From Actinomycetota bacterium (lineage in GTDB: Bacteria; Actinomycetota; Acidimicrobiia; Acidimicrobiales; JAMCPL01): 64,000 nt of DNA. Made by a program: the position numbers and the translations under genes. Positions 1 through 64,000 of the stretch are shown in pieces (position 1 is the first letter of the stretch; each line of letters opens with the position of its first letter). The notes beneath the pieces are model-generated. The model had not been told where the DNA came from, ran no database searches, and worked only from the letters and a program-made list of their open reading frames with translations. The stretch covers positions 1-64,000 of the forward strand of contig JAMCPL010000021.1 in assembly GCA_023379675.1 (NCBI GenBank), given 5' to 3'.

Positions 1-1204
1 TCTCCCCAGCTGGCCAGATGGTGAGGTATCCCGAGCCGGTCGTGTTCGTCGCGGTGACGGTTGCCGCGACCGCGCTGACCCCCGAGGAGGGGATCCCGTC
101 GACGCCTGCGACCTGGGCGGTGATGGTGCTCTGGGGCGCACCGTAGGTGAACGCGTTGCCGTAGCCGTCCACCGCCACGCAAAAGCTCGTCGTTGGACAT
201 GAGACGGATCTGAGGCCGTAGTAGCCGCTCGGGGCGATCGGGACCGGTGTCCACCAAGAGGTGCCATTCCAGGTGAGCGCGTTGCCATTGTAGTCCACCG
301 CCACACAAAAGCTCGTAGTTGGACATGAGACGGAGTTGAGGGAGTTGTTGTTGTTGTTGGTATCAATCTGTTGACCAAATGACCAAGTGCCGTTGGAGTA
401 AGTGAACTCATAGCCATTAGCATCCACCGCCACACAAAAGCTCGTAGTTGGACATGAGACGGAGGTGAGGCCGTTCGCGTCGATCAAGGCCGGCTGCGAC
501 CAAGAGGTGCCATTCCAGGTAAGCGCGTAGCCGCCGACGTCCACCGCCGCGCAAAAGCTCGAAGAGGGACACGAGACGGAGTCGACGCTGCCGCCGCTCG
601 CGTTGATCGAGGACGTCTGCGACCAAGAGGCGCCGTTCCAGGTAAGCGCGTTGCCATTGTCGTCCACCGCCACACAGAAGCTCGAAGAGGGACACGAGAC
701 GGAGGTGAGGCCGCCGTTCGGGTCGATCGAGACCGGCTGCGACCAAGAGGTGCCATTCCAGGTAAGCGCGTCGCCGCCCCCCACCGCCACACAGAAGCTC
801 GAAGAGGGACACGAGACGGAGGTGAGGCCGCCGCCGTTCGCGTCGATCAAGGCCGGCTGCGACCAGGACGGCCCTGCCGATCCGGCCTGGAGCGTGCCAA
901 GGCCAGCGTTCGCGCTCGGCAGCTTCTCGCCCGCGCAGAAGCTCGGCTCCGGCAAGGCGGCACAGCGAGTGTCGACGAGCCGTACTGGTGTCATCGGGTG
1001 GTAGAGCCCTGAGCCGTCCGGTTCTGTGGTGAGCGGAGCGCCGGCCCTCTGGGCGCTCGGTGCGACCGCCGCGGACGCAACTGTCATGGACGCGATCGGA
1101 ACGTAGAGCAACGGTACGACCATTGCGGTGCCAACAACAAGTACGAGTGCCACGGGTGTGTGATGCCACCGGCGCCTCCGGTGGCGAATCTCATAAGAGT
1201 TCAT
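1..1204 (-). CDS. Secreted actinobacterial repeat protein, 3' end beyond window
   Basis: The gene reads from ATG at 1204 (or GTG at 1213) and runs off the left edge with no stop. A purine-rich AAGGAGGAGGAC lies just upstream. The N-terminus has Arg/His-rich residues, then one hydrophobic segment (LVLVVGTAMVVPLLYV), so it is probably exported or anchored. Next comes PVRLVDTR, typical of the start of a wall-associated domain in actinobacterial secreted proteins. Six repeats follow with the core SVSCPSSSFCVAVD and a trailing LTWNGTSW. After the repeats the sequence returns to GIPSSGVSAVAATVTATN and GYLTIWPAGE, the second half of the same domain. No catalytic domain is visible in the part present. 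The two conserved Cys per repeat suggest disulphides. Function unknown; surface or adhesive role is a guess. Confidence 0.8.
   Translation of the reverse strand, partial: MNSYEIRHRRRRWHHTPVALVLVVGTAMVVPLLYVPIASMTVASAAVAPSAQRAGAPLTTEPDGSGLYHPMTPVRLVDTRCAALPEPSFCAGEKLPSANAGLGTLQAGSAGPSWSQPALIDANGGGLTSVSCPSSSFCVAVGGGDALTWNGTSWSQPVSIDPNGGLTSVSCPSSSFCVAVDDNGNALTWNGASWSQTSSINASGGSVDSVSCPSSSFCAAVDVGGYALTWNGTSWSQPALIDANGLTSVSCPTTSFCVAVDANGYEFTYSNGTWSFGQQIDTNNNNNSLNSVSCPTTSFCVAVDYNGNALTWNGTSWWTPVPIAPSGYYGLRSVSCPTTSFCVAVDGYGNAFTYGAPQSTITAQVAGVDGIPSSGVSAVAATVTATNTTGSGYLTIWPAGE
160..880 (-). repeat. Six ~120-bp in-frame repeats inside the secreted protein gene
   Basis: The segment coding for SxxSFCVAVD recurs at about 180, 303, 432, 550, 673 and 790, a spacing of 117-129 bp (39-43 codons). 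Each unit codes for a Trp/Ser-rich strand, a short linker and the SVSCP-SFC core. A partial seventh unit lies at 840-880. The two groups of copies differ in one patch (PTTSFC on the left, PSSSFC on the right), which suggests two rounds of duplication. Confidence 0.85.
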
Positions 1205-1267
1205 CGTCTTCACGTCCTCCTCCTTCGCTCTGGTACCAGATTGAAGTGGACCCCATTTGTTAGACAA

Positions 1268-1401
1268 ACTGAGGGCCTTGGTTCACTCGTGTATCTTCCC
1301 GCTTCGGACGATGGCGGTTCGTCGAGGTGGCTGATCCCTACGAGGGTGCGGACATGATCCGCGCCATCGTCGCTGAGACCGCAACTGCAGGAGCTATCTG
1401 A
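1268..1401 (+). pseudogene. C-terminal remnant of an unidentified gene
   Basis: An open frame with no start codon ends at the TGA at 1399-1401 and reads RWRFVEVADPYEGADMIRAI followed by VAETATAGAI. Its stop overlaps the start codon of the methyltransferase remnant, as in an operon. The frame is closed upstream by a TGA near 1266, so only about 43 codons survive. It looks like the tail of a gene that once preceded the methyltransferase, but I do not recognise the family. Confidence 0.4.
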
Positions 1402-1844
1402 TGGCACCCCGTAAAGCGACTGCGCCGAGGCAGGTCAAGTCGACAACCCATGCAGACAAGCGAACGAACATCCCCACCGAGGAGCTTCGAGACTTCGTCG
1501 CCGACGATGAGCGGAACCCGATTCCCGTTGTGTACGAGCGTCCTTTGCTCCACCCACGAGACCCGGATGCCGATCCACAGCTCATCTGGCGAGGGATGAC
1601 TGCAGTGGAACAGCGCGGTGAGGTACCTCTGCCCGAAGGTGTTCGCATCCATCAGCCTGACAACCTCCAATCGCAGGGCGCATCTTCCTCACCTCAACCC
1701 TTCGAGTACCGAGGGAAAAGGTATCTACAGGAAGTAGCTCTCACTGGAAAGTCAACTGCCCGGATTCAAGCGACTGCAAACCGTATCAGCCGCTGGCAAG
1801 CTGTAAGATGCCTACGTGATAGGTTCCCGCCACAGGCCTGGTGA
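1401..1844 (+). pseudogene. Wrecked site-specific adenine DNA methyltransferase (type III Mod/COG2189-like)
   Basis: The start (HADKRTNIPTEELRDFVADD, then RDPDADPQLIWRG) matches the N-terminus of adenine methyltransferases of the Mod family. The sequence then jumps to GVRIHQPDNLQSQGASSSPQ and PFEYRGKRYL, which in the family lies hundreds of residues later, so the catalytic DPPY region is deleted. After RGKRYL the frame breaks: a shifted frame reads PGSSSHWKVN, a third reads GFKRL, and the annotated frame ends VRCLRDRFPPQAW. Each matches successive pieces of the family's central region. I infer one internal deletion and at least two frameshifts. The 3' end overlaps the start of the FGGY kinase by 29 bp. 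Confidence 0.6.
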
Positions 1845-3543
1845 TTACGTCCTCGCCATTGATCTCGGCACCGGAGGACCAAAGGTCGCTTTGCTATCTC
1901 CATCCGGCGAGATACTCGCCTGTACTTCACGATGCATCAGTACCACATTCCTGCCCGGAGGTGGTGCTGAGCAACATCCCGAAGAATGGTGGTGTGCCAT
2001 AGTAGATGCGACCAGGGCCGCGCTGGAGATCTCCGGTATCGATCCAAAGAAAGTCGTTGGTATCGGTTGCACGGCCCAGTGGTCAGGGACAGTAGCGTGC
2101 GACATGACTGGCGAGCCGCTGAGACCGGCCATCATCTGGATGGACTCACGAGGATCGGCTGGCTTGAAACACCAGGTAAGCGGGTTTCCAGGCATCATGG
2201 GATACCACATACCAAAGATCATACGATGGATCCATCTGACAGGTGGTGCTCCGGGTCTATCGGGCAAGGATCCTCTTGCTCATATCCTGTGGATACGGCA
2301 GCATGAGCCTGCACTGTACAGCGAGACATACAAGTTCCTCGAACCCGTCGACTGGATAGGCATGAGGCTCACCGGCATTGCGAGCGCATCGCATGATTCA
2401 ATTTGCCTGCACTGGGTGACCGATAACCGGGACATTCACAATATTCGCTATTCGAAAAAGCTGCTGAAAATGTCAGGCATAGAGCCATCACAACTGCCTG
2501 ACCTCGTGCCATCAGGATCCGTGATGGGCCATTTGAGCGCGCAAGCCGCAACAGAGTTGGGACTGCCGGGGGGTCTCCCGGTAATAGCCGGTTCGGGTGA
2601 CATTCATTCCGCCGTGATCGGTTCAGGTGCAATCGACGACTTCGAGCTTCATCTTTACATAGGGACGTCATCATGGATATCGTGCCACGTACCCTTCAAG
2701 AAGACCGATGCGCTGCACAATATCGCATCCATCCCGTCTGCATTTCCCGGGCGTTACCTGGTGGCCGACGAACACGAGACTGCAGGCGCATGTTTGGATT
2801 TCCTGGCGTCCACCCTGCTCGGCGGAGTAGACGATACGACAGCCAATGATCGACATCACAGGGAAGTAAAGACCCATCCCGGTAAGCAGGTAAGCACTGG
2901 GGACCGGAGTGATGCCGAGAGTCATAACGCTGACGCTGGACTTGCAATGCCGGTACCTCCACCCAGCTACACCAGGAGCGAGGAACGCATACCGAAACAC
3001 TTCTACGAATACATGGAACAGGCGGCATCGCGGGCCGTTCCCGGGTCGGGAGGCGTCGTCTTCACGCCTTGGCTGAATGGTGAGCGCTCGCCAGTGGACG
3101 ATCACACCATCAGGGGCGGGTTTCACAACCTGTCCCTTTTTACAACACAGGATGATATGATACGCTCGGTCTACGAGGGAGTAGCCTTCAATTCCAGATG
3201 GCTCCTGGAGTCAGTCGAATCCTTCACCGGCCGTCGATGCAAGGAGTTGACATTCATAGGCGGTGGGGCTCGGTCCAGGCTATGGGCACAGATACACGCT
3301 GACATCCTGCAACGCAGAGTGATTCCCCTGCATGACCCGGTAATGGCAAATGTCCGTGGTGCCGGGATCCTGGCGCTTCTGGCGCTCGGTATGATCACCA
3401 GGGACGATATTGGCGGCATGGTTACGAGAGACACACCCTTGGAACCAGACAGCAGGGTTTCAACCACCTATGATGGTCTTTACAGGGAGTTTGTCAATAT
3501 ATATCGGAAGAACCGCAAGATTTACAGGAGACTCAATGCTTGA
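1816..3543 (+). CDS. FGGY-family carbohydrate kinase (xylulokinase-like)
   Basis: The protein (575 aa) starts with the ATPase phosphate-1 motif LAIDLGTGGPKVAL and contains the sugar-kinase elements IIWMDSRG, PVIAGSGDIHSAVIGSGA, GERSPVDDHTIRGGF and, near residue 480, the adenosine loop FIGGGARSRLWAQI. The family phosphorylates free sugars or polyols with ATP in the cytoplasm; the substrate cannot be read from sequence. Residues about 340-390 form a hydrophilic insert not usual in xylulokinase. GTG at 1816 is the only start upstream of the ATPase motif, and it has no strong ribosome-binding site. The stop overlaps the start of the next gene by 8 bp, so the two are probably translationally coupled. 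Its product may therefore be, or lead to, the next enzyme's substrate. Confidence 0.85.
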   Translation: MIGSRHRPGDYVLAIDLGTGGPKVALLSPSGEILACTSRCISTTFLPGGGAEQHPEEWWCAIVDATRAALEISGIDPKKVVGIGCTAQWSGTVACDMTGEPLRPAIIWMDSRGSAGLKHQVSGFPGIMGYHIPKIIRWIHLTGGAPGLSGKDPLAHILWIRQHEPALYSETYKFLEPVDWIGMRLTGIASASHDSICLHWVTDNRDIHNIRYSKKLLKMSGIEPSQLPDLVPSGSVMGHLSAQAATELGLPGGLPVIAGSGDIHSAVIGSGAIDDFELHLYIGTSSWISCHVPFKKTDALHNIASIPSAFPGRYLVADEHETAGACLDFLASTLLGGVDDTTANDRHHREVKTHPGKQVSTGDRSDAESHNADAGLAMPVPPPSYTRSEERIPKHFYEYMEQAASRAVPGSGGVVFTPWLNGERSPVDDHTIRGGFHNLSLFTTQDDMIRSVYEGVAFNSRWLLESVESFTGRRCKELTFIGGGARSRLWAQIHADILQRRVIPLHDPVMANVRGAGILALLALGMITRDDIGGMVTRDTPLEPDSRVSTTYDGLYREFVNIYRKNRKIYRRLNA

Positions 3544-4945
3544 AGAGGAGTTCGATTTCATCACGGAAGTGCTCGAATCCGAGTTGCGCCCGTACAAGGA
3601 TTCGCACAAGGTCTACCGGAACCTGCCGGTGGAAGGCAGGAGTCATTCCGAAATACTGGCCGAGATGAGGGAACTGTCAAGCAGCGAGGAAGGCAAGTGG
3701 AAAGATGGATACGCATCCGGAGCGGTATACAACGGAGATCCTTACCATACGGACTTTCTCAGTGAAGTCTACGCCATCAACTCCCAGGCCAATCCGCTCC
3801 ACCCCGACATCTGGCCAAGCGCCATCAAATACGAGGCCGAGATAGTAGCCATGACGGCGTCACTTTTCGGAGGGGGTAAAGACGGCGTCCCAAGTGTGTG
3901 TGGCACTGTATCCTCTGGTGGAACAGAAAGTATCATGCTCGCCATGCGAGTATATCGAGACTGGGCACGTACGGAAAAGGGTATTGGCGAACCTCAAATA
4001 GTCGCTCCGCTCAGTGCCCATGCTGCATTTGAAAAGGCCGCGCAGTGCTTTGACATGGAACTGGTGAAGGTAGGGTTGAATGACCGATGGGAAGCGGATG
4101 TGGACGCAATGCGCCATGCAATCACCGCCAGGACTGCGGTTATAGTCGGTTCCGCTCCTTGCTTTCCGCATGGGATCATAGACCCCATTGAAGATCTCTC
4201 CCGGCTGGCGTCGGAAGCAGGGACCGGCCTGCATGTCGATTCCTGCCTGGGCGGTTTCGTGCTGCCGTTTGCCAGGCAACTGGGCCGCTCCATACCGCCA
4301 TTCGACTTCCACCTGCCAGGGGTAACCTCTCTCTCTGCCGACACGCACAAGTTTGGCTATGCCGCCAAGGGAACCTCAGTCATCCTCTACCGTGACGCCA
4401 GGTTGCGCAGGTACCAGATGTACACCACCACTACCTGGATGGGCGGGCTGTACTACTCCCCCACGTTCGCTGGTAGCAGACCCGGGGCGCTGTCAGCGGA
4501 GTGCTGGGCTGCCATGATTGCCTTCGGGCAATCAGGATACCTGAAGGCCACCAAAGCTATCCTCGAAGCGGCCGATCAGATCAAGGAAGGCATAACAGCA
4601 ATAGATGGCTTGGAAATATTAGGTAACCCCCTGTCCGTAATCGCTTTCACCTCACCGGAAATGGACATCTACGCCATTGCAGATGCCATGACCAGGCGTG
4701 GCTGGAGCTTGAATGGACTCCAGAATCCACCGGCCGTGCATCTGTGTGTTACGCTGCGCCACACCATCGATGGAGTGGTTGCGCGGTTCTTGGAGGACCT
4801 CGCTTCATCGGTGCAGGAAGTAAAACGCATACCTGGTACCTTGGGGGTGATGACCCCTATCTATGGCATGGCCGGAGCAATAGAGACCCGCGGCGAAGTC
4901 CAAGAACTGCTGCTACGCTACGCCGATCTTCAATTCAAGACGTGA
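3536..4945 (+). CDS. PLP-dependent decarboxylase / sphingosine-phosphate-lyase-like aldolase
   Basis: ATG at 3536 is preceded by ACAGGAG and overlaps the kinase stop. The 469-aa product is a fold-type I PLP enzyme of the group II decarboxylase / S1P-lyase family. It shows VCGTVSSGGTESIMLAMRVY for phosphate binding, HVDSCLGGFVLPF (the Asp that contacts the pyridine nitrogen) and SADTHKFGYAAKG with the Schiff-base lysine at about residue 272. The family either decarboxylates amino acids or cleaves phosphorylated amino alcohols to an aldehyde phosphate and phosphoethanolamine. Coupling to a sugar/polyol kinase favours a phosphorylated substrate and lyase chemistry, but this is inference. No membrane anchor like that of eukaryotic S1P lyase is present. 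Confidence 0.85.
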   Translation: MLEEEFDFITEVLESELRPYKDSHKVYRNLPVEGRSHSEILAEMRELSSSEEGKWKDGYASGAVYNGDPYHTDFLSEVYAINSQANPLHPDIWPSAIKYEAEIVAMTASLFGGGKDGVPSVCGTVSSGGTESIMLAMRVYRDWARTEKGIGEPQIVAPLSAHAAFEKAAQCFDMELVKVGLNDRWEADVDAMRHAITARTAVIVGSAPCFPHGIIDPIEDLSRLASEAGTGLHVDSCLGGFVLPFARQLGRSIPPFDFHLPGVTSLSADTHKFGYAAKGTSVILYRDARLRRYQMYTTTTWMGGLYYSPTFAGSRPGALSAECWAAMIAFGQSGYLKATKAILEAADQIKEGITAIDGLEILGNPLSVIAFTSPEMDIYAIADAMTRRGWSLNGLQNPPAVHLCVTLRHTIDGVVARFLEDLASSVQEVKRIPGTLGVMTPIYGMAGAIETRGEVQELLLRYADLQFKT

Positions 4946-5098
4946 CCAGGTTACCTGCAACTGGTTGCTTACTGACCGCGGCGATGCACGCCGCAAGCTC
5001 CACCTACGCCAACGGTTTGCGTAATGTATATGGGTACGCCACGTACAGGGGGCAAGCTAATGGCGCAGCCGACCATGTATGCGAACACCGCTATGCGG

Positions 5099-5104
5099 TA
5101 TAAT
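5099..5104 (+). promoter_or_regulatory. Consensus -10 box upstream of the GNAT gene
   Basis: A perfect TATAAT sits 60 bp before the probable GTG start of the acetyltransferase. No good -35 hexamer is visible at 16-18 bp. The 219-bp gap after the lyase gene suggests the GNAT gene has its own promoter. Confidence 0.4.
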
Positions 5105-5164
5105 CTACCAACGAGTTAGCTTGCAGGCAGGCGAATCAGTGCCATAAGGTGCAGGAGGTTGGAA

Positions 5165-5851
5165 GTGGGCGAACAGGGCAAGATAGTGCATGTCGGTGAT
5201 CTGGCGGTAAGGCCCTACGAGGCAAAGGATCGTGCCAGTGTAAGGTATATCTGTTACGTGACCGGATACATGGGGGAACCCATCGACTGGCAGTGGAGGG
5301 ATGCCAAGAGCCTGGCTGATGCATTCTCCGGCTACTACACCGACCGCGAACCCGAATCGTCCTTTGTAGTCGAGGCAAAGGATGGCGAGGTGATCGGCTA
5401 CCTGCTGGGCTGCAAAGACAGTACGCGCGCATGGGCACCGGAAAGAGTGGTCATACGACATGTTTTTACGAGGGGCATAGCTTTCATGCCTGGAACTGCC
5501 GGTTTTATATGGCGATCAGCTCGTGATATTGTTGCCGACTCCGTGATGCGCCGGCTGGACCATTCCACCTTGTTCGACCCGCGCTGGCCCGCCCATTTGC
5601 ACATAGATCTGCTACCCGAAGCAAGAGGCAAAGGCGCTGGCGCAGCACTCATGAGATGCTGGCTGGACACCTTGCGTGCTGAAAATATACCAGGGTGCCA
5701 CTTGGGTACACTGGCCGAGAACCATGCTGCAATCGCTTTCTTCGAATCCATGGGGTTCCGGAAAATAGGCAAGCAGCCGCCTGTCCCGGGTCTGCGTTCC
5801 AGAGACGGTAAGCGCCTGCACGGCCAACTCATGGCGCAGGACCTAGCCTAG
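5165..5851 (+). CDS. GNAT-family N-acetyltransferase
   Basis: The GTG at 5165 is chosen because GCAGGAGG ends 6 nt upstream; a TTG at 5159 would touch the ribosome-binding site. The product (228 aa) has a GNAT core in its C-terminal half: HLHIDLLPEARGKGAGAALM is the acetyl-CoA pyrophosphate-binding motif A (RGKGxG/A), followed by ENHAAIAFFESMGFRKIG, the motif B region. The N-terminal half (VRPYEAKDRASVRYICYVTG) is the alpha-1/alpha-2 region. It transfers an acetyl group from acetyl-CoA to an amine; the substrate is unknown. The gene converges with the hydrolase gene downstream, with only 24 bp between stops. Confidence 0.8.
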   Translation: MGEQGKIVHVGDLAVRPYEAKDRASVRYICYVTGYMGEPIDWQWRDAKSLADAFSGYYTDREPESSFVVEAKDGEVIGYLLGCKDSTRAWAPERVVIRHVFTRGIAFMPGTAGFIWRSARDIVADSVMRRLDHSTLFDPRWPAHLHIDLLPEARGKGAGAALMRCWLDTLRAENIPGCHLGTLAENHAAIAFFESMGFRKIGKQPPVPGLRSRDGKRLHGQLMAQDLA

Positions 5852-5875
5852 CAGCCACGAGGCAAGATACAACCA

Positions 5876-7489
5876 TTACGGCAGGCGCCAGCCCGCGGCC
5901 ACGCCATAAGGCCACCTGCTGATCAGCGAGCACCCCTGGCTCCGCTGCCCATGCAGGAACTGGCTGACCTCGTACATTACCTCTGGCGCGTAGGCCATCT
6001 CGGTATGAGTGAGCAGCAAGGGACAGCCTTGGGTCGCATGAGGCACCGCCACTCGACCTGCCATGCTCGCATCGTAAGCCGATTCAATAGCAATAGCATT
6101 CACTCCACTGGGCAACGCGGCGGAAAACAATCTTTGAGCATCGCGGGCCGATACCATTCTGATCAGTAACGGGCTGCGCGATGTCACTGTACCAAAATTG
6201 ATTGATCTGCCCAGCCTGGTGATCATCCGTAAACCGAGAGATCCGACAATGCCGGGGCCGGATCCCCCTATTGCATAACCGATGGAATGAGACATCGGGG
6301 CAAGTAGAACCACCTCCCTTACGGGGCTCCCCTTCCATCCTTTCAGCGCGTCCCACACCACCCAGGCCCCAGATGAATGCGCCACCACCGTAACCGGGGA
6401 TGGCAAATGCTCGACCTCCTGCCTGAACAGCGATACTGACCTGCTCAACGGCTGCATAGTGTCTGGACGCCTATATGGTTTGCCGGACCTTATGGGACAT
6501 CTTGCCTCTCCCTGAGCAGTTCCGTTTCCCAGCCCGGCATAGGAATAGTAAGTGGTATCGCTGCAGGTAAAGCCTATCGCCTCTGGCCGTAGGCCAAACA
6601 GCGCTCCATACCCGCTGGCGGTATCTATTCCTGCCACGAGAAAGAGACTGCCCCGTAAATGTGGCGGTGACCCGGAAAGTTCGGGAGCCCTTACCGGGAA
6701 AGCCACCCCGGCCATGACCAGCGCAGCAACCGCAATCCACGCAAGCAGCCTCTTCATCCCCACGGATATCTCCGATACCCTGCCGGTATGACCGGAACGA
6801 AGGTAGCGAGCTGTGTAGAAGGTGAGTATTCCCGAAATGACCACGCCAAGCATGTCTCCCGCCCTGCCCGCACTGGTTGCACCGGCCACACCTGCTCCGA
6901 TGAGTGTCAGCGCCACCAAATAAACCATCATTACCGGTATGTTGAAACCCGATTGCAGCCCAGACTTCATTGCCGAAAACAGCCCGCCATGGGGAGAAAG
7001 CTTCGACCATGACGCATCACGAGACCATCCGCCTCGTGGCCTGCCGGCATCCTGGCGCCATAAGAGGGGCGACACGGCCAATGCCACCAGTGCAGACAGT
7101 ACCAGGCCTGCCCAGAACAAGGGGGAATACAGGATCGCCTGCCCGGAATAGACAAGCTCTGCTGCAATGTATGAAGGGATCAATGCCACCAGGTAAAAGC
7201 GCAGTGCCAGCCACCAGACGCTGCCGCTCCAGGTCGAAGCTACTAGAAACGAGAGAATTGTGGAGCGTACCACCAAGTCGGCGGCCAGCAGTACAACAAA
7301 AATCATCACCGATGGTGATTTCGCCAGCAGCAGGCCAATGTCCGAGATCAGCCCGAGCGGTGGCAGGGCCACCTCGTGGGTGATGCCCGGCCAGGCAGGC
7401 AAGGCTCCAGACTCCATGAGTATCACCACCAGAGCCACGAGCACGATTAGAGGCCAGGCGGGAACGGTCCTGCTGGGTGTTTGATGCAT
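5876..7489 (-). CDS. Polytopic membrane protein with C-terminal alpha/beta-hydrolase domain
   Basis: The N-terminal 250 or so residues hold about six hydrophobic segments (for example WPLIVLVALVVILMESGALP and VMIFVVLLAADLVV). The C-terminal third has the serine-hydrolase elbow VVAHSSGAWVVW with the presumed nucleophile at about residue 372, preceded by GSLFLVAGIDTASGYGALFG and followed by REVVLLAPMSHSIGYAIGG. This suggests a membrane-tethered esterase or lipase facing the outside. Catalytic Asp and His cannot be assigned with certainty. I chose ATG at 7489 because it lies just before the first hydrophobic segment. An in-frame ATG at 7597 would add 36 polar residues, and neither start has a strong ribosome-binding site. 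Substrate unknown. Confidence 0.65.
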   Translation of the reverse strand: MHQTPSRTVPAWPLIVLVALVVILMESGALPAWPGITHEVALPPLGLISDIGLLLAKSPSVMIFVVLLAADLVVRSTILSFLVASTWSGSVWWLALRFYLVALIPSYIAAELVYSGQAILYSPLFWAGLVLSALVALAVSPLLWRQDAGRPRGGWSRDASWSKLSPHGGLFSAMKSGLQSGFNIPVMMVYLVALTLIGAGVAGATSAGRAGDMLGVVISGILTFYTARYLRSGHTGRVSEISVGMKRLLAWIAVAALVMAGVAFPVRAPELSGSPPHLRGSLFLVAGIDTASGYGALFGLRPEAIGFTCSDTTYYSYAGLGNGTAQGEARCPIRSGKPYRRPDTMQPLSRSVSLFRQEVEHLPSPVTVVAHSSGAWVVWDALKGWKGSPVREVVLLAPMSHSIGYAIGGSGPGIVGSLGLRMITRLGRSINFGTVTSRSPLLIRMVSARDAQRLFSAALPSGVNAIAIESAYDASMAGRVAVPHATQGCPLLLTHTEMAYAPEVMYEVSQFLHGQRSQGCSLISRWPYGVAAGWRLP

Positions 7490-7900
7490 TGTCCCGCCAG
7501 GAGGAGTGAGTTTTGAACTCGCAACACCCCCAAGGTTCGACGGGTGGCGTTCTTTCGAGAATGGCTTGTCCCATCGCGGCGATCTGCTACTGAACATACA
7601 GAAACGCTAGCCGCTCGGCTGCATCTTGTAAAGACATGCCTGGCATGATGCGCTGGAGTAACAGTCGCAGCTTAGCACTTTGTGATCAAGCTCGGGGTGA
7701 TCTATAGGGCATCGCAGGTGCTTGAGATGCATGCTACAAGTATTCTAGTATAAGCTAGAAATAGGATTAAGCGCCAAGTGGATCTGGCGCAGCCAGGACA
7801 AGGAGGGCAAAATGGAGAAACATAGGGTCGGCGGGAGCGCGCTATTATTTACGAGATGGACCACCAGTAATGTATCACCACACGCATCTGCTGCGGGCAG
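7490..7900. other. Intergenic region between the hydrolase and acs genes
   Basis: About 410 bp (300 bp if the longer hydrolase start is used). I see no further gene, RNA or clear repeat. It should hold the hydrolase promoter and the acs terminator, but no convincing -35/-10 pair or hairpin stands out. Confidence 0.5.
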
Positions 7901-9934
7901 TTACTCGGATACCGTCCGGCGGATTGCCTCGACTATCTCCGGATTGGCCAGACTGGTGATATCTCCTGGGTCTTTCTGGTTGCTGATGGATGCAAGCACG
8001 CGTCTCATGATCTTACCGGATCGCGTCTTGGGCAGGTCTGGTACCAGCCACACTTTGCGAGGACGGGCGATGGGACCTATGTCGCGAACTATTATGTCCA
8101 CCACGGACCTCTGCAATTGATCGGACGGGGCAACTCCGGGTTGTAGAGTGACGTAAATCTCGGGTATAACGCCTTTTATCGCGTCTGCCGCTGCTATGAC
8201 GGCGGCTTCGGCCACTCCTTTCACCTCGAGCACTGCTGACTCTATTTCTTTTGTGCCAAGCCTGTGGCCGGCTACATTGATCACGTCGTCTATGCGGCCC
8301 AAGATGCGGTAGTAGCCGTCCGGCGCCTGCATTGCACCATCTCCTGCGAAGTAGGGCCAGTCTTGCCAGTCCTTGCTCTCCGGGTCCTTGCAGTATCTCT
8401 GGTAGTAAGTCGCTATATAGCGGTCTGGGTCTCCCCATATTCCCATCATCAGGCCGGGCCACGGGTTGCGTATGCAGATGTTGCCGCCCTTGCCGGATTT
8501 CGGCGGTACAACGTTTCCGTCCTCGTCGTATATCACCGGATGGATGCCAGGTACTCCAGGCCCCGTGCTTCCCGGCTTCATGGGGGCCAGGGCCGGTACG
8601 GTGCTGCAGAGGAACCCGCCGTTCTCGGTCTGCCACCAGGTATCCACTATGGCTACATTGCCCTTTCCGACGGTATTGTAGTACCAGCGCCATACATCTG
8701 GCTCTATCGGCTCGCCAACCGTAACCATGAGCTTGAAGTCATAGTCGTATTTGGCAGGCTCTTCAGGTCCGAGTTTGCGCAAGCTGCGAATGGCCGTGGG
8801 AGAAGTATGGAAGATATTGACGCCCAGCCTTTTTGCCACCCGCCAGGGCCGTCCGGCATCAGGGCAGGAGGGGACACCCTCGTATATTATGGATGATGCG
8901 CCGAGTGCAAGCGGGCCGTAGACAATGAAGGAATGGCCGGTAATCCAGCCAATGTCGGCCATGCACCAGTAGACATCGGTCGGTTTGATGTCGAGGATCC
9001 ACTTGGACATAGCGGTCACGTAGGAAAGGTAGCCGCCGGTGGAATGTTGCGCAGCCTTCGGCTTGCCCGTAGAACCGCTGGTATACATGAGAAAAAGGGT
9101 GTCGTCTGCAGCCATGTGCTCAGGTTCCACTCGTTCGCCGGTGTACTGGCTGAGGATGTCATTTACGATGATGTCACGGTTTTCGACCAGTCCAAAGCTA
9201 CTCCGGTACTCTCCAGGGTAACGCTCGAAGATGAGTACTGCACGGACTGCGTGCCCTGCCTTTCCGGCGGCCCTGACCGTCTCGTCAGCCTTTTCCTTGT
9301 GATCCAGCCACTTCCCGTCTCGCCAGTAACCGTCCATGGTGACGAGTACCGAGCTGTCAGAATCCACCATGCGATCCGCACATGCCTGGGCGCTGAAACC
9401 GCCGAAGACCACCGAGTGGATGACTCCCAGTCTGGCACAGGCCAGCATGGTGACAGCCAGCTCCAGCACCATGGGCATATGGATGGTGACTCTATCGCCT
9501 CTTTTCAGGTTCAGCCCGTCGCGAAAGTAGGCAGCCAGCTCGTTGACCTGGACAGACAGTTCCTGGTAGGTGAGTGCTATGATTGGTTCCTTCTCGGGCT
9601 CGGGCACGAAGTAGAGAGCTGCCTTGTTCTTGCAGGCATCCAAGTGCCTGTCCACGCAGTTGAAGGAGGCATTCAGCTCACCACCCACAAACCAGCGCCA
9701 GAACGGCGGGTTGCTCGAGTCGAGCAGCGTATCCCACGGCTTGTACCAGTCAAGCATCTCGCCAAACTCCTTGTAGTAATCAGGGAAGTGTTCGATGGAA
9801 TAGCGTTCGAAAATCTGGGGATCTTTCAGATTTGCCTGTTCCACAAAGCTTGGTGGAGCGTGATAATACTCCTCCTCCTGCCAATGCACCGCTATCTCGG
9901 CTGCTTGCGTGCCTTCATTCTCGCTGGCTACCAC
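7901..9934 (-). CDS. acsA: Acetyl-CoA synthetase (AMP-forming)
   Basis: This cytoplasmic enzyme activates acetate to acetyl-AMP and then acetyl-CoA. The 677-aa product has the full ANL-superfamily set: LFLMYTSGSTGKPKAAQHST (ATP loop), VDTWWQTENGG (the acetate-pocket Trp region of Acs), GRIDDVINVAGHRLGT (hinge) and PKTRSGKIMRRV, in which K641 is the lysine that Pat-type acetyltransferases modify. The start is set at GTG 9934 because AGGAGG lies 9 nt upstream; longer in-frame starts at 9978 and 10030 exist. The gene is divergent from an enoyl-CoA hydratase gene, so both may serve acetyl-CoA metabolism. A GNAT gene nearby has no visible Pat-type regulatory domain. Confidence 0.95.
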   Translation of the reverse strand: MVASENEGTQAAEIAVHWQEEEYYHAPPSFVEQANLKDPQIFERYSIEHFPDYYKEFGEMLDWYKPWDTLLDSSNPPFWRWFVGGELNASFNCVDRHLDACKNKAALYFVPEPEKEPIIALTYQELSVQVNELAAYFRDGLNLKRGDRVTIHMPMVLELAVTMLACARLGVIHSVVFGGFSAQACADRMVDSDSSVLVTMDGYWRDGKWLDHKEKADETVRAAGKAGHAVRAVLIFERYPGEYRSSFGLVENRDIIVNDILSQYTGERVEPEHMAADDTLFLMYTSGSTGKPKAAQHSTGGYLSYVTAMSKWILDIKPTDVYWCMADIGWITGHSFIVYGPLALGASSIIYEGVPSCPDAGRPWRVAKRLGVNIFHTSPTAIRSLRKLGPEEPAKYDYDFKLMVTVGEPIEPDVWRWYYNTVGKGNVAIVDTWWQTENGGFLCSTVPALAPMKPGSTGPGVPGIHPVIYDEDGNVVPPKSGKGGNICIRNPWPGLMMGIWGDPDRYIATYYQRYCKDPESKDWQDWPYFAGDGAMQAPDGYYRILGRIDDVINVAGHRLGTKEIESAVLEVKGVAEAAVIAAADAIKGVIPEIYVTLQPGVAPSDQLQRSVVDIIVRDIGPIARPRKVWLVPDLPKTRSGKIMRRVLASISNQKDPGDITSLANPEIVEAIRRTVSE

Positions 9935-10152
9935 TATGGATATCCTCCTCTCTCCGGCAACCATGGATGGTTCTCTTGCTGGTCGAACTCCAGGGTGCAG
10001 ATACTTCGACATACGTAGCTTATAGTACACAATACCTTGTCACACCACAGGCATCCAGGTAAAGTGTGACGAAAGTATCTTGTATTCGTATGCAATGAGC
10101 CACTAGGTGTAATATCTGGATATCATGTCTGCTGCGACCGAAGATACAGAAG

Positions 10153-11019
10153 ATGCCGGGAATGCTGAAGATGAATACTGAAGATGCTGCCATACGACTT
10201 GGCGGCGAGTACGGTGGTTCGACAGGAGAAGCAGAAGAAGAGGTAAGCGTAGATATCCGCGACCATGTCGGAATCATCGAGATGCGCAAACCGCCTCATA
10301 ACTTTCTCACTCCAGGATTGGTGGAGGCGGTGGCGTCAGCCCTTGAGGCATTGAACGGCGATCTGGGAGTGAGGGCAGCGGTACTTGCGGCAGGGGGGCG
10401 GTCGTTCTGCGCCGGGGCAAACTTCTTAGCTGAGCCTGGAGACAGCGAGGGCATAGTGGAACAGGATGGCGGCTTGTCGCCCGCCCGTAGGCTCTATGCC
10501 GCTGCTTACCGGTTGTTCTCTGTTTCCATACCTGTGGTGGCTGCTGTCCATGGCCCTGCTGTCGGTGGAGGATTGGGACTCGCCATGGTGGCAAACCTGA
10601 GAGTCACCTGTCCGGAGGCACGTTTTTCCGCCAACTTTGTGCGCCTCGGTATTCACCAGGGATTCGGCCTGTCCGTTACCCTGCCGGAGCTTCTGGGCCC
10701 CTCGAAGGCTGCCCTGATGCTGCTCACTGGTCGCCGGTTCAACGGAGAGGAGGCGACGAATTTCGGTCTTGCGGATGTCTGCGTTCCGAGCGAGCAGGTG
10801 AGGCAGGCTGCCGTGGACCTGGCCAGTGAGATTGCTGAAGGTGCTCCGCTGGCGCTTCGAGCGGTAAATTCTACGTTGCGTGCAGGGCTTGCCGAGAAGG
10901 TGCGGGAGGCGACCAACCATGAAATCCTGGAGCAGGAGAAGCTGCTGGCCACCGAAGATGCATTAGAGGGTATAGTTGCAGTCATGGAACGCAGGCTGGG
11001 TAATTTCAAGGGGAGATAA
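10153..11019 (+). CDS. Enoyl-CoA hydratase/isomerase family protein
   Basis: The crotonase fold is clear: VGIIEMRKPPHNFLTPGLVE (strand-1 region), GGRSFCAGANF (oxyanion hole 1), HGPAVGGGLGLAMVANLRV (oxyanion hole 2) and ANFVRLGIHQGFGLSVTLPE at the usual catalytic-Glu region. In the last element the position that is Glu in hydratases cannot be assigned with certainty, so hydratase versus isomerase or another crotonase reaction is open. The product is up to 288 aa. Three in-frame ATGs (10153, 10162, 10171) compete, and the region is rich in GAAGAT repeats. It is transcribed away from acs; a role in fatty-acid or side-chain oxidation is plausible. Confidence 0.85.
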   Translation: MPGMLKMNTEDAAIRLGGEYGGSTGEAEEEVSVDIRDHVGIIEMRKPPHNFLTPGLVEAVASALEALNGDLGVRAAVLAAGGRSFCAGANFLAEPGDSEGIVEQDGGLSPARRLYAAAYRLFSVSIPVVAAVHGPAVGGGLGLAMVANLRVTCPEARFSANFVRLGIHQGFGLSVTLPELLGPSKAALMLLTGRRFNGEEATNFGLADVCVPSEQVRQAAVDLASEIAEGAPLALRAVNSTLRAGLAEKVREATNHEILEQEKLLATEDALEGIVAVMERRLGNFKGR

Positions 11020-11175
11020 AGTAGTGGCGAACAAGCGACCTCCCCTCCGGATATGGGACAAGGCTTGGATTAAGGCTTGAACAAGGCGTAGATACAGCAT
11101 CGGACTCGGGCAGGAGACAGCCAGGCAATGGTCGGTGACTAGGTGGTAATGAGGTTATCTGGAAAGGAGAAACCC

Positions 11176-12060
11176 ATGGCAAAGGACAAGGCGGTGCAGG
11201 ACGACAAACAGCTCGCTCCAAGGGAGCAGCAAGCCGTTGAGTCACTCGATCCAAGCAGTATAGGCCTTCCGAAGGACGCCCTGAGCAGGCTTGCAGAACT
11301 TGGGGGGCGTGACGGGAAGGCAGGTCTGTTCACTTCGGACCTCTCGGTCAACGAATTCCTACTCGTCAAGGAGGCGGGCTTCAATCCGAAGGGGCTTGTA
11401 TTCGGCAGTTCCATCTATCATATAGGGCTGCAGGGGCGTTCCTGGTCGAAGAACAGAGAATTGGAGAAGCTGTCACAGGCGATGTACACGGCCAGGGAGT
11501 TGGCGATGTCGCGCATGGAGGCGGAGGCGAAAGTTCTCGATGCGGATGGAGTCGTTGGTGTGCGCCTCGATGTGAATTTTTACGATTGGGGACCGCACTC
11601 AGCGGAGTTTATCGCGATAGGAACTGCCATAGAGTCCAAGGATGCTCCAATGAGCTGGCGCAATCCACTGGGCGCGCCGTTTACCAGTGACCTGTCAGGC
11701 CAGGATTTCTGGACGCTTGTACAGTCCGGGTACATGCCCCTTGGTCTCGTGATGGGTACTTGCGTGTACCATGTTGGCCACAGAAATCTGGCTAATGTGG
11801 TAGCGCAGACCGCTAACAACAGCGAGCTGGTTCCTTTTACCCAGGCGCTCTATGAAGCAAGGGAACTGGCCATGACGAGGATGCAGGATGAAGCTGAGCG
11901 ATTGGGTGCAGAGGGGATTGTGGGGGTACAGATGGTGGAGAAGTCGCACTTCTGGGGAAGCCATGTGATCGAGTTCTTTGCCGTTGGTACGGCGATCAGA
12001 CCCATAAGAGACAACCACGTCATAGAGAAGCCACAAATGATGCTCTCCTTGGATCGTTGA
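11176..12060 (+). CDS. Double YbjQ-like (heavy-metal-binding domain) protein 1
   Basis: AAGGAG lies 6 nt before ATG 11176. The 294-aa product has an acidic 45-residue leader, then two related domains: about residues 50-150 (LFTSDLSVNEFLLVKEAGF, GSSIYHIG, GVVGVRLDVNFYDWG, GTAI) and about 168-275 (FTSDLSGQDFWTLVQSGYMP, GTCVYHVG, GIVGVQMVEKSHFWG, GTAI). The pattern of a GxVYxxG strand, a long AREL-A-RM helix and the closing VVGV...GTAI matches the YbjQ/UPF0145 family, often labelled heavy-metal-binding. The only cysteine in either core is in GTCVYHVG, so metal binding is not evident. There is no signal peptide, so it is cytoplasmic. It is the first of three paralogues in one operon. Confidence 0.75.
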   Translation: MAKDKAVQDDKQLAPREQQAVESLDPSSIGLPKDALSRLAELGGRDGKAGLFTSDLSVNEFLLVKEAGFNPKGLVFGSSIYHIGLQGRSWSKNRELEKLSQAMYTARELAMSRMEAEAKVLDADGVVGVRLDVNFYDWGPHSAEFIAIGTAIESKDAPMSWRNPLGAPFTSDLSGQDFWTLVQSGYMPLGLVMGTCVYHVGHRNLANVVAQTANNSELVPFTQALYEARELAMTRMQDEAERLGAEGIVGVQMVEKSHFWGSHVIEFFAVGTAIRPIRDNHVIEKPQMMLSLDR

Positions 12061-12085
12061 GCGGATCGTTGGGAGTGATTCGATC

Positions 12086-13096
12086 GTGGTAGTCGCTGGA
12101 AGCCCGGGCAATCCGGAAGCCGGTCAACCTGGGAGGCGCAGCACTGGGCGGCAAAGCCGGCCCGAGGAGCCAAGTCAGGGGGCAGGGGAGGAGTTCGATG
12201 CCGCGATCCTGCCGGCTCGTTCAGGCGGAGCCTGGGGGTCGGGTCTTTCGGTACCCGAGCTGGCAGCTATACGCGGCGCAGGGTTCCAGCCGTTGGGACT
12301 GGTGCTTGGCACCTCGGTGTACCGCCTGGGAGCGTTCAGCTCGGCTGCGGGCACGCTTATCTCTGGAGGCCAGGGATCCTACGGTGGATCGGGTATTTCC
12401 GGCGGACTCGGGATGCTCGGCCTCGGAGGTTACGGGGGATACGGTTCCACTATGGGCAGGGGAGCAAACGTAGAGCAGGACTGGTATGAACACGGCATCC
12501 TGTCTGCCGCCAGTATGGCCATGCAGCGGATGGTCGATGAGGCCAGGTCGTTCGGCGCCCACGGGGTGGTCGGTGTACGGCTGAAGCTCAAACGGATGTC
12601 CAGCCCGGTCGTGGGTGTGGATTTCTATGCAACCGGGACCGCCATTACGGCGCCTGGCGTTCCCCTTCAGGCGATACCGTTCACATCGCATCTTTCAGGG
12701 CAGGATTTCGCCAAATTACTCCGGGCCGGATACGTTCCGTCAGCACTCGTGGTTGGAGTTTCGGCAATACGGGCTTATGCGGGATGGCAGGCCGCGGGCC
12801 AGGCTCAGTCATGGGGCAACTCGGAGGTGTCGCAATTCAGTGAAGTACTCGACAATTGCGTTTCGATTGCCATTTCCAGGATGGAGGCCCAAGCGGCGTC
12901 CCTTGGCGACGGTATCGTGGGCGTGGATATAGATGTTTCCTCCATTGGCATGATGGGCGGGCAGGACTTCCTCGAAACCATTGTCACGGGTACGGCGGTG
13001 GTGAAGTTCGATCCTGGGAATGTATCCGGTGCAGGGGGGAATACCGACCTGCCTCTGCCGGTGATGCGACTTGCCGACCGGCGGAGGTTGTCATGA
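12086..13096 (+). CDS. Double YbjQ-like protein 2 with glycine-rich loop
   Basis: GTG 12086 follows GGGAG at about 10 nt and starts 25 bp after the previous stop. The product has 336 aa. Domain 1 (about residues 50-195) contains LGTSVYRLG, then a 45-residue Gly/Ser/Tyr-rich insert (GSYGGSGISGGLGMLGLGG), then the AAS-AMQRMVDEARSFGAHGVVG helix and GTAI. Domain 2 (about 205-318) has FTSHLSGQDFAKLLRAGYVP and GDGIVGVDIDVSS. The LSGQDF motif is shared by the second domain of all three paralogues and LSV-E by the first, so the two-domain unit duplicated as a block. It overlaps the next gene by ATGA, so translation is coupled. Confidence 0.7.
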   Translation: MVVAGSPGNPEAGQPGRRSTGRQSRPEEPSQGAGEEFDAAILPARSGGAWGSGLSVPELAAIRGAGFQPLGLVLGTSVYRLGAFSSAAGTLISGGQGSYGGSGISGGLGMLGLGGYGGYGSTMGRGANVEQDWYEHGILSAASMAMQRMVDEARSFGAHGVVGVRLKLKRMSSPVVGVDFYATGTAITAPGVPLQAIPFTSHLSGQDFAKLLRAGYVPSALVVGVSAIRAYAGWQAAGQAQSWGNSEVSQFSEVLDNCVSIAISRMEAQAASLGDGIVGVDIDVSSIGMMGGQDFLETIVTGTAVVKFDPGNVSGAGGNTDLPLPVMRLADRRRLS

Positions 13097-14331
13097 GCGC
13101 ACAGGATGGCAGGGATCTTGTAGCGGGCCTAGACGTCGGCGCCCGTGCTATGAATTCACTGGCGGCAAGAGTCGGTTCTGCAAGGGATGGTAGTTCCAAG
13201 GCGGCTGGGGAAGGTGGCGAAGCGCCGGAGTACTTTGAACTATACTTTGGCAATTGGGGGAGTCCGCATGCGGCACTGCAGCGCTCCCGAAACAAGGCCA
13301 GGGGGGGCCAGGGGGCGAAAAGCGCATCTCCGGCTCAGGCATCTCAGGGGGGGCGGTTCTTCTCCTCTGACCTGAGCGTGGACGAGTCCGTCCTTGTCAA
13401 GCAGGCGGGCTACGAGCCAATATCCTTTGTCAAGGGCTCTTGTGTATATCACACTGGAATGCCTTATATTCCTTACGGTCCTGGGTCGTGGGGTGGAGGT
13501 ATGGCTGGTGGAGGTATGGCTGGTGGAGGTATGGCTGGTGGAGGTATGGGACAGGATGCTGGGGGCGGCCAGGGGGCCGGCCTTCCCCAGGGAGGTTTGA
13601 TGTCTGGGATCGGGATGGAGATCCAGATGCTCTCTGCTGCAATGCATAATGCGCGCCGCACTGCTTTGAACCGGCTTGCTGGCGAAGGGCAGCGTGCGGG
13701 TGGGTCCGGTGTGGTAGGCGTGCGGTTGCTCGTCAATCCATTCTCTGTGGGTGAAGCAGGCTCTTCGACGAGTCGTTTCCTAGCTCTGGGTACCGCGATC
13801 AGGCGCCTGCCTGTTCGGGGGGGTACATCCGATGATGCCCGCGGTTCAGGTGCAGGGGTGCAGGGCGCCCAAGTGGTGCATCACAGCAGCGCAAAGGGCG
13901 TGAGCTTCTTTTCCAGCCACCTTTCTGGCCAGGATTTTTACCTTCTTGCCAAGGCGGGTTACATGCCCATCCAGGTGGTGATGGGTTCGTGTGTCTACTA
14001 CGTGCGGACCCGGAGCTTCGCCACAACGGTGGCCAACCGCCAGAACATGGAGATAGAGGCATACACGAGGGCTCTTTACGAGGCGCGTGAACTGGCGATG
14101 GGACGCATGCAGGACGAGGCGGTTTCCTGCGGGTCTGATGGAGTGGTAGGTGTGACCGTGGAGGAGTCGTCCCACGGATGGGGAGGCAGCCATACCATAG
14201 AGTTCTTCGCCATGGGTACCGCCATCAGCCAGGTTGCTCGTGAGCATATCAGGCTTGCTCCCAGGCTGACCGTTCCGCTCGAGGACGAGATAATTCGTAC
14301 GTCCCCTGCCGCAATGCACAAGGAAGGATGA
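13093..14331 (+). CDS. Double YbjQ-like protein 3 with tandem GGGMA loop
   Basis: ATG 13093 overlaps the stop of the previous gene. The 412-aa product has an unrelated 90-residue N-terminal region (EAPEYFELYFGNWGSPHAAL), then domain 1 (FFSSDLSVDESVLVKQAGYE, GSCVYHTG). At the same loop as in paralogue 2 there is a Gly/Met-rich insert of four GGGMA units. Domain 2 starts FFSSHLSGQDFYLLAKAGYM and closes GVVGVTVEESSHGWGGSHT...GTAI. It resembles paralogue 1 most in domain 2. A strong hairpin follows the gene, but the partner gene downstream lies only 185 bp away on the same strand. Confidence 0.7.
   Translation: MSAQDGRDLVAGLDVGARAMNSLAARVGSARDGSSKAAGEGGEAPEYFELYFGNWGSPHAALQRSRNKARGGQGAKSASPAQASQGGRFFSSDLSVDESVLVKQAGYEPISFVKGSCVYHTGMPYIPYGPGSWGGGMAGGGMAGGGMAGGGMGQDAGGGQGAGLPQGGLMSGIGMEIQMLSAAMHNARRTALNRLAGEGQRAGGSGVVGVRLLVNPFSVGEAGSSTSRFLALGTAIRRLPVRGGTSDDARGSGAGVQGAQVVHHSSAKGVSFFSSHLSGQDFYLLAKAGYMPIQVVMGSCVYYVRTRSFATTVANRQNMEIEAYTRALYEARELAMGRMQDEAVSCGSDGVVGVTVEESSHGWGGSHTIEFFAMGTAISQVAREHIRLAPRLTVPLEDEIIRTSPAAMHKEG
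13492..13551 (+). repeat. Four 15-bp tandem repeats coding for GGGMA
   Basis: The unit GGTGGAGGTATGGCT is present four times without interruption; the last ends in GGA. It encodes the glycine-rich loop of YbjQ paralogue 3. Copy number is likely to vary between strains by slippage without breaking the frame. Confidence 0.95.
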
Positions 14332-14342
14332 CCTTAGAGGCT

Positions 14343-14381
14343 CGTGTCCTTGGCGGTTGCTCGGCAGCCGCCAAGGACACG
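14343..14381 (+). terminator. Strong hairpin after the YbjQ genes
   Basis: CGTGTCCTTGGCGG (14343-14356) pairs perfectly with CCGCCAAGGACACG (14368-14381) around an 11-nt loop, 11 bp after the stop. It lacks a U-tract (GTTGTGG follows), so it would be a non-canonical terminator or an mRNA 3'-end stabiliser. Confidence 0.65.
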
Positions 14382-14396
14382 TTGTGGCCTACCTCC

Positions 14397-14515
14397 GTGG
14401 ACTCCATTGCAGTGAGCGAATGATTGATGTAAGTTGGGGTCAGGTAGATCGGTGCTCCATGCGGGTATAGGTGGACTCCATTGCAGTGAGCGAATGATTG
14501 ATGTAAGTTGGGGTC
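14397..14515 (+). repeat. 45-bp direct repeat pair, pitch 74 bp, carrying a promoter
   Basis: Two identical 45-bp copies at 14397-14441 and 14471-14515 are separated by a unique 29-bp spacer. Each contains TTGCAG, a 17-bp gap and TAAGTT, a plausible promoter. The second copy ends 1 bp before the ATG of the next gene. Confidence 0.95.
14481..14509 (+). promoter_or_regulatory. Candidate promoter for a leaderless transcript
   Basis: TTGCAG (14481-14486), a 17-bp spacer and TAAGTT (14504-14509) place the likely transcription start at or next to the ATG at 14517. An identical copy lies 74 bp upstream. Confidence 0.45.
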
Positions 14516-14516
14516 G

Positions 14517-14969
14517 ATGAGCGATATGGTACCCAGAGATCCGGGAGAACCTCAGGAATCCACGGAGGGGCTCGAAAGCATACCGGAGAACAATGATGTC
14601 CAGGGATACGAGGTGGAGGCTTTCGCGCAGCTTCTCGCCGAGCAAGCCAGGGATGACCAGCTGCTGCTCGGCTATCTGGCGGATCAGCTAGGGTCGGCAT
14701 GGCCAGCGGCGGTGCAGGTGAAGAAGGCAGGCTTGCTCGGGCGTGGCGGTGTGTCGGAAGTGGTGGTCCTATTGGAGGAGGAACAGTATTCCATCTCGAA
14801 ACAGCACGGACGGCTCGTGCCTACCGTTGCGAAAGTAATGGGAGGCATTGCGATACGTCATGATACCTTGACGGTCGGGGAGTGGACGCAACGGCTTGCG
14901 GCATGCTTGTCGAAGGAGGCCGAAAAATCTGAGGATGCGAGACAGGCCCTTCTTCGTCTCGTCACCTGA
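14517..14969 (+). CDS. Small partner protein of the YbjQ operon, function unknown
   Basis: The ATG at 14517 lies 7 nt after a -10-like box, so the mRNA may be leaderless; a second ATG follows at 14526. The 150-aa acidic product has no signal peptide or membrane segment. Residues about 45-150 read as a compact domain: a helix (AFAQLLAEQARDDQLLLGYL), AAVQVKKAGLLGRGGVSEVV, a strand pair ending EEEQYSISK, then a Gly-rich turn (KVMGGIAIRHDTLTVGEW) and a C-terminal helix. My recollection is that a small protein of this pattern often sits beside YbjQ-type genes in actinobacteria. If so it is a conserved partner, but I could not check this. No enzyme motif is visible. Confidence 0.65.
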   Translation: MSDMVPRDPGEPQESTEGLESIPENNDVQGYEVEAFAQLLAEQARDDQLLLGYLADQLGSAWPAAVQVKKAGLLGRGGVSEVVVLLEEEQYSISKQHGRLVPTVAKVMGGIAIRHDTLTVGEWTQRLAACLSKEAEKSEDARQALLRLVT

Positions 14970-15001
14970 TTGGCGGCTTTTCCGGATAAGAGGCTCAGCA
15001 T

Positions 15002-15325
15002 TCAGACATCCAGGCCAAGTATGTTCATTGCAACCTTGGCGCCCAGATAGCCTGAGCCGCCCAGCATCATGCCGCCGGGATATACAGAGGCACCGGCCAC
15101 GAGCAGCCCGGGGATAGGTGTCTCCACGCGCGAGCAGAGGTCGTTGGGCCTGAAGCCAAGCTGCAGGGGTTTCGGTGAACGAGCCGAGCAGGAGCGACCC
15201 CATCACGCCGATCTTCCTACGGTCTGTAGTTACTAGCTCCAATTCATTGCCGGGAAGGTCGGGATCCCCCATCATCGGAACGTCGCACTGCGTAATGAGT
15301 GAAGTCCATCACCAGTTCCCTGCGT
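15002..15325 (-). pseudogene. C-terminal remnant of an FAD-dependent oxidoreductase (amine oxidase/phytoene desaturase type)
   Basis: One minus-strand frame reads SLITQCDVPMMGDPDLPGN on to GVMGSLLLGSFTETP. After a one-base shift at a run of C it continues KPLQLGFRPNDLCSRVETP and IPGLLVAGASVYPGGMMLGG, ending in SGYLGAKVAMNILGLDV and a stop. The final part is the classical C-terminal FAD-binding end of this superfamily (GLxxAGAxxxPGG, then SGYLGA). The N-terminal GxGxxG half is absent, so this is a decayed tail. Confidence 0.7.
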
Positions 15326-15457
15326 CCCAGGTCACGTTACCACAGCTTCATCGAGTTTCTCCTTGCTTCAATGGATCCACCTTAGTGGTTCAGCAGATAG
15401 GCATCTCGGGCTTGTCAGTCCCCTGATGGCGCATTGCTATGCTATTGTCTATGCACT

Positions 15458-15567
15458 CCAGCATGCTCCTCCTCTATCCTCAGTCGTTCACATCCGGGTA
15501 TGGGCACCGGCACCGGGAAGGGGGGGATCGCCCAGCATACTCCTCCTCTATCCTCAGTCGTTCACAT
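15458..15567. repeat. 36-bp direct repeat pair, pitch 74 bp, at the 3' end of the KimA-like gene
   Basis: Copies at 15458-15493 and 15532-15567 differ at one base and are separated by a unique G-rich 38-bp spacer. The right copy contains the last codons (HVND) and stop of the permease gene; the left copy is a duplicate of that end. Confidence 0.9.
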
Positions 15568-17458
15568 GCATAGGGAGAATGGCCACAGTGGCATCCGTGT
15601 GGCGCCGTAGCGACATACTGAGCACGGTACCCATCTGGTTGTGGAGCAACCGGTGACGGAGTAGCCGGGGTTCCATCTCGCCGATGAGAACCACGACATC
15701 CTTGCCGTCGTGCATGGCTTGCAGGACATATCTGGTGATAGGCCTGATGACGGAGTGGTACCTGGTTTGGAGCATGACCAGAGGCACGCCGGGGTTCCAT
15801 CTCTCCCAGTGTTTTATTATCCCCCCTTCCTCGTCGCCGGCATCAGAGAATGCTACGTGTACCGCCACCACCTCACCGCCAAAGGTCATAGCCTGAGATA
15901 TGGTTGCCATTGACAGCTGGGTGATGCCCGTGATCGGAACCACAACCAGCAAGCTGTCGTGGGGGGCAGGTGCGTTTGTTGCTCCCGAGAGGTCCAGTTC
16001 CTTCCCGACAACCTCATAGTATCTGTGTACGCGCTGGAATAGCAGGATTATGGCGGGTACGGCAACCACTACGATCCAGGCTCCGGCTGCAAACTTGGAT
16101 ATTACGAATACCAGTGTGGCGATACCTGTGACTACCGCTCCTACGGCATTGAGTACGGCTCGCCAATGCCATCTGGGGGTCCGGTTGCTACGCCAGTGTA
16201 TGACCATACCTGCCTGGGCCAGGGTAAAGCCGGTGAACACCCCTATTGCAAAGAGCGGTATCAGCGTATCGGTATTGCCACTTACAACCACCAGTATCAG
16301 CCCTGAAAATACCGCCAGTGCCCATACCCCCTTTGTGTAGACAAGACGGTCACCTCTCATCGAGAACAGGTGCGGTAGGTAGTTATCGCGGGCAAGCAGG
16401 CTGGCGAGGATGGGCAAGCCGCCGAAGGATGTGTTCGCGGCCATACCGAGCACTATGGTGATGGCGATCGTGACCGTGTAGTAAGCCCAGGTTCTACCCA
16501 CAGATATGGCCATCACCTGGGAAAGTACTGTATCGTGCATCCTGGGCGCCACATGGAAGTGAGCTATGAGGACGCCCAGCCCAAGCAACATGGCCGCAAG
16601 AATCACTCCCAACAATAGTTCCGTCTGCTTGGCTCGCTTTACTCGAGGTCGTTCGAATAGTGGCACGCCGTTTGCAATCGCTTCTACGCCCGTCAGGGCT
16701 GAGCACCCTGAAGAGAAGGCCTTCAGGATGAGAAGAACGCCGATCACTTGAAGCGCATGCGTGGCTACCAGCGATTTTCCGGGCTGATGTACATGTGGGG
16801 CGATGGGGTGGATGATACCTACGATGATGACCGCCAGCAGGCCCACTATGAAAGCGGCAGTCGGCAGGAGGAAGGCTCGGGCACTGTCCCCCAGTCCTCG
16901 AAGGTTCAGTAGGGTAATGATTGCCAGCATGGCAAGGCATAGCATGACGGTGTAAGGCGCTAGTGACTGGAATGCGGATACCAGTCCTGCAACTCCTGCG
17001 GCTATCGAAACAGCCACCGTGAGCGTGTAGTCGACTATGAGGGAGGCGGCCGCCAGTCTGGAGAATCCCGCTCCCAGGTGAGCCCTGCTTACGGCATAAG
17101 CGCCACCTCCCTGGGGGAATCCTTCTATTACCTGGCGATATGACAATACAAGCAAGGCAAGGAGGGCGACGATAGCTATTGTGATGGGCAATGCAAATTT
17201 CAGGGCGACAGCTCCTGCACCTGCAAGTACAAGAGCGATGGCCTGGGGGCCATAGGCCACCGAGGTGAGAGCGTCAAGGGAGAGGGCTGGAAGGCCGTCT
17301 ACAGGGCTGAGTTCCTCACTTGTGACCTGGTCGGCCCTGAGAGGGGGACCTACCAGTATCTTCCAGATGCGAGCCACCTTGCCGCCGGTATGACCTGGTG
17401 GGACAGGTGATCCGGTCGGACCGGTCGATTCGGAGAACCCGGAGAGATTACGCTTCAA
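15554..17458 (-). CDS. APC-superfamily potassium permease, KimA-like
   Basis: The 634-aa protein starts at TTG 17458, preceded by AAGG. It has a short cytoplasmic N-terminus with DQVTSEELSPVDGLPALSLD and then ALTSVAYGPQAIALVLAGAG, LSYRQVIEGFPQGGGAYAVS and LIVDYTLTVAVSIAAGVAG. These are hallmarks of the KimA (YdaO) branch of the APC family. About twelve membrane segments run to residue 460, followed by a cytosolic domain of about 150 residues (HDSLLVVVPITGI onward), as in KimA. The family imports K+ by proton symport and is inhibited by c-di-AMP in Bacillus subtilis; whether that holds here is unknown. The gene lies 33 bp after the GGDEF-EAL gene, leaving no room for a c-di-AMP riboswitch. Confidence 0.8.
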   Translation of the reverse strand: MKRNLSGFSESTGPTGSPVPPGHTGGKVARIWKILVGPPLRADQVTSEELSPVDGLPALSLDALTSVAYGPQAIALVLAGAGAVALKFALPITIAIVALLALLVLSYRQVIEGFPQGGGAYAVSRAHLGAGFSRLAAASLIVDYTLTVAVSIAAGVAGLVSAFQSLAPYTVMLCLAMLAIITLLNLRGLGDSARAFLLPTAAFIVGLLAVIIVGIIHPIAPHVHQPGKSLVATHALQVIGVLLILKAFSSGCSALTGVEAIANGVPLFERPRVKRAKQTELLLGVILAAMLLGLGVLIAHFHVAPRMHDTVLSQVMAISVGRTWAYYTVTIAITIVLGMAANTSFGGLPILASLLARDNYLPHLFSMRGDRLVYTKGVWALAVFSGLILVVVSGNTDTLIPLFAIGVFTGFTLAQAGMVIHWRSNRTPRWHWRAVLNAVGAVVTGIATLVFVISKFAAGAWIVVVAVPAIILLFQRVHRYYEVVGKELDLSGATNAPAPHDSLLVVVPITGITQLSMATISQAMTFGGEVVAVHVAFSDAGDEEGGIIKHWERWNPGVPLVMLQTRYHSVIRPITRYVLQAMHDGKDVVVLIGEMEPRLLRHRLLHNQMGTVLSMSLRRHTDATVAILPMHVND

Positions 17459-17491
17459 AGAGCCTTGCCCATCGCCTGCTATACCATCTTG

Positions 17492-20400
17492 TTATACTAT
17501 GTCGCTGGATAGCCCTACACCATCCACTGCGCCTGCCTTGTCGATTTTGCCGGCTACCGCGATGCTGCGAGCGCTGGATCGCAGCATGCGTTCGACATCT
17601 ACAGCCAGCAGGGGAGGGCTGAAGAAGAATCCCTGCGCGGTGGTACAGCCACGTTGTAGCAGTATCCGGCTTTGCGTGGATGTCTCGACCCCCTCTGCTA
17701 CGCAAGTCATACCCAGATCCTTGGCCATTCCGACGATGGCCTGTATTATTACCTGGGATTGGTCGTCAGGACCGAGAACCTGCACGAATGACCGGTCGAT
17801 TTTCAGGATGGAGACAGGGAAAGACCCGAGCCTGTCCATCCCGGACGATCCTGTGCCGAAATCGTCCGCCGAGAAGCGCACGCCTGTCTTCTGAAGTCTT
17901 TCAACGTTGGCTTGCATGGTTCCAGTATTGTCGAATACCACTCTTTCGGTCAGTTCCAACTCGATCAGGGATGGGTCGAGGGTGTTGTTCTCCAGTGCCG
18001 CAAGGACGCTGTCTACGTATTCCGCGGCAGCAAGATCCCTGGTGGATACATTGATGGCTATCCGCAGGGGTGGGAGACCTATGTCCAACCAGAAGCGCAG
18101 TTGCCTGCATGCTTCACTTATTACCCAACTGTCGATCTGTACTATAAGATCCGAGGCTTCGGCAATTTCGATGAATGTTGCGGGTTCCAGCGTCCCCCTG
18201 GTAGGATGCTTCCAGCGTAATAGTGCTTCCACGCCAACCACCTTGGCAGTTCCGAGGTCTATGAATGGCTGGTAAAGGACAAACAACTCTTTCCGTTTGA
18301 GCGCCTTGTGCAGGTCTTTTTCCAGGTGGAAGCTATCCGGCGTGCTTGTACGATCCTCCTCGGCATCGAATGTCTGAAACGTATTCTTCCCCATTTCTTT
18401 GGAGCGGTACATCGCCGCGTCTGCGCTGGAGAGTAATTCGTCATACGTATTACCATCTCGCGGCGCCATAGCCACACCTATCGATCCGGTCACATATACC
18501 TCCTGCCCAGACATATTGAACGGCATGCTCAAAGACGCGAGCATCCTGCGTGCGAGCGCTTCTATTGCTTCAGGATCGGAAAGTCCTGGCAGCAGGATGG
18601 CAAATTCGTCACCACCAAGGCGCGCCACCGTATCCTGCTGCCTTACCGTGCGAGATAGGCGGGTGGCCACTTCAATGATCAGGTCGTCTCCAGCAGCGTG
18701 TCCAAGAACATCGTTCACTTCCTTGAAGTGGTCGAGGTCCACGAAGAACATGCAGACTACGTCTCCGGCGCGTGCAGCGTGAACCAGCGCTTGGTTGGCT
18801 CTATCTTCCAGCAGGCGCCGGTTGGGAAGGCCGGTCAATGCATCGTGCCATGCCATATGACTGATCTGCTGGAGCAGGTTTGCATTTTCCAGTGATACTG
18901 CCGCCTGGTCGGAAAGGCCGGTCACCCGCTCGCGCAACTCCTTGGTGTTTACGGAGGCTGGTTGCACTGCGTGTTTGAAGTTGGCCGTTACTATGCCGAG
19001 GCATTTTTCTGTGGTAAAGATCGGCGCCAACAGGGTTGCCTGTATGTCGTAATGCTCGAGCACGTCTTTTACCAGGCTGTCATTGGTGGTGCGATCCACG
19101 AAAATTATGTCACGTGCCTCCACCACTCGTCTTATGAGGGGAGATGCCGAAAGGGGGATGTTGAGCACCGTGCCGGTACCGTTCTCCTGTCCATCCTGCA
19201 CCGGTTCTGCATACTTGAACTCGTGGTTATCGCCATTTCCACCATGTGCGCCATTTCCATACATTCCATCCGCGAGTCCGCCACTGGGATCGTCTTGGTT
19301 GGACGACCCGCCCTGTTCTATTTTCTTGACAGAGCGCAAGGTCTTGGTGGAGTCGTCCCAGAGCAACACGGCGGAAGTATCGCAGCCCACCACCATAGGA
19401 ACGGTTTTCGAGAGTTGTTCCGCAACTTCCGCAGTCGTTGTCAGGGAGGCGAGTTGTCTGGAGAACTTGAGCAGTGCACTGGATGTTGCGCTGGAGCGAC
19501 GAGCATCGTCCAGTGCGGTGACCATATCCAGTGCGGTTGCTGCGTAGTTCGCATATACGGAGAGTGCTTCCTTCTCTTGTGCCAGGAATTGAACGCCCTC
19601 GGGATATATTGCGGCTATCCTGCCGTAGTACTGCCTACGGGATCGTACGTCCACTATGAGACGCGAGCCATTGTAGGTGTCGGGCTCAGGCAGGAGTATC
19701 TCTGCCGCCACCCTTTTCGCCTTCTGCTGGGTCAATCCGTAGTGGTGGAGTTGAACCGGCTGTTCGGGGGCCAGCTTGATGGCCAGGACATAGCGAGGAG
19801 CGCTTACGGCGTGTGCCGCCCTCTTGGTCACCCTGGCGAGCACGCTGTCGATGTCGTCGGTGGCCAGCAGGTCTGCAGCCGTGGAATATACATCCTGCAG
19901 GCGCATCGTCAACTGCTGTACCTGGGCGGTCAGGTAGCTGACCTTGGTGTTGTCATCGGATTCGATTTCGGCTTGCGCCTCGTCCACTTCACCGCTACTC
20001 CACGCCATCGTGTAGATGCTCCTCCTGCCGTCCACGAAGGAGGACCATTGATGCTCTTCCCAGCCAACGCTGTACAGGCAGAACCGGCCTCCCCGAGCAG
20101 CGCACTCCGATTCGGTGATGACAGCCGGTACCAGACCGAAGAGCACTGGTACCTGGGAGAGCAACCCTTTGGTGAAGTCACACAGTATAGCATCCCGCCG
20201 GTAGCCGGGTAGTCCAACTGCTCTCACTATTGCATGAGCGTCCCCGACCTCGAGCGCTTCCAGGCTGGACACCGTGAAGAACTTGGCGGCTGCTGCAGTG
20301 ACGTTCTTCAGGACTTCCGCTGGAGAGCCGAGGGAACGCAACAGGCTGGCGACATCGGTACCATCGTACTGGCGCAGCATTTCCTCGCCCAGATGTATCG

Positions 20401-20647
20401 ATATATCGTTGTCTGCACATACCTGGGCTGCGGCAGATATAAGTGCCATGGTTTCGCTATATGAACTCCAGGTGAAAGGATCCCGGAGCACTTCGACCGA
20501 CCGGCATTCTCCTGCCAGCTGTAGCATCCTTATCAGTCCTTTGTCGCCGCACTTGTTGCGAACGTAGCGCATGATGACACTTGTTACAGTGCCGGCCACA
20601 TCCTGCTGGTTGCCATCATGCCCCTGCCCGCTCTCCGTAATGGTCAT
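17492..20647 (-). CDS. GAF-GGDEF-EAL cyclic-di-GMP turnover protein
   Basis: The 1051-aa cytoplasmic protein has GAAGG about 8 nt before ATG 20647. Residues 1-200 form a small-molecule-sensing domain of V4R/HNOB-like look, ending ECAARGGRFCLYSVGWEEH. A coiled coil follows, then two GAF-like regions (about 245-380 and 395-590). The GGDEF domain has an intact RLGGDEFAILLPG near 678, and the EAL domain has VEALLRW (E near 807), LELTERVVF, DDFGTGSSG, LKIDRSFV and AEGVET. Both synthesis and breakdown of c-di-GMP are therefore possible. No membrane segment is present. It is followed by the KimA-like gene 33 bp later, so K+ uptake may be co-expressed with a c-di-GMP sensor. Confidence 0.9.
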   Translation of the reverse strand: MTITESGQGHDGNQQDVAGTVTSVIMRYVRNKCGDKGLIRMLQLAGECRSVEVLRDPFTWSSYSETMALISAAAQVCADNDISIHLGEEMLRQYDGTDVASLLRSLGSPAEVLKNVTAAAAKFFTVSSLEALEVGDAHAIVRAVGLPGYRRDAILCDFTKGLLSQVPVLFGLVPAVITESECAARGGRFCLYSVGWEEHQWSSFVDGRRSIYTMAWSSGEVDEAQAEIESDDNTKVSYLTAQVQQLTMRLQDVYSTAADLLATDDIDSVLARVTKRAAHAVSAPRYVLAIKLAPEQPVQLHHYGLTQQKAKRVAAEILLPEPDTYNGSRLIVDVRSRRQYYGRIAAIYPEGVQFLAQEKEALSVYANYAATALDMVTALDDARRSSATSSALLKFSRQLASLTTTAEVAEQLSKTVPMVVGCDTSAVLLWDDSTKTLRSVKKIEQGGSSNQDDPSGGLADGMYGNGAHGGNGDNHEFKYAEPVQDGQENGTGTVLNIPLSASPLIRRVVEARDIIFVDRTTNDSLVKDVLEHYDIQATLLAPIFTTEKCLGIVTANFKHAVQPASVNTKELRERVTGLSDQAAVSLENANLLQQISHMAWHDALTGLPNRRLLEDRANQALVHAARAGDVVCMFFVDLDHFKEVNDVLGHAAGDDLIIEVATRLSRTVRQQDTVARLGGDEFAILLPGLSDPEAIEALARRMLASLSMPFNMSGQEVYVTGSIGVAMAPRDGNTYDELLSSADAAMYRSKEMGKNTFQTFDAEEDRTSTPDSFHLEKDLHKALKRKELFVLYQPFIDLGTAKVVGVEALLRWKHPTRGTLEPATFIEIAEASDLIVQIDSWVISEACRQLRFWLDIGLPPLRIAINVSTRDLAAAEYVDSVLAALENNTLDPSLIELELTERVVFDNTGTMQANVERLQKTGVRFSADDFGTGSSGMDRLGSFPVSILKIDRSFVQVLGPDDQSQVIIQAIVGMAKDLGMTCVAEGVETSTQSRILLQRGCTTAQGFFFSPPLLAVDVERMLRSSARSIAVAGKIDKAGAVDGVGLSSDIV

Positions 20648-21019
20648 TACATTACCTTCGAGATTCCCGGTATCCTATTGCGGCTGGTGTCATCTGCCGT
20701 TTCCTGATAGGGCATGTCCTGTTGTTTCTGCAAAAGCCTTCGCCTTTCCCCATGGATCTACTCTGAAAAATAATGAACACTATGATATACCCCTGAAACA
20801 TCAATTGCACGCTTCTGGCATGCTTGCCTGCAGCACGCGCACAAGGCCGGCAAGCCTACGCAAGGCATTAAAAGACATCAATTTCACTTCAAATAGTAGT
20901 ATAACAACTACGCGCCGTCAACCAAGATATCATGAAATGGTTGCCACCGTGGTTCATCTGCGAAATAATTCTGTATATGCACAACTGGTGCCTTACGAGT
21001 GGCTAGTGTAGGTATCCTT
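20648..21019. other. Divergent intergenic region between the GGDEF-EAL gene and tig
   Basis: The 372-bp region is more A+T-rich than its surroundings and should carry promoters in both directions. Possible -10 elements include TATAAC near 20901. No gene, RNA or long repeat was recognised; a GCTTGCC/GGCAAGC pair near 20823 and 20852 could fold. Confidence 0.45.
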
Positions 21020-22612
21020 ATGCATACCACATCAGAGACCCTTGACGGGAACCGCGTCCGACTCATAGTGGACATAGAAGAATCCGAGGTCTCCGCCGCA
21101 GTGGAGAAGGTGTTTCGTAATCTGCAGTGGACCATGAGAGTCAAAGGCTTCCGGCCTGGAAAGTTGCCCCGTGCAGTGATTGAAGCTCACATCGGAGGAT
21201 CGCAGGCGCTGAGGGCTTATGCAATGGAGGATCTGGTTCTTGACGCATACGTGTCGGCTGTAAACGAAACCGGTATAGAGGCGATATCGGATCCTCGCAT
21301 TGAGATACTGAGTGGCAAGGAAGAAGGTCCTTTACAGGTGGAGGCGGTGGTGGAGGTGAGGCCGTCAGTATCAGTTGCAGGGTACCAGGGGATGGAAATC
21401 ATACTGCCGTCATCCAGGGTTACTGAGGAGGAGGTTGACTCCTACGTAGACAGGATTCGTAGCCAGTGGGCTGAGTTGCGCAGCGTGGATCGTCCAATTC
21501 TGGCGGGTGACGTCGTGACCATGGATCTGGAGGTGAGGGGTGGTCCTCAGGGTGAGGTTCACCTCGACGACTACGTGTATGAGGTCGCTACGGTGTCGGA
21601 TGTACCGGAGATGGGCGAGCGACTTGTCGGGGCGAGTCCGGGGGAAGTGGTGGAGTACTTGGCTTCAGTAGATGCCGGGCCATCCACGGACACTGGGGAA
21701 CCGGACACTGGGGAACCGGACACTGGGGAACCGGATGCCCCAGAACCAGTTGCGGAGAGTTCTGGTTCGGAGGATGCCAGCGGGAAGGACAGAGGTGGTG
21801 ATGCCGGCACCATTGAATCTGTAGATGCCGTCGATGTAGATGTTGCCGCCGTAGGCCAAGATCCTGCCACAACCGGTGCGCAGACCGCAATCCATGATCA
21901 TGGTACCCCGGATGGTAGCGGTACTGGTGGTGGCGATGCCGTGAACCAGGGTACGGTGCTGGAGGTGAAAGCGACTGTAAAGCAGGTTGAAGAAAGAGTG
22001 CTGCCCGAGTTGGACGACAAATGGGTCCGTGATGCTACGGACCAGGACAGCGTGGAAAGCCTCAGGGCGGACGTGAGGGATCGGCTCGCTAATATCAAAA
22101 TGTCCATCCGCCCGAAGCTGTTCACTCAAAAGGTGATTTCCGCGTTGACGGAGTACGTGGACGACGAGGTACCGTCCCCACTGGTCGAATCTGCATTTCA
22201 GAGGGAGATGGAGTCGCTTGCAAGGCGGTTGGACGAGATGCATGTCTCTTTGCAGGAGTTTCTTGCATCGTACAGAGGCGATGATGCAATCTCGCAGATC
22301 AGCCGGGACGCGATTGCGAGCGTAAAGGCCGACCTGGCGTTGCGTGCCTTGGCTGACGCAGAGGGCATAGAGGTGAGTGACGGAAGAATCGACGAAGAGC
22401 TTTCTCGGGTGGCCGTGCAATCAGGTATCAGCGTGGCCGAGGCAAGAGCCCAGTATGAACGTGATGGCCGGCTGGTTGCGCTACGCTCTGAAATCAGGAA
22501 GAGCGAGGCGCTTGACTGGCTGATGCGCAATGTTCATGTGGTGGATGAAGATGGGGCTGAAGTGCGCAACGAGGTATTGCTGGGTAACGAGGTGTCGCCG
22601 GTAGGCGAGTAG
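21020..22612 (+). CDS. tig: Trigger factor with acidic insert in the PPIase domain
   Basis: This ribosome-associated chaperone and peptidyl-prolyl isomerase binds emerging chains at L23. The N-terminal domain (VRLIVDIEESEVSAAVEKVF) includes the ribosome-docking loop MRVKGFRPGKLPRAVI, in which FRxGKxP is the signature. The FKBP domain spans about residues 155-340, and the C-terminal arm contains EFLASYRGDD and EIRKSEALDWLMRN. At 530 aa it is about 60-100 residues longer than usual. The surplus is a low-complexity acidic insert at about residues 218-310 with three exact 15-bp units (DTGEP). ATG 21020 is used because it starts at the usual N-terminus; a ribosome-binding site is weak. It heads the clpP-clpX series. 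Confidence 0.93.
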   Translation: MHTTSETLDGNRVRLIVDIEESEVSAAVEKVFRNLQWTMRVKGFRPGKLPRAVIEAHIGGSQALRAYAMEDLVLDAYVSAVNETGIEAISDPRIEILSGKEEGPLQVEAVVEVRPSVSVAGYQGMEIILPSSRVTEEEVDSYVDRIRSQWAELRSVDRPILAGDVVTMDLEVRGGPQGEVHLDDYVYEVATVSDVPEMGERLVGASPGEVVEYLASVDAGPSTDTGEPDTGEPDTGEPDAPEPVAESSGSEDASGKDRGGDAGTIESVDAVDVDVAAVGQDPATTGAQTAIHDHGTPDGSGTGGGDAVNQGTVLEVKATVKQVEERVLPELDDKWVRDATDQDSVESLRADVRDRLANIKMSIRPKLFTQKVISALTEYVDDEVPSPLVESAFQREMESLARRLDEMHVSLQEFLASYRGDDAISQISRDAIASVKADLALRALADAEGIEVSDGRIDEELSRVAVQSGISVAEARAQYERDGRLVALRSEIRKSEALDWLMRNVHVVDEDGAEVRNEVLLGNEVSPVGE

Positions 22613-22652
22613 ACTATATGAGTAGAGTGAATGGAAGTGGAAGGAGTGGACG

Positions 22653-23294
22653 GTGACGATGAAGGCATTTGACTACCTGGTTCCGACTGTCATAGAACAG
22701 AGCCCGAAAGGGGAGCGAGCCTACGACCTGTATTCCAGACTGCTGAAGGACCGAATCATCATAGTGGGTACGCCGATCGACGACTCTATAGCGAACCTGG
22801 TCTGTGCTCAGATGCTGTTCCTCGAATCGGAGGATTCGGAGAAGGATATCCATGTTTACCTGAATTCCCCGGGCGGAGACATCACGGCGCTGTTTGCCAT
22901 CTACGACACCATCAAGTTCGTGAAACCGGATGTTTCCACCTTCTGCTTCGGTCAGGCAGCCTCCGCTGCGGCGGTGTTGCTTGCCGCAGGTGCGAAAGGA
23001 AAGCGCTTTGCCCTTCCTCACTCGAGGATCCTGCTACACCAGCCCTGGGGTGGTGCAGCAGGTCAGGCCAGCGACATAGAGATACAGGCTCGGGAGATGC
23101 TGAGGATGAGGGATCTGCTCAATTCCATGCTTGCTGAGGACATAGGACAACCTGTAGAAAAGATAGCCAAAGACACGGACAGGGATTTTGTCATGACGGC
23201 AAGCGAAGCGGTGGAGTACGGGATAGTGGATGAGGTCATTCATAGTAGGGATACAATCGAAGAGCACGAAACTGAGCTAGGATTAAAGAGTTGA
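22653..23294 (+). CDS. clpP: ATP-dependent Clp protease proteolytic subunit
   Basis: ClpP forms the two-ring serine protease chamber fed by ClpX. GTG 22653 follows GGAAGGAG at 6 nt; ATG at 22659 is an alternative. The triad is visible: S104 in [16 protein letters not shown]129 in [10 protein letters not shown] and D178 in DTDRDFVM. The Ala-Ala after the catalytic Ser is a small deviation from the common Ser-Met-Gly. The 213-aa length is normal. Only one clpP lies here, whereas many actinobacteria have clpP1P2 in tandem, so a second copy may be elsewhere. It lies 40 bp after tig and 64 bp before clpX. Confidence 0.95.
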
Positions 23295-23358
23295 GTGGAA
23301 AAAGGTCGATCCGATGCGCAGGTTGGTTGCTGTATAGTAGAGCAGAGGGAGGAAGATA

Positions 23359-24630
23359 ATGGCCAAGATTGGTGATGGAACAGAACTTGTGAAGTGCAGC
23401 TTTTGCGGCAAATCGCAGAAGCAGGTCAAGAAGCTGATAGCCGGTCCAGGTGTATACATATGCGATGAGTGCATAGAACTCTGCAACGATATTATCATGG
23501 AGGAACTGAACGAGTCCTCGGAGCCGTGCCTGGAGAATTTGCCCAAGCCCAAGGAGATCTTTGATTTTCTGAACGACTATGTAGTTGGTCAGGAGCACGC
23601 CAAAAAGATCCTGTCTGTAGCCGTATACAACCATTACAAGAGGGTACAGGCGGGAACGGCCCAGTCTACGGATGTAGAGCTTTCCAAGTCCAACATTCTC
23701 CTGCTCGGCCCTACGGGATGTGGGAAAACCCTTCTTGCGCAGACTCTCGCTCGTATGCTGGATGTGCCGTTTGCCATTGCTGATGCCACCGCACTGACTG
23801 AGGCGGGATATGTCGGTGAGGATGTGGAGAATATCCTTCTCAAGCTGATCCAAGCGGCCGATTACGATGTAAAGCGTGCGGAAATGGGAATTATCTACAT
23901 AGACGAGATCGACAAAGTGGCTCGCAAGAGCGAGAATCCATCCATTACCAGAGATGTGTCAGGCGAGGGGGTGCAGCAGGCGCTTTTGAAGATTCTCGAG
24001 GGAACCACTGCATCGGTTCCGCCACAAGGGGGCAGGAAGCACCCTCACCAGGAGTTCATACAGATCGACACCACGGGTATCCTCTTCATCTGTGGCGGAG
24101 CTTTTGCGGGACTGGAGAGGATAATCAGCAATAGGATCGGGCACAGAGGGATAGGGTTCAGGGCGGATGTGTCCAGGGACACCGTAATGCACGAAGATGA
24201 GATTCTCAAGCAGGTCCTCCCCGAAGATCTCATTCGTTTCGGTTTGATTCCCGAGTTCATAGGCAGGCTTCCTGTTGTCGGGGCCGTGTCGAGTCTAGGG
24301 AAGGAATCTCTTGTCAGTATATTGTTGGAGCCAAAGAATTCGCTTGTCAAGCAATATCAGAAGGTCTTCGAACTGGACGAGGTGGAGTTGGAAATTACTG
24401 ACGATGCCATAGATGCCATAGCCGACCAGGCGCTTCTCCGTGGAACTGGAGCAAGAGGGCTACGCGCCATCCTGGAGGAAGTGCTGCTTGACCTCATGTA
24501 TGATCTGCCCAGCAGGGAGGACGTCAAGAAGTGTGTCATAGATGCGTCGGTTGTGAAGGAACGGGTCAACCCCACCCTTGTGCCGCGTGACAGTGAGGTC
24601 AAAACCAGGACCCGCAGAGCCGCTTCCTGA
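23359..24630 (+). CDS. clpX: ClpX unfoldase, ATP-binding subunit of ClpXP
   Basis: The AAA+ ring ATPase unfolds tagged proteins and threads them into ClpP. It has an N-terminal C4 zinc-binding domain (CSFCGKSQ...CDECIELC), Walker [18 protein letters not shown], Walker [18 protein letters not shown], the pore-loop region [10 protein letters not shown] (GYVG) and the IGF-type ClpP-contact region RIGHRGIGF. In the last, Gly-Ile-Gly-Phe stands where many ClpX proteins have an IGF loop. The length of 423 aa is normal. GAGGGAGGA lies 8 nt before the ATG. Confidence 0.96.
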
Positions 24631-24713
24631 GTGGCGCCAGTCCAATATAGAGTACCCTAAGCGACGGGACGCGACACGCGGGCACTTGGGGCCCGTCAGA
24701 TGAAGAGATGCAG

Positions 24714-26174
24714 ATGAAGAAGTGGTCGTATGACGAGATGTTGGAGTGGCTGGATTCGCATTCCAGCATGGAGGCAACCGGATTCAGCAAGATGGCGGTG
24801 CCGACTCTCGATCGCATGCATGACATATGCAACTTGATGGATAATCCCGAAGGGGCGCAGCCGATCATCCACATCACCGGCACCAATGGTAAAGGTTCTA
24901 CCGCCAAGCTGGTCACAGGATTGCTTGTCGCCAGAGGTCTCCGGGTGGGTACTTACTCCAGCCCCAACCTGGCCCGGGTGAACGAGCGGATGACCTACTG
25001 TAATGAGCCCGTACCTGACGAAGATCTTTGCGCTCTTATGGCCGAACTGAGTGCTTTCGAGAATATGCTGGGATACCGGCTGAGCCGTTTCGAATTGCTG
25101 ACGGCGTGCGCGTTTAGATGGTTTGCAGATCGCCCCGTGGATGTTGCTGTGCTGGAAGTGGGCATCGGCGGGCGCTGGGATGCCACCAATGTCGCTAATG
25201 CGGACGTAGCGGTGATCACCAACATTAGTTACGATCATGTGGAGATACTCGGTCCTACTTTGGCGGACATTGCCCGGGAGAAGGCAGGAATCATCAAGAG
25301 CGGGAGCTTGGTGGTGATTGGCGAGACGGATCCGGAACTGATCAAGGTATTCGAGGCGGCTGCAGGTATTGCCAGTGTAGACACGATCGGAGATGCTGGT
25401 GAAACCGGCATGGTAAACAGGGAAGGCAATGTGGAAGGCAATGTGGAAGGCAATGTGGTCATTGGATCCACCGACACAACCTGCACAACCCGCAACAGGG
25501 GCGGTAATGCGACACTATACGCAGGAAGGGACTTTGCCTGTACGCGGAGCGTACCTATTCCTGGTGGGCTGACCATTGACCTGGAGACTCCATGGTCGCG
25601 TGACGTCGAGGTCAACCTGTCCATGTACGGTGCTCACCAAGGGCATAATGCAGCAGTGGCGTTGGCTTGCGTGGAGGCGTTCTTCGGAGCTGCATATCCA
25701 GAGGATCTCCTAGCGGAGGTTTTCGGCAAGGTTTCATTTTCTGGTCGTTGCGAGGTGCTTGGCAAGGATCCGATTGTGTTGATGGATGGCGCGCACAACG
25801 TTGCCGGCATGCAGGCATTGGCGGGCGTGCTGAAGGATCACTTTGCGGAGTTGTCGCCGAAAATACTTGTCACCGGAATGCTTACCGGACGGGATCCGGC
25901 GGCCATGCTGGTCGCGTTGGGCCGTCAAATAGATTGTGTCATTGCGGTACCGGCCCCGTCACAGCGGACACTCAGCCCTGATGCAATACGAGATGCCGCA
26001 CTGGCGATGGGCATCCGGTCGGTATCGGCGAGTTCAGCAGTCGTTGGGCTGCAGATGGCTGGTGCTGCTGCGGGGTCGGCAGGCCTTGTGCTGGTTGCCG
26101 GGTCGCTGTACGTGGTGGGAGCTGCGAGGCAAGCCATGATTGGTGGCATTGTACGGCCAGATATCGTTGTATAG
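24714..26174 (+). CDS. folC: Folylpolyglutamate / dihydrofolate synthase
   Basis: The Mur-ligase-fold enzyme adds glutamate to (dihydro)folate using ATP. It shows the P-loop HITGTNGKGSTAKLVTGLL, GTYSSPNLARVNERM, LEVGIGGRWDATN and the C-terminal DGAHNVAGMQALA. ATG 24714 is preferred because GAAGAG lies 6 nt upstream; ATG 24708 is possible. At about 486 aa it is longer than most FolC proteins because of a hydrophilic insert at about 240-285 that includes an exact GNVE tandem (12-bp units). In many actinobacteria valS precedes folC here, and it is missing. Confidence 0.93.
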   Translation: MKKWSYDEMLEWLDSHSSMEATGFSKMAVPTLDRMHDICNLMDNPEGAQPIIHITGTNGKGSTAKLVTGLLVARGLRVGTYSSPNLARVNERMTYCNEPVPDEDLCALMAELSAFENMLGYRLSRFELLTACAFRWFADRPVDVAVLEVGIGGRWDATNVANADVAVITNISYDHVEILGPTLADIAREKAGIIKSGSLVVIGETDPELIKVFEAAAGIASVDTIGDAGETGMVNREGNVEGNVEGNVVIGSTDTTCTTRNRGGNATLYAGRDFACTRSVPIPGGLTIDLETPWSRDVEVNLSMYGAHQGHNAAVALACVEAFFGAAYPEDLLAEVFGKVSFSGRCEVLGKDPIVLMDGAHNVAGMQALAGVLKDHFAELSPKILVTGMLTGRDPAAMLVALGRQIDCVIAVPAPSQRTLSPDAIRDAALAMGIRSVSASSAVVGLQMAGAAAGSAGLVLVAGSLYVVGAARQAMIGGIVRPDIVV

Positions 26175-26249
26175 CTGGTAGTTTGTATACCGGCATCTGG
26201 CGCGCTAGATTCATGTGTCTATGAATGCAATGTCAAATGGGTGGAGATC

Positions 26250-26681
26250 GTGACCGTTAACGATGTGAATGACCGTACATTAGTTCTTATCAAGCCAGAT
26301 GCGGTGGAGAGGCGATTGGTTGGGGAAATAATTTCCCGTCTCGAGAGAAAAGGCCTTTCGATAGTTGCAGCCGACTTCAGGAAGCTGGATCGAGATACGG
26401 CCGAGCGCCACTACGCTGAGCATGCGGGGAAGCCTTTCTTCCCGGAGCTGGTGGAGTTCATTACGCGTTCACCCTTGCTTGCACTGGTGGTGGAGGGGCC
26501 TACCGGCACGTGGCAGGTGGTGCGGAATGTCATGGGTGCGACTGATCCCGCACAGGCGGCTCCTGGCACCATCCGAGGCGACCTGTCCTGCAAGTTGACG
26601 GAGAACCTGATACATGGCTCGGATTCATTATCTTCTGCCAAACGGGAAATAGCACTATTTTTCCCGCAGCTTGCAGTTTGA
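26250..26681 (+). CDS. ndk: Nucleoside diphosphate kinase
   Basis: It transfers the gamma-phosphate of ATP to NDPs via a phosphohistidine. The protein has [20 protein letters not shown] at the N-terminus, [20 protein letters not shown] and the active-site NLIHGSDS, with the phosphorylated His. It is about 143 aa, the normal size. The start is uncertain: GTG 26250 has GGTGGAG only 3 nt upstream, and GTG 26241 and GTG 26265 are also in frame. It follows folC by 75 bp. Confidence 0.95.
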
Positions 26682-26765
26682 ATATGCATTTGCCATCCTT
26701 ATCCAGCCTTCCCTATCCTCTAAGTGACCTGGCCGGCTTGAACTTGCCGCGGGATTGGTATATCC

Positions 26766-26793
26766 TTGATCCGTGACTGTCTGGCCGTACAAT
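26766..26793 (+). promoter_or_regulatory. Candidate promoter for the mreBCD-mrdA operon
   Basis: TTGATC (26766-26771), a 16-bp spacer and TACAAT (26788-26793) give a fair match to the housekeeping consensus. Transcription would start near 26800, leaving a leader of about 205 nt before mreB. Confidence 0.45.
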
Positions 26794-26920
26794 CATCCAG
26801 TAGAAGGGCTAAGGACAGGATTGGCGTAAGTACGTCAGTGAGGATAAGAACGGTGCAAGCATACCGAAGAGGGCTCTTACGGGCCAGAGAGGTGTAGCGC
26901 ATCCAGAACAGTACCGGGGC

Positions 26921-26980
26921 TTCATCCGGCTGGGATGAGTGCATGGAACTTATGTAGCGAAATGCCCTTATCCGGATGAA
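26921..26980 (+). other. Long-stem hairpin in the mreB leader
   Basis: TTCATCCGG (26921-26929) pairs perfectly with CCGGATGAA (26972-26980). The 42-nt loop has its own GCAT/ATGC pair. It ends 25 nt before the mreB ATG, close to the GAGAGGAG ribosome-binding site, so it could affect translation. No known riboswitch was recognised. Confidence 0.4.
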
Positions 26981-27005
26981 CGTCTCGTGAGAGGAGATCA
27001 TTAAT

Positions 27006-28040
27006 ATGGCAGGAAAGAAAATTGGCGGCTTTCTCGGTCGTGACATGGCAGTCGACTTGGGTACGGCCAACACCCTTGTCTATGTCCGTAACAGGGGAAT
27101 AGTGCTCAACGAACCATCGGTGGTGGCAATCAACACCAAAGATGGTAGGCCACTGGCAGTCGGCGCGGACGCCAAGCAGATGATCGGGCGCACGCCGAGT
27201 CATATCCAGGCCATAAGGCCATTGAAGGATGGCGTAATAGCGGATTTCGAGATATGCGAGAAGATGCTGCGCTACTTCATCCAGAAGGTGCATCAGGGCC
27301 GCTTGGCAAAACCGAGGATGATCATCTGCGTGCCTTCGGGTATTACCGGTGTGGAACAGCGTGCCGTGATGGAGGCTGCTCAGTATGCAGGTGCGCGGAG
27401 TGCGTTCATCATAGAAGAGCCCATGGCGGCTGCTATAGGTGCGGGACTCCCGGTGCACGAGCCGAGCGGCAACATGGTCGTGGACATAGGCGGCGGTACG
27501 AGTGAAGTAGCCGTGATATCGCTGGGGGGCATTGTCACTGCGCAGTCAATACGAGTAGGAGGTGACGAGCTGGACGAGGCTATTATGGCTTACGTCAAGA
27601 AGGAATACAGCCTCGCGCTCGGAGAGCGTACCGCCGAGCAGATAAAGATGTCGCTCGGGTCGGCCTATCCATTGGAGGAAGAGTTGCAAGCAGAGGTGAG
27701 AGGGCGTGATCTCGTATCCGGTCTACCGAAAACTGTGATTATTTCTACCCAGGAGATCCGCAAGGCCATCGAAGAGCCCGTATCGAGCATCGTGGATGCT
27801 GTCAAGGTTACGCTGGACCGTACGCCACCCGAGCTTGCCGCAGACGTGATAGAGCGGGGCATAGTACTGACAGGAGGTGGAGCATTATTGCATGGGCTGG
27901 ATGCGCGCCTGCATATGGAGACGGGTATGCCTATCGTGACGGCCACTGATCCACTCAATTGCGTTGCACTGGGAAGCGGGCAGTGTCTGGAGGAGTTTGA
28001 AGCGCTCAAGCAAGTGCTTGTATCTTCCGGATCCATGTGA
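27006..28040 (+). CDS. mreB: Rod-shape-determining actin homologue MreB
   Basis: The cytoskeletal ATPase forms membrane-bound filaments that guide lateral wall synthesis. Its actin-fold signatures are [20 protein letters not shown] (phosphate 1), [20 protein letters not shown] (phosphate 2) and [18 protein letters not shown] (adenosine). The product is 344 aa, the usual length. GAGAGGAG lies 9 nt before ATG 27006. Its TGA overlaps the GTG of mreC, so the two are coupled. The presence of mreBCD-mrdA implies a rod-shaped cell. Confidence 0.97.
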
Positions 28041-28885
28041 TCCAAGCCAGGCGTTCTTCAGGATCTAAGCTGACCCTGATAATCCTGTTGCTTGCTTCAT
28101 TCACAATTATTACTCTTGATTTCAGGGGGTATACGGCTGGTATCGTGGGTAAGGCGAAGGCCATTGCTCACGAGGCGTTCATGCCATTGCAGGCAGGAGT
28201 TACCGGAATATTGAGGCCTGTTGGCAGCTACATTGATGGAGTGTTACAGGTGGGCACTCTGAGCCAGGAGAACCAGCAGCTCAGATCGGAGAATGCAGCC
28301 CTCCGAGAAAAGCTCCTTTCCACATCGGCGATGAGGGAGCAGTTGCGCCAGATTGCCTCTCTTGAACGGTTGCCTTTTGCGGGCTCGATTCCGAAGGTTA
28401 CGGCACAGGTGATTTCAGGTTCAAGCTCTGATTTTGAGTCAACAATTACATTGGACAAGGGAACGTCCTCCGGCGTTGTGGCTGGTATGCCCGTAGTCGG
28501 AGGTGGCGGGTTGCTGGGGACGGTTATAGATGCATGGAAGACCGGTAGCACAGTCAGGATGCTGGGCGACCCACGATCCACCGTGGACGTACGTCTTGGC
28601 GCGTCAGGGCCTTATGCGATGATCATTGGAACTGGGAGCGCCAGCACGCTTGCAGTGGATTATGTGGCACCCGGCACCAAGTTGGCCAAGGGAACTCCCG
28701 TGTATACGAGCGGTCTCAGCGGTGCGATTTTCCCTCCGGGCATTCCAGTCGGTCACATAACTTCCGTAAGCGGAACCACCAACGCGTCTGGAGACGAAAG
28801 CGTATATGCCGCGATGGACGCAAGCCTTTCGGATATCCAGTATGTGGACGTGCTTGAATGGGTTCAAGGAGCATCGGGGCCATGA
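28037..28885 (+). CDS. mreC: Rod-shape-determining protein MreC
   Basis: MreC is a bitopic membrane protein whose external beta-barrel domain organises the elongasome. It has one N-terminal membrane segment ([18 protein letters not shown]), a coiled coil (about residues 72-110, [18 protein letters not shown]) and the two-lobed MreC domain containing [20 protein letters not shown] and [17 protein letters not shown]. The 282 aa are normal. GTG 28037 overlaps the mreB stop by 4 bp. Confidence 0.93.
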
Positions 28886-29002
28886 ATCCACGGCGCATCG
28901 AGAGTGTGTCCTGCGTTGCCGGCGAAGTAAGCGCTGTGCGGGACTTGCATGACACGGGCTACCGGACAACGGAGCTGGCGTGCCGGTGCCTCGTGGCAGT
29001 AG

Positions 29003-29109
29003 GGCATTGCGTGGGTCTGGACCGTACAGGGGATCGGAAGTCTGCTGTGACCACTACGCCGCAGCCCGTGCCTGGCATTGCATGGGTCCGGACCATTGAG
29101 CAGATCGGA
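29003..29109 (+). repeat. Decayed 36-bp direct repeat pair, pitch 71 bp, between mreC and mreD
   Basis: Copies at 29003-29038 and 29074-29109 match at 29 of 36 positions. Both begin GGCATTGC and end GATCGGA, and the spacer between them is unrelated. The right copy ends 16 bp before the mreD start. Confidence 0.6.
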
Positions 29110-29125
29110 TGAGGGCGGAAGGCGG

Positions 29126-29707
29126 GTGAACGGGTTTACGCGTTTGGCAAGGATTGCACTGGTTGTGGTGGTGTCTGAGATGGTGGAAGTGGCATTGCTG
29201 CAACATGTCGATATATTTGGCGCCCATCCTTCGGCCATGGTGCTCATACCCATCGTGGCAGGTTATATTGCAGGTCCTACCAGCGGAGCTGCGACTGGCT
29301 TTGCAGCAGGGCTGGTCGCTGATCTGTTCCTCCCGACTCCGTTTGGCCTGAGCGCTGTTGTCTGGATATGTACGGGCTATTCCGCAGGATATGCAACGGC
29401 AATATTGCGGGGCGGTGAGACCGATACAGCTGGATCGCAGGGTCAGGCGGGGGCGCTGCCCATAGTTTTTGTGTGTGCCCTTTTTGCTGGATGCGCAATG
29501 ACGGGATATGCTCTTCTGGGCGCCCTCTTCGGCGTACCGGCCATGCTCACTTATTACCTGCCTCAGGCGTTGCCGGCTGTCATAATTGGAGCGTTTGCTG
29601 GCGCTGGGCCCATGATGATGGCTGTCAGGTGGGCGTTCCGGCAAGGGCACCCAAGCAGAGGGAACGGTATGCCGTTTGCTCCTGCGCGCGGGGTATTGCA
29701 GGGATGA
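29126..29707 (+). CDS. mreD: Rod-shape-determining protein MreD
   Basis: This small polytopic membrane protein of the elongasome bridges MreC and the PBP2-RodA synthase. The 193-aa product has about five hydrophobic segments (IALVVVVSEMVEVALL, GLSAVVWICTGYSAGYA, YYLPQALPAVIIGAFAGAGP) and the MreD-like GLVADLFLPTPFGLSA. GTG 29126 is chosen because GGAAGG precedes it by 3 nt and the next residues start the first membrane helix; a longer frame from 29078 has no such support. Identification rests largely on position and topology. Its stop overlaps mrdA by ATGA. Confidence 0.85.
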   Translation: MNGFTRLARIALVVVVSEMVEVALLQHVDIFGAHPSAMVLIPIVAGYIAGPTSGAATGFAAGLVADLFLPTPFGLSAVVWICTGYSAGYATAILRGGETDTAGSQGQAGALPIVFVCALFAGCAMTGYALLGALFGVPAMLTYYLPQALPAVIIGAFAGAGPMMMAVRWAFRQGHPSRGNGMPFAPARGVLQG

Positions 29708-32184
29708 GCAGGCATGGTCACCGAGGGGTGCCCAGGCTGTTCGGTCCGTCAGTGGCCAAACGTGTGCTCGATTACCTTGGTGTCACCTGGCTCATGGTAA
29801 TGGTTGCCAAGCTGAAGCCAGATCTTTCCAGAACGAGCGATCTCCAGATAAAGCCCAGGCAGTCTTTCGTGAAGAGGTTCTTGAGTCGCGAAGGACATAG
29901 CCCGAAACATGAGCGTAGGCTCAAGATAATTGCGGTTGTCGTATTTGCAGCCTTTGGTATACTGCTGGTTCGCCTGTACTATCTTCAGATACTCAACGCG
30001 CCATCTTTCAGCAGGATAGTGGGGTCCAATTCAGTGCGTATAGCTCAAATCTCTCCTCCCAGGGGTCTTATATTGGGCCGGAACGGCACGGTTCTGGCAG
30101 GTGACAGCGTATCGGAGGAAGTTACGCTTTCCCGTAGCGACGTGTCGGCGCATCCCGGTATTGTCGGCAGGCTGGCAGCTGTCGTAGGTGTGCCGGTATC
30201 GCAGATAAGTCAAGCCCTTTCCAGCAATCTGTACACCAGTTACCAGCCTGTTCCAGTCGCCAGCAACGTGCCTATGTCAGTCGTTGTGTATATTAGCGAG
30301 CATCAGCCGGAGTTCCAGGGGGTACAAGTTGTCGCCAAGACGGTGCGGACCTATCCGCTGGGAACCACCGCTGCGCATGTACTAGGTTATCTTGGCCAGA
30401 TTACTCCCAGTGAGTACAAGGTGCTGCAGTCCAAAGGATATTCGGTAAGCAGCCAAATCGGCCAGGCCGGCATAGAGTCGTCCTACCAGAACTACCTTCG
30501 CGGTAAGCCGGGAATACAAAGGTTGGAGGTGAATGCACAGGGTCAGGTGGTGGGCAAGCTGGCGGCAAGTCCTCCGAAGATGGGAGATTCGGTGGTGTTG
30601 AATATGTATGTACCATTGCAGCAACAGGTGGCTGCCGACCTTGCAAACGAGATAACGGCGTTGCGCAAGAGCGGCGAACCAGCAACCGGTGGGGCGGCGA
30701 TTGTGATGGATCCGAACAACGGCCACGTGCTTGCCATGGCATCGTACCCGACCTACAACCCATCTGTATGGACGGGCGGCATCTCCGAGGCTCAGTACCA
30801 GGCTATTACTTCGCCAGCTAACCATGTGCCATTGCTCAACCGTGCTATAGATGGACTGTATACTCCTGGATCGTCATTTAAGCTGGCTACCGCCACCGCC
30901 GCCCTGCAGGATCACCTCATTACGCCGACCTATACATATCACGATACCGGCAGCTTCACCATTCCAGGTTGCCATGTGGGCAAGTGCAGCTTCCACAATG
31001 CTGGCTACCAGGCACTCGGTAATATACAGCTTCCTATAGCGATATCCGCCTCGGACGACTCCTTTTTCTACAACATCGGGTACCAGTTCTGGATGAACAG
31101 AGCCACCTACGGTCTTGATCCGATACAGAAGGTCGCTGCCGAGTACAGCTTCGGCCAACTGACCGGGATCGATCTCCCCGGGGAGAATGTAGGCAGGGTG
31201 GATTCCCCGCAGGTGCGCCAGTACCTACATGCACATTATCCCCAGGCATTCCCCTATGGATCGTGGTACACAGGAGACAACCTGGAGATGGCCTTTGGGC
31301 AGGGCATGACAGTGCTGACTCCCATAGAGATGGCGGATGCGTATGCTACCTTTGCCAACGGAGGCACCCGTTACGCGCCCGAAGTGGCAGGCGCCATAGT
31401 CTCACCGTCAGGCAAGGTGGTAAAGAGAATACCGCCGCTGGTGACCGGCCATGTGAGCTTGCCTTCCTGGATCAGGGGTCCGATGCTTGCAGGATTCGAG
31501 GGGGCTGTCACCAATCCTTTGGGTACCGCTTACTATACTTTCCAGGGTTACCCATACTCCAAGTTTCCTATCGCCGGAAAGACCGGTACCGCCAGCCAGA
31601 ATCCGAAGCCGCCGGTATCGTGGTTTACTGGCTTTGGACCTGTCGGCAGCCCTCGTTACGTAGTATGCGCCGTGATCAATCAGGCTGGATATGGGGCTAA
31701 TGGAGGCGCACCGGTGGTCAGGCAGATATTCCAGTACCTGATGAACCACCCTGTACCCAAGATGATCCTGCCTTTGCCGTCCCCGGTGACGCCGCCTGCC
31801 AAGACGTCATCTTCCACGCCTGTGGTAAAGGTGCCGGTGGCCAGACCTGCTCCTGCAACGGTGGGAGTTTCTACAGGTTCGGCTGGTTCGCTATCAGGCG
31901 GGCCGGTTACCGTGGCTCCATCTTCTACAAGTGGGAGCCCGTCGGGTGGGCCATCCCGCTCGACATCGTCCAGTTCCAGGTCCACTCGCAGTGGCAGTAC
32001 CAGCAGCAGTACGACCACCACCACGTCGCCGACCACCACCACGTCGCCGACCACCACCACGTCGCCGACCACCACCACGTCGCCGACCACCACAGGTTCT
32101 TTATCTACCACCCCGCCCGGCTCTGGCATCGTGGTAGGCGCTGTGCCTGCTTACAAGAGGGAGTCACCATCGCGTTCACCCTGA
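29704..32184 (+). CDS. mrdA: Penicillin-binding protein 2, elongasome transpeptidase
   Basis: PBP2 cross-links peptidoglycan in the elongasome. ATG 29704 overlaps the mreD stop. The 826-aa product has one membrane segment near residues 78-98 (IIAVVVFAAFGILLVRLYYL), a dimerisation/pedestal domain (PPRGLILGRNGTVLAGD), then the transpeptidase domain. The active-site SSFK has its nucleophile near residue 390, the SxN-like element is SDDSFFYN, and KTGTA lies near 626. An extended Ser/Thr/Pro tail of about 110 residues is extracytoplasmic and contains four TTTTSP units. The rodA gene that usually accompanies mrdA is not next to it. Confidence 0.95.
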   Translation: MSRHGHRGVPRLFGPSVAKRVLDYLGVTWLMVMVAKLKPDLSRTSDLQIKPRQSFVKRFLSREGHSPKHERRLKIIAVVVFAAFGILLVRLYYLQILNAPSFSRIVGSNSVRIAQISPPRGLILGRNGTVLAGDSVSEEVTLSRSDVSAHPGIVGRLAAVVGVPVSQISQALSSNLYTSYQPVPVASNVPMSVVVYISEHQPEFQGVQVVAKTVRTYPLGTTAAHVLGYLGQITPSEYKVLQSKGYSVSSQIGQAGIESSYQNYLRGKPGIQRLEVNAQGQVVGKLAASPPKMGDSVVLNMYVPLQQQVAADLANEITALRKSGEPATGGAAIVMDPNNGHVLAMASYPTYNPSVWTGGISEAQYQAITSPANHVPLLNRAIDGLYTPGSSFKLATATAALQDHLITPTYTYHDTGSFTIPGCHVGKCSFHNAGYQALGNIQLPIAISASDDSFFYNIGYQFWMNRATYGLDPIQKVAAEYSFGQLTGIDLPGENVGRVDSPQVRQYLHAHYPQAFPYGSWYTGDNLEMAFGQGMTVLTPIEMADAYATFANGGTRYAPEVAGAIVSPSGKVVKRIPPLVTGHVSLPSWIRGPMLAGFEGAVTNPLGTAYYTFQGYPYSKFPIAGKTGTASQNPKPPVSWFTGFGPVGSPRYVVCAVINQAGYGANGGAPVVRQIFQYLMNHPVPKMILPLPSPVTPPAKTSSSTPVVKVPVARPAPATVGVSTGSAGSLSGGPVTVAPSSTSGSPSGGPSRSTSSSSRSTRSGSTSSSTTTTTSPTTTTSPTTTTSPTTTTSPTTTGSLSTTPPGSGIVVGAVPAYKRESPSRSP
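32013..32084 (+). repeat. Four 18-bp tandem repeats coding for TTTTSP in the PBP2 tail
   Basis: GACCACCACCACGTCGCC is repeated four times exactly. It lengthens the Thr/Ser/Pro-rich extracellular tail in steps of six residues. Confidence 0.95.
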
Positions 32185-32423
32185 TGATGCGAGAAGGCGC
32201 CACATCTTCCTCTGAAGTGTGGTACACTATTTTATATGGTCGTTTGTACTGCACTCGAGTGCTTGGCTGACCAGTCATATCCAATGGGGTTGTTTTTCGG
32301 TGCTGGGTGTAACGTTGGCACACAGGCAGGCAATTTACAGATGGAATTACAAGGGGAGGAATATGGGGATGTCTATGTTTCAGGACATATCTCACGATTA
32401 ATATTCAGAAGGGATCTTTTTAA
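32185..32423 (+). other. Intergenic region between mrdA and rng
   Basis: This 239-bp stretch has no gene. An A+T-rich TATTTTATAT at about 32227 is a possible -10 region. A very short frame with a strong ribosome-binding site (GGGGAGGAATATGGGG before ATGTCTATG, coding for MSMFQDISHD) ends just before the rng ribosome-binding site and could be a leader peptide. This is weak evidence. Confidence 0.35.
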
Positions 32424-34241
32424 ATGGCAAAACCCGTTGGCGGGCGGGAGATACGGGAGCCTACAAGCTCCACAGGGGAGTCTGGCGAAGAGACTCCAAA
32501 GTATGCTCCGCGCCCGAAGATCGGAGACACTAGGCCGGCACCGGTCGCCGGTGGAGCGTCAGGCACAGCAGGGACAAGGGTAGGCAAACCATCTACAGGA
32601 AGCGGTAAGTCGTCTTCCCTGGATACCCTTGACTCACAATCGGCTAAGGCGGCCAGGAGGAGTTCACGTGGCGTGTCCCCGAATTCCCGTGGCAGTAGCA
32701 ATGGACGCGAAATGGATGAGTTTGGCGTACTTGGCCCTGCCGCCACAAATGGGGCGGGAATCGCCGGCACCGACGTAGGCCGCCCTCCTGCTCGCATTGG
32801 CTCTGATGGAAATGGCCGGTTGGAGACAGGCACTGATTCCGTCACGGCAACAGCACGCAAGCCACGTTCAGAACCACAAGGCGACAACGGTTCTGTTGCC
32901 ACAAAGAGGCGATCCAGGAAAAGGGTCTCCCGAGGAGCCAAAGGGCGAGCACTTGGACGTTATACAATGTGTGTCCATTCCAGCAAGGATGCCACCCAGA
33001 TAGCCGTGCTCGAGGGGCGTACCCTTGTAGAGCACTATGTGTCGAAGGTGGCTGACGACTTTACCCAGATCGACGGGAACATATACCTTGGAAGGGTACA
33101 GAATGTTCTACCGGGCATGGAGGCGGCGTTCATAGATATCGCCACTCCCAAGAACGCCGTTCTGTACAGGGGGGATGTACGCTACGATCGTGAAGATGTT
33201 GAACCAGGTGCCGGCGGTAAAGGGGATTCCCGGTCCCCAACTCCCCGGATCGAGGAGATGCTCAAACCTGGGCAGTTGGTGATGTGCCAGGTCACCAAGA
33301 ACCCCATAGGTAGCAAGGGGGCCCGTCTTACCCAAGAGGTGTCCCTGCCTGGTCGTTTCGTGGTGATGGTACCGGATGCCGGCGTGTTCGGGATATCCCG
33401 GCGCATAGAGGGCAACGAGCGCAAGCGCTTACGTAAGGTCATAGAGGATGCTAAGCCGGACGGAGTTGGAATCATTGCCCGTACTGCGGCACAGGGCGCA
33501 AGCGCTGAGGAGATCGCGGCAGATATCAATAGGCTGGTGAGGACTTGGGCGGATATTTCTGCACGTGCTGCCGGTCTCCATGCACCCGCATTGTTGTACC
33601 GGGAGCCTGACCTCGCAATCAGGCTGGTCCGAGAAGAGCTCAATTCTGATTACCGGCTTATCATTATCGATGACCCGTATCTCTACCAGGAAGTTAGTAG
33701 CTACGTCGAAGCCGTCAATCCCGACCTGGCTGACCGGGTGGAATTGTATGATCCAGCGCAGGATGTGATCCCACTTTTCGAGAGATACCACGTCCAGCAG
33801 CAATTGCACAAGTCCATAGATCGCAAGGTATGGCTTCCGTCAGGCGGATCCATTATCATCGAGCGTACCGAAGCTCTGACTGTGATAGACGTCAATACTA
33901 GCAAGAACGTCGGTACATCGAATCTGGAGGAGACGGTCTATATGAACAACCTCGAAGCTGCTGAGGAGATAGCCCGCCAGCTGAGGCTCAGAGATATTGG
34001 CGGCATTATCGTAATCGACTTCATCGACATGGAGATAAGGGGGAATAGGGACAAGGTTGCCGCGGCATTCCGATCTGCACTGGCTAGAGATAAGACGAGA
34101 ACTCAGGTATTCGACATATCGGAGTTGGGTCTCGTGGAGATGACTCGTAAGCGTATCTCCGAGGGATTGGTGGAGTCCCTTTCTGAGGTATGTCCCACTT
34201 GTTCGGGTAGCGGCATGGTATTGGATCCAAGCCTGTTCTGA
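32424..34241 (+). CDS. rng: Ribonuclease E/G
   Basis: This endoribonuclease for rRNA maturation and mRNA decay has AGAAGGGA 9 nt before the ATG. The first 175 or so residues are a disordered Ser/Gly/Arg-rich extension ending in a basic patch (KRRSRKRVSRGAKG). The catalytic part has the S1 region (GNIYLGRVQNVLPGMEAAFI), the 5'-sensor and RNase H-like regions, the DNase I-like metal site VIDVNTSK...RDIGGIIVIDFIDME and the zinc-link CPTCSGSGMV. The product is 605 aa. Actinobacterial RNase E/G often carries such N-terminal extensions. The position before rplU-rpmA is typical. Confidence 0.93.
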   Translation: MAKPVGGREIREPTSSTGESGEETPKYAPRPKIGDTRPAPVAGGASGTAGTRVGKPSTGSGKSSSLDTLDSQSAKAARRSSRGVSPNSRGSSNGREMDEFGVLGPAATNGAGIAGTDVGRPPARIGSDGNGRLETGTDSVTATARKPRSEPQGDNGSVATKRRSRKRVSRGAKGRALGRYTMCVHSSKDATQIAVLEGRTLVEHYVSKVADDFTQIDGNIYLGRVQNVLPGMEAAFIDIATPKNAVLYRGDVRYDREDVEPGAGGKGDSRSPTPRIEEMLKPGQLVMCQVTKNPIGSKGARLTQEVSLPGRFVVMVPDAGVFGISRRIEGNERKRLRKVIEDAKPDGVGIIARTAAQGASAEEIAADINRLVRTWADISARAAGLHAPALLYREPDLAIRLVREELNSDYRLIIIDDPYLYQEVSSYVEAVNPDLADRVELYDPAQDVIPLFERYHVQQQLHKSIDRKVWLPSGGSIIIERTEALTVIDVNTSKNVGTSNLEETVYMNNLEAAEEIARQLRLRDIGGIIVIDFIDMEIRGNRDKVAAAFRSALARDKTRTQVFDISELGLVEMTRKRISEGLVESLSEVCPTCSGSGMVLDPSLF

Positions 34242-34326
34242 TCCGTCTCTTGCTGTTGCGTGGTGTATTCCATCAGCGCGCGGGAGCCACTTCCGTCCTG
34301 GTTCGCACGGCAGCTTCCAGATAGGC

Positions 34327-34332
34327 TATACT
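34327..34332 (+). promoter_or_regulatory. -10 box placing the rplU transcript start at its start codon
   Basis: TATACT ends 8 nt before the GTG of rplU, the distance expected between a -10 box and the transcription start. A weak -35-like TTCGCA is at 34302. No Shine-Dalgarno sequence precedes the GTG, which supports a leaderless mRNA. Confidence 0.45.
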
Positions 34333-34340
34333 CTCTACTC

Positions 34341-34781
34341 GTGTATGCAGTTGTGAATATAGGTGGCAAGCAGGAACGTGTAAGCGTTGGTGATGTGATC
34401 AGGGTGGAGCACTTGGGAGAGGAACAGGGTAGCCGGGTTGGTTTGGCCCCTGTGCTCTTGGTGGCAGGTGATGATATACGAGTATTACCTGATGACTTGG
34501 AGCAGGTGCGCGTAGATGCAGAGGTGGTGGGGGAAACACTCGGCCGGAAAATACGGGGGTTTACCTACAAGCCGAAGACGAGGTCGCGCAGGCGTTATGG
34601 CCATCGCCAGCCTTACTCTCTTGTCGAGATCAAGGATATATCCGCCCCTGGTATAGAAGGACAGGATGCACTGCTGCCTGACGATGGCAGTAGTCGTACA
34701 CCTGCAATCGATCAAGAAGGTGGGGCGGGTAGGAAAGATTCCGGCAGTCCAGTTGTGATTGTTGACGGAGACGGCGGATAA
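34341..34781 (+). CDS. rplU: 50S ribosomal protein L21
   Basis: L21 binds 23S rRNA in the large subunit. VYAVVNIGGKQERVSVGDVI is the conserved N-terminus, normally MYAVIxxGGKQ, so the start is GTG 34341; upstream in-frame codons are not L21-like. KPKTRSRRRYGHRQPYSLVE is the conserved RNA-binding C-terminal segment. The protein then continues for about 45 acidic residues (PGIEGQDALLPDDGSSRT and on) that ordinary L21 lacks. It precedes rpmA by 85 bp. Confidence 0.93.
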   Translation: MYAVVNIGGKQERVSVGDVIRVEHLGEEQGSRVGLAPVLLVAGDDIRVLPDDLEQVRVDAEVVGETLGRKIRGFTYKPKTRSRRRYGHRQPYSLVEIKDISAPGIEGQDALLPDDGSSRTPAIDQEGGAGRKDSGSPVVIVDGDGG

Positions 34782-34866
34782 GCCGAGCACTGTACGGTAG
34801 TGATGACCGTACTGGTGATGCACTGGGAACTTTAGAAACGATAAAGATGGTGGCTAGGAGGAAAAC

Positions 34867-35115
34867 ATGTCCAAGACCAAAGGTGGTGGTTCCACAAAGA
34901 ACGGAAGGGATAGCCGGGCGCAGCGGTTGGGTGTGAAGGCGTACGATGGGGCCGTCGTGAGTGCGGGGACCATCCTGGTGCGCCAGCGTGGCACCAGATT
35001 CCATCCAGGGTACAACGTAGGGAGAGGCAGGGACGATACCCTATTTGCATTGACGGATGGATCGGTCAAATTCGGAGAGCGCAAGGGAAGGCGCTTGGTG
35101 GACGTATCCCAGTAG
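34867..35115 (+). CDS. rpmA: 50S ribosomal protein L27
   Basis: L27 sits near the peptidyl-transferase centre. The 82-aa product has the usual core: [41 protein letters not shown] and [22 protein letters not shown] lies 6 nt before the ATG. No Firmicutes-type cleavable N-terminal extension is present. A short ACCTGC/GCAGGT hairpin follows the gene at about 35130. Confidence 0.97.
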
Positions 35116-35259
35116 CGCATGTTCAACACCTGCAGGCGAGCAGGTATGGGAGATTTACTGGTACCGGGTGTCACGGTCGTTCAAAGTGATGGTTGTCTTG
35201 CTTGTTTTGAGTAGCTGTGCCATCACGCATTTCAAGTGCACTAGGGCCGGTGTTGCGCG

Positions 35260-36582
35260 ATGTCTGGGTTTGTAGACGAAGCCCAAGTACATCTCAGGGC
35301 TGGAGACGGGGGAGCTGGTGCTGTGTCGTTCCGGCGTGAGGCCCATGAGGCCAGAGGTGGCCCAGATGGCGGCGACGGAGGCAAGGGTGGCGACGTGTGG
35401 CTGGTTGCCGGCGATCAGCGATCCTCTCTTGCAGCTTTTCGTGATCATCCACACCAGAGGGCAGGTGATGGCAAGCATGGAGGGGGCAAGTCCAAGCGCG
35501 GAGCGGACGGTGAAGACTTGTATGTGACGGTTCCGGTAGGTACGGTCGTAAAGGACCGAACAGGGTCTATTGTCTGCGACTTGGCCAATCCTGGTGACAG
35601 ATGGTTGGGTGCTCGCGGTGGGCGTGCCGGAAGGGGAAACGCGAGATTTCTCACCAATGCCAGGCGCGCGCCGGCGTTTGCAGAGCGGGCTGAACCGGGG
35701 GAGGAATACTGGTACAATCTCGAACTCAAGCTGTTCGCCGATGTCGGTGTTGTAGGCTTTCCCAATTCAGGCAAGTCCACCCTCGTATCTACAGTCTCTG
35801 CCGCCAAGCCAAAGATTGCCGACTATCCGTTTACCACCCTGGAGCCTCATTTGGGAGTGGTGCGGTTTGCCAGCCCCTCACCTGGTGGAGCTATATCTAT
35901 GTACGATGAACCAGGATTTGTTATCGCGGATATACCGGGGATAATAGCCGGAGCCGCAGAGGGAAAGGGACTCGGTTGGAAGTTCCTGCGTCACATCGAG
36001 AGGGCGCAGGTTCTGCTCGTGCTCGTAGATGTCAGCGACTCGTGCGTGCCGACTCCAAGCGTTCAGCTGGACACGTTGCTCAATGAACTGCAGCACTACG
36101 ATTCCAGCATGCTTGATCGTCCGCGTCTGGTGGTCGGTTCCAAGGCAGACATGGCAGGTTCCGCATCTGGTGGGATGGATCCCAGGATGGACATGACCAT
36201 ATCCTCGATTACCGGCGTTGGGATACCCAAGATGTTGTGGCGTCTGTGGTCCCTGGTAAGGGATGCCAAGGTAGCGTCGCGTGCTTCTTCCGAGGGACCT
36301 GTGGTGGTGCATCGTCCCGTACCAGAAGGCATGGAGGTGACCAGGGATGCTGATGGAGCGTTTGTAGTGTCCGGTCGTCAGGTGGTCAGGGCAGTGTCTC
36401 TGAACAATCTGGCCGACTTGGATACCGCCATGTACGTTGCGAGCAAGCTGGATGCACTTGGGGTGGATAAGGCGCTGAAGAGGGCAGGCGCCAGGGACGG
36501 TGACATAGTACGAATAGGGAATATGGAGTTTGTCTACACAAGCGATGGTGATCTGGCCATTCCCGAGAGAAGGCATCGATGA
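35260..36582 (+). CDS. obgE: Obg GTPase (ribosome assembly / stress)
   Basis: Obg is an essential GTPase linked to 50S assembly and (p)ppGpp signalling. The 440-aa protein has the Gly-rich Obg fold (VHLRAGDGGAGAVSFRREAH, GGDGGKGGDVWLVA) and a G domain with G1 GFPNSGKSTL, switch I YPFTTLEPHLG, G3 DIPGI and a G4 region reading VGSKADM in place of the usual NKxD. The C-terminal OCT domain covers about residues 340-430. The G4 variation is worth noting, because Asn of NKxD contacts guanine and here Gly-Ser-Lys-Ala-Asp is found. The gene lies 144 bp after rpmA. Confidence 0.94.
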   Translation: MSGFVDEAQVHLRAGDGGAGAVSFRREAHEARGGPDGGDGGKGGDVWLVAGDQRSSLAAFRDHPHQRAGDGKHGGGKSKRGADGEDLYVTVPVGTVVKDRTGSIVCDLANPGDRWLGARGGRAGRGNARFLTNARRAPAFAERAEPGEEYWYNLELKLFADVGVVGFPNSGKSTLVSTVSAAKPKIADYPFTTLEPHLGVVRFASPSPGGAISMYDEPGFVIADIPGIIAGAAEGKGLGWKFLRHIERAQVLLVLVDVSDSCVPTPSVQLDTLLNELQHYDSSMLDRPRLVVGSKADMAGSASGGMDPRMDMTISSITGVGIPKMLWRLWSLVRDAKVASRASSEGPVVVHRPVPEGMEVTRDADGAFVVSGRQVVRAVSLNNLADLDTAMYVASKLDALGVDKALKRAGARDGDIVRIGNMEFVYTSDGDLAIPERRHR

Positions 36583-36732
36583 CGCTGTCTGGATTTGCGC
36601 CTCCGGCGAGCCGGGGAGCGTGATGGCGATAGGTGGGCATGGAGATGGATGCGGGTGTTCCTCCTTGCTTGATCGGCCCTGGAGCGTGCACCGTGAAGTA
36701 TCGCCGTTGGTAAATGTTTTGGAGATTAAGCC

Positions 36733-37839
36733 GTGACTGTAGAAAAGCCCCAAAAAGTCGTTGTCAAGATAGGATCGTCCTCAGTGACCGCTGATGACGG
36801 TCATGTGTCCGAACAAGCCGTGTCCAAGCTATGTGTCGAGATTGGTTCGGCGGTGCGTGCTGGGCATCAGGTGATCCTGGTCAGTTCTGGTGCAATTGCG
36901 GCAGGTCTGGCTGCGCTCGGCTTCGAGATCAGGCCATCGAGCACGGTGACGCTCCAGGCAGTTGCCGCAGTCGGCCAGCATAGGCTAATGCAGGTCTACA
37001 GCGATGCCTTTGCCGCCAGGGGACTGACGGTGGGCCAGATACTCCTGGCGCCGCTTGATTTCGCTCATCGGGTCCAGTACTTACATGCGCGTCGCACCTT
37101 GGCCAGATTGCTGGAACTGGGAGTGTTGCCAGTGGTCAACGAGAACGATGCCACTTCGGATGACGAGATCCGGTTGGGTGACAACGATAGGCTTGCAGCG
37201 CTTGTGGCGCATATGGTTTCCGCAGATCTACTTGTACTGCTTACCGATACGGCAGGCTTGCTGACTGGCGATCCGAAACTTCATCCGAATGCTTCCCTTA
37301 TCGAGGAGGTGGCGGAGGTGGATAGGGAACTCGAGGCGCTTGCAGGCGGGCCAGGCAGTGTCGCCGGTTCTGGCGGCATGTCGGCCAAGTTGCAGGCGGC
37401 CAAGATGGCGGCCTGGTCTGGAGTGGAAACGATTATTGCCGATGCAGGTCAGCCAGATGTGATCAGGCTATCATTGGATCGGACCGTAGGGGTGGGAACG
37501 ATGTTCAGGGCTCGCACACGGCGCCTCAGTGCTCGGAAACTTTGGATAGCCTTTGCGCTTGGCTCGTCGGGAAAACTGACAGTGGATGCCGGGGCCAGGA
37601 CTGCGTTGAAGCGAGGTGATGCGTCACTATTGAGCGTAGGGGTGATCGGCTCCAGCGGTGCCTTCCGCCAAGGCGATGCGGTGGAAATTGCAGGACCCGA
37701 TGGCCTGGTGTTTGCCAAGGGTCTTGTACGTTACGGATCGCGGGAAATACCCATATATGCCGGGGAAAACAGCCATTCCCTGCCGGCAGGGGCATCGCCC
37801 GAAGTAGTGCATAAGAACGATCTGGTTATACTGGAGTGA
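36733..37839 (+). CDS. proB: Glutamate 5-kinase
   Basis: ProB catalyses the first step of proline synthesis, ATP-dependent phosphorylation of glutamate. It shows KVVVKIGSSSVTADDGHVSE (phosphate loop), LVSSGAIAAG, VVNENDATSDDEIRLGDND and GPGSVAGSGGMSAKLQAAKM. The C-terminal PUA domain (about residues 270-368) includes KLTVDAGARTAL. It is 368 aa. TTGGAG is 9 nt before GTG 36733. It is followed by proA after 175 bp. Feedback inhibition by proline is a family property. Confidence 0.96.
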   Translation: MTVEKPQKVVVKIGSSSVTADDGHVSEQAVSKLCVEIGSAVRAGHQVILVSSGAIAAGLAALGFEIRPSSTVTLQAVAAVGQHRLMQVYSDAFAARGLTVGQILLAPLDFAHRVQYLHARRTLARLLELGVLPVVNENDATSDDEIRLGDNDRLAALVAHMVSADLLVLLTDTAGLLTGDPKLHPNASLIEEVAEVDRELEALAGGPGSVAGSGGMSAKLQAAKMAAWSGVETIIADAGQPDVIRLSLDRTVGVGTMFRARTRRLSARKLWIAFALGSSGKLTVDAGARTALKRGDASLLSVGVIGSSGAFRQGDAVEIAGPDGLVFAKGLVRYGSREIPIYAGENSHSLPAGASPEVVHKNDLVILE

Positions 37840-38014
37840 TGGCATTGTACGGTCATTCCAATAGCGGCGCTGAGTATGGGCGCCGCGGGGTTGCAGGTTC
37901 CGTGCTCGTGCAGGTGGCGGCACTGCCCCGGACCATCTCGATGTACGTGTGGGTACCTGCTTTTGCTGCTTTTGCTACTGCGCCCATTGCTGTGACCTGT
38001 AGGTTTAGTAACCG

Positions 38015-39247
38015 ATGAACGATTACGGGCCTCGTGCTAAATCGGCATCCAGGGTGATCGCCCGCACCAGCACTACCGTCAAGAACAGCGTGCTGGATCG
38101 TATGGCTGCACTACTCGAAGACCACGAGAAGGTTCTGCTGGCAGCCAATGCGATTGACCTGGAGCGCAGCGAGCAGGCGGGTTTCAATCCTGCCCAGCTT
38201 GACCGCTTGAGATTGGATGGCTCAAGGGTGCGGTCCATGGCGGCGGGGCTCAGGCAAGTGGCGATGCTGCCTGACCCGGTAGGCGAGGTGGCAGGTGGCT
38301 GGTTGCTTGCGAATGGCCTGCAGGTGGAGCAGGTGAGGGCACCTCTTGGAGTGATAGGCATAGTCTACGAAAACAGGCCTAATGTCACTGCTGACGCTGC
38401 TGGATTATGCCTGAAGTCCGGTAATGCCGTAATACTGAGAGGGTCTTCCAGCGCCATGGAGTCGAACAAGGCAATAGTGACGGTGATCAGGGATGCGTTG
38501 GCGGAAAACGGGTTGCCGGAGGACTGCGCAGTACTTCTGGAGGATGGCAGCCATGAAGCGGCGGTGGAGTTCATGCGGATGAACGGCTACGTGGATTGCC
38601 TGATACCGCGTGGAGGCAAGTCGCTGCTGTCAACGGTGATCGAGAATGCTACGGTGCCGGTCATCATCGATGGGGACGGGAATTGCCATATTTATGTAGA
38701 CAGCCATGCAGATATCGAGATGGCACTGGACATCCTTGCTAATGCCAAGTTGCAGAGGCCAGGCGTGTGCAACGCCGCTGAGTCATTGGTGGTGCATCGC
38801 GATGTTGCAGCGGAGTTCCTGCCTTTGGCGGTGAATGCACTACCCGGCGTCGAGCTGGTAGGAAATGCCGGCGCTCGTGAGATCGTTCCTCTCATGGGCA
38901 TAGCCACTCAGGAGGATTTTGGTACGGAATACCTTGCCCTTAAGATGTCGGTGGCAGTTGTGGACAGCCTGGATGATGCCATATCACATATCAATACCTA
39001 CGGGTCAGGGCACTCGGAGGCAATAGTCACTGACAACGTGTACGCTGCTGAGCGTTTTCTCCGGGAGGTGGATGCGGCTGCTGTCCTCGTAAATGCGTCC
39101 ACCAGGCTTGTCGATGGTGGTGAATTGGGCCTTGGGGCCGAGATCGGGATTTCTACGCAGAAGCTTCATGCTCGCGGACCTATGGGTCTTAGGGAGCTCA
39201 CGTGCGTCAAGTGGGTCCTGCGTGGTAACGGGCAGGTGAGAAAATGA
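38015..39247 (+). CDS. proA: Gamma-glutamyl phosphate reductase
   Basis: ProA reduces gamma-glutamyl phosphate with NADPH to the semialdehyde, the second proline step, probably channelled from ProB. Family signatures are APLGVIGIVYENRPNVTADA, LKSGNAVILRGSSSAMESN, the catalytic cysteine near residue 252 in RPGVCNAAESLVVH, and NASTRLVDGGELGLGAEIGI. The 410-aa length is normal. Its stop overlaps the start of the next gene by 4 bp. Confidence 0.96.
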   Translation: MNDYGPRAKSASRVIARTSTTVKNSVLDRMAALLEDHEKVLLAANAIDLERSEQAGFNPAQLDRLRLDGSRVRSMAAGLRQVAMLPDPVGEVAGGWLLANGLQVEQVRAPLGVIGIVYENRPNVTADAAGLCLKSGNAVILRGSSSAMESNKAIVTVIRDALAENGLPEDCAVLLEDGSHEAAVEFMRMNGYVDCLIPRGGKSLLSTVIENATVPVIIDGDGNCHIYVDSHADIEMALDILANAKLQRPGVCNAAESLVVHRDVAAEFLPLAVNALPGVELVGNAGAREIVPLMGIATQEDFGTEYLALKMSVAVVDSLDDAISHINTYGSGHSEAIVTDNVYAAERFLREVDAAAVLVNASTRLVDGGELGLGAEIGISTQKLHARGPMGLRELTCVKWVLRGNGQVRK

Positions 39248-40179
39248 GTGGGAGCCTGTCGTTCCCGGTCACCGAGGAGCCGATGTTCCAGTCCATCGAA
39301 GAGGTCTCAGAGCGGCTTGCAGCTGCTGGCTACCTGCCGGATGAGGGTATTTCATCCGTCGTGTACCTGGCGGATCATTTGGCAAAACCGGTGCTCGTGG
39401 AAGGCCCGGCCGGGACGGGCAAGACGGAGTTGGCGAAGTCGGTGGCCATGATCACCGCAAGTAAACTGTTGCGCCTGCAGTGCTACGAAGGTCTGGACGA
39501 GTCGAAGGCGCTTTACGAGTGGAACTACCGCAAGCAGCTCCTTCGTATACAGGCTGAACGCGTGATCACGCCGTATGATGCGCCAGGTGAGCCGTCTTCG
39601 CAAGCTTCCGGCTCCTGGTCTTTGCTTGAAGAGAACATATTCTCGGAGGATTTCCTGCTGGAACGCCCGTTGCTGTCCGCAATCAGAACTGACGGGAGAG
39701 CCGTGCTTCTCGTAGACGAGGTGGACAGGGTTGAGATGGAGACCGAGGCATTACTGCTGGAGGTTCTCTCTGAATACCAGGTAAGCATACCTGAGCTGGG
39801 CACTGTCAGAGCATCTCGTATACCGATGGTGTTCCTCACTTCCAACGGAACGCGGGAATTGTCTGAGGCGTTGAAACGTCGTTGCCTCTTCCTTTACCTG
39901 GATTATCCCAGCGTAGAGCGTGAACGCAGCATTATAACGACACGGGTGCCTGGCGTTACCGTAGAGCTGGCTGACCAGGTGGCCCGGATGGTCAGATCCC
40001 TTCGTGAAATGGATCTGAGGAAGCATCCGTCAGTCTCCGAAACCCTCGACTGGGCACGTACTCTGGTACTACTGGGAATAGAGAGCATCGACGAGAAAAG
40101 TGCAAACGATACGCTGTGGGTGCTGTTGAAGTATCGCAGCGATCTAGAAAAAGCAGCCAAAGAGTTCGGGCTGGGATAG
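39244..40179 (+). CDS. MoxR-type AAA+ ATPase
   Basis: The start overlaps the proA stop (ATGA). The 311-aa protein has Walker A VLVEGPAGTGKTELAKSVA, Walker B AVLLVDEVDRVEMETEALLL, a sensor-1 element FLTSNGTRELSEALKRRC and arginine-finger candidates in the same stretch. This is the MoxR/CoxD-like group, whose members act with a VWA-domain partner as maturation chaperones inserting cofactors or remodelling complexes. The partner is the next gene. No CO dehydrogenase or other client lies nearby, so the target is unknown. Confidence 0.88.
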   Translation: MSGSLSFPVTEEPMFQSIEEVSERLAAAGYLPDEGISSVVYLADHLAKPVLVEGPAGTGKTELAKSVAMITASKLLRLQCYEGLDESKALYEWNYRKQLLRIQAERVITPYDAPGEPSSQASGSWSLLEENIFSEDFLLERPLLSAIRTDGRAVLLVDEVDRVEMETEALLLEVLSEYQVSIPELGTVRASRIPMVFLTSNGTRELSEALKRRCLFLYLDYPSVERERSIITTRVPGVTVELADQVARMVRSLREMDLRKHPSVSETLDWARTLVLLGIESIDEKSANDTLWVLLKYRSDLEKAAKEFGLG

Positions 40180-40183
40180 CCCA

Positions 40184-41674
40184 GTGCTCGAGCTGCTCAC
40201 TGAATTCGTAGAGGAGCTGAGGGAGGCGGGGTTGCCGGTGTCGCTTACCGAGTCGATCGACGCAGCCAACGCTCTGCATCAGATCCATCTGGAAGACCGT
40301 GATGCCCTGGAGCGGGCTCTCGGCGCCACTATGTGCAAGTCCCAGGCGCACTGGAAGGTATTCAAATCCGTATTCGAGATATTCTTTGCGGTGCGTTCGG
40401 TGGATCCGGCGGCTGGAGCGGAGGCTGAGGCAGCTACCGGGGAGCGGGTAGTACGAGATCATGCCATCAGCGACATGCCTCATGGTGGACTTACCGGATA
40501 CACCCGAGCCGGACATCTGAGTGCAAGCGATCTTGCGCAGGCCGCTCTCGAGGTGCTTCTGTCGGGCGATGATGCACGCATAGCGATGGTTGCCGCGTAT
40601 GCCGTGTCGCGCTTTGCCGGCATGGAACCTGGGCGGCCGGTCGGTGGTACCTATTATCTTTACCGTACCTTGCGCGCACTCGATTTCGACAACCTCGTCG
40701 CGAAACTCATGGAGATCGAGAGGGCATCCGCGCCACAAGGGACGCTCAGCTCACTGGAAGAGAGACTTGCACGTGACGAGCATCGAGTCCATATAGAGAA
40801 GCTACGTACAGCCATCAAGGACGAGATCCGCAGGCGCCTGGTCGAAGACAGGGGGGCCAAGGCCCTGGCCAGATCCGTGAGGAAGCCGTTGCTGGAGGAT
40901 GTCGATGTGATGCACGCCACAAGGGAGGAACTCGATGGCATGCGCAAGGCCATACGGCCGCTTTCGAGAAAGCTCGCCGTTCGTCTTGCCAAGAGAGACC
41001 GGCATCTGCATAGGGGCAGTCTCGATTTTCGAGCCACCGTGAGGCAGTCGCTCTCGACGGGTGGCGTACCGTTACAACCCCGGTTCCGATCACCCAAGCC
41101 GTCAAAGCCTGAGATTGTAGTATTAGCCGATATATCTGGGTCGGTAGCTACCTTTGCCCGCTTTACCTTGGAGCTTGTCCATGCTGTTGGATCCCAGCTG
41201 AAAGGCGTGCGCAGTTTTGTCTTTGTGGATGGTATCGACGAGGTGACTCACCTGATAGAGGGCCAGGAAGATATTGCGCAGGCAGTGCGGCGCGTGAGCA
41301 CGGAAGCCAACGTGATGTGGGTGGACGGCCATTCGGACTACGGGCATGCGTTTACCGTATTTTTGGAGCGATGGGGCGGGTGCGTGGGACCCAAGACGAC
41401 GTTGCTCATCCTTGGCGATGCCAGGAACAACTACCATTCTTCGCAGGCGTGGGTGATGGCGGAGTTGCACAGGCGTGCGCGGAGCATCTTCTGGCTCGAT
41501 CCCGAACCGCGGGCATACTGGGGAACCGGGGATTCCGTGGTGGAGGAGTATGGCAACTACTGCGATGCAGTCGTAGAGTGCCGGAGTCTCCGGCAACTCG
41601 AAGATTTTGTCTCCGAACTGGCCGGCAATGGCAGGTTACGCAGCCTATCGCCTGCGGGCGCTGGTTCTCGATAG
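40184..41674 (+). CDS. VWA-domain protein, CoxE-like partner of MoxR ATPase
   Basis: GTG 40184 lies 4 bp after the ATPase stop. The 496-aa protein has an N-terminal helical region (VEELREAGLPVSLTESIDAA) typical of CoxE-like proteins and a C-terminal von Willebrand A domain with an intact MIDAS DISGS at about residues 312-316. FVFVDGIDEVTHLIEGQEDI and LLILGDARNNYHSS follow; WLDPEPRAYWGTGDS is a typical CoxE ending. With the ATPase it should form a chaperone pair in the cytoplasm. The strong coupling to proA is probably positional rather than functional. Confidence 0.85.
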   Translation: MLELLTEFVEELREAGLPVSLTESIDAANALHQIHLEDRDALERALGATMCKSQAHWKVFKSVFEIFFAVRSVDPAAGAEAEAATGERVVRDHAISDMPHGGLTGYTRAGHLSASDLAQAALEVLLSGDDARIAMVAAYAVSRFAGMEPGRPVGGTYYLYRTLRALDFDNLVAKLMEIERASAPQGTLSSLEERLARDEHRVHIEKLRTAIKDEIRRRLVEDRGAKALARSVRKPLLEDVDVMHATREELDGMRKAIRPLSRKLAVRLAKRDRHLHRGSLDFRATVRQSLSTGGVPLQPRFRSPKPSKPEIVVLADISGSVATFARFTLELVHAVGSQLKGVRSFVFVDGIDEVTHLIEGQEDIAQAVRRVSTEANVMWVDGHSDYGHAFTVFLERWGGCVGPKTTLLILGDARNNYHSSQAWVMAELHRRARSIFWLDPEPRAYWGTGDSVVEEYGNYCDAVVECRSLRQLEDFVSELAGNGRLRSLSPAGAGSR

Positions 41675-41720
41675 CCGGCCAAGTGAATGGGCGGCCGGGA
41701 GGTTGGGAGGCGGATGGGAT

Positions 41721-41810
41721 GCAGGTGGCTGGGCGGATGGTAATGCAGGCGGCCGGCAGGTGGCTGGGCGGATGGTAATGCAGGCGGCCGGCAGGTGGCT
41801 GGGCGGATGG
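41721..41810. repeat. 35-bp tandem repeat, about 2.6 copies
   Basis: A unit starting GCAGGTGGCTGGGCGGATGG occurs at 41721-41755, 41756-41790 and (first 20 bp) 41791-41810 without mismatch; a degenerate piece precedes it. The run lies between the VWA gene and tRNA-Gly and is not coding. Confidence 0.95.
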
Positions 41811-42013
41811 CTGGTACTGCGGTTGCGTTCCCGTATCCCCAGCACTGGCTGTATCGCCATAGACCTGTGCATGAACACATTACCCATCGCTAACGCTGGT
41901 GCTCAAAAGGCAGTAGAATGCGAAGGTGGTCTGGATGCGGTCTGTGCAGGTGAAATCTGTAAAAGGTGAACAATGCCGCAAGCAATACTGGCTGCTGCTC
42001 GGTAAAACGGGAG

Positions 42014-42084
42014 AGCGGGCGACGGGAATCGAACCCGCATTACCAGCTTGGAAGGCTGGGACTCTACCATTGAGCTACGCCCGC
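42014..42084 (-). tRNA. tRNA-Gly (TCC)
   Basis: On the minus strand the sequence starts GCGGGCGTAGCTCAATGGTA. It has a D-loop, the anticodon stem-loop CAGCCTTCCAAGCTG with anticodon TCC, a GGTTCGAATCC T-loop and a closing CGCCCGC that pairs with GCGGGCG. CCA is not encoded. It is transcribed toward the VWA gene. Confidence 0.95.
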
Positions 42085-42199
42085 AAGCGCAAAAACAGTA
42101 TAGCAGAATGGAGTCCTCAGTACCCAGGCCCATGCCGTAATGACGCTATCAGCAGAATCGATACCCTGTTGCTTGTGTCTCCCTGATGATTAGGGTTCT

Positions 42200-43894
42200 T
42201 CAGCAGGCGTAATTTTCGTCGTATACAGTGTTGTTCGGACCGGCCGTGCCCTGTACCAGGGTGGCGGAGCCGTTAGCGAAAACATACGGAGATGAGCAGT
42301 GAGTCTGCCAGGAGGAGTCGTAGGCACCTGCCACCCACAGTGGTCCACCTGGTGCATAGGTGCCTGCGATGTCTGGCCATTGGACGTAAGTGGAGTAAAT
42401 ACCAGGTGTCACACCTGCAGCCTTGAATGCCAGGAGCATACCCCGGATGACTTCCATATTTATATTCTGATTACTTGACCAAGTTCCATTGCCGTTGCTG
42501 GGGAAGCTATTGGTATACCCGCCTGCGACTTCTACATCCAGCCACCAGACCGGTGAGGATGCATTGTTGGATGAGGCGAAGGAGAGTGCCTGCTGTGCTG
42601 CCGCCCAGCCGAAGTTTGCGGCTTCACAGTACCAATTCCCAGACGATTGGGGGCAATTGCCGAATGGACCGCTAGTGTCACCCAATTCTCCTGAAGTACT
42701 GGGAATATTGACGTTGATGTAGTTTTCGTGAGCATATCCTGCCCACGACGCTTCGGAGGCTAGGCAGGGATTCTGGCTGTTTGCAGTGCCACCGGTGACT
42801 CCCACTATAGCTATGGTGTACGGCTTCGGTGGGTAAGGATTGTTGCATTGAGGCCAGGATATATCGTATCCAAAGCTACCTGAGGGGTAGGTCAACCGGC
42901 TAGGCGGGTCACCGTCTCCAGGACCTTCAGTTACGCTTACCACTGTCATACCGGGCGCAAGGATGCCACCTGCCGAGCCGCCATACTGAGCTGTCCCAAA
43001 GTTCAGCAGGCCTCCATTTGTCATGGCAAGCCAGTATCCGTTACCACCTGGAGTAATTGCCATAGATGCTACGGGGGCAGAGAGTTTGGCGTCGAACTGG
43101 CCTTGAGCTTGCGCATTCCCGAAGGGAATGACTTGGCCACCGGCGGTCACCAGCCAGTAGCCCTTTCCATCAGGAGTGGACTTAATGGCAACTATCGGGG
43201 GCTGGGCATTGACACCTTTGCTGAGCGCAGAACCGTAGAACGACGCGCTACCGAATGTGTATACGTTTCCGGTCTGATCAGTCAGCCAGTAGCCTTCACC
43301 ATCTGGAGCTGCTGCGATACCGGTGACCTCGCTGGGGAGCGGTATCCCGTTTGCCGGTATGGAGCCATAAAATGGTGCATCGAAGCTGAACACCTGCCCG
43401 CCGGCGGTCACGATCCAGTAGCCACCGGTTTGAGGATCAGAGGCCATGGTCACTGCAGGATGGCGCAACGGCTTGCCTGCCATCGAACCAAAGAAGCGCG
43501 CACTACCGAAAGCGGTGACCTGTCCATTGCGTTGTAGCAGCCAGTAGCCTGTCTTGTTGGACGTGGTGGCCATGGCTGTCACGGGAGACGAGAGCTTCTT
43601 GCCGGCCAGGGAACCGTAGAATGGTACTCCGCCAAATGTCAGTACATTCCCGTAGTTGGTGGCCATCCAGTAGGAGGGTATGGGTGGTTGCGAGGACGTC
43701 GAGGACTGGGGTTGCGAGGATGCCTGAGGAAGCCATGGGAATGATGCTCGGGGGAATGTCTGCGGCTGGGATTGGGATTGGGATTGGGCTGCGAAGGCCG
43801 TGGCTGCAGTGAGTTGCAGCACGATGGTGACGGCAAAGGTGGTGGCCGCAAGCGATCTTGTCCTTGATATATTGCTTACCAGCTTCATCCTCAC
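42200..43894 (-). CDS. Secreted protein: beta-propeller-like repeats plus GH25-like domain
   Basis: GGGAGG lies 6 nt before GTG 43894; ATG 43888 is an alternative. A signal peptide (LAATTFAVTIVLQLTAATAFA) is followed by a Gln/Ser/Pro-rich linker. About seven repeats of some 45 residues follow, each with GYWLxxxxGxVxxFG and FYGS, a pattern common in actinobacterial secreted proteins and likely a beta-propeller. From about residue 350 a glycoside-hydrolase-25-like or DUF1906-like domain begins (SFGYDISWPQCNNPYPPKPY) and contains PVWWLDVEVAGGY, whose Asp/Glu pair fits the GH25 active site, and GVTPGIYSTYVQWPDIAG. It may cut or bind peptidoglycan. Length about 564 aa. Confidence 0.8.
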   Translation of the reverse strand: MRMKLVSNISRTRSLAATTFAVTIVLQLTAATAFAAQSQSQSQPQTFPRASFPWLPQASSQPQSSTSSQPPIPSYWMATNYGNVLTFGGVPFYGSLAGKKLSSPVTAMATTSNKTGYWLLQRNGQVTAFGSARFFGSMAGKPLRHPAVTMASDPQTGGYWIVTAGGQVFSFDAPFYGSIPANGIPLPSEVTGIAAAPDGEGYWLTDQTGNVYTFGSASFYGSALSKGVNAQPPIVAIKSTPDGKGYWLVTAGGQVIPFGNAQAQGQFDAKLSAPVASMAITPGGNGYWLAMTNGGLLNFGTAQYGGSAGGILAPGMTVVSVTEGPGDGDPPSRLTYPSGSFGYDISWPQCNNPYPPKPYTIAIVGVTGGTANSQNPCLASEASWAGYAHENYINVNIPSTSGELGDTSGPFGNCPQSSGNWYCEAANFGWAAAQQALSFASSNNASSPVWWLDVEVAGGYTNSFPSNGNGTWSSNQNINMEVIRGMLLAFKAAGVTPGIYSTYVQWPDIAGTYAPGGPLWVAGAYDSSWQTHCSSPYVFANGSATLVQGTAGPNNTVYDENYAC

Positions 43895-44132
43895 GTGTGA
43901 CCTCCCAAGCATTTTATTAATTATCTCTCCTATTGGCGAATCATGCAAGAGTTGGGACCGAATGCGTACGTGACTGGTTGAACGATTCCAGGCACGAGAC
44001 GCAAGAGGAGATTGGCGATGAGCCAAGGTAAGGAAAATGTATACCTAGCGGAGATAGTCATTCATTACAGGCGAGCTTACCATGGACGAAGGATACAAGA
44101 GTATCCACCGAAGCGAAACAAAGGAGATAAAC
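43895..44132. other. Divergent region upstream of the secreted protein and the small membrane protein
   Basis: This 238-bp region should contain promoters in both directions. TTTATTAATTAT near 43913 is an A+T-rich candidate for the minus-strand gene. A strong ribosome-binding site at about 44006-44011 (AGAGGAG) belongs to the ORF listed at 44018. Confidence 0.35.
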
Positions 44133-44278
44133 ATGACTACAATAACCTCAGCTACAAGGCGTATCGCTACTGTAGTGTTTGCCGCTGTGATGCTTGTGGC
44201 ACTTGTCACGGCAATGCTCATTGCATTCCATACGACAGCCGCGAATGGTCATCAGGCATTGCATCATGCACAAGATGA
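44018..44278 (+). CDS. Uncertain small ORF overlapping the membrane-protein gene
   Basis: ATG 44018 is preceded by AGAGGAG at 7 nt, as strong as any site in the window. It codes for 86 aa: a basic, Tyr-rich first part (MSQGKENVYLAEIVIHYRRA) and a Cys-rich second part (YCSVCRCDACGTCHG). The second part lies in the +1 frame of the membrane helix of the next ORF. The Cys codons can be explained as a by-product of the helix's Val/Ala/Leu codons, so the Cys motif may mean nothing. It could be a real protein or an upstream ORF that couples translation. Confidence 0.3.
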   Translation: MSQGKENVYLAEIVIHYRRAYHGRRIQEYPPKRNKGDKHDYNNLSYKAYRYCSVCRCDACGTCHGNAHCIPYDSREWSSGIASCTR

Positions 44279-44330
44279 GACCCACCTCGCATTCGAGCAT
44301 GTATGGGATTGCTGCCACATTGCGAGCTGA
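44133..44330 (+). CDS. Small His/Cys-tailed membrane protein
   Basis: AAAGGAG lies 6 nt before ATG 44133. The 65-aa product has a basic start (MTTITSATRR), one hydrophobic helix (IATVVFAAVMLVALVTAMLI) and a 35-residue tail with seven His and two adjacent Cys (HTTAANGHQALHHAQDETHL, then EHVWDCCHIAS). By the positive-inside rule the tail faces outside. The tail looks able to bind a metal ion, but there is no homologue I can name. It is followed by a strong hairpin. Confidence 0.6.
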   Translation: MTTITSATRRIATVVFAAVMLVALVTAMLIAFHTTAANGHQALHHAQDETHLAFEHVWDCCHIAS

Positions 44331-44373
44331 TGGCAGATGAATGACCTCAGGCGCATATAGAGGTGTATCGATA

Positions 44374-44409
44374 CCGGATCTGCCCTACCGGTGGGTAAGG
44401 CAGATCCGG
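44374..44409 (+). terminator. Hairpin after the small membrane protein gene
   Basis: CCGGATCTGCC (44374-44384) pairs perfectly with GGCAGATCCGG (44399-44409) around a 14-nt loop, 43 bp after the stop. No U-tract follows. A terminator without a poly-U tail is the simplest reading. Confidence 0.6.
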
Positions 44410-44414
44410 CCTTA

Positions 44415-44640
44415 CTAGGATCCACCCGCAGTCCGCATCAAGGAAGCCGCTGGAGAGGATGATAGGCTAAGGCCGAAGGACGCTCTGGTTTCACCAATTT
44501 GCCGAGTGGAGAGGGTAACCACAGCCGCGATATCACTGTCCAGCACGCCCACAGGATCTGCAGCCCTTGGAAGCGTCTAGCAACTTGTTGCTGTCATTGA
44601 CGACCGCCAGCACGTTGCCGATTTGATTGTTTTACCCGGT
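44415..44640 (-). pseudogene. Remnant of an unidentified gene downstream of aroG
   Basis: The minus-strand sequence reads GNVLAVVNDSNKLLDASKG in one frame. After a shift it continues AADPVGVLDSDIAAVVTLST and RQIGETRASFGLSLSS, ending at TAG 44415. The residue composition is protein-like and coherent across the shift, but there is no start codon or recognisable family. A frameshifted tail of an old gene is the likely explanation. Confidence 0.35.
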
Positions 44641-44650
44641 TGCGGCGAAT

Positions 44651-46042
44651 TCAGGACCGCAGCAGTTCCGAAACTTGAAAGGCCAGTTCGATGGATTGCC
44701 TCGCATTGAGTCTGGGATCGCACGTAGTAGTGTAACGCAAGTGCAACTGGTCTTCAGCAAGGTCGTCAAGACCGCCAATGCATTCTGTGACATTGTCGCC
44801 GGTCAGTTCTATATGCACTCCACCCGGCCTGGTCCCGACTTCTTGGTGCGCCTTGAAGAAACCCCTTATTTCTGCAAGGATATCATCGAATTTTCTTGTC
44901 TTTCTCCCGCTCGTAGAGGTGATGGTGTTGGCATGCATAGGATCGCATGCCCATACAACCGGGAATCCTTCTTCCCTGACAGCTTCCAGTAATGGCGGCA
45001 ATAGTTCCCTTACCTTGGAGTGTCCGATCCGGGTAATCAATGTGAGGTGCCCCGGTGTTCTCTCGGGGTCCAGCCTGGAGCAAAGTGCGATCAGCTGATC
45101 TGGTGACGTTGCCGGTCCAATTTTTACACCTATGGGATTGGTGATGCCGGATAAGAACTCCACATGTGCCCCTTCCGGCTGGCGAGTCCTTTCCCCTACC
45201 CAAAGCATATGCGCAGACGAGTCGTACCACGAGCCACTGAACGGGTCGACGCGTGTCAACGCCTCTTCGTAGGGGAGGATAAGCGCTTCGTGACTGGTAT
45301 AGAAGTTTACTCTGTGCAGTTCCTCTTCTGCATTCAGCTCGACGCCGCAAGCCGATATGAAGCGTAGAGCCTGGTCTATCTCATTGGCTATCCTGTTGTA
45401 ACGTTTCCCCTCCTTGGAGGAAGCTACAAACTCCAGGTTCCAGGAGTGCACGTGGGACAGGTCCGCAAAGCCACCCTTGGAGAATGCGCCAATCAGTGCA
45501 AGGGTGGCGCTGGATTGGTTGTAGGCGGTGGTCAGGCGTTCCGGGTCAGGAACGCGTGACGCCTGATCGGGAAGGTCGCAATTGACCATGTGGCCGCGGA
45601 ATGATGGCAGTGTCGTACCATTCACGTTCTCGGTTTCCGATGTACGTGGTTTGGCGAATTGCCCGGCGATTCTCCCTACCTTTACCACTGGGAGTCCTGC
45701 AGCATATGTAAGTGCAACTGCCATCTGGAGGATTACCTTGAGCTTGTCCCGTACGGCTCGGGCTGAGAACTCGTCAAATGACTCTGAGCAGTCGCCGGCT
45801 TGAAGGAGGAAAGCGTTTCCATCGGCCACTCGTGCCAATTCGGTACGAAGCTGGTGCACCTCAGCAGACTTCACGAGTGCGGGCAGGGATGCAAGCCGGC
45901 CGGTTGCTCTTTCCAGTGCCAGCTTGTCCGGCCAGTCCGGCTGTTGAAGAGCCGGCAACTCTTTCCAGCTGGAGGGATGCCACGCGTGTCTCGAGCGTGC
46001 AGTGCCTGCCTGGTTTTCTGCTGTCCTTGTAGTTTGACCCAT
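44651..46042 (-). CDS. aroG: Class II 3-deoxy-7-phosphoheptulonate (DAHP) synthase
   Basis: It condenses phosphoenolpyruvate and erythrose 4-phosphate, the first shikimate-pathway step. Class II signatures are FLLQAGDCSESFDEF (with the metal-binding Cys), VKVGRIAGQFAKPRTSETE, SHEALILPYEEALTR, GERTRQPEGAHVEFLSGITN, WACDPMHANT and GGVHIELTGDNVTECIGG. This plant/actinobacterial type has no chorismate mutase fusion. AGGGA precedes the ATG by about 9 nt. The length (463 aa) is normal. The gene lies 19 bp after the glycosyltransferase gene and may share its transcript. Confidence 0.95.
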   Translation of the reverse strand: MGQTTRTAENQAGTARSRHAWHPSSWKELPALQQPDWPDKLALERATGRLASLPALVKSAEVHQLRTELARVADGNAFLLQAGDCSESFDEFSARAVRDKLKVILQMAVALTYAAGLPVVKVGRIAGQFAKPRTSETENVNGTTLPSFRGHMVNCDLPDQASRVPDPERLTTAYNQSSATLALIGAFSKGGFADLSHVHSWNLEFVASSKEGKRYNRIANEIDQALRFISACGVELNAEEELHRVNFYTSHEALILPYEEALTRVDPFSGSWYDSSAHMLWVGERTRQPEGAHVEFLSGITNPIGVKIGPATSPDQLIALCSRLDPERTPGHLTLITRIGHSKVRELLPPLLEAVREEGFPVVWACDPMHANTITSTSGRKTRKFDDILAEIRGFFKAHQEVGTRPGGVHIELTGDNVTECIGGLDDLAEDQLHLRYTTTCDPRLNARQSIELAFQVSELLRS

Positions 46043-46061
46043 CAGATGTTTTCCCTAAGCG

Positions 46062-47105
46062 TCATGATCGATTTGCGAGAGCCGTATAGAGCGCCAAGTG
46101 ATCGTCGACCATGCGTCTAGTGGAGAAATATCCTTCCACCGCTTCACGGCACTTCCGCCTGTCCAGAGATTCCACTTTGTGCAATGCTGTAGCCATTTCC
46201 TCTTCGTCTTCGCACAGGAAACCCGTTACACCGTTTTCAACCACTTCGGGAACCGACCCTTCGGGAAAAGCCAGGACAGGGGTGCCGCAGGCCATTGCTT
46301 CCAGCATTATCATGCCAAATGGCTCATTCCATCTGATCGGGAAGAGGAGGGCGCTGGCATTGGCAAGCAGGTCCAGCTTTACGTCATGCTCTACCTCTCC
46401 GAGGTAGACGGCATCGGGGCCGAGCAAGGGTTCAACCTCTTCGCGGAAGTATTGCTTTTCGGGATCCTCTCGCATTTTCGCAGCCATCAGTATGCGCATT
46501 CCCGCCTTTCTGGCTACGCGGATTGCCCGGTGTGCACCCTTTGCGCTGGCCATCCTCCCCAGGAATAGTGCATACGGACCGTCGCTGTCTCCTTTCCCGT
46601 TGCCGAAGGGAAATCTACTGGCATCGAGGCCATGATGTATGACCCGAGCAACCGGCAATGAAGGCAAGGTGGCAGCCTGTGCGTGAGATATGGCTACGAT
46701 AGCGATCCTTGGTGATAAGTCGGAGTACAGGTCGCTCAACTCTTCGTTCAGTGGTCCATGTATGGTGGTCACTACGGGCATGTGGGGAAATCTGTCCGAG
46801 TAGAAAGGACCAAACACGGTATGATCATGGATGATGTCTTGATCGGCGAGAGCCTTGTAGCCGTGGATGGCGTGACGCATTTCGGGGACTGCTGTGCCTA
46901 TGCGGAAACCGTCTGCCTCATCCAGTACCCACAACTTGCGTACCGGACATGTAGAGTCACCGGTGGTGAAGAGTGTCACGTCATGCCCCGCCTCTGTCAA
47001 TCCTCTGGCAAGCTGGTCTATGACCAGCTCTATACCTCCATAAAGAGGAGGCGGCACCGGAGTCCAAGGTGGGGCTAAAAGTCCAATTCTCATATATACA
47101 TTCAA
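46062..47105 (-). CDS. Glycosyltransferase family 4
   Basis: This is a GT-B fold retaining glycosyltransferase. The N-terminus MRIGLLAPPWTPVPPPLYGG and IELVIDQLARGLTEAGHDVT is the acceptor-side Rossmann domain. The C-terminal domain has ALFLGRMASAKGAHRAIRVA and the nucleotide-sugar site FPIRWNEPFGMIMLEAMACG (E-x7-E) with GTPVLAFPEGSVPEVV. It adds a sugar from a nucleotide donor at the cytoplasmic face; acceptor unknown. ATG 47105 and ATG 47093 are both possible and no clear ribosome-binding site is seen. About 347 aa. Confidence 0.88.
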   Translation of the reverse strand: MNVYMRIGLLAPPWTPVPPPLYGGIELVIDQLARGLTEAGHDVTLFTTGDSTCPVRKLWVLDEADGFRIGTAVPEMRHAIHGYKALADQDIIHDHTVFGPFYSDRFPHMPVVTTIHGPLNEELSDLYSDLSPRIAIVAISHAQAATLPSLPVARVIHHGLDASRFPFGNGKGDSDGPYALFLGRMASAKGAHRAIRVARKAGMRILMAAKMREDPEKQYFREEVEPLLGPDAVYLGEVEHDVKLDLLANASALLFPIRWNEPFGMIMLEAMACGTPVLAFPEGSVPEVVENGVTGFLCEDEEEMATALHKVESLDRRKCREAVEGYFSTRRMVDDHLALYTALANRS

Positions 47106-47237
47106 TCACGATTCCGGGTACTCCGTCGCATTTTGCTAACTGCCCAGATCTGTGGACGGGTACGTTCATGATGCGTCCGGCTGGATCGCCTTACGGCTGT
47201 GAAGAACCGGTATTCCGCCGCCCGCATCTGGTGATGC

Positions 47238-47243
47238 TACAAT
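47238..47243 (+). promoter_or_regulatory. -10 box upstream of tRNA-Cys
   Basis: TACAAT ends 10 bp before the first base of tRNA-Cys, the distance expected for a tRNA promoter. The -35 region is not clear. Confidence 0.45.
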
Positions 47244-47253
47244 GACCTAGTCT

Positions 47254-47325
47254 GGCGGCGTAGCCGAGTGGTTCAGGCAGGGGCCTGCAAAGCCTTGTAC
47301 AGGGGTTCGAATCCCCTCGCCGCCT
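47254..47325 (+). tRNA. tRNA-Cys (GCA)
   Basis: GGCGGCGTAGCCGAGTGGTT opens a complete cloverleaf. The anticodon loop is CTGCAAA with anticodon GCA, the T-loop is GGGTTCGAATCCC and the 3' strand CGCCGCC pairs with GGCGGCG. CCA is not encoded; CTTTT follows and may help terminate. Confidence 0.95.
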
Positions 47326-47413
47326 CTTTTCGAAGTGGTGACGGTGCATCCCGGAGCTGAGCGAGTCTATCGTGGATGCAGGTGGATACAGGTAGCACGA
47401 GACAGTGGAGGAG

Positions 47414-47520
47414 CAGAAGTTAGCGTTGGTATGTCGTGATGTGTGCTGTATGGTGGAGCATCTGTAGACATGCAAGCATCGAACCAGAAGTTAGCGTTGG
47501 TATGTCGTGATGTGTGCTGT
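47414..47520 (+). repeat. 36-bp direct repeat pair, pitch 71 bp, between two tRNA genes
   Basis: Identical copies at 47414-47449 and 47485-47520 begin CAGAAGTTAGCG and end TGTGCTGT. The 35-bp spacer is unique. No coding or RNA feature was recognised in them. Confidence 0.95.
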
Positions 47521-47559
47521 CGCTCTCAGACGCGCATTGCTTGACCTGTTGCAGCTATT

Positions 47560-47588
47560 TTTACGGCGCCGGCATGCAATGCTATTCT
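47560..47588 (+). promoter_or_regulatory. Promoter of tRNA-Val
   Basis: TTTACG (47560-47565), a 17-bp spacer and TATTCT (47583-47588) place the start about 2-3 bp before the tRNA 5' end. Confidence 0.55.
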
Positions 47589-47596
47589 GTATGCAA

Positions 47597-47669
47597 GGGC
47601 CGTTGGCGCAGTTGGTAGCGCACTTGCATGACGCGCAAGGGGTCAGAGGTTCGAGTCCTCTACGGCCCA
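47597..47669 (+). tRNA. tRNA-Val (GAC)
   Basis: GGGCCGTTGGCGCAGTTGGT opens the cloverleaf. The anticodon stem-loop is CTTGCATGACGCGCAAG with anticodon GAC, the T-loop is AGGTTCGAGTCCT and ACGGCCC closes the acceptor stem. CCA is not encoded. An integrase remnant begins 85 bp downstream, so its 3' end may have served as an attachment site. Confidence 0.93.
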
Positions 47670-47753
47670 CTACAGAAATGCTGGTTACAGTACCTGCCAT
47701 GATGGTTGAGTATTTAATATCCAAATAATGTGCAAAATACATGCAAATTCTAA

Positions 47754-47890
47754 TTATTCCCATATCGCTACCGTATCCAACTTCCGTGTGAGTTCTTCAT
47801 CCAGCCTTGGCAGTAGGTGACCATAGGTACCCAAAGTCATGTTGATGGATGAACGACCAAGGCATCTTATCATCGCTCTTGCTGCAACGT
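47754..47890 (-). pseudogene. C-terminal remnant of a tyrosine recombinase (phage-type integrase)
   Basis: On the minus strand, ending at TAA 47754, the sequence reads ARAMIRCLGRSSINMTLGTY followed by GHLLPRLDEELTRKLD. This is the end of the integrase catalytic domain: the LGRSS motif, where many have LGHSS, and the active-site tyrosine in TYGHL. The upstream catalytic Arg-His boxes are missing, so the piece cannot act. It lies beside tRNA-Val, the usual position for an integrase that used a tRNA as attachment site. Confidence 0.75.
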
Positions 47891-47939
47891 CGATCGGCAG
47901 GAGCCTCCGCAGCCACCATCTTCGACGGCAGGAGGAAGT

Positions 47940-48554
47940 CTACGGCGGCTGAAGCCAGCCTTTCTCCTCTGCGATCCGGGCGGCCTCCGTCCTCGTGCGA
48001 GCGCCCAGCTTGGTCATGGCGGAGGAGAGGTAGTTCCGTACGGTTCCCTGTGAAAGATAGGTTGCATCAGCAATCTCGGTCACCGTAGCGCCTGTGCGGG
48101 CATGTTCCAAGACATCCTCCTCGCGGGGAGTTAGGGGACTGCTGCCAGCGCTTAGGGCTGACGCGGCCAAACCGATGTCTATTACGCGCTCACCCCTGGT
48201 GATCCTGCGAATGGCGTCCGCCAGCTCTTCCACCCGTGCGTCCTTCAACAGGAATCCCGACACCCCCGCTCCCATCGCCTGCTGGAGATACCCTGGACGA
48301 CCGAATGTGGTAAGTACCAGTATCCTGCATGCCGGCAATTCCTGAGTGAGTGTGCGCGCCGCGTCGAGGCCGCTCATCCCGGGCATCTGGATATCCAGGA
48401 TCGCCACGTCGGGACATGCGGCAACTGCCGCAGGTAGTACTTCATCACCTCTCTCCACCTCCGCCACTACCTCGAGGTCGTCCTCGAGATCGATCAATGA
48501 TGCCAGCGCCCCTCGAAGCATCTGCTGATCCTCGGCCAGAAGTATCCGTATCAT
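47940..48554 (-). CDS. NarL/LuxR-family response regulator (DesR-like)
   Basis: The 204-aa protein has a receiver domain with LLAEDQQM acidic pair, phospho-acceptor D54 in VAILDIQMPG, Thr in LVLTTF and Lys in GFLLKDA. The C-terminal LuxR-type helix-turn-helix reads LTPREEDVLEHARTGATVTE and YLSQGTVRNYLSSAMTKLGA. Its start overlaps the kinase stop by ATGA, so the pair is coupled. It is the last gene of the ABC transporter operon and probably controls it in response to membrane or envelope stress, as is common for such arrangements (inference). Confidence 0.93.
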   Translation of the reverse strand: MIRILLAEDQQMLRGALASLIDLEDDLEVVAEVERGDEVLPAAVAACPDVAILDIQMPGMSGLDAARTLTQELPACRILVLTTFGRPGYLQQAMGAGVSGFLLKDARVEELADAIRRITRGERVIDIGLAASALSAGSSPLTPREEDVLEHARTGATVTEIADATYLSQGTVRNYLSSAMTKLGARTRTEAARIAEEKGWLQPP

Positions 48555-50164
48555 ACCAAGAAACCGATTGCGCCGCCCCTGGTCGATACCCTCTTGGGCG
48601 CTCCATTGGCAAAAGGAGGCTGGAAGGAACGGCGGTGAAGAGCATCTGTGGCCGGTACCCAGGAATGGCCGGATGGTTCCGAGCCGCCAGAGTCACCACC
48701 CTGTTCCGCATCAGCGGCATGTTCGGTGTAACTACTCTGCTGGTCGTCATCAGAGAGTTCCGCTTCACCGCTGGGGTCTATTGGCAATGCCATATAAAAG
48801 AGGTAGCCAACTCCGTCATTACTCCCCGTGTTCAGGTACCCCTCCAGGGCAGCCGCACGCTCCGACAACCCAAGCAGCCCGCTGCCATGCGGGTGCGCCG
48901 GCTTCCGCTCCGTGATCCCATCTTGCCCTATAATCCCCTCCTGTTCCGGGGAGTAGACCAGGTGGGCAGGACCACGACCATTATCGCTTACCGATAGGAC
49001 TATCCACTCTTTGCAAGTACCGGCGCCGCTTGCACAATCCTGGATGCCATCGATGGGAACAACACTGCCACCGTTCTCACCAGCGATACCGATGACACTC
49101 TGGATGGATATCTCGCAGGTGCTGGCGCGGGAATGGCGAAGCACATTGGTTGCGCTCTCTCGTACCCCCCAAGCCAGGACTGATTCGAACTCTGGATCAA
49201 GGGTGCAGGCAAGAGGAAATCCAGTGACATTGCAATTTATGCGACCTGCATCCAGCACAAGCCTCGCAGCGGCTAGCTCAGTCTCCAGGCAGGGCCGGCG
49301 GTAATTGCTGGCAGTCTGGCGCGCCTCCTGCAGCGCATCCCTGGCTACCTTATCTATCTTCTCCAGCTCCATGCCGGCACGCCGCGCCGCCGCCCCTTCC
49401 TCCCTCTCCAGGAGTTTCCTGACAAGCTCAGACTGGACGGCGATAAAGGAGAGACTGTGCCCGAGAAGGTCGTGGAGATCGCGCGCAAACCGTACCCGCT
49501 CTTCAGTAATTGCAGACTGCGCGAGCTGTGCACGGGCTACATTCAGCTCGCAGATGGTGCTGAACAGGCGTGAGACGCCGAGAGCGGCCAAACCGACAAG
49601 AGCTGTCTCCACTGTGATTCCGGCAGCGTTCAGAATGTTTGCTCCGGCGGCCAGGCTCGCGATCCCCGCCAGCAGCGATACTGCGGATACTCTTGTAGCC
49701 GAGACGAACACGGAATGCGGCCCATGCTGGAAAGTCCTTGCTCCCGCAAAGGCTGCTGCAAAAATGAACAGTGTTGCCCATACTATTCCATCGGACATGG
49801 TCAGGATGATCGATATTACGGCCATCGCCACAAGACGGACTTCCCCGCCTGCGCCAAGCGATTGGCCGAAGTCCCTTCCGGTATTGTGCAGGTAGCATGC
49901 GAGGAAAATTACCAGCCCAGCCAGGCTGGCCACCAGGCGTTCGGGATCCGGATGGGACGAGAACAGGGCGTTCAACGGGTACACCAGGAAGAACAACCAC
50001 GCAACTCCCATCGCCCACCCCACCCTACTCGCGCGACCGGTGTCTGAAGATGAAAATAACCTGGCGCCGGGCATACGATCAAACCTCTTGCCGACGCCAC
50101 TCGCGCGACCGGTGTCTGAAGATGAAAATAACCTGGCGCGTCCAGCTCGTTCTACAGCCATCAA
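48551..50164 (-). CDS. Sensor histidine kinase (HisKA_3, DesK-like)
   Basis: The membrane part has about five or six hydrophobic segments (VAWLFFLVYPLNALFS, AVISIILTMSDGIVWATLFI). The phospho-acceptor His lies in RFARDLHDLLGHSLSF, a HisKA_3 motif, and the ATPase domain has ESATNVLRHSRA (N box), SVSDNGRGPA and GSGLLGLSERAAAL (G boxes). Inserts in the ATPase domain and a 75-residue acidic/Ser-rich tail are unusual. The N-terminus contains an exact 41-bp duplication (ARLFSSSDTGRAS twice, 24 residues apart). An ATG at 50074 with AAGAGG 9 nt upstream, inside the duplication spacer, may be the true start (507 aa). TTG 50164 is the longest option. Confidence 0.88.
   Translation of the reverse strand: MMAVERAGRARLFSSSDTGRASGVGKRFDRMPGARLFSSSDTGRASRVGWAMGVAWLFFLVYPLNALFSSHPDPERLVASLAGLVIFLACYLHNTGRDFGQSLGAGGEVRLVAMAVISIILTMSDGIVWATLFIFAAAFAGARTFQHGPHSVFVSATRVSAVSLLAGIASLAAGANILNAAGITVETALVGLAALGVSRLFSTICELNVARAQLAQSAITEERVRFARDLHDLLGHSLSFIAVQSELVRKLLEREEGAAARRAGMELEKIDKVARDALQEARQTASNYRRPCLETELAAARLVLDAGRINCNVTGFPLACTLDPEFESVLAWGVRESATNVLRHSRASTCEISIQSVIGIAGENGGSVVPIDGIQDCASGAGTCKEWIVLSVSDNGRGPAHLVYSPEQEGIIGQDGITERKPAHPHGSGLLGLSERAAALEGYLNTGSNDGVGYLFYMALPIDPSGEAELSDDDQQSSYTEHAADAEQGGDSGGSEPSGHSWVPATDALHRRSFQPPFANGAPKRVSTRGGAIGFLV
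50027..50139 (-). repeat. 41-bp direct repeat pair, pitch 72 bp, at the 5' end of the kinase gene
   Basis: Exact copies lie at 50027-50067 and 50099-50139 with a unique 31-bp spacer. Both encode the same 13 residues in frame (72 is divisible by 3). The spacer carries an ATG and a ribosome-binding site on the minus strand. Confidence 0.95.
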
Positions 50165-50224
50165 TTTTACTCTATACCGTCAGTCTCGCCTGCGCCGCCC
50201 TCGACCGCCGGGTATGACCGCACG

Positions 50225-52759
50225 CTATTCCTCCGCGATGGCGGCGAGGACATCCAGCTTAGCCGCCCGGCGCGCAGGCCAAGTGGCGGCAAGAAGGCCA
50301 AGTACGGCTGACAGGATGAGAAATACCACCATGCTCGATACCGGCACCGAGATGGCGGTGATGCCTGCGGAACCGAGCGAGGATGCCAAAGCAACACCGA
50401 GGCCTGTCCCTATGATGATGCCCACTACGGCGCCAAAGATCGAGAGTATCACCGATTCAGCGCGTATCATCATACGGACCTGGCGACGCTTCATACCAAC
50501 AGCGCGAAGCAGTCCGATCTCTCGTGTGCGCTCGAATACGGACAGTACCAGTGTGTTCACTATCCCGATAAGAGCGATGATCACTGCCAAGCCAAGCAGG
50601 GCGTACACCAGCCCGAGCAGCTTGTCGATCTGGGCGAGTTGTGAATGTTCGAGTTGCGCACGATTCTGGACCTGCACATTCGGGTAGGGAGCGAGAGCCT
50701 GTTGCACCTCCCCCTCGACCGAAGAACCGCCGCTTGTTCGCAGCAGGACGGCGCTAGGGAGCGGATTCTGGAAATGGGACAGGTAATAAGAGTCGCTTAC
50801 AAGATAGCTACCAACGATAGGATTCAGCTTGTAGACTCCTCCGATACGTACCGTGGAGCGGCCAGTGAGGGCAAATCTCACCGGTACCGTGTCTCCCACA
50901 GAAAGATGATTGGACTTGGCCACGGTGGCGTCGATAAGCATGGCGCCTGAGGCAAGCGCTCGAGAGTCGCCTGCCGTCATGTGCAGGCGCACAGTACCGG
51001 CAAGATGTCGCGCTGACACAGCGGTGAGGGTTCCCAGGGAATGCCTGAACTTGAACTGGCCACTCATCGGCGTGTTGCCGTATATCGTGTCCGTCATGGT
51101 GACACCGGGGAGCGCTGCTACGACTTTTGGCACTGTGGTGCTGAATCCAGGCGACATAGGGCTACTCACCTTGTCGTACACGATCAGATCGGCGTTGACG
51201 GCATTGTCGGCGACGCTGGTGACCGACTTCGATATTGACGCTCCTATGACTGCGAAGGCCGAGACGACGGCGAGTCCGATCATAAGTGCGGAGGCGGTTT
51301 GGGCGGTGCGCCGGGGGCTGCGCATGGAGTTTGCACGGCCCAGCCTGCCTGCTGTCCCCAAAGTTCGGGCGAGGGGGCGGCCTATGGCGCTCGATAGTGG
51401 GCTGGCCACTGCAGGTAGCAGCATAGCTACGCCGATAAAGACACCCAATGCGCCCAGACCTACGAGTTGGATGGTGTGATTTGACAGCCCTATTCCGAGA
51501 ACGGCGACGCCTGCAATTGCAATGGAGGTGCCCCAGGTGAAACGGCGCCGTAATGAAACATCGGCCACGTGGCTGTCGCTGATGGCTGCGACAGGCGGGA
51601 TGCGCACGGCGCGGCGAGCCGGACTGACAGCAGCAAGGATCGTCACGCCCACGCCCAGCACGAGCGCCACTATGATGGTGCGAGCGGCGAGCACCGGCGA
51701 TCCGGAGGGCATGGATATGCCGAATCCCCGCAAAAGCGCCTCTATGCCCATTGCGGTGAGCACACCCAGCCCAAGGCCGACAAGAGAAGACACAAGACCC
51801 AGGATGGCAGCCTCTCCAAGCACCGAACGGAACACCTGCCTGCGGCTTGCGCCGACTATGCGCAGAAGTGCGAGTTCCCGAGTCCGCTGGCCCACAACGA
51901 CCGAGAAGGTGTTCAATATGGTGAATGCGCCGACGAAGAGCGCGATGAAAGCAAAAATGAGCAATGTGGTCGATAAGAATGACAGCGGCTGGTTGATTGA
52001 GCTGATTGCTTCGTTGACCACGACCTGGCGCGTGACCACGTCCACGCCTCGAGGAAGGATCCGGGCTATGTCCCGCTGGACAGCCGCATTGGAGGCACCC
52101 GGAGCGGTCTTGACGTAGATGGCGTTGAACTTGCCCACCTCACCCAGGACCTTCTGCGCTGTGGGGGTGTCGAAAGCGGCCATGGTGGCCCCGGCTAGAT
52201 TGGCTGTGTCTCCGAAACGGGCGATGCCTGTGATGGTGAATGTCCTCGGTGGACCGAGAAGCAGCACCCGCACCTGCTGGCCCACCTTAAAATGATATTT
52301 CTTGGCGGTGCCGGCATCCATGACCACTCCATGCGAGGTGGTTGGAGCTCTGCCCTCCACGATATGTAGGTAGGACAGTGTTTTCGAGTGAAGGGACGCA
52401 CCGATCGTCGGAGCCCCGTTGTTCGCAATTGCCTTGCCACCGTGCGATACGAACTGGGCATACCCAACAACCGATCCCGCGGCATCCTCGACGCCGGGAA
52501 CCTTCTGGATCTCGGGAAGGATCGACTCGGGAATGGGATTACGCACGGCGGTCCCTGCGTTGCTGAACTGAGCAACGCCACGTACCTGGAAGTTGAAGCC
52601 CTGGTACACGGTGCTGAACAATGACGTGAAGGTGTTGTGAATAGTATCGGTCAGGATGTACGTCCCCGAAACGAAAGTCACGCCCAGCACAATCGCAATC
52701 GCAGTAAGGGCCAAGCGGAGCTTGTGGGCGAGAAGGCTCTTAAGGGTGATCCTCCACAT
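50225..52759 (-). CDS. ABC transporter permease, FtsX/MacB type, two modules
   Basis: ATG 52759 follows the ATPase stop by 1 nt; a longer frame to 52885 lies inside the ATPase gene and is not used. The 844-aa protein starts MWRITLKSLLAHKLRLALTA, a first membrane helix, then a large external domain (about residues 50-260). Three helices follow with FSVVVGQRTRELALLRIVGA, the FtsX signature, then a second external domain and a last helix set with LSVFERTREIGLLRAVGMKR. Such transporters move lipids or peptides or act as mechanical transmitters rather than as simple pumps. Co-transcription with a DesK/DesR-type system suggests a stress-responsive exporter. Confidence 0.9.
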   Translation of the reverse strand: MWRITLKSLLAHKLRLALTAIAIVLGVTFVSGTYILTDTIHNTFTSLFSTVYQGFNFQVRGVAQFSNAGTAVRNPIPESILPEIQKVPGVEDAAGSVVGYAQFVSHGGKAIANNGAPTIGASLHSKTLSYLHIVEGRAPTTSHGVVMDAGTAKKYHFKVGQQVRVLLLGPPRTFTITGIARFGDTANLAGATMAAFDTPTAQKVLGEVGKFNAIYVKTAPGASNAAVQRDIARILPRGVDVVTRQVVVNEAISSINQPLSFLSTTLLIFAFIALFVGAFTILNTFSVVVGQRTRELALLRIVGASRRQVFRSVLGEAAILGLVSSLVGLGLGVLTAMGIEALLRGFGISMPSGSPVLAARTIIVALVLGVGVTILAAVSPARRAVRIPPVAAISDSHVADVSLRRRFTWGTSIAIAGVAVLGIGLSNHTIQLVGLGALGVFIGVAMLLPAVASPLSSAIGRPLARTLGTAGRLGRANSMRSPRRTAQTASALMIGLAVVSAFAVIGASISKSVTSVADNAVNADLIVYDKVSSPMSPGFSTTVPKVVAALPGVTMTDTIYGNTPMSGQFKFRHSLGTLTAVSARHLAGTVRLHMTAGDSRALASGAMLIDATVAKSNHLSVGDTVPVRFALTGRSTVRIGGVYKLNPIVGSYLVSDSYYLSHFQNPLPSAVLLRTSGGSSVEGEVQQALAPYPNVQVQNRAQLEHSQLAQIDKLLGLVYALLGLAVIIALIGIVNTLVLSVFERTREIGLLRAVGMKRRQVRMMIRAESVILSIFGAVVGIIIGTGLGVALASSLGSAGITAISVPVSSMVVFLILSAVLGLLAATWPARRAAKLDVLAAIAEE

Positions 52760-52760
52760 C

Positions 52761-53579
52761 TCAGCCGGCCAATGTTCGAATTCGCTCGAGTACCGAGTCG
52801 GCAGTGGGTTGCTCCATCTCGCCGACGACCTTACCGTCGCCAAGGAAGACCACCCGGTCCGAATAGGCAGCCCCTCGAGGGTCATGGGTGACCATCACGA
52901 TTGACTGCCCAAGCTCATCCACCGACATGCGCAGGAACGACAGGATCTCCCCAGCGGCCATCGAGTCGAGGTTGCCCGTAGGTTCATCAGCGAAGACAAG
53001 CTCCGGCCTGCTGATAAGAGCACGGGCACATGCAACTCGCTGCTGCTGGCCACCGGATAGTTCGCTGGGCTTGCCGGCCAGCCGGTCGGCAATACCCAGC
53101 CGGCCAACCAGGTGATCGAACCAGCCCTTATCGGCCTTCTTCCCGGCAAGATCGAGTGGTAGCGTGATATTCTCCGCCGCGGTAAGTGTCGGTACAAGGT
53201 TGAAGGCCTGGAAGATGAAACCGACACGATCACGCCGTAGCCGGGTAAGTCCGGCATCGTTGAGGTCGCCCACCTCGATGCCACCGATAAACGACCTCCC
53301 GGAGGTCGGATTGTCCAAGCCCGCCATGCAGTGCATGAGCGTGGACTTCCCCGATCCCGACGGACCCATTACCGCTGTAAAGCGGCTCTGCTCGAACACG
53401 ACGTTGATCCCGTCAAGCGCATGGACCGCCGCCTGCCCCGTACCGTAGGTCTTGCACAGATCGACAGCGTGCGCGGCCGGCGAGCCGTTGCCGGATCCCG
53501 TGGTCATGGCCGTAGGTGCGGTGCCGACGGGTGCAGCGCCAGCGGTATGAACGTTGTCCTGGTAAGCGTTGTCCTCCAT
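52761..53579 (-). CDS. ABC transporter ATPase (MacB/LolD type)
   Basis: The 272-aa protein (from ATG 53579; GTG 53585 also possible) has a 35-residue variable leader and then the nucleotide-binding domain. Its motifs are Walker A MGPSGSGKSTLMHCMAG, Q-loop FIFQAFNLVPTLTAAENI, signature LSGGQQQRVACARAL, Walker B LVFADEPTGNLDS and H-loop VMVTHDPRGA. It powers the adjacent permease. Order in the operon is ATPase, permease, kinase, regulator, all on the minus strand. No strong ribosome-binding site is visible at the start. Confidence 0.93.
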   Translation of the reverse strand: MEDNAYQDNVHTAGAAPVGTAPTAMTTGSGNGSPAAHAVDLCKTYGTGQAAVHALDGINVVFEQSRFTAVMGPSGSGKSTLMHCMAGLDNPTSGRSFIGGIEVGDLNDAGLTRLRRDRVGFIFQAFNLVPTLTAAENITLPLDLAGKKADKGWFDHLVGRLGIADRLAGKPSELSGGQQQRVACARALISRPELVFADEPTGNLDSMAAGEILSFLRMSVDELGQSIVMVTHDPRGAAYSDRVVFLGDGKVVGEMEQPTADSVLERIRTLAG

Positions 53580-53614
53580 AAGCACATCATAAGCTCAAAG
53601 CCCAATAGGCGGTA

Positions 53615-53875
53615 GTGCCGTCTATAACGAATACGGCGTTACAATTGTCATGCGGAATGATCTGTACGGGCGAGACCTACAAGGACCACATGAAGGTGGC
53701 CTTCGCCAAGGGCGCCTCCCTCGAGGATCCCTGCGGCCTGTTCAACTCCAGCCTCGGCGGCAATCTCAGCCGTGCCATAGACATCCACGAAGGCGCCACG
53801 CTGGACGACGCGGCTTTCAAGGTGCTCGTTCAAGCGGCGGTGGCACTGAACATGGCCAAAGGACGCCGCAGGTAA
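53615..53875 (+). pseudogene. 5'-truncated DUF1801 gene
   Basis: GMICTGETYKDHMKVAFAKG followed by ASLEDPCGLFNSSLGGNLSR and IDIHEGATLDDAAFKVLVQA is the C-terminal half of a DUF1801 (YdhG-like) protein; the N-terminal half is missing. GTG 53615 or ATG 53657 could give a short product with a meaningless first 15 residues. I read it as a remnant, though a short expressed protein cannot be excluded. Confidence 0.65.
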
Positions 53876-54338
53876 ACAGATCGCCACCTGCCCGCCGATG
53901 CGGATGCCGTACTGCGGTCGTCTTCAGGTTGCACCCTGTTCTTGCCGGAGTTCGCGGCGCTGGTACCTGTCATGTACAACGCTCCAAAGCACGTGGGCAC
54001 CTTGACCGTTGTAGCATGTTATCCAGGGAGAGGGGGTTCTGGAATTGTGCACAGGGGCCATGCACTGGTGCTACAACGGTTCAAGATACCTATGTCGGCA
54101 TCCTAGATGACGCAATCCTGAAATCCAACGGTGGAACCACGGTAAGTGTAGTAGGCAATTACCACATTACGCGCTAGCACAGATACTGATTTAATCTATG
54201 CGTATGTGAGATGGTCCTACCGGCGGTCCAGCGGAGACTCATGGGACGGAGACATATCCTGTTATGCCAATTAGCCGGCGCAGCGTACCTTGCCTGGCCT
54301 GCCATGTCTCGCTGCAATGCTCAGCATGGATGCACAGC
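53876..54338. other. Gene-free region holding an imperfect inverted repeat
   Basis: No convincing gene is present in this 460-bp stretch on either strand. The only structure seen is the inverted repeat listed at 54001-54085. It may be debris that came with, or was left by loss of, the DUF1801 gene. Confidence 0.45.
54001..54085. repeat. Inverted repeat of 16/17 bp
   Basis: CTTGACCGTTGTAGCA (54001-54016) is matched by TGCTACAACGGTTCAAG (54069-54085), its reverse complement with one extra T. The loop is 52 bp. It could be a transcript hairpin or the ends of a lost small element. Confidence 0.7.
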
Positions 54339-54367
54339 TTGCATTTAAATACATTAGATGATATTCT
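54339..54367 (+). promoter_or_regulatory. Promoter giving a leaderless transcript
   Basis: TTGCAT (54339-54344), 17 bp, TATTCT (54362-54367), then 7 bp to the ATG at 54375. The transcription start should coincide with the start codon. Confidence 0.6.
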
Positions 54368-54374
54368 ATTATCT

Positions 54375-54932
54375 ATGGATGAATACTACTCAATGAAGAT
54401 TGCAAGCATCTCGCCCGTACTGACAAAAAAATACCAGGAACTGGCGAGCATGGTGGACGATGATCCCGGATTGGCGGTCATGCTGGAGGAACTTGCGGAG
54501 CATATTGCAGGTCTGGTCACCAGCATGTCACAGCATGACGATCTACAAGTAAGTCTCGCACCGGGCGGCTCTTTGCCGGCAGGCTCTGCACAGACTGGCG
54601 GTACCGCGGAACTCGCTGAAGCAGTAGCCGGAGAACGCGCGGGAAAATCCACTGGCACTGGCACCTCCGATAACGAGCCAGATGTTCCCGTTCCCGTCCC
54701 CGTTCCCGTCCCTATCTCGTCCATCACATCGGATCGCGATGCTATACTCTCTGAAGTCCAGGCATGCCTTGCAATAGTGGAGGAAATTGCATCCGACGAG
54801 GAAGGCATGGAAGGTTACGGAGAGATGATTGCGGGCGCGTTCTTAGACAAGATCGCTCTGGCAACGCTCGAAATCATCAGCCCATTTCTCGGTGAAAACA
54901 CCACGTTCGCCATTGACAGTATGTTTTGGTAA
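54375..54932 (+). CDS. Lineage-specific acidic protein with Val-Pro repeat, function unknown
   Basis: The ATG is set by the promoter directly upstream and by the absence of a ribosome-binding site at an in-frame ATG further up. The 185-aa product has three parts: a helical N-terminal region (LTKKYQELASMVDDDPGLAV), a Ser/Gly/Thr-rich linker with VPVPVPVPVP, and a helical acidic C-terminal region (EEIASDEEGMEGYGEMIAGA) ending in DSMFW. No signal peptide, membrane segment or known motif is visible. The N- and C-terminal parts both look like small helical bundles and may be related. I do not recognise the family. Confidence 0.6.
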   Translation: MDEYYSMKIASISPVLTKKYQELASMVDDDPGLAVMLEELAEHIAGLVTSMSQHDDLQVSLAPGGSLPAGSAQTGGTAELAEAVAGERAGKSTGTGTSDNEPDVPVPVPVPVPISSITSDRDAILSEVQACLAIVEEIASDEEGMEGYGEMIAGAFLDKIALATLEIISPFLGENTTFAIDSMFW

Positions 54933-54997
54933 CCATTCACGTGGCCTGACCAAACCGGGGGAAAAGTTTCGTTTATTACGCGTGCCGTAAGGTTCAA

Positions 54998-55006
54998 TGA
55001 TATAAT
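54998..55006 (+). promoter_or_regulatory. Extended -10 promoter upstream of the zinc-ribbon membrane protein
   Basis: TGATATAAT is an extended -10 element (TGn plus perfect TATAAT), which can work without a good -35. It lies 77 bp before the ATG. Confidence 0.6.
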
Positions 55007-55083
55007 CGCGCTCATCTGATTCATTACCATAGGCGATGTAAATACAGCCCAATGGCATGGCACAAGATAGAGGAGGAATAGTT

Positions 55084-56034
55084 ATGATGCCTGGACCTAG
55101 CACCGGAGGACCTCAGGGATACGGTGTCACCAAGTATCCCACGACACCGATCAGTTCTGACGTAATGGTTGCAGTTGCTTCGATAGCGTACTTTGTTTGC
55201 CTTTTTCTTCCCTGGACGAAGTCTACCTACAACACGCCGTCAGGCATGCCAGTGTATATTCCTGCGTCGCTGAATGGCTGGGGCGGAACTGGAGCCGCAG
55301 CGGGTATATTCGCTTTTATCCTCTTTCTTTGGGTGGGGTTGCGCTTGGCGAGGATCGCTCTTCCGGTAGCAGACCACTATCGCAGCTTGATTGCAGCCGT
55401 GCTGGGTGGACTTGTGTTTCTTTTCGGGTTGCTGCGCATATTGACCAATCTCAGCCTACTGACCAGTCACGTGAGCCTGTTTCTCTATATCTATGGACTG
55501 TTCGCCTGGCTTGGCCTGCTCCTTGCCATCCTCGTGCTGTACGGGAGCTGGGGGGAGTGGCAGTCTTGGCAGGTTGCTCAGCAGGCCATGCCGTCAGGTG
55601 GTTACCATTCCGGTCAGGCCGGCCCAGTGGGTGGTGGCTATGGATCCGGCAGCTACCAGCCATACCAGCAGCCCCAGTACCAGGCGCAATCCGAACCGCA
55701 GCAACCACAGTCAACCGCATCTCCCATAGTTCAGCAATCTGCTCCAAGTGGCGTACCCCAGCAGATGCCGGAGGGAGCGCCGGTAGGTGAGCCGCAGCCG
55801 CAGTACCAGCCGCAGCCGCAGTACCAGCCGCAGTACTATGTACCTCCTGCAGGTCAGTACGCATCACCGGGAAGCATGCCGCCAGCACCAGGCTCGCCGC
55901 CGTACCCGCCGCAAGAGGGGCCGGTGCATGGTGCCGGGATGCACCCTGGCGAGGTTTGTGCCAAGTGCGGTAATCCGATCATGCCAGATGAATCGTTTTG
56001 CACCTCGTGCGGCGCTCCTCGCGGTGCTTCTTAG
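55084..56034 (+). CDS. Four-helix membrane protein with Pro/Gln-rich linker and zinc ribbon
   Basis: AGGAGG lies 7 nt before ATG 55084, and this decides the start over 55057. The 316-aa protein has four hydrophobic segments between about residues 25 and 155 (VMVAVASIAYFVCLFLPWT, GIFAFILFLWVGLRLA, AVLGGLVFLFGLLRIL, YGLFAWLGLLLAILVLYG). A long Gln/Tyr/Pro/Gly-rich cytoplasmic linker with PQYQ repeats follows, and a C-terminal zinc ribbon CAKCGNPIMPDESFCTSCGA ends the protein. The layout is common in uncharacterised actinobacterial membrane proteins. The linker may form condensates or bind partners; function unknown. Confidence 0.75.
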   Translation: MMPGPSTGGPQGYGVTKYPTTPISSDVMVAVASIAYFVCLFLPWTKSTYNTPSGMPVYIPASLNGWGGTGAAAGIFAFILFLWVGLRLARIALPVADHYRSLIAAVLGGLVFLFGLLRILTNLSLLTSHVSLFLYIYGLFAWLGLLLAILVLYGSWGEWQSWQVAQQAMPSGGYHSGQAGPVGGGYGSGSYQPYQQPQYQAQSEPQQPQSTASPIVQQSAPSGVPQQMPEGAPVGEPQPQYQPQPQYQPQYYVPPAGQYASPGSMPPAPGSPPYPPQEGPVHGAGMHPGEVCAKCGNPIMPDESFCTSCGAPRGAS

Positions 56035-56058
56035 GGTTGCAAACCGCTGGCTGCAACC
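56035..56058 (+). terminator. Short hairpin directly after the zinc-ribbon gene
   Basis: GGTTGCA (56035-56041) pairs with TGCAACC (56052-56058) over a 10-nt loop, and a third copy GGTTGCA follows at 56062. The stem is only 7 bp and lacks a U-tract, so termination is uncertain. Confidence 0.35.
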
Positions 56059-56134
56059 AGTGGTTGCATTTCAGTTATGACGGTGTGGCAGGGAGTCTCT
56101 AGGCTGAAACTCGCATTAGTTTGGTCATTACATC

Positions 56135-56262
56135 CTAGGAGCGTGGGACAGAACCGTATTACGATATAAATTGAACACAAGATATTGTGGTTGTTCTACG
56201 ACGGAGCCACAAGATATAGGGTTACCGGGTTAACAGCCGGGGGTTCTGTCCCACGCTCCTAG
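56135..56262. mobile_element. 128-bp element with perfect 21-bp terminal inverted repeats (MITE-like)
   Basis: CTAGGAGCGTGGGACAGAAC plus C at 56135-56155 is the exact reverse complement of 56242-56262. The 86-bp interior is A+T-richer and has no ORF; it contains CACAAGATAT twice. CTAG at both outer ends could be a 4-bp target duplication, which would reduce the repeat to 17 bp. Size and structure fit a non-autonomous transposable element. A very long-loop hairpin in the secE leader is the alternative. No transposase is in the window. Confidence 0.6.
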
Positions 56263-56352
56263 AGCGCGGTGTAATGTATTATAGAGATTGGTAAGCTTGG
56301 CTGGTAAGGTCATGAGTGAGATGGAAATGATGTCAGGAAAGGCGACACTCTA

Positions 56353-56655
56353 TTGAATAGGGAGACGAGGCGCTTGATGCAGCGCCAGGGGCAGGTTGAT
56401 GCGGATGGCTCGGTAGCGACCAAGAAAGAGCCACCCAAGCAGATACGTAACAGACCGCCCACCAAGCAACGGACCACGGCGGTCCAGTTCCTGCGGGAGG
56501 TAAGAGGAGAGTTGCGTCAGGTGGCTTGGCCCACTAGGAGCGAAGTGGTCAACTCGTCCGCGGTGGTGCTTATTACACTCATTTTCATGGTGGGAATGAT
56601 TTTCCTGCTCGACTTCCTGTTTGCCAAAGGCGTTTCGTACCTGTTCAGGCCTTAA
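56353..56655 (+). CDS. secE: Preprotein translocase subunit SecE
   Basis: SecE clamps SecY in the membrane translocon. The 100-aa product starts at TTG 56353, about 10 nt after AGGAAAGG. MNRETRRLMQRQ is a typical N-terminus, and the conserved amphipathic part is FLREVRGELRQVAWPTRSEV followed by a single membrane helix (VVLITLIFMVGMIFLLDFLF). One-helix SecE is usual for Gram-positive bacteria. It precedes nusG by 100 bp. The tRNA-Trp and rpmG that often lie upstream are absent here. Confidence 0.95.
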   Translation: MNRETRRLMQRQGQVDADGSVATKKEPPKQIRNRPPTKQRTTAVQFLREVRGELRQVAWPTRSEVVNSSAVVLITLIFMVGMIFLLDFLFAKGVSYLFRP

Positions 56656-56755
56656 CAAATGGATGTTCACGGTGGGTTCGAAATAGAGTAGAGTATGGCT
56701 TATGATTACCTGGAGAGCGTTCAAGTGATTGACGTGTGGATGGATCGGCGGAGCA

Positions 56756-57619
56756 GTGACGTATGACGAAAATGAGATTGGCATGACTGGTGGTGGCCAC
56801 GAGGACAGCAGTGGTAGTGGCATGTCGGCGAGCACCGTAGTCATGGAGAATGAGATCGCGGGTGGCGATCATGAGGGTGACGGTAGCTACATCGGCAATG
56901 GTGTTGATGGTGGTGACCGCTTGGACGAGAATCTCGAGGCAGTGGACCACGAAGAGGTTCTGGGCGATATCCCTGCTCAATCCGTGATCCCTGAGGTCGT
57001 AGAGACTGGTGTGTCCTATGAAGACAATTCGAGCGATTGGGAGGATAGCGAGGAGGCTGTTCAGGAAAGTCCTTACGATCGACCGGGTTCCTGGTATGTA
57101 GTGCACACTTATGCTGGATACGAGAACAAGGTCAAGGCCAACCTGCTCAACAGGGCAGTTACCATGAACATGGAAGATCGCATATACGAAGTGGTCATTC
57201 CCCTTGAGGATGTGGTGGAGTTCAAGAATTCCAAAAAGGTCATGGTGCAGAAAAAGATCTTTCCAGGATATCTTCTTTGCAGGTGTGACATGAACGATGA
57301 TTCTTGGTCCGTCATACGCAACACTCCTGGTGTAACTGGATTTGTAGGTCCTGGTACCAAGCCCACGCCGCTGTCGCGCAGGGAGGTGGAAAGTATAATG
57401 AAGCCTGATTCCGGCGGTGAAGCGCACAGCAGGAAGGGAAGAGCCCAGGTGGAACACGAAGTAGGTGATACAGTAAGGGTCAAGGAAGGTCCCTTTGCAG
57501 ATTTCTCAGGCCAGGTGGCCGAGATCAACGAGGATCAGCTCAAGCTAAAGGTGCTCGTCAATATCTTTGGTCGTGAAACTCCCGTTGAACTGGAGTTTGA
57601 TCAAGTGGCAAAGCTGTAA
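56756..57619 (+). CDS. nusG: Transcription factor NusG with long acidic N-terminal extension
   Basis: NusG binds RNA polymerase and links it to Rho or the ribosome. The NGN domain starts at about residue 105 (SWYVVHTYAGYENKVKANLL) and contains KKIFPGYLLCRC, then GVTGFVGPGTKPTPLSRREV. The KOW domain reads GDTVRVKEGPFADFSGQVAE. The first 100 or so residues are acidic and Gly-rich (GGGHEDSSGSGMSASTVVME), as seen in several actinobacterial NusG proteins but without a known role. GTG 56756 has GGCGGAG close upstream; the exact start is uncertain. Total 287 aa. Confidence 0.94.
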   Translation: MTYDENEIGMTGGGHEDSSGSGMSASTVVMENEIAGGDHEGDGSYIGNGVDGGDRLDENLEAVDHEEVLGDIPAQSVIPEVVETGVSYEDNSSDWEDSEEAVQESPYDRPGSWYVVHTYAGYENKVKANLLNRAVTMNMEDRIYEVVIPLEDVVEFKNSKKVMVQKKIFPGYLLCRCDMNDDSWSVIRNTPGVTGFVGPGTKPTPLSRREVESIMKPDSGGEAHSRKGRAQVEHEVGDTVRVKEGPFADFSGQVAEINEDQLKLKVLVNIFGRETPVELEFDQVAKL

Positions 57620-57642
57620 CAGGGAAGATTCACGGGGGTATG

Positions 57643-57681
57643 CACCTCGAAAGTTTTGCGGCAAATTGCAAGTTCGAGGTG
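57643..57681 (+). other. Hairpin in the rplK leader
   Basis: CACCTCGAA (57643-57651) pairs perfectly with TTCGAGGTG (57673-57681). It lies between nusG and rplK. It may end part of the nusG transcripts or be a ribosomal-protein L1 control site, since L1 represses the rplK-rplA mRNA in other bacteria. There is no U-tract. Confidence 0.45.
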
Positions 57682-57733
57682 TGATTCGCTCAGTTTATTA
57701 CTGAATTACTACATAGGAAGGAAATAAGATTAT

Positions 57734-58168
57734 ATGGCGCCTCGCAAGAAGAGGGTAGTTGCTTTGGTGAAGATCCAGTTGCCCGCTGGAGGGGCTACAC
57801 CTGCGCCTCCAGTCGGTACGGCACTAGGGCCTCACGGCGTGCAGACGATGGAGTTCTGCAAGCAGTACAACGCTGCCACAGAGAATAGGAAAGGATCCAT
57901 TGTTCCGGTCGAGATCTCTATATATGAAGATCGCAGCTTTACTTTTATACTGAAGACCCCTCCGACCACTGCGCTTATCAAGGAGGCGGTGGGACTGAAC
58001 AAGGCATCCCAACTCCCAGGGCGTGACATAGTGGCTCATCTGAGGACCGATCAAGTTGCTGAGATCGCAAAGGTGAAGCTCCCAGATCTAAATGCCAATG
58101 ATTTACAGGCTGCAGAGTTGCAGGTAGCAGGTACTGCTCGGTCAATGGGAATAGCTGTATCCGCTTAG
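57734..58168 (+). CDS. rplK: 50S ribosomal protein L11
   Basis: L11 forms the GTPase-associated centre with 23S r[23 protein letters not shown] is the conserved N-terminal domain (binds translation factors; target region of thiopeptides), [11 protein letters not shown] follows, and the RNA-binding C-terminal domain has [20 protein letters not shown] and [10 protein letters not shown]. The product is 144 aa, normal. AGGAAGGAA precedes the ATG. Confidence 0.97.
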
Positions 58169-58301
58169 ATTCGCTGGTCATAGCTTTTAAGGAGTCCGAG
58201 AGAGTTTGGCAGGGTAGCCTGGCACTCGTTTCGTCGACAGGTAGTGGTCCGCTGGGCTTCAAAGAGCCTGGCGGTGCTGGAAAGAAAAGAGAGGAACCCG
58301 A

Positions 58302-59024
58302 TTGCACAGAGGAAAAGCGTATCGAGACGCAGTAGGCAAGTATGACAAGAATCATCATTTCGCGCCCATGGAGGCAGTGGAGATGGTCAAGTCGCTAACC
58401 AGCGTGAAATTCGACGAGACTGTCGATCTGGCCGTACGGCTCGGGGTGGATCCTCGCAAGGCAGATCAGATAGTCAGGGGCAGCATGAGCCTTCCTGCCG
58501 GAACGGGGCGTGACGTGAGGGTGGCGGTCTTTGCTGCCGGAGAACAGGCACAGGCGGCCCGTGCAGCAGGGGCCGATCATGTCGGTGCGGATGACCTTGT
58601 CGCTAAGATTGCTGGTGACGGTTTCCTCGAGTTTGACATCGTCATAGCGACACCTGACATGATGGCGCAGGTGGGTAAACTGGGACGCATCCTGGGCCCG
58701 AGGGGCCTCATGCCCAATCCTAAATCAGGTACTGTGACCGAAGATATCGAGAGAGCGGTGACCGAGTTCAAGAGTGGGAGGGTGGAGTACAGAACGGATC
58801 GGGTAGGCAATATCCATATACCGATAGGCAAGGCATCCTTCGATGCAACTGATCTCTTGGAGAACTATCGTACTGCGATTGATGAGCTTGTGCGCGTAAA
58901 ACCGGCATCAGCCAAAGGCAGGTACCTGCGGTCAGTCACGTTATCGACCACCATGGGGCCGGGGGTCAGAATAGATCCCAATAAAGCGCGTATTACTGCG
59001 GACGCCCTGGCGGCTACAGCCTAG
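58302..59024 (+). CDS. rplA: 50S ribosomal protein L1
   Basis: L1 forms the mobile stalk at the E site and represses its own operon. TTG 58302 has GAGAGG 7 nt upstream. [20 protein letters not shown] is the N-terminus, [20 protein letters not shown] the signature, and [20 protein letters not shown] and [20 protein letters not shown] the C-terminal part. The 240-aa length is normal. It is 133 bp after rplK. Confidence 0.97.
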
Positions 59025-59116
59025 AGGCTTAGCGTAATAATTTATTGGGGCGATTGGGCGGCTTTGCGCAGAAGGTGCCGGTAGGTGGCAGTGCAACTGG
59101 CTTGCCGGTTGTCGAT

Positions 59117-59145
59117 TTGACTTGCACAAGGTAGTGAGCTATTAT
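59117..59145 (+). promoter_or_regulatory. Strong promoter of rplJL
   Basis: TTGACT (59117-59122), 17 bp, TATTAT (59140-59145): near-consensus housekeeping promoter. Start near 59152. Confidence 0.7.
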
Positions 59146-59151
59146 TCCTTT

Positions 59152-59382
59152 GCCACCCTATCATGCTCCTTATGGCACGCCCATCAAACTTGGTGCGTGA
59201 TGATTGAAGTGCAGGTACTTGCGGTGCAGCAGGGAGTACAGCATAGTAGGTAGTGAGAAGAAGGCGCTTGTAGCGGGAGATAGGTCGTGTCTGTATGCCC
59301 ATATACCAATTTGAGTACAGGGTGGCAGGGTGGCGGCACGCAGGAATATGTTGGCAAGAGTGACGATACCGGCAGGAGAGTA
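59152..59382 (+). other. rplJ leader, about 230 nt
   Basis: The predicted transcript has a leader of about 230 nt before rplJ. In many bacteria this region contains the L10 leader, which binds the L10-(L12) complex and represses translation. I cannot confirm the kink-turn by eye. An in-frame extension of rplJ to 59287 exists but is unlikely to be used. Confidence 0.4.
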
Positions 59383-60060
59383 ATGTCAAAACCAAGACCA
59401 GAGAAGGTGGCTGCAGTCGAAGAGGTACGAAATATGTTCGAATCCTCTGTGTCGGCGGTTCTTACTGAGTATAGGGGATTGACGGTAGCCGACATGGAGA
59501 GCTTGCGCAGGAGCTTGGCTGCGACGGGGGCATCGTACAAGGTATACAAGAACACTCTTGTCAAAAGAGCCATATCAGGTACTGCCCACGAGTCGCTGGG
59601 ATCAATATTGGAGGGTCCCAATGCTATTGCCTTTTCCACGGGCGATCTTTCTGACATGGCGAGAGTGCTGAAGACGTTTTCCACCAGCAAGGAACACCTT
59701 GTGATCAAGGGAGGTGTCTACGAAGGTTCAGTTGTCACAAGAGAGCAGTTGATCAGTATTGCCGAACTGCCATCGCGTGAAGTGCTTCTTGGCAGGCTGG
59801 CAGGTATGATTAGGGCGCCATTGCAGCAGATGGCGGACTTGCTGGCAGCACTGCCTACCAACCTTGCATACGGCCTGAAAGCGCTCCTGGACACCAAGGA
59901 GCAGGTAGCCCCGCCCGATCACCATTTGGATTTGCAACCCCACCCGGAGTCGGCACAGGAGCAACCGTCGTCGTCGGTGCAGGAGCAGGCAGTCTTGCAC
60001 GAGCATGAGCACGATGAAGAATTGCCGGACCAGTCATCCGCTATAGGCAAAGAGGCGTAG
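59383..60060 (+). CDS. rplJ: 50S ribosomal protein L10
   Basis: L10 anchors the L7/L12 stalk. ATG 59383 is preceded by GGCAGGAGAG; KPRPEKVAAVEEVRNMFESS is the L10 start, YRGLTVADMESLRRSLAATG and YKVYKNTLVKRAI are the RNA-binding core. The L12-binding C-terminal helix region follows ELPSREVLLGRLAGMI. A tail of about 45 residues rich in Gln, His and Glu (EHEHDEELPDQSSAIGKEA) is extra to the family core. The 225 aa are therefore longer than the usual 165-180. Confidence 0.95.
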   Translation: MSKPRPEKVAAVEEVRNMFESSVSAVLTEYRGLTVADMESLRRSLAATGASYKVYKNTLVKRAISGTAHESLGSILEGPNAIAFSTGDLSDMARVLKTFSTSKEHLVIKGGVYEGSVVTREQLISIAELPSREVLLGRLAGMIRAPLQQMADLLAALPTNLAYGLKALLDTKEQVAPPDHHLDLQPHPESAQEQPSSSVQEQAVLHEHEHDEELPDQSSAIGKEA

Positions 60061-60189
60061 AACGGCGGTCGGCAAGCTGGATAGTAAAATTGCCCGAGCC
60101 GGTGGGCGCGCCGCCAGTGGCTGAATAGGCCCAGTTGTATATGTTGTATGCAGGTACAGTACAGGTAAACGAGAAAACAGGAGAAGAGA

Positions 60190-60597
60190 ATGGCAGGAAA
60201 GACCCTTACCAAGGAAGAGATATTGGACGGAATAGCAAATCTGAGCGTATTGGAGTTGTCCGAGATGTTGAAGGATTTCGAGGAGAAATTTGGCGTGACG
60301 GCCGCTCCTCCGGTTGCAGTGGCTCAGGCTGGAGCCGTAAATGTCGGCGGTGATGCAGCGGCAACCGCTGATACCGAATCAGAGGTGGATGAGGTGGACG
60401 TCGTTCTGGCGGCGGTAGGGGACAAGAAGATCCAGGTGATCAAGGAGGTCAGGGCTCTTACCAGTTTGGGCCTCAAGGAAGCGAAAGATTTGGTGGAAGC
60501 TGCTCCAAAGGCTGTGCTGGAAAAGGTGTCGAAGGCAGATGCCGAAAAAGCAAAAGCCCAGTTGGAAGAGGCGGGCGCATCGGTGGAACTCAAGTAA
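60190..60597 (+). CDS. rplL: 50S ribosomal protein L7/L12
   Basis: L7/L12 dimers form the stalk that recruits translational GTPases. The N-terminal dimerisation domain ([20 protein letters not shown]) is joined by an Ala/Gly/acidic hinge to the C-terminal domain, with [20 protein letters not shown] and [20 protein letters not shown] (the factor-binding helices). The 135 aa are slightly longer than the usual 120-130. It is 129 bp after rplJ. Confidence 0.97.
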
Positions 60598-60939
60598 TCG
60601 AGACTGGCCGGCCACCACGGGTATACTGTGATGACTTGCACGGGTGCCGCGTCAGTGCTATAATAATCAGTGATTTGAATATAGTGCAGTTACTTGGCTC
60701 TCTGGCAATCATCTAATAGGTGTCGCGCGCTTATGTGCGGGTGTAGCGTCATGCGTCTACGGTTATCCATTCACCGTGTGGCTCGGGCGCGGCTAGGTTT
60801 GAATAATCAAGAAGCTGTGCGTACGGCAATGCCTGGCTACATCGCACTATTCCAAGATCCGGCTTTACACACATCGCGTGTTCGCATGCCAGGAACGTAA
60901 AAGAACGTACTGTCAATATATGGAGAGGAGCTAACCGTA
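60598..60939 (+). other. rplL-rpoB intergenic region
   Basis: This 342-bp gap contains a strong promoter (60636-60664) followed by a leader of about 270 nt for rpoB. No gene or attenuator hairpin with a U-tract was recognised. Confidence 0.5.
60636..60664 (+). promoter_or_regulatory. Strong promoter of rpoB
   Basis: TTGCAC (60636-60641), 17 bp, perfect TATAAT (60659-60664). It allows rpoB (and probably rpoC) to be transcribed independently of rplJL. Confidence 0.7.
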
Positions 60940-63900
60940 TTGTCCGTAGCGCATAAAATTCCCAACCGTGTTACCTTTGCCAATCTGGACGAGGTGTTGC
61001 CGGTACCCGATCTTGTTGCAGTTCAACGTCATTCGTTCGAATGGTTCATGAAGAGGGGGCTGGCGGAAGCATTTGCCGATATCAGCCCGATCGAGGATTT
61101 CAGCGGGCAGCTGAGCCTGGAGATAGAGTACGATCCTGACGATCCTGATCTCAAACCACCGCCGAAGTTCCCGGTTGAGGAGTGTAGGGAGAAGGACATG
61201 ACCTTTGCCGTGCCGGTTTTTGTACGTGCACGGTTCTATAATGCGGGGACCGGAGAGATCAAGGAGCAGACGGTCTTCATGGGGGACTTCCCTGCCATGA
61301 CCGACAGGGGCACTTTTATCATCAATGGTACCGAGCGGGTCATCGTTTCCCAGCTGGTGAGGTCACCGGGCGTGCTGTTCCAGCCTGGCAAGGATCAGAA
61401 GACAATCGTATCTGGAACGATACATCCTTACCGGGGCGAGTGGATAGAAGTGGACTTGGAGGCCAAGGCCGCTCGTGACATATACGCCGGAGCGCGGGTT
61501 GCCCGTAAGCGAAAGATGTCATTGTTCACATTGATACGTGCCCTCGGTTATTATGACGAGGTATTGCTCAACCGGCTGGTGTCGCATTTCGACTTTCTCG
61601 AGCCGCAATGGGAGAAGGAACGGGAGATGGCTCCGTCTCGCGACGAAGCGTTGCTGGAGATATACAAGCGTGCGAGACCAGGCGAACCGCTGAACCTGGA
61701 ATCAGCCCGAGGGTACTTCGAGGGGGCATTCTTCAATTCGAAGCGTTACGACCTGACAAGGGTGGGACGGTACAAGCTCAACCGTAAGTTGGGTGAAGAG
61801 ATCGACCGTATGTCGGAAATAATGGGGATCGATCTGGAGCACCCCGACCCTGACCAGACGGTGCTGTCGCCTTCGGAGATACTGGCGACTGCTGGCTATA
61901 TGTTACATCTTGCAGACGGCAAGCCGGGGTATCGTCTTGATGATCAGGATCATTTTGCCAATAGGCGGGTGCGTTCCGTCGGGGAGCTGATCCAGAATCA
62001 AGTGCGTATTGGCTTGTCGCGAATGGAGAGGGTGGTAAGGGAGCGCATGACCACCCAGGACGTAGAGGCGATCACCCCCCAATCTCTTATCAATATACGG
62101 CCCTTAGTGGCATCTATGAAGGAGTTCTTTGGCACGAGCCAGCTCTCTCAGTTCATGGATCAGAACAATCCTGTTTCCGGGCTTGCTCATAAGCGGAGGC
62201 TGTCCGCTCTTGGCCCGGGCGGCCTTTCCCGGGAGAGGGCGGGTTTTGAGGTGAGGGATGTGCACAGTTCTCATTATGGCAGGATGTGTCCCATAGAAAC
62301 CCCGGAAGGCCCCAATATCGGCCTTATCGGTGCGCTTGCAACCTATGCAAGAGTCAATGAGTATGGCTTTATAGAGACTCCGTACAGGCGCGTATCGAAT
62401 GGACATGTCACCGGCGAAGTCATGTACCTTGCGGCTGACGAAGAAGAGAAGTATGTCATAGCTCAGGCCAATGCAACCATAGACGAGAGTGGTAACCTTT
62501 GCGAGGAGCGAGTTCTTGTCCGCAGGGGGCCCAAAGGAGCGGAAGTCAGGGTGGGCGCCGCTCAGACTACCTACGGGACCACCAGCGAAGTGGACTACGT
62601 TCCACCGGCGGAAGTCGACCTGATGGATGTGTCGCCTGCTCAGATTGTTTCGGTTTCCACTGCACTTATACCTTTTATCGAACACGACGATGCCAATCGG
62701 GCCCTTATGGGTGCAAATATGCAGAAACAAGCAGTACCACTGGTCGTGCCCGAAGCGCCTTATGTTGGCACTGGCATGGAGGCAAAGGTGGCGAGGGACG
62801 CCGGAGACACCCTGTTTGCTGAAGGAGACGGTGTCGTAGTCGAGGTAAGTGGCGATAGGGTGGTGGTGAAGTACAATCCCGGCCAGACCGATCGTAACGG
62901 TGTGCCCTTGGAGAGCAGGACATACAATCTGTCAAAGTTCCAGCGTTCCAATCAGAACACTTGTGTCAACCAGAAGCCGCTTGTGGATGAGGGCGACATA
63001 CTTCAGAAGGGAGATCTGCTGGCGGATGGTCCTGCCACTCACAATGGGGAGTTGGCGCTGGGAAAGAACCTGTTTGTCGCATTCATGCCTTGGGAAGGTT
63101 ACAATTATGAGGACGCAATCATTGTTTCCGAGCGCCTCGTACAGGACGATGTGCTGACTTCCATCCACATAGAGGCGCACGAGGTGGATGCCCGTGATAC
63201 GAAGCTTGGCGCGGAGGAAATTACTCGTGATATTCCCAATCTTTCCGAAGAGATACTTGCCAATCTTGACGAACGCGGAATAATACGCCTGGGAGCGGAA
63301 GTCGGTCCAGGCGACGTGCTGGTTGGCAAGGTGACTCCGAAGGGGGAAACGGAGCAGACCGCTGAGGAAAGGTTGCTACGGGCCATTTTTGGTGAAAAGG
63401 CCAGGGAGGTTCGAGATACTTCCCTCAAGGTGCCTCATGGAGAATGGGGCAAGGTCATAGACGTCAAGGTGTTTTCACGTGATGAGTCCAACGAGTTGCC
63501 TCCCGGGGTGAATCAGCTTGTCCGGGTATATGTCGCACAGCGACGCAAGATATCTGAAGGCGATAAGCTTGCAGGAAGGCATGGCAACAAGGGGGTCATC
63601 TCGAAGATCCTTCCTCAGGCGGATATGCCTTACCTGGCTGATGGCACTCCGGTGGACATCATACTCTCACCGCTCGGTGTGCCCAGCCGGATGAATGTCG
63701 GTCAGGTGCTGGAATCCCATCTGGGCTATGTGGCCAGACACGGGTGGAAGGACGCTACATCCGATGGCCGTGCGAGGCGGAAGGAGTCTGATGCCGGTTC
63801 GAATAGCGTGGACCGGAACGGTAATGCCGCCGTTGGGATCGCTCCTTCGATTTGCAGGAAGACCCGGCCACGTACAGACCCTGCGGTATGGGTGGCTACA

Positions 63901-64000
63901 CCTGCGTTCGATGGCGCCCGTTGGGACGATCAGGTCGAAAGCGGGAGGCAGGCATCTATCCAGCAGCTGTTGCAAAGCATTGACAGTGACAGCGCCAATG
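60940..64000 (+). CDS. rpoB: RNA polymerase beta subunit, 3' end beyond window
   Basis: TTG 60940 has GAGAGGAG 9 nt upstream; the next residues ([20 protein letters not shown]) are a normal RpoB start. About 1020 codons are present, with no stop. The protrusion and lobe are complete, and the rifampicin pocket reads [30 protein letters not shown]. The residues equivalent to E. coli D516, H526 and S531 are present, and position T525 is Ala. [14 protein letters not shown] and [20 protein letters not shown] (catalytic-centre lysines) are intact. Near the end, after [16 protein letters not shown], about 60 variable residues precede [13 protein letters not shown], a lineage-variable region in this family. 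Confidence 0.97.

Follow-up and report, generated by a model that had tools for sequence, protein, structure and literature searches.

The window, the whole stretch of 64,000 nucleotides analyzed here, starts at base 1 of contig C21 of genome G000, and its first base cuts a protein-coding gene lying on the minus strand. The gene is seen for 401 codons from an ATG at 1202-1204, upstream of which a GGAGG-type ribosome site can be read directly in the sequence. The protein runs from a signal-like N-terminus into the first half of a domain that we call D (this copy being D1), then through a linker with a WSQPALID strand and six units of the SVSCPxxSFC type, and from there into the second half of D1. 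The six Cys-pair units start at 820, 703, 580, 463, 334, and 208, and Tandem Repeats Finder describes the array with a score of 601, 3.7 copies, and a period of 123. Positions 78-126 of the D1 profile, and everything after them, fall beyond the contig end, and no continuing copy of the 330-base window end was found elsewhere in the assembly. The parts of the gene are as follows.

1..1204, minus strand: protein-coding gene truncated at the contig end, with a signal-like N-terminus, a half-domain, six blades, and the beginning of the second half-domain
1004..1204, minus strand: N-terminal region as read in the sequence, basic, then long hydrophobic, then Ala/Pro-rich, with a similar region in the related locus L061; a putative Sec-type signal peptide
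890..1003, minus strand: N-terminal half of D1, YHPMTPVRLVDTR ... GLGTL, scoring 18.1 bits on its own with the D profile
144..890, minus strand: inserted cassette of 747 bp (249 codons) with linker, outer strand, and six Cys-paired blades, absent from the C26 paralogue in a DNA alignment
821..889, minus strand: linker and first strand, QAGSAGPSWSQPALIDANGG..., to be compared with strand 58-61 of the L061 model; the strand would complete the last blade from outside and so close the ring
704..820, minus strand: blade 1
581..703, minus strand: blade 2
464..580, minus strand: blade 3
335..463, minus strand: blade 4
209..334, minus strand: blade 5
144..208, minus strand: blade 6, shortened and continuous with the second half of D1
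1..143, minus strand: start of the C-terminal part of D1, GAPQSTITAQVAGVDGIPSSG ... GYLTIWPAGE, 48.4 bits alone, with bases 1-127 identical to the end of C26

Elsewhere in the window, short perfect tandem repeats with periods of 15, 18, and 35 bases are present at 13492-13549, 32012-32093, and 41721-41810, respectively.

A preliminary description of the locus had placed six Cys-paired repeats inside a single secreted domain, and the repeats are indeed found there, at fitting coordinates, in this incomplete minus-strand gene. To describe the interrupted domain, a profile HMM of D was built from 31 intact copies at loci of the same genome and its relatives. When joined, the two window flanks score 70.2 bits against this profile, compared with 18.1 bits for the N-terminal half and 48.4 bits for the C-terminal half alone, while the highest score among 2000 shuffled versions of the joined sequence is 10.8 bits. 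The joined score rules out that the flanks are two different domains, a possibility that the preliminary description had itself raised, and its proposal that they are halves of one domain is supported from several further sides. In L061, the sister copy D2 is intact and array-less, and it can be aligned around the point of insertion. The window D is interrupted and then cut by the contig end; in seven relatives with the same interruption, D1 is complete. Readings of the window protein as EGF-like, lustrin, or DUF were discarded, all the Pfam matches concerned being under their cut-offs.

Further evidence comes from a gene on contig C26 of the same genome, which has a front of Kelch repeats, recognized by Pfam, followed by the same D as in the window. 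Aligned at the DNA level, the two genes are identical at 280 of 283 flanking bases, and exactly 747 bp (249 codons) are missing from C26, which is a natural empty site for the array. The gene (L031:773-2941) is of the Kelch-type propeller kind and ends in the D1 of the window without its array; Kelch models match it in the front part only.

Nested arrays of this sort were found in eight genes of five genomes: two in G000 (the window gene and one on contig C19), one each in G001 and G002, two in G013 (one of them L061), and two in G047. The insertion site is the same in all eight, at about positions 26-36 of the D profile, and the D bearing the array is always the first one seen (8/8). In the seven genes other than that of the window, D1 is completed after the array and followed by intact D2 and D3 copies. 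Among the segments of D, the loop that takes the insertion varies most in length, ranging over 139 copies from 19 to 37 residues with a standard deviation of 5.3, compared with 3.0 or less for each of the other six segments.

It could be argued that the interruption of D1 is an artefact in which the assembler joined two genes or two strains, given that the window starts at a contig end and that the last 127 bases of C21 and C26 match exactly, the mark of a graph break at k=127. The continuation of these shared ends was not found in the assembly, and their length would be as expected of an assembly at this k. Against such an artefact, the reading frame is open across both junctions, the exact repeats within the array reach 50 but not 60 bases and are under k=127, and the exact run shared with C26 before the junction is only about 100 bases. 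Moreover, the same arrangement recurs in seven more genes, of which one belongs to the same genome and the others to four further genomes (six genes). We therefore regard an assembly origin as highly improbable, and the nesting of the array as well supported.

The exact sharing of the last 127 bases by C21 and C26 points to a recently copied D module. In a tree of D copies (126 columns, 107 rows), C26 groups with the window and the nested D of L061 falls outside, with support values of 85 and 90 that are of the SH-aLRT kind only. This grouping favors one of two histories: either C26 lost its array, or a domain swap brought D behind a Kelch cargo. Two gains of the array would need an equal number of steps, so that the step count allows either direction between the window and C26.

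What the array folds into was addressed with an AlphaFold model of D1 of L061 together with its array, based on an alignment of 11 rows comprising the window and related loci. The array of L061 is predicted to form a seven-bladed β-propeller, with block pLDDT values of 81-98 over residues 51-370. The toroid of four-stranded blades is a feature of the model of this relative, and the window's own array would share it. Compared with chains in the PDB, the propeller model matches CylK (7fh7) with a Z-score of 34.9 over 313 residues, a WD40 domain (5yzv) with 31.0 over 269 residues, and G-β propellers with about 30. The halves of D in the same model have block pLDDT values of only 36-64, which means that the two folds are not confidently predicted together. 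The continuous fold that the preliminary description had expected from structure prediction was therefore borne out in one part, the confidently folded propeller of L061, and not in the other, the D halves.

At the sequence level, the blades are not readily recognized. No Pfam propeller repeat family (WD40, Kelch, and others) scores above its cut-off in the arrays of the window, L061, or L032, and a PDB sequence search with the arrays gave no convincing relative. Searches of viral contigs returned weak matches to the array only and no relative of D, and a PHROGs search found nothing.

The number of blades agrees with a ring. By profile counts there are seven blades in seven of the eight nested arrays and six in that of the window; both numbers are compatible with a closed ring, propellers being described with four to twelve blades (Afanasieva et al. 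2019, PMC6805158). A simpler pattern count over 73 arrays gave seven blades in 30, 14 in four, and 21 in two; because the pattern misses diverged blades, its other counts are partly undercounts, and the profile counts are used instead. L103, a copy of L061, was left out of the blade counts and of the D count in the fetched ORFs. As read from the sequences, all eight D1 arrays open with a WSxP-type outer strand (one has WSAR instead), so that the first strand would complete the last blade in the manner of a velcro closure. The six-blade copy of the window would presumably close in the same way, whether as a ring of six blades, as a degenerate one, or as one that is a blade short. A seventh blade may also have been removed by collapse during assembly, although the exact repeats seen do not call for this. 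In a closed propeller, the two termini are neighbors, which allows the ring to sit in a loop of a host domain.

The preliminary description had further suggested that the array displays a variable surface on a fixed base. In its strong form, this would make the array a fast-diversifying recognition surface carried by a conserved base, and the lineage of the window offers some encouragement: between the window and L061 the array is 53% identical, compared with 86% and 76% for the flanks. The blades are homogenized within each protein (identity 0.64 in the window and 0.81 in L061), and those of the two proteins show no positional correspondence, with identities of 0.53 on the diagonal and 0.51 off it. 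The closest orthologous pair, from G002 and G001 of the same genus, behaves differently. Here, the array has a dN/dS of 0.097 over 283 aligned codons, no higher than in the base (0.130 for the C-terminal part of D1, 0.284 for D2, and 0.157 for D3), and the blades correspond one to one, with identities of 0.83 for matched pairs and 0.44 otherwise. Hypervariability as a general rule is rejected by these values, and homogenization, being expected from repeat amplification, does not on its own demonstrate selection for diversity. We therefore consider a hypervariable display clearly unlikely. As originally worded, the suggestion is not supported, since the G002/G001 array is no more variable than its base; what stands is a turnover of blades at a fixed site in the window lineage, where amplification of blades has probably regenerated the array, in keeping with the way propellers are known to evolve (PMC6805158).

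D itself follows a copy-number rule. In the window's own genome, 20 of the 25 ORFs with D have exactly three copies (one has two, and four have one, two of these being cut by contig ends). The same holds for 51 of 57 fetched ORFs, among which L047 and L171 are counted as one gene (one has two copies, and five have one, three of them cut by contig ends), and for 17 of 21 ORFs in five distant genomes (one with two copies, three with one). Most D triples end only a few residues before the stop codon. When complete D copies were collected, L031, L047, L103, and the window were left out. Sampled over the phylum, D is present in 20 of 296 genomes at an E-value of 1e-6. One triple, at G258:C1:5940504-5942375, is more widely spaced, its copies starting about 720-770 bases apart compared with the usual distance of about 370, which leaves roughly 110-130 residues of something between them.

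None of the profile libraries searched contains D: among 52 copies scanned against Pfam and NCBIfam, no family was hit by two or more of them at an E-value of 0.1. Searches of PDB sequences gave nothing convincing either, the best E-values of the D and array searches, 0.0032 and 0.0053, being judged to be chance. A model of D2 alone reached a pLDDT of 77.8 in its best run, while the four further runs gave 39-46. In the best model, the insertion point lies between strands 7-16 and 47-52. Its best structural match is a fibre tip of the Bdellovibrio protein Bd2133 (8ond_A), with a Z-score of 9.0 and an rmsd of 2.9 over 111 residues. As the tool itself notes a typical chance best of 7-8 for such a search, and as only one model of five was good, the resemblance is a lead only; Bd2133 is not among the PDB sequences matched by the D profile. 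Further matches, to F-BclA, C1q-like, and TNF folds at a Z-score of about 6, are interspersed with hits to carbohydrate-binding modules and to folds of other kinds.

The tip of the Bd2133 mosaic adhesive trimer fibre is described as a β-sandwich that packs as a trimer (PMC10769870), and D occurs in threes. The identity is 10%, however, and the three copies of D lie on one chain rather than on three chains. If the comparison holds, D could be the binding part, a single-chain pseudo-trimer similar to such fibre tips, with the propeller serving as a spacer or shield. Besides the weakness of the match, this assignment of roles runs against the frequent role of propellers as ligand binders, and we consider it rather unlikely.

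We instead favor the following model as the likely one. The repeats would be the blades of a closed β-propeller with adjacent termini, and this ring would plug into a surface loop of a host domain without breaking the host. The plug site would be the long loop that connects strands one and two of D1. In the relatives, D1 leads a row of three tandem copies of D, which would be a β-sandwich domain. D triples are found on many secreted cargoes, including Cys-blade propellers, the Kelch propeller, sedolisin proteases, and others, which makes a common base that binds to the surface or the cell wall the most likely role for them; the propeller would then be the ligand-binding part. The plug-in site shared by the relatives fits a cargo on such a common base better than it fits a hypervariable surface. 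A more far-reaching version, possible but tentative, is that D is an undescribed actinobacterial family that forms a covalent trimer, that is, a homotrimeric fibre tip made from one polypeptide. The socket loop of its first protomer would accept a closed propeller that can be rebuilt blade by blade or removed, and cargo would be swapped in front of, behind, or inside a base that is kept.

The same family of blades is also nested in a second, unrelated host, the catalytic domain of sedolisins, on contigs C20 and C22 of the window's own genome and at L065 of another metagenome-assembled genome; C22 was assigned by eye from its sequence and a propeptide match only. The insertion falls between kumamolisin residues of about 169 and 175-179. 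In all three cases, the ring is opened, as judged by eye, before the SxSC strand, unlike in the D1 arrays, and this difference suggests that the insertion in sedolisins was independent. At L041:4045-8670, L035:4479-9380, and L065:3657-7301, sedolisins carry a Cys-blade propeller within the catalytic domain, just after their AAGD(S/T)GS motif. A literature search on propellers in sedolisin or kumamolisin and on nested or secreted propellers, with most subscription papers outside its reach, returned no description of this arrangement.

Several known systems share features with this arrangement. The array of L061 resembles the seven-bladed propellers of WD40 proteins, G-β, and CylK in its predicted fold, but each of its blades carries a C-x6-C pair, its identity to those chains is about 10%, and it is lodged within a loop of a host domain. 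The sedolisins (S53 family, including kumamolisin) with nested blades share the blade family and differ in having an unrelated host fold and a ring opened at another strand. New propellers arise by amplification of single blades, and near-identical blades mark recent events (PMC6805158); L061 has such blades, and the window does to a lesser degree, except that here the amplification took place at a constant position within a host domain. Insertion of one domain into another is widespread (PMC13114784), and in the integrin α I domain (PMC12422189), too, nesting concerns a propeller and contributes a binding part.

The integrin α I domain is inserted into a propeller, whereas here it is the propeller that is inserted into a domain. 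The loci described here provide a replicated natural case in which a propeller is nested in two unrelated host domains, with a near-identical empty site in the same genome, from which the rules that govern the insertion of a ring into a loop can be learned. They also point to a recurrent three-copy secreted domain that is absent from the profile libraries searched. Finally, profile counts give about 28 to 35 blades for the very long arrays of L113, L114, and L163, which look like chains of four or five seven-bladed propellers.
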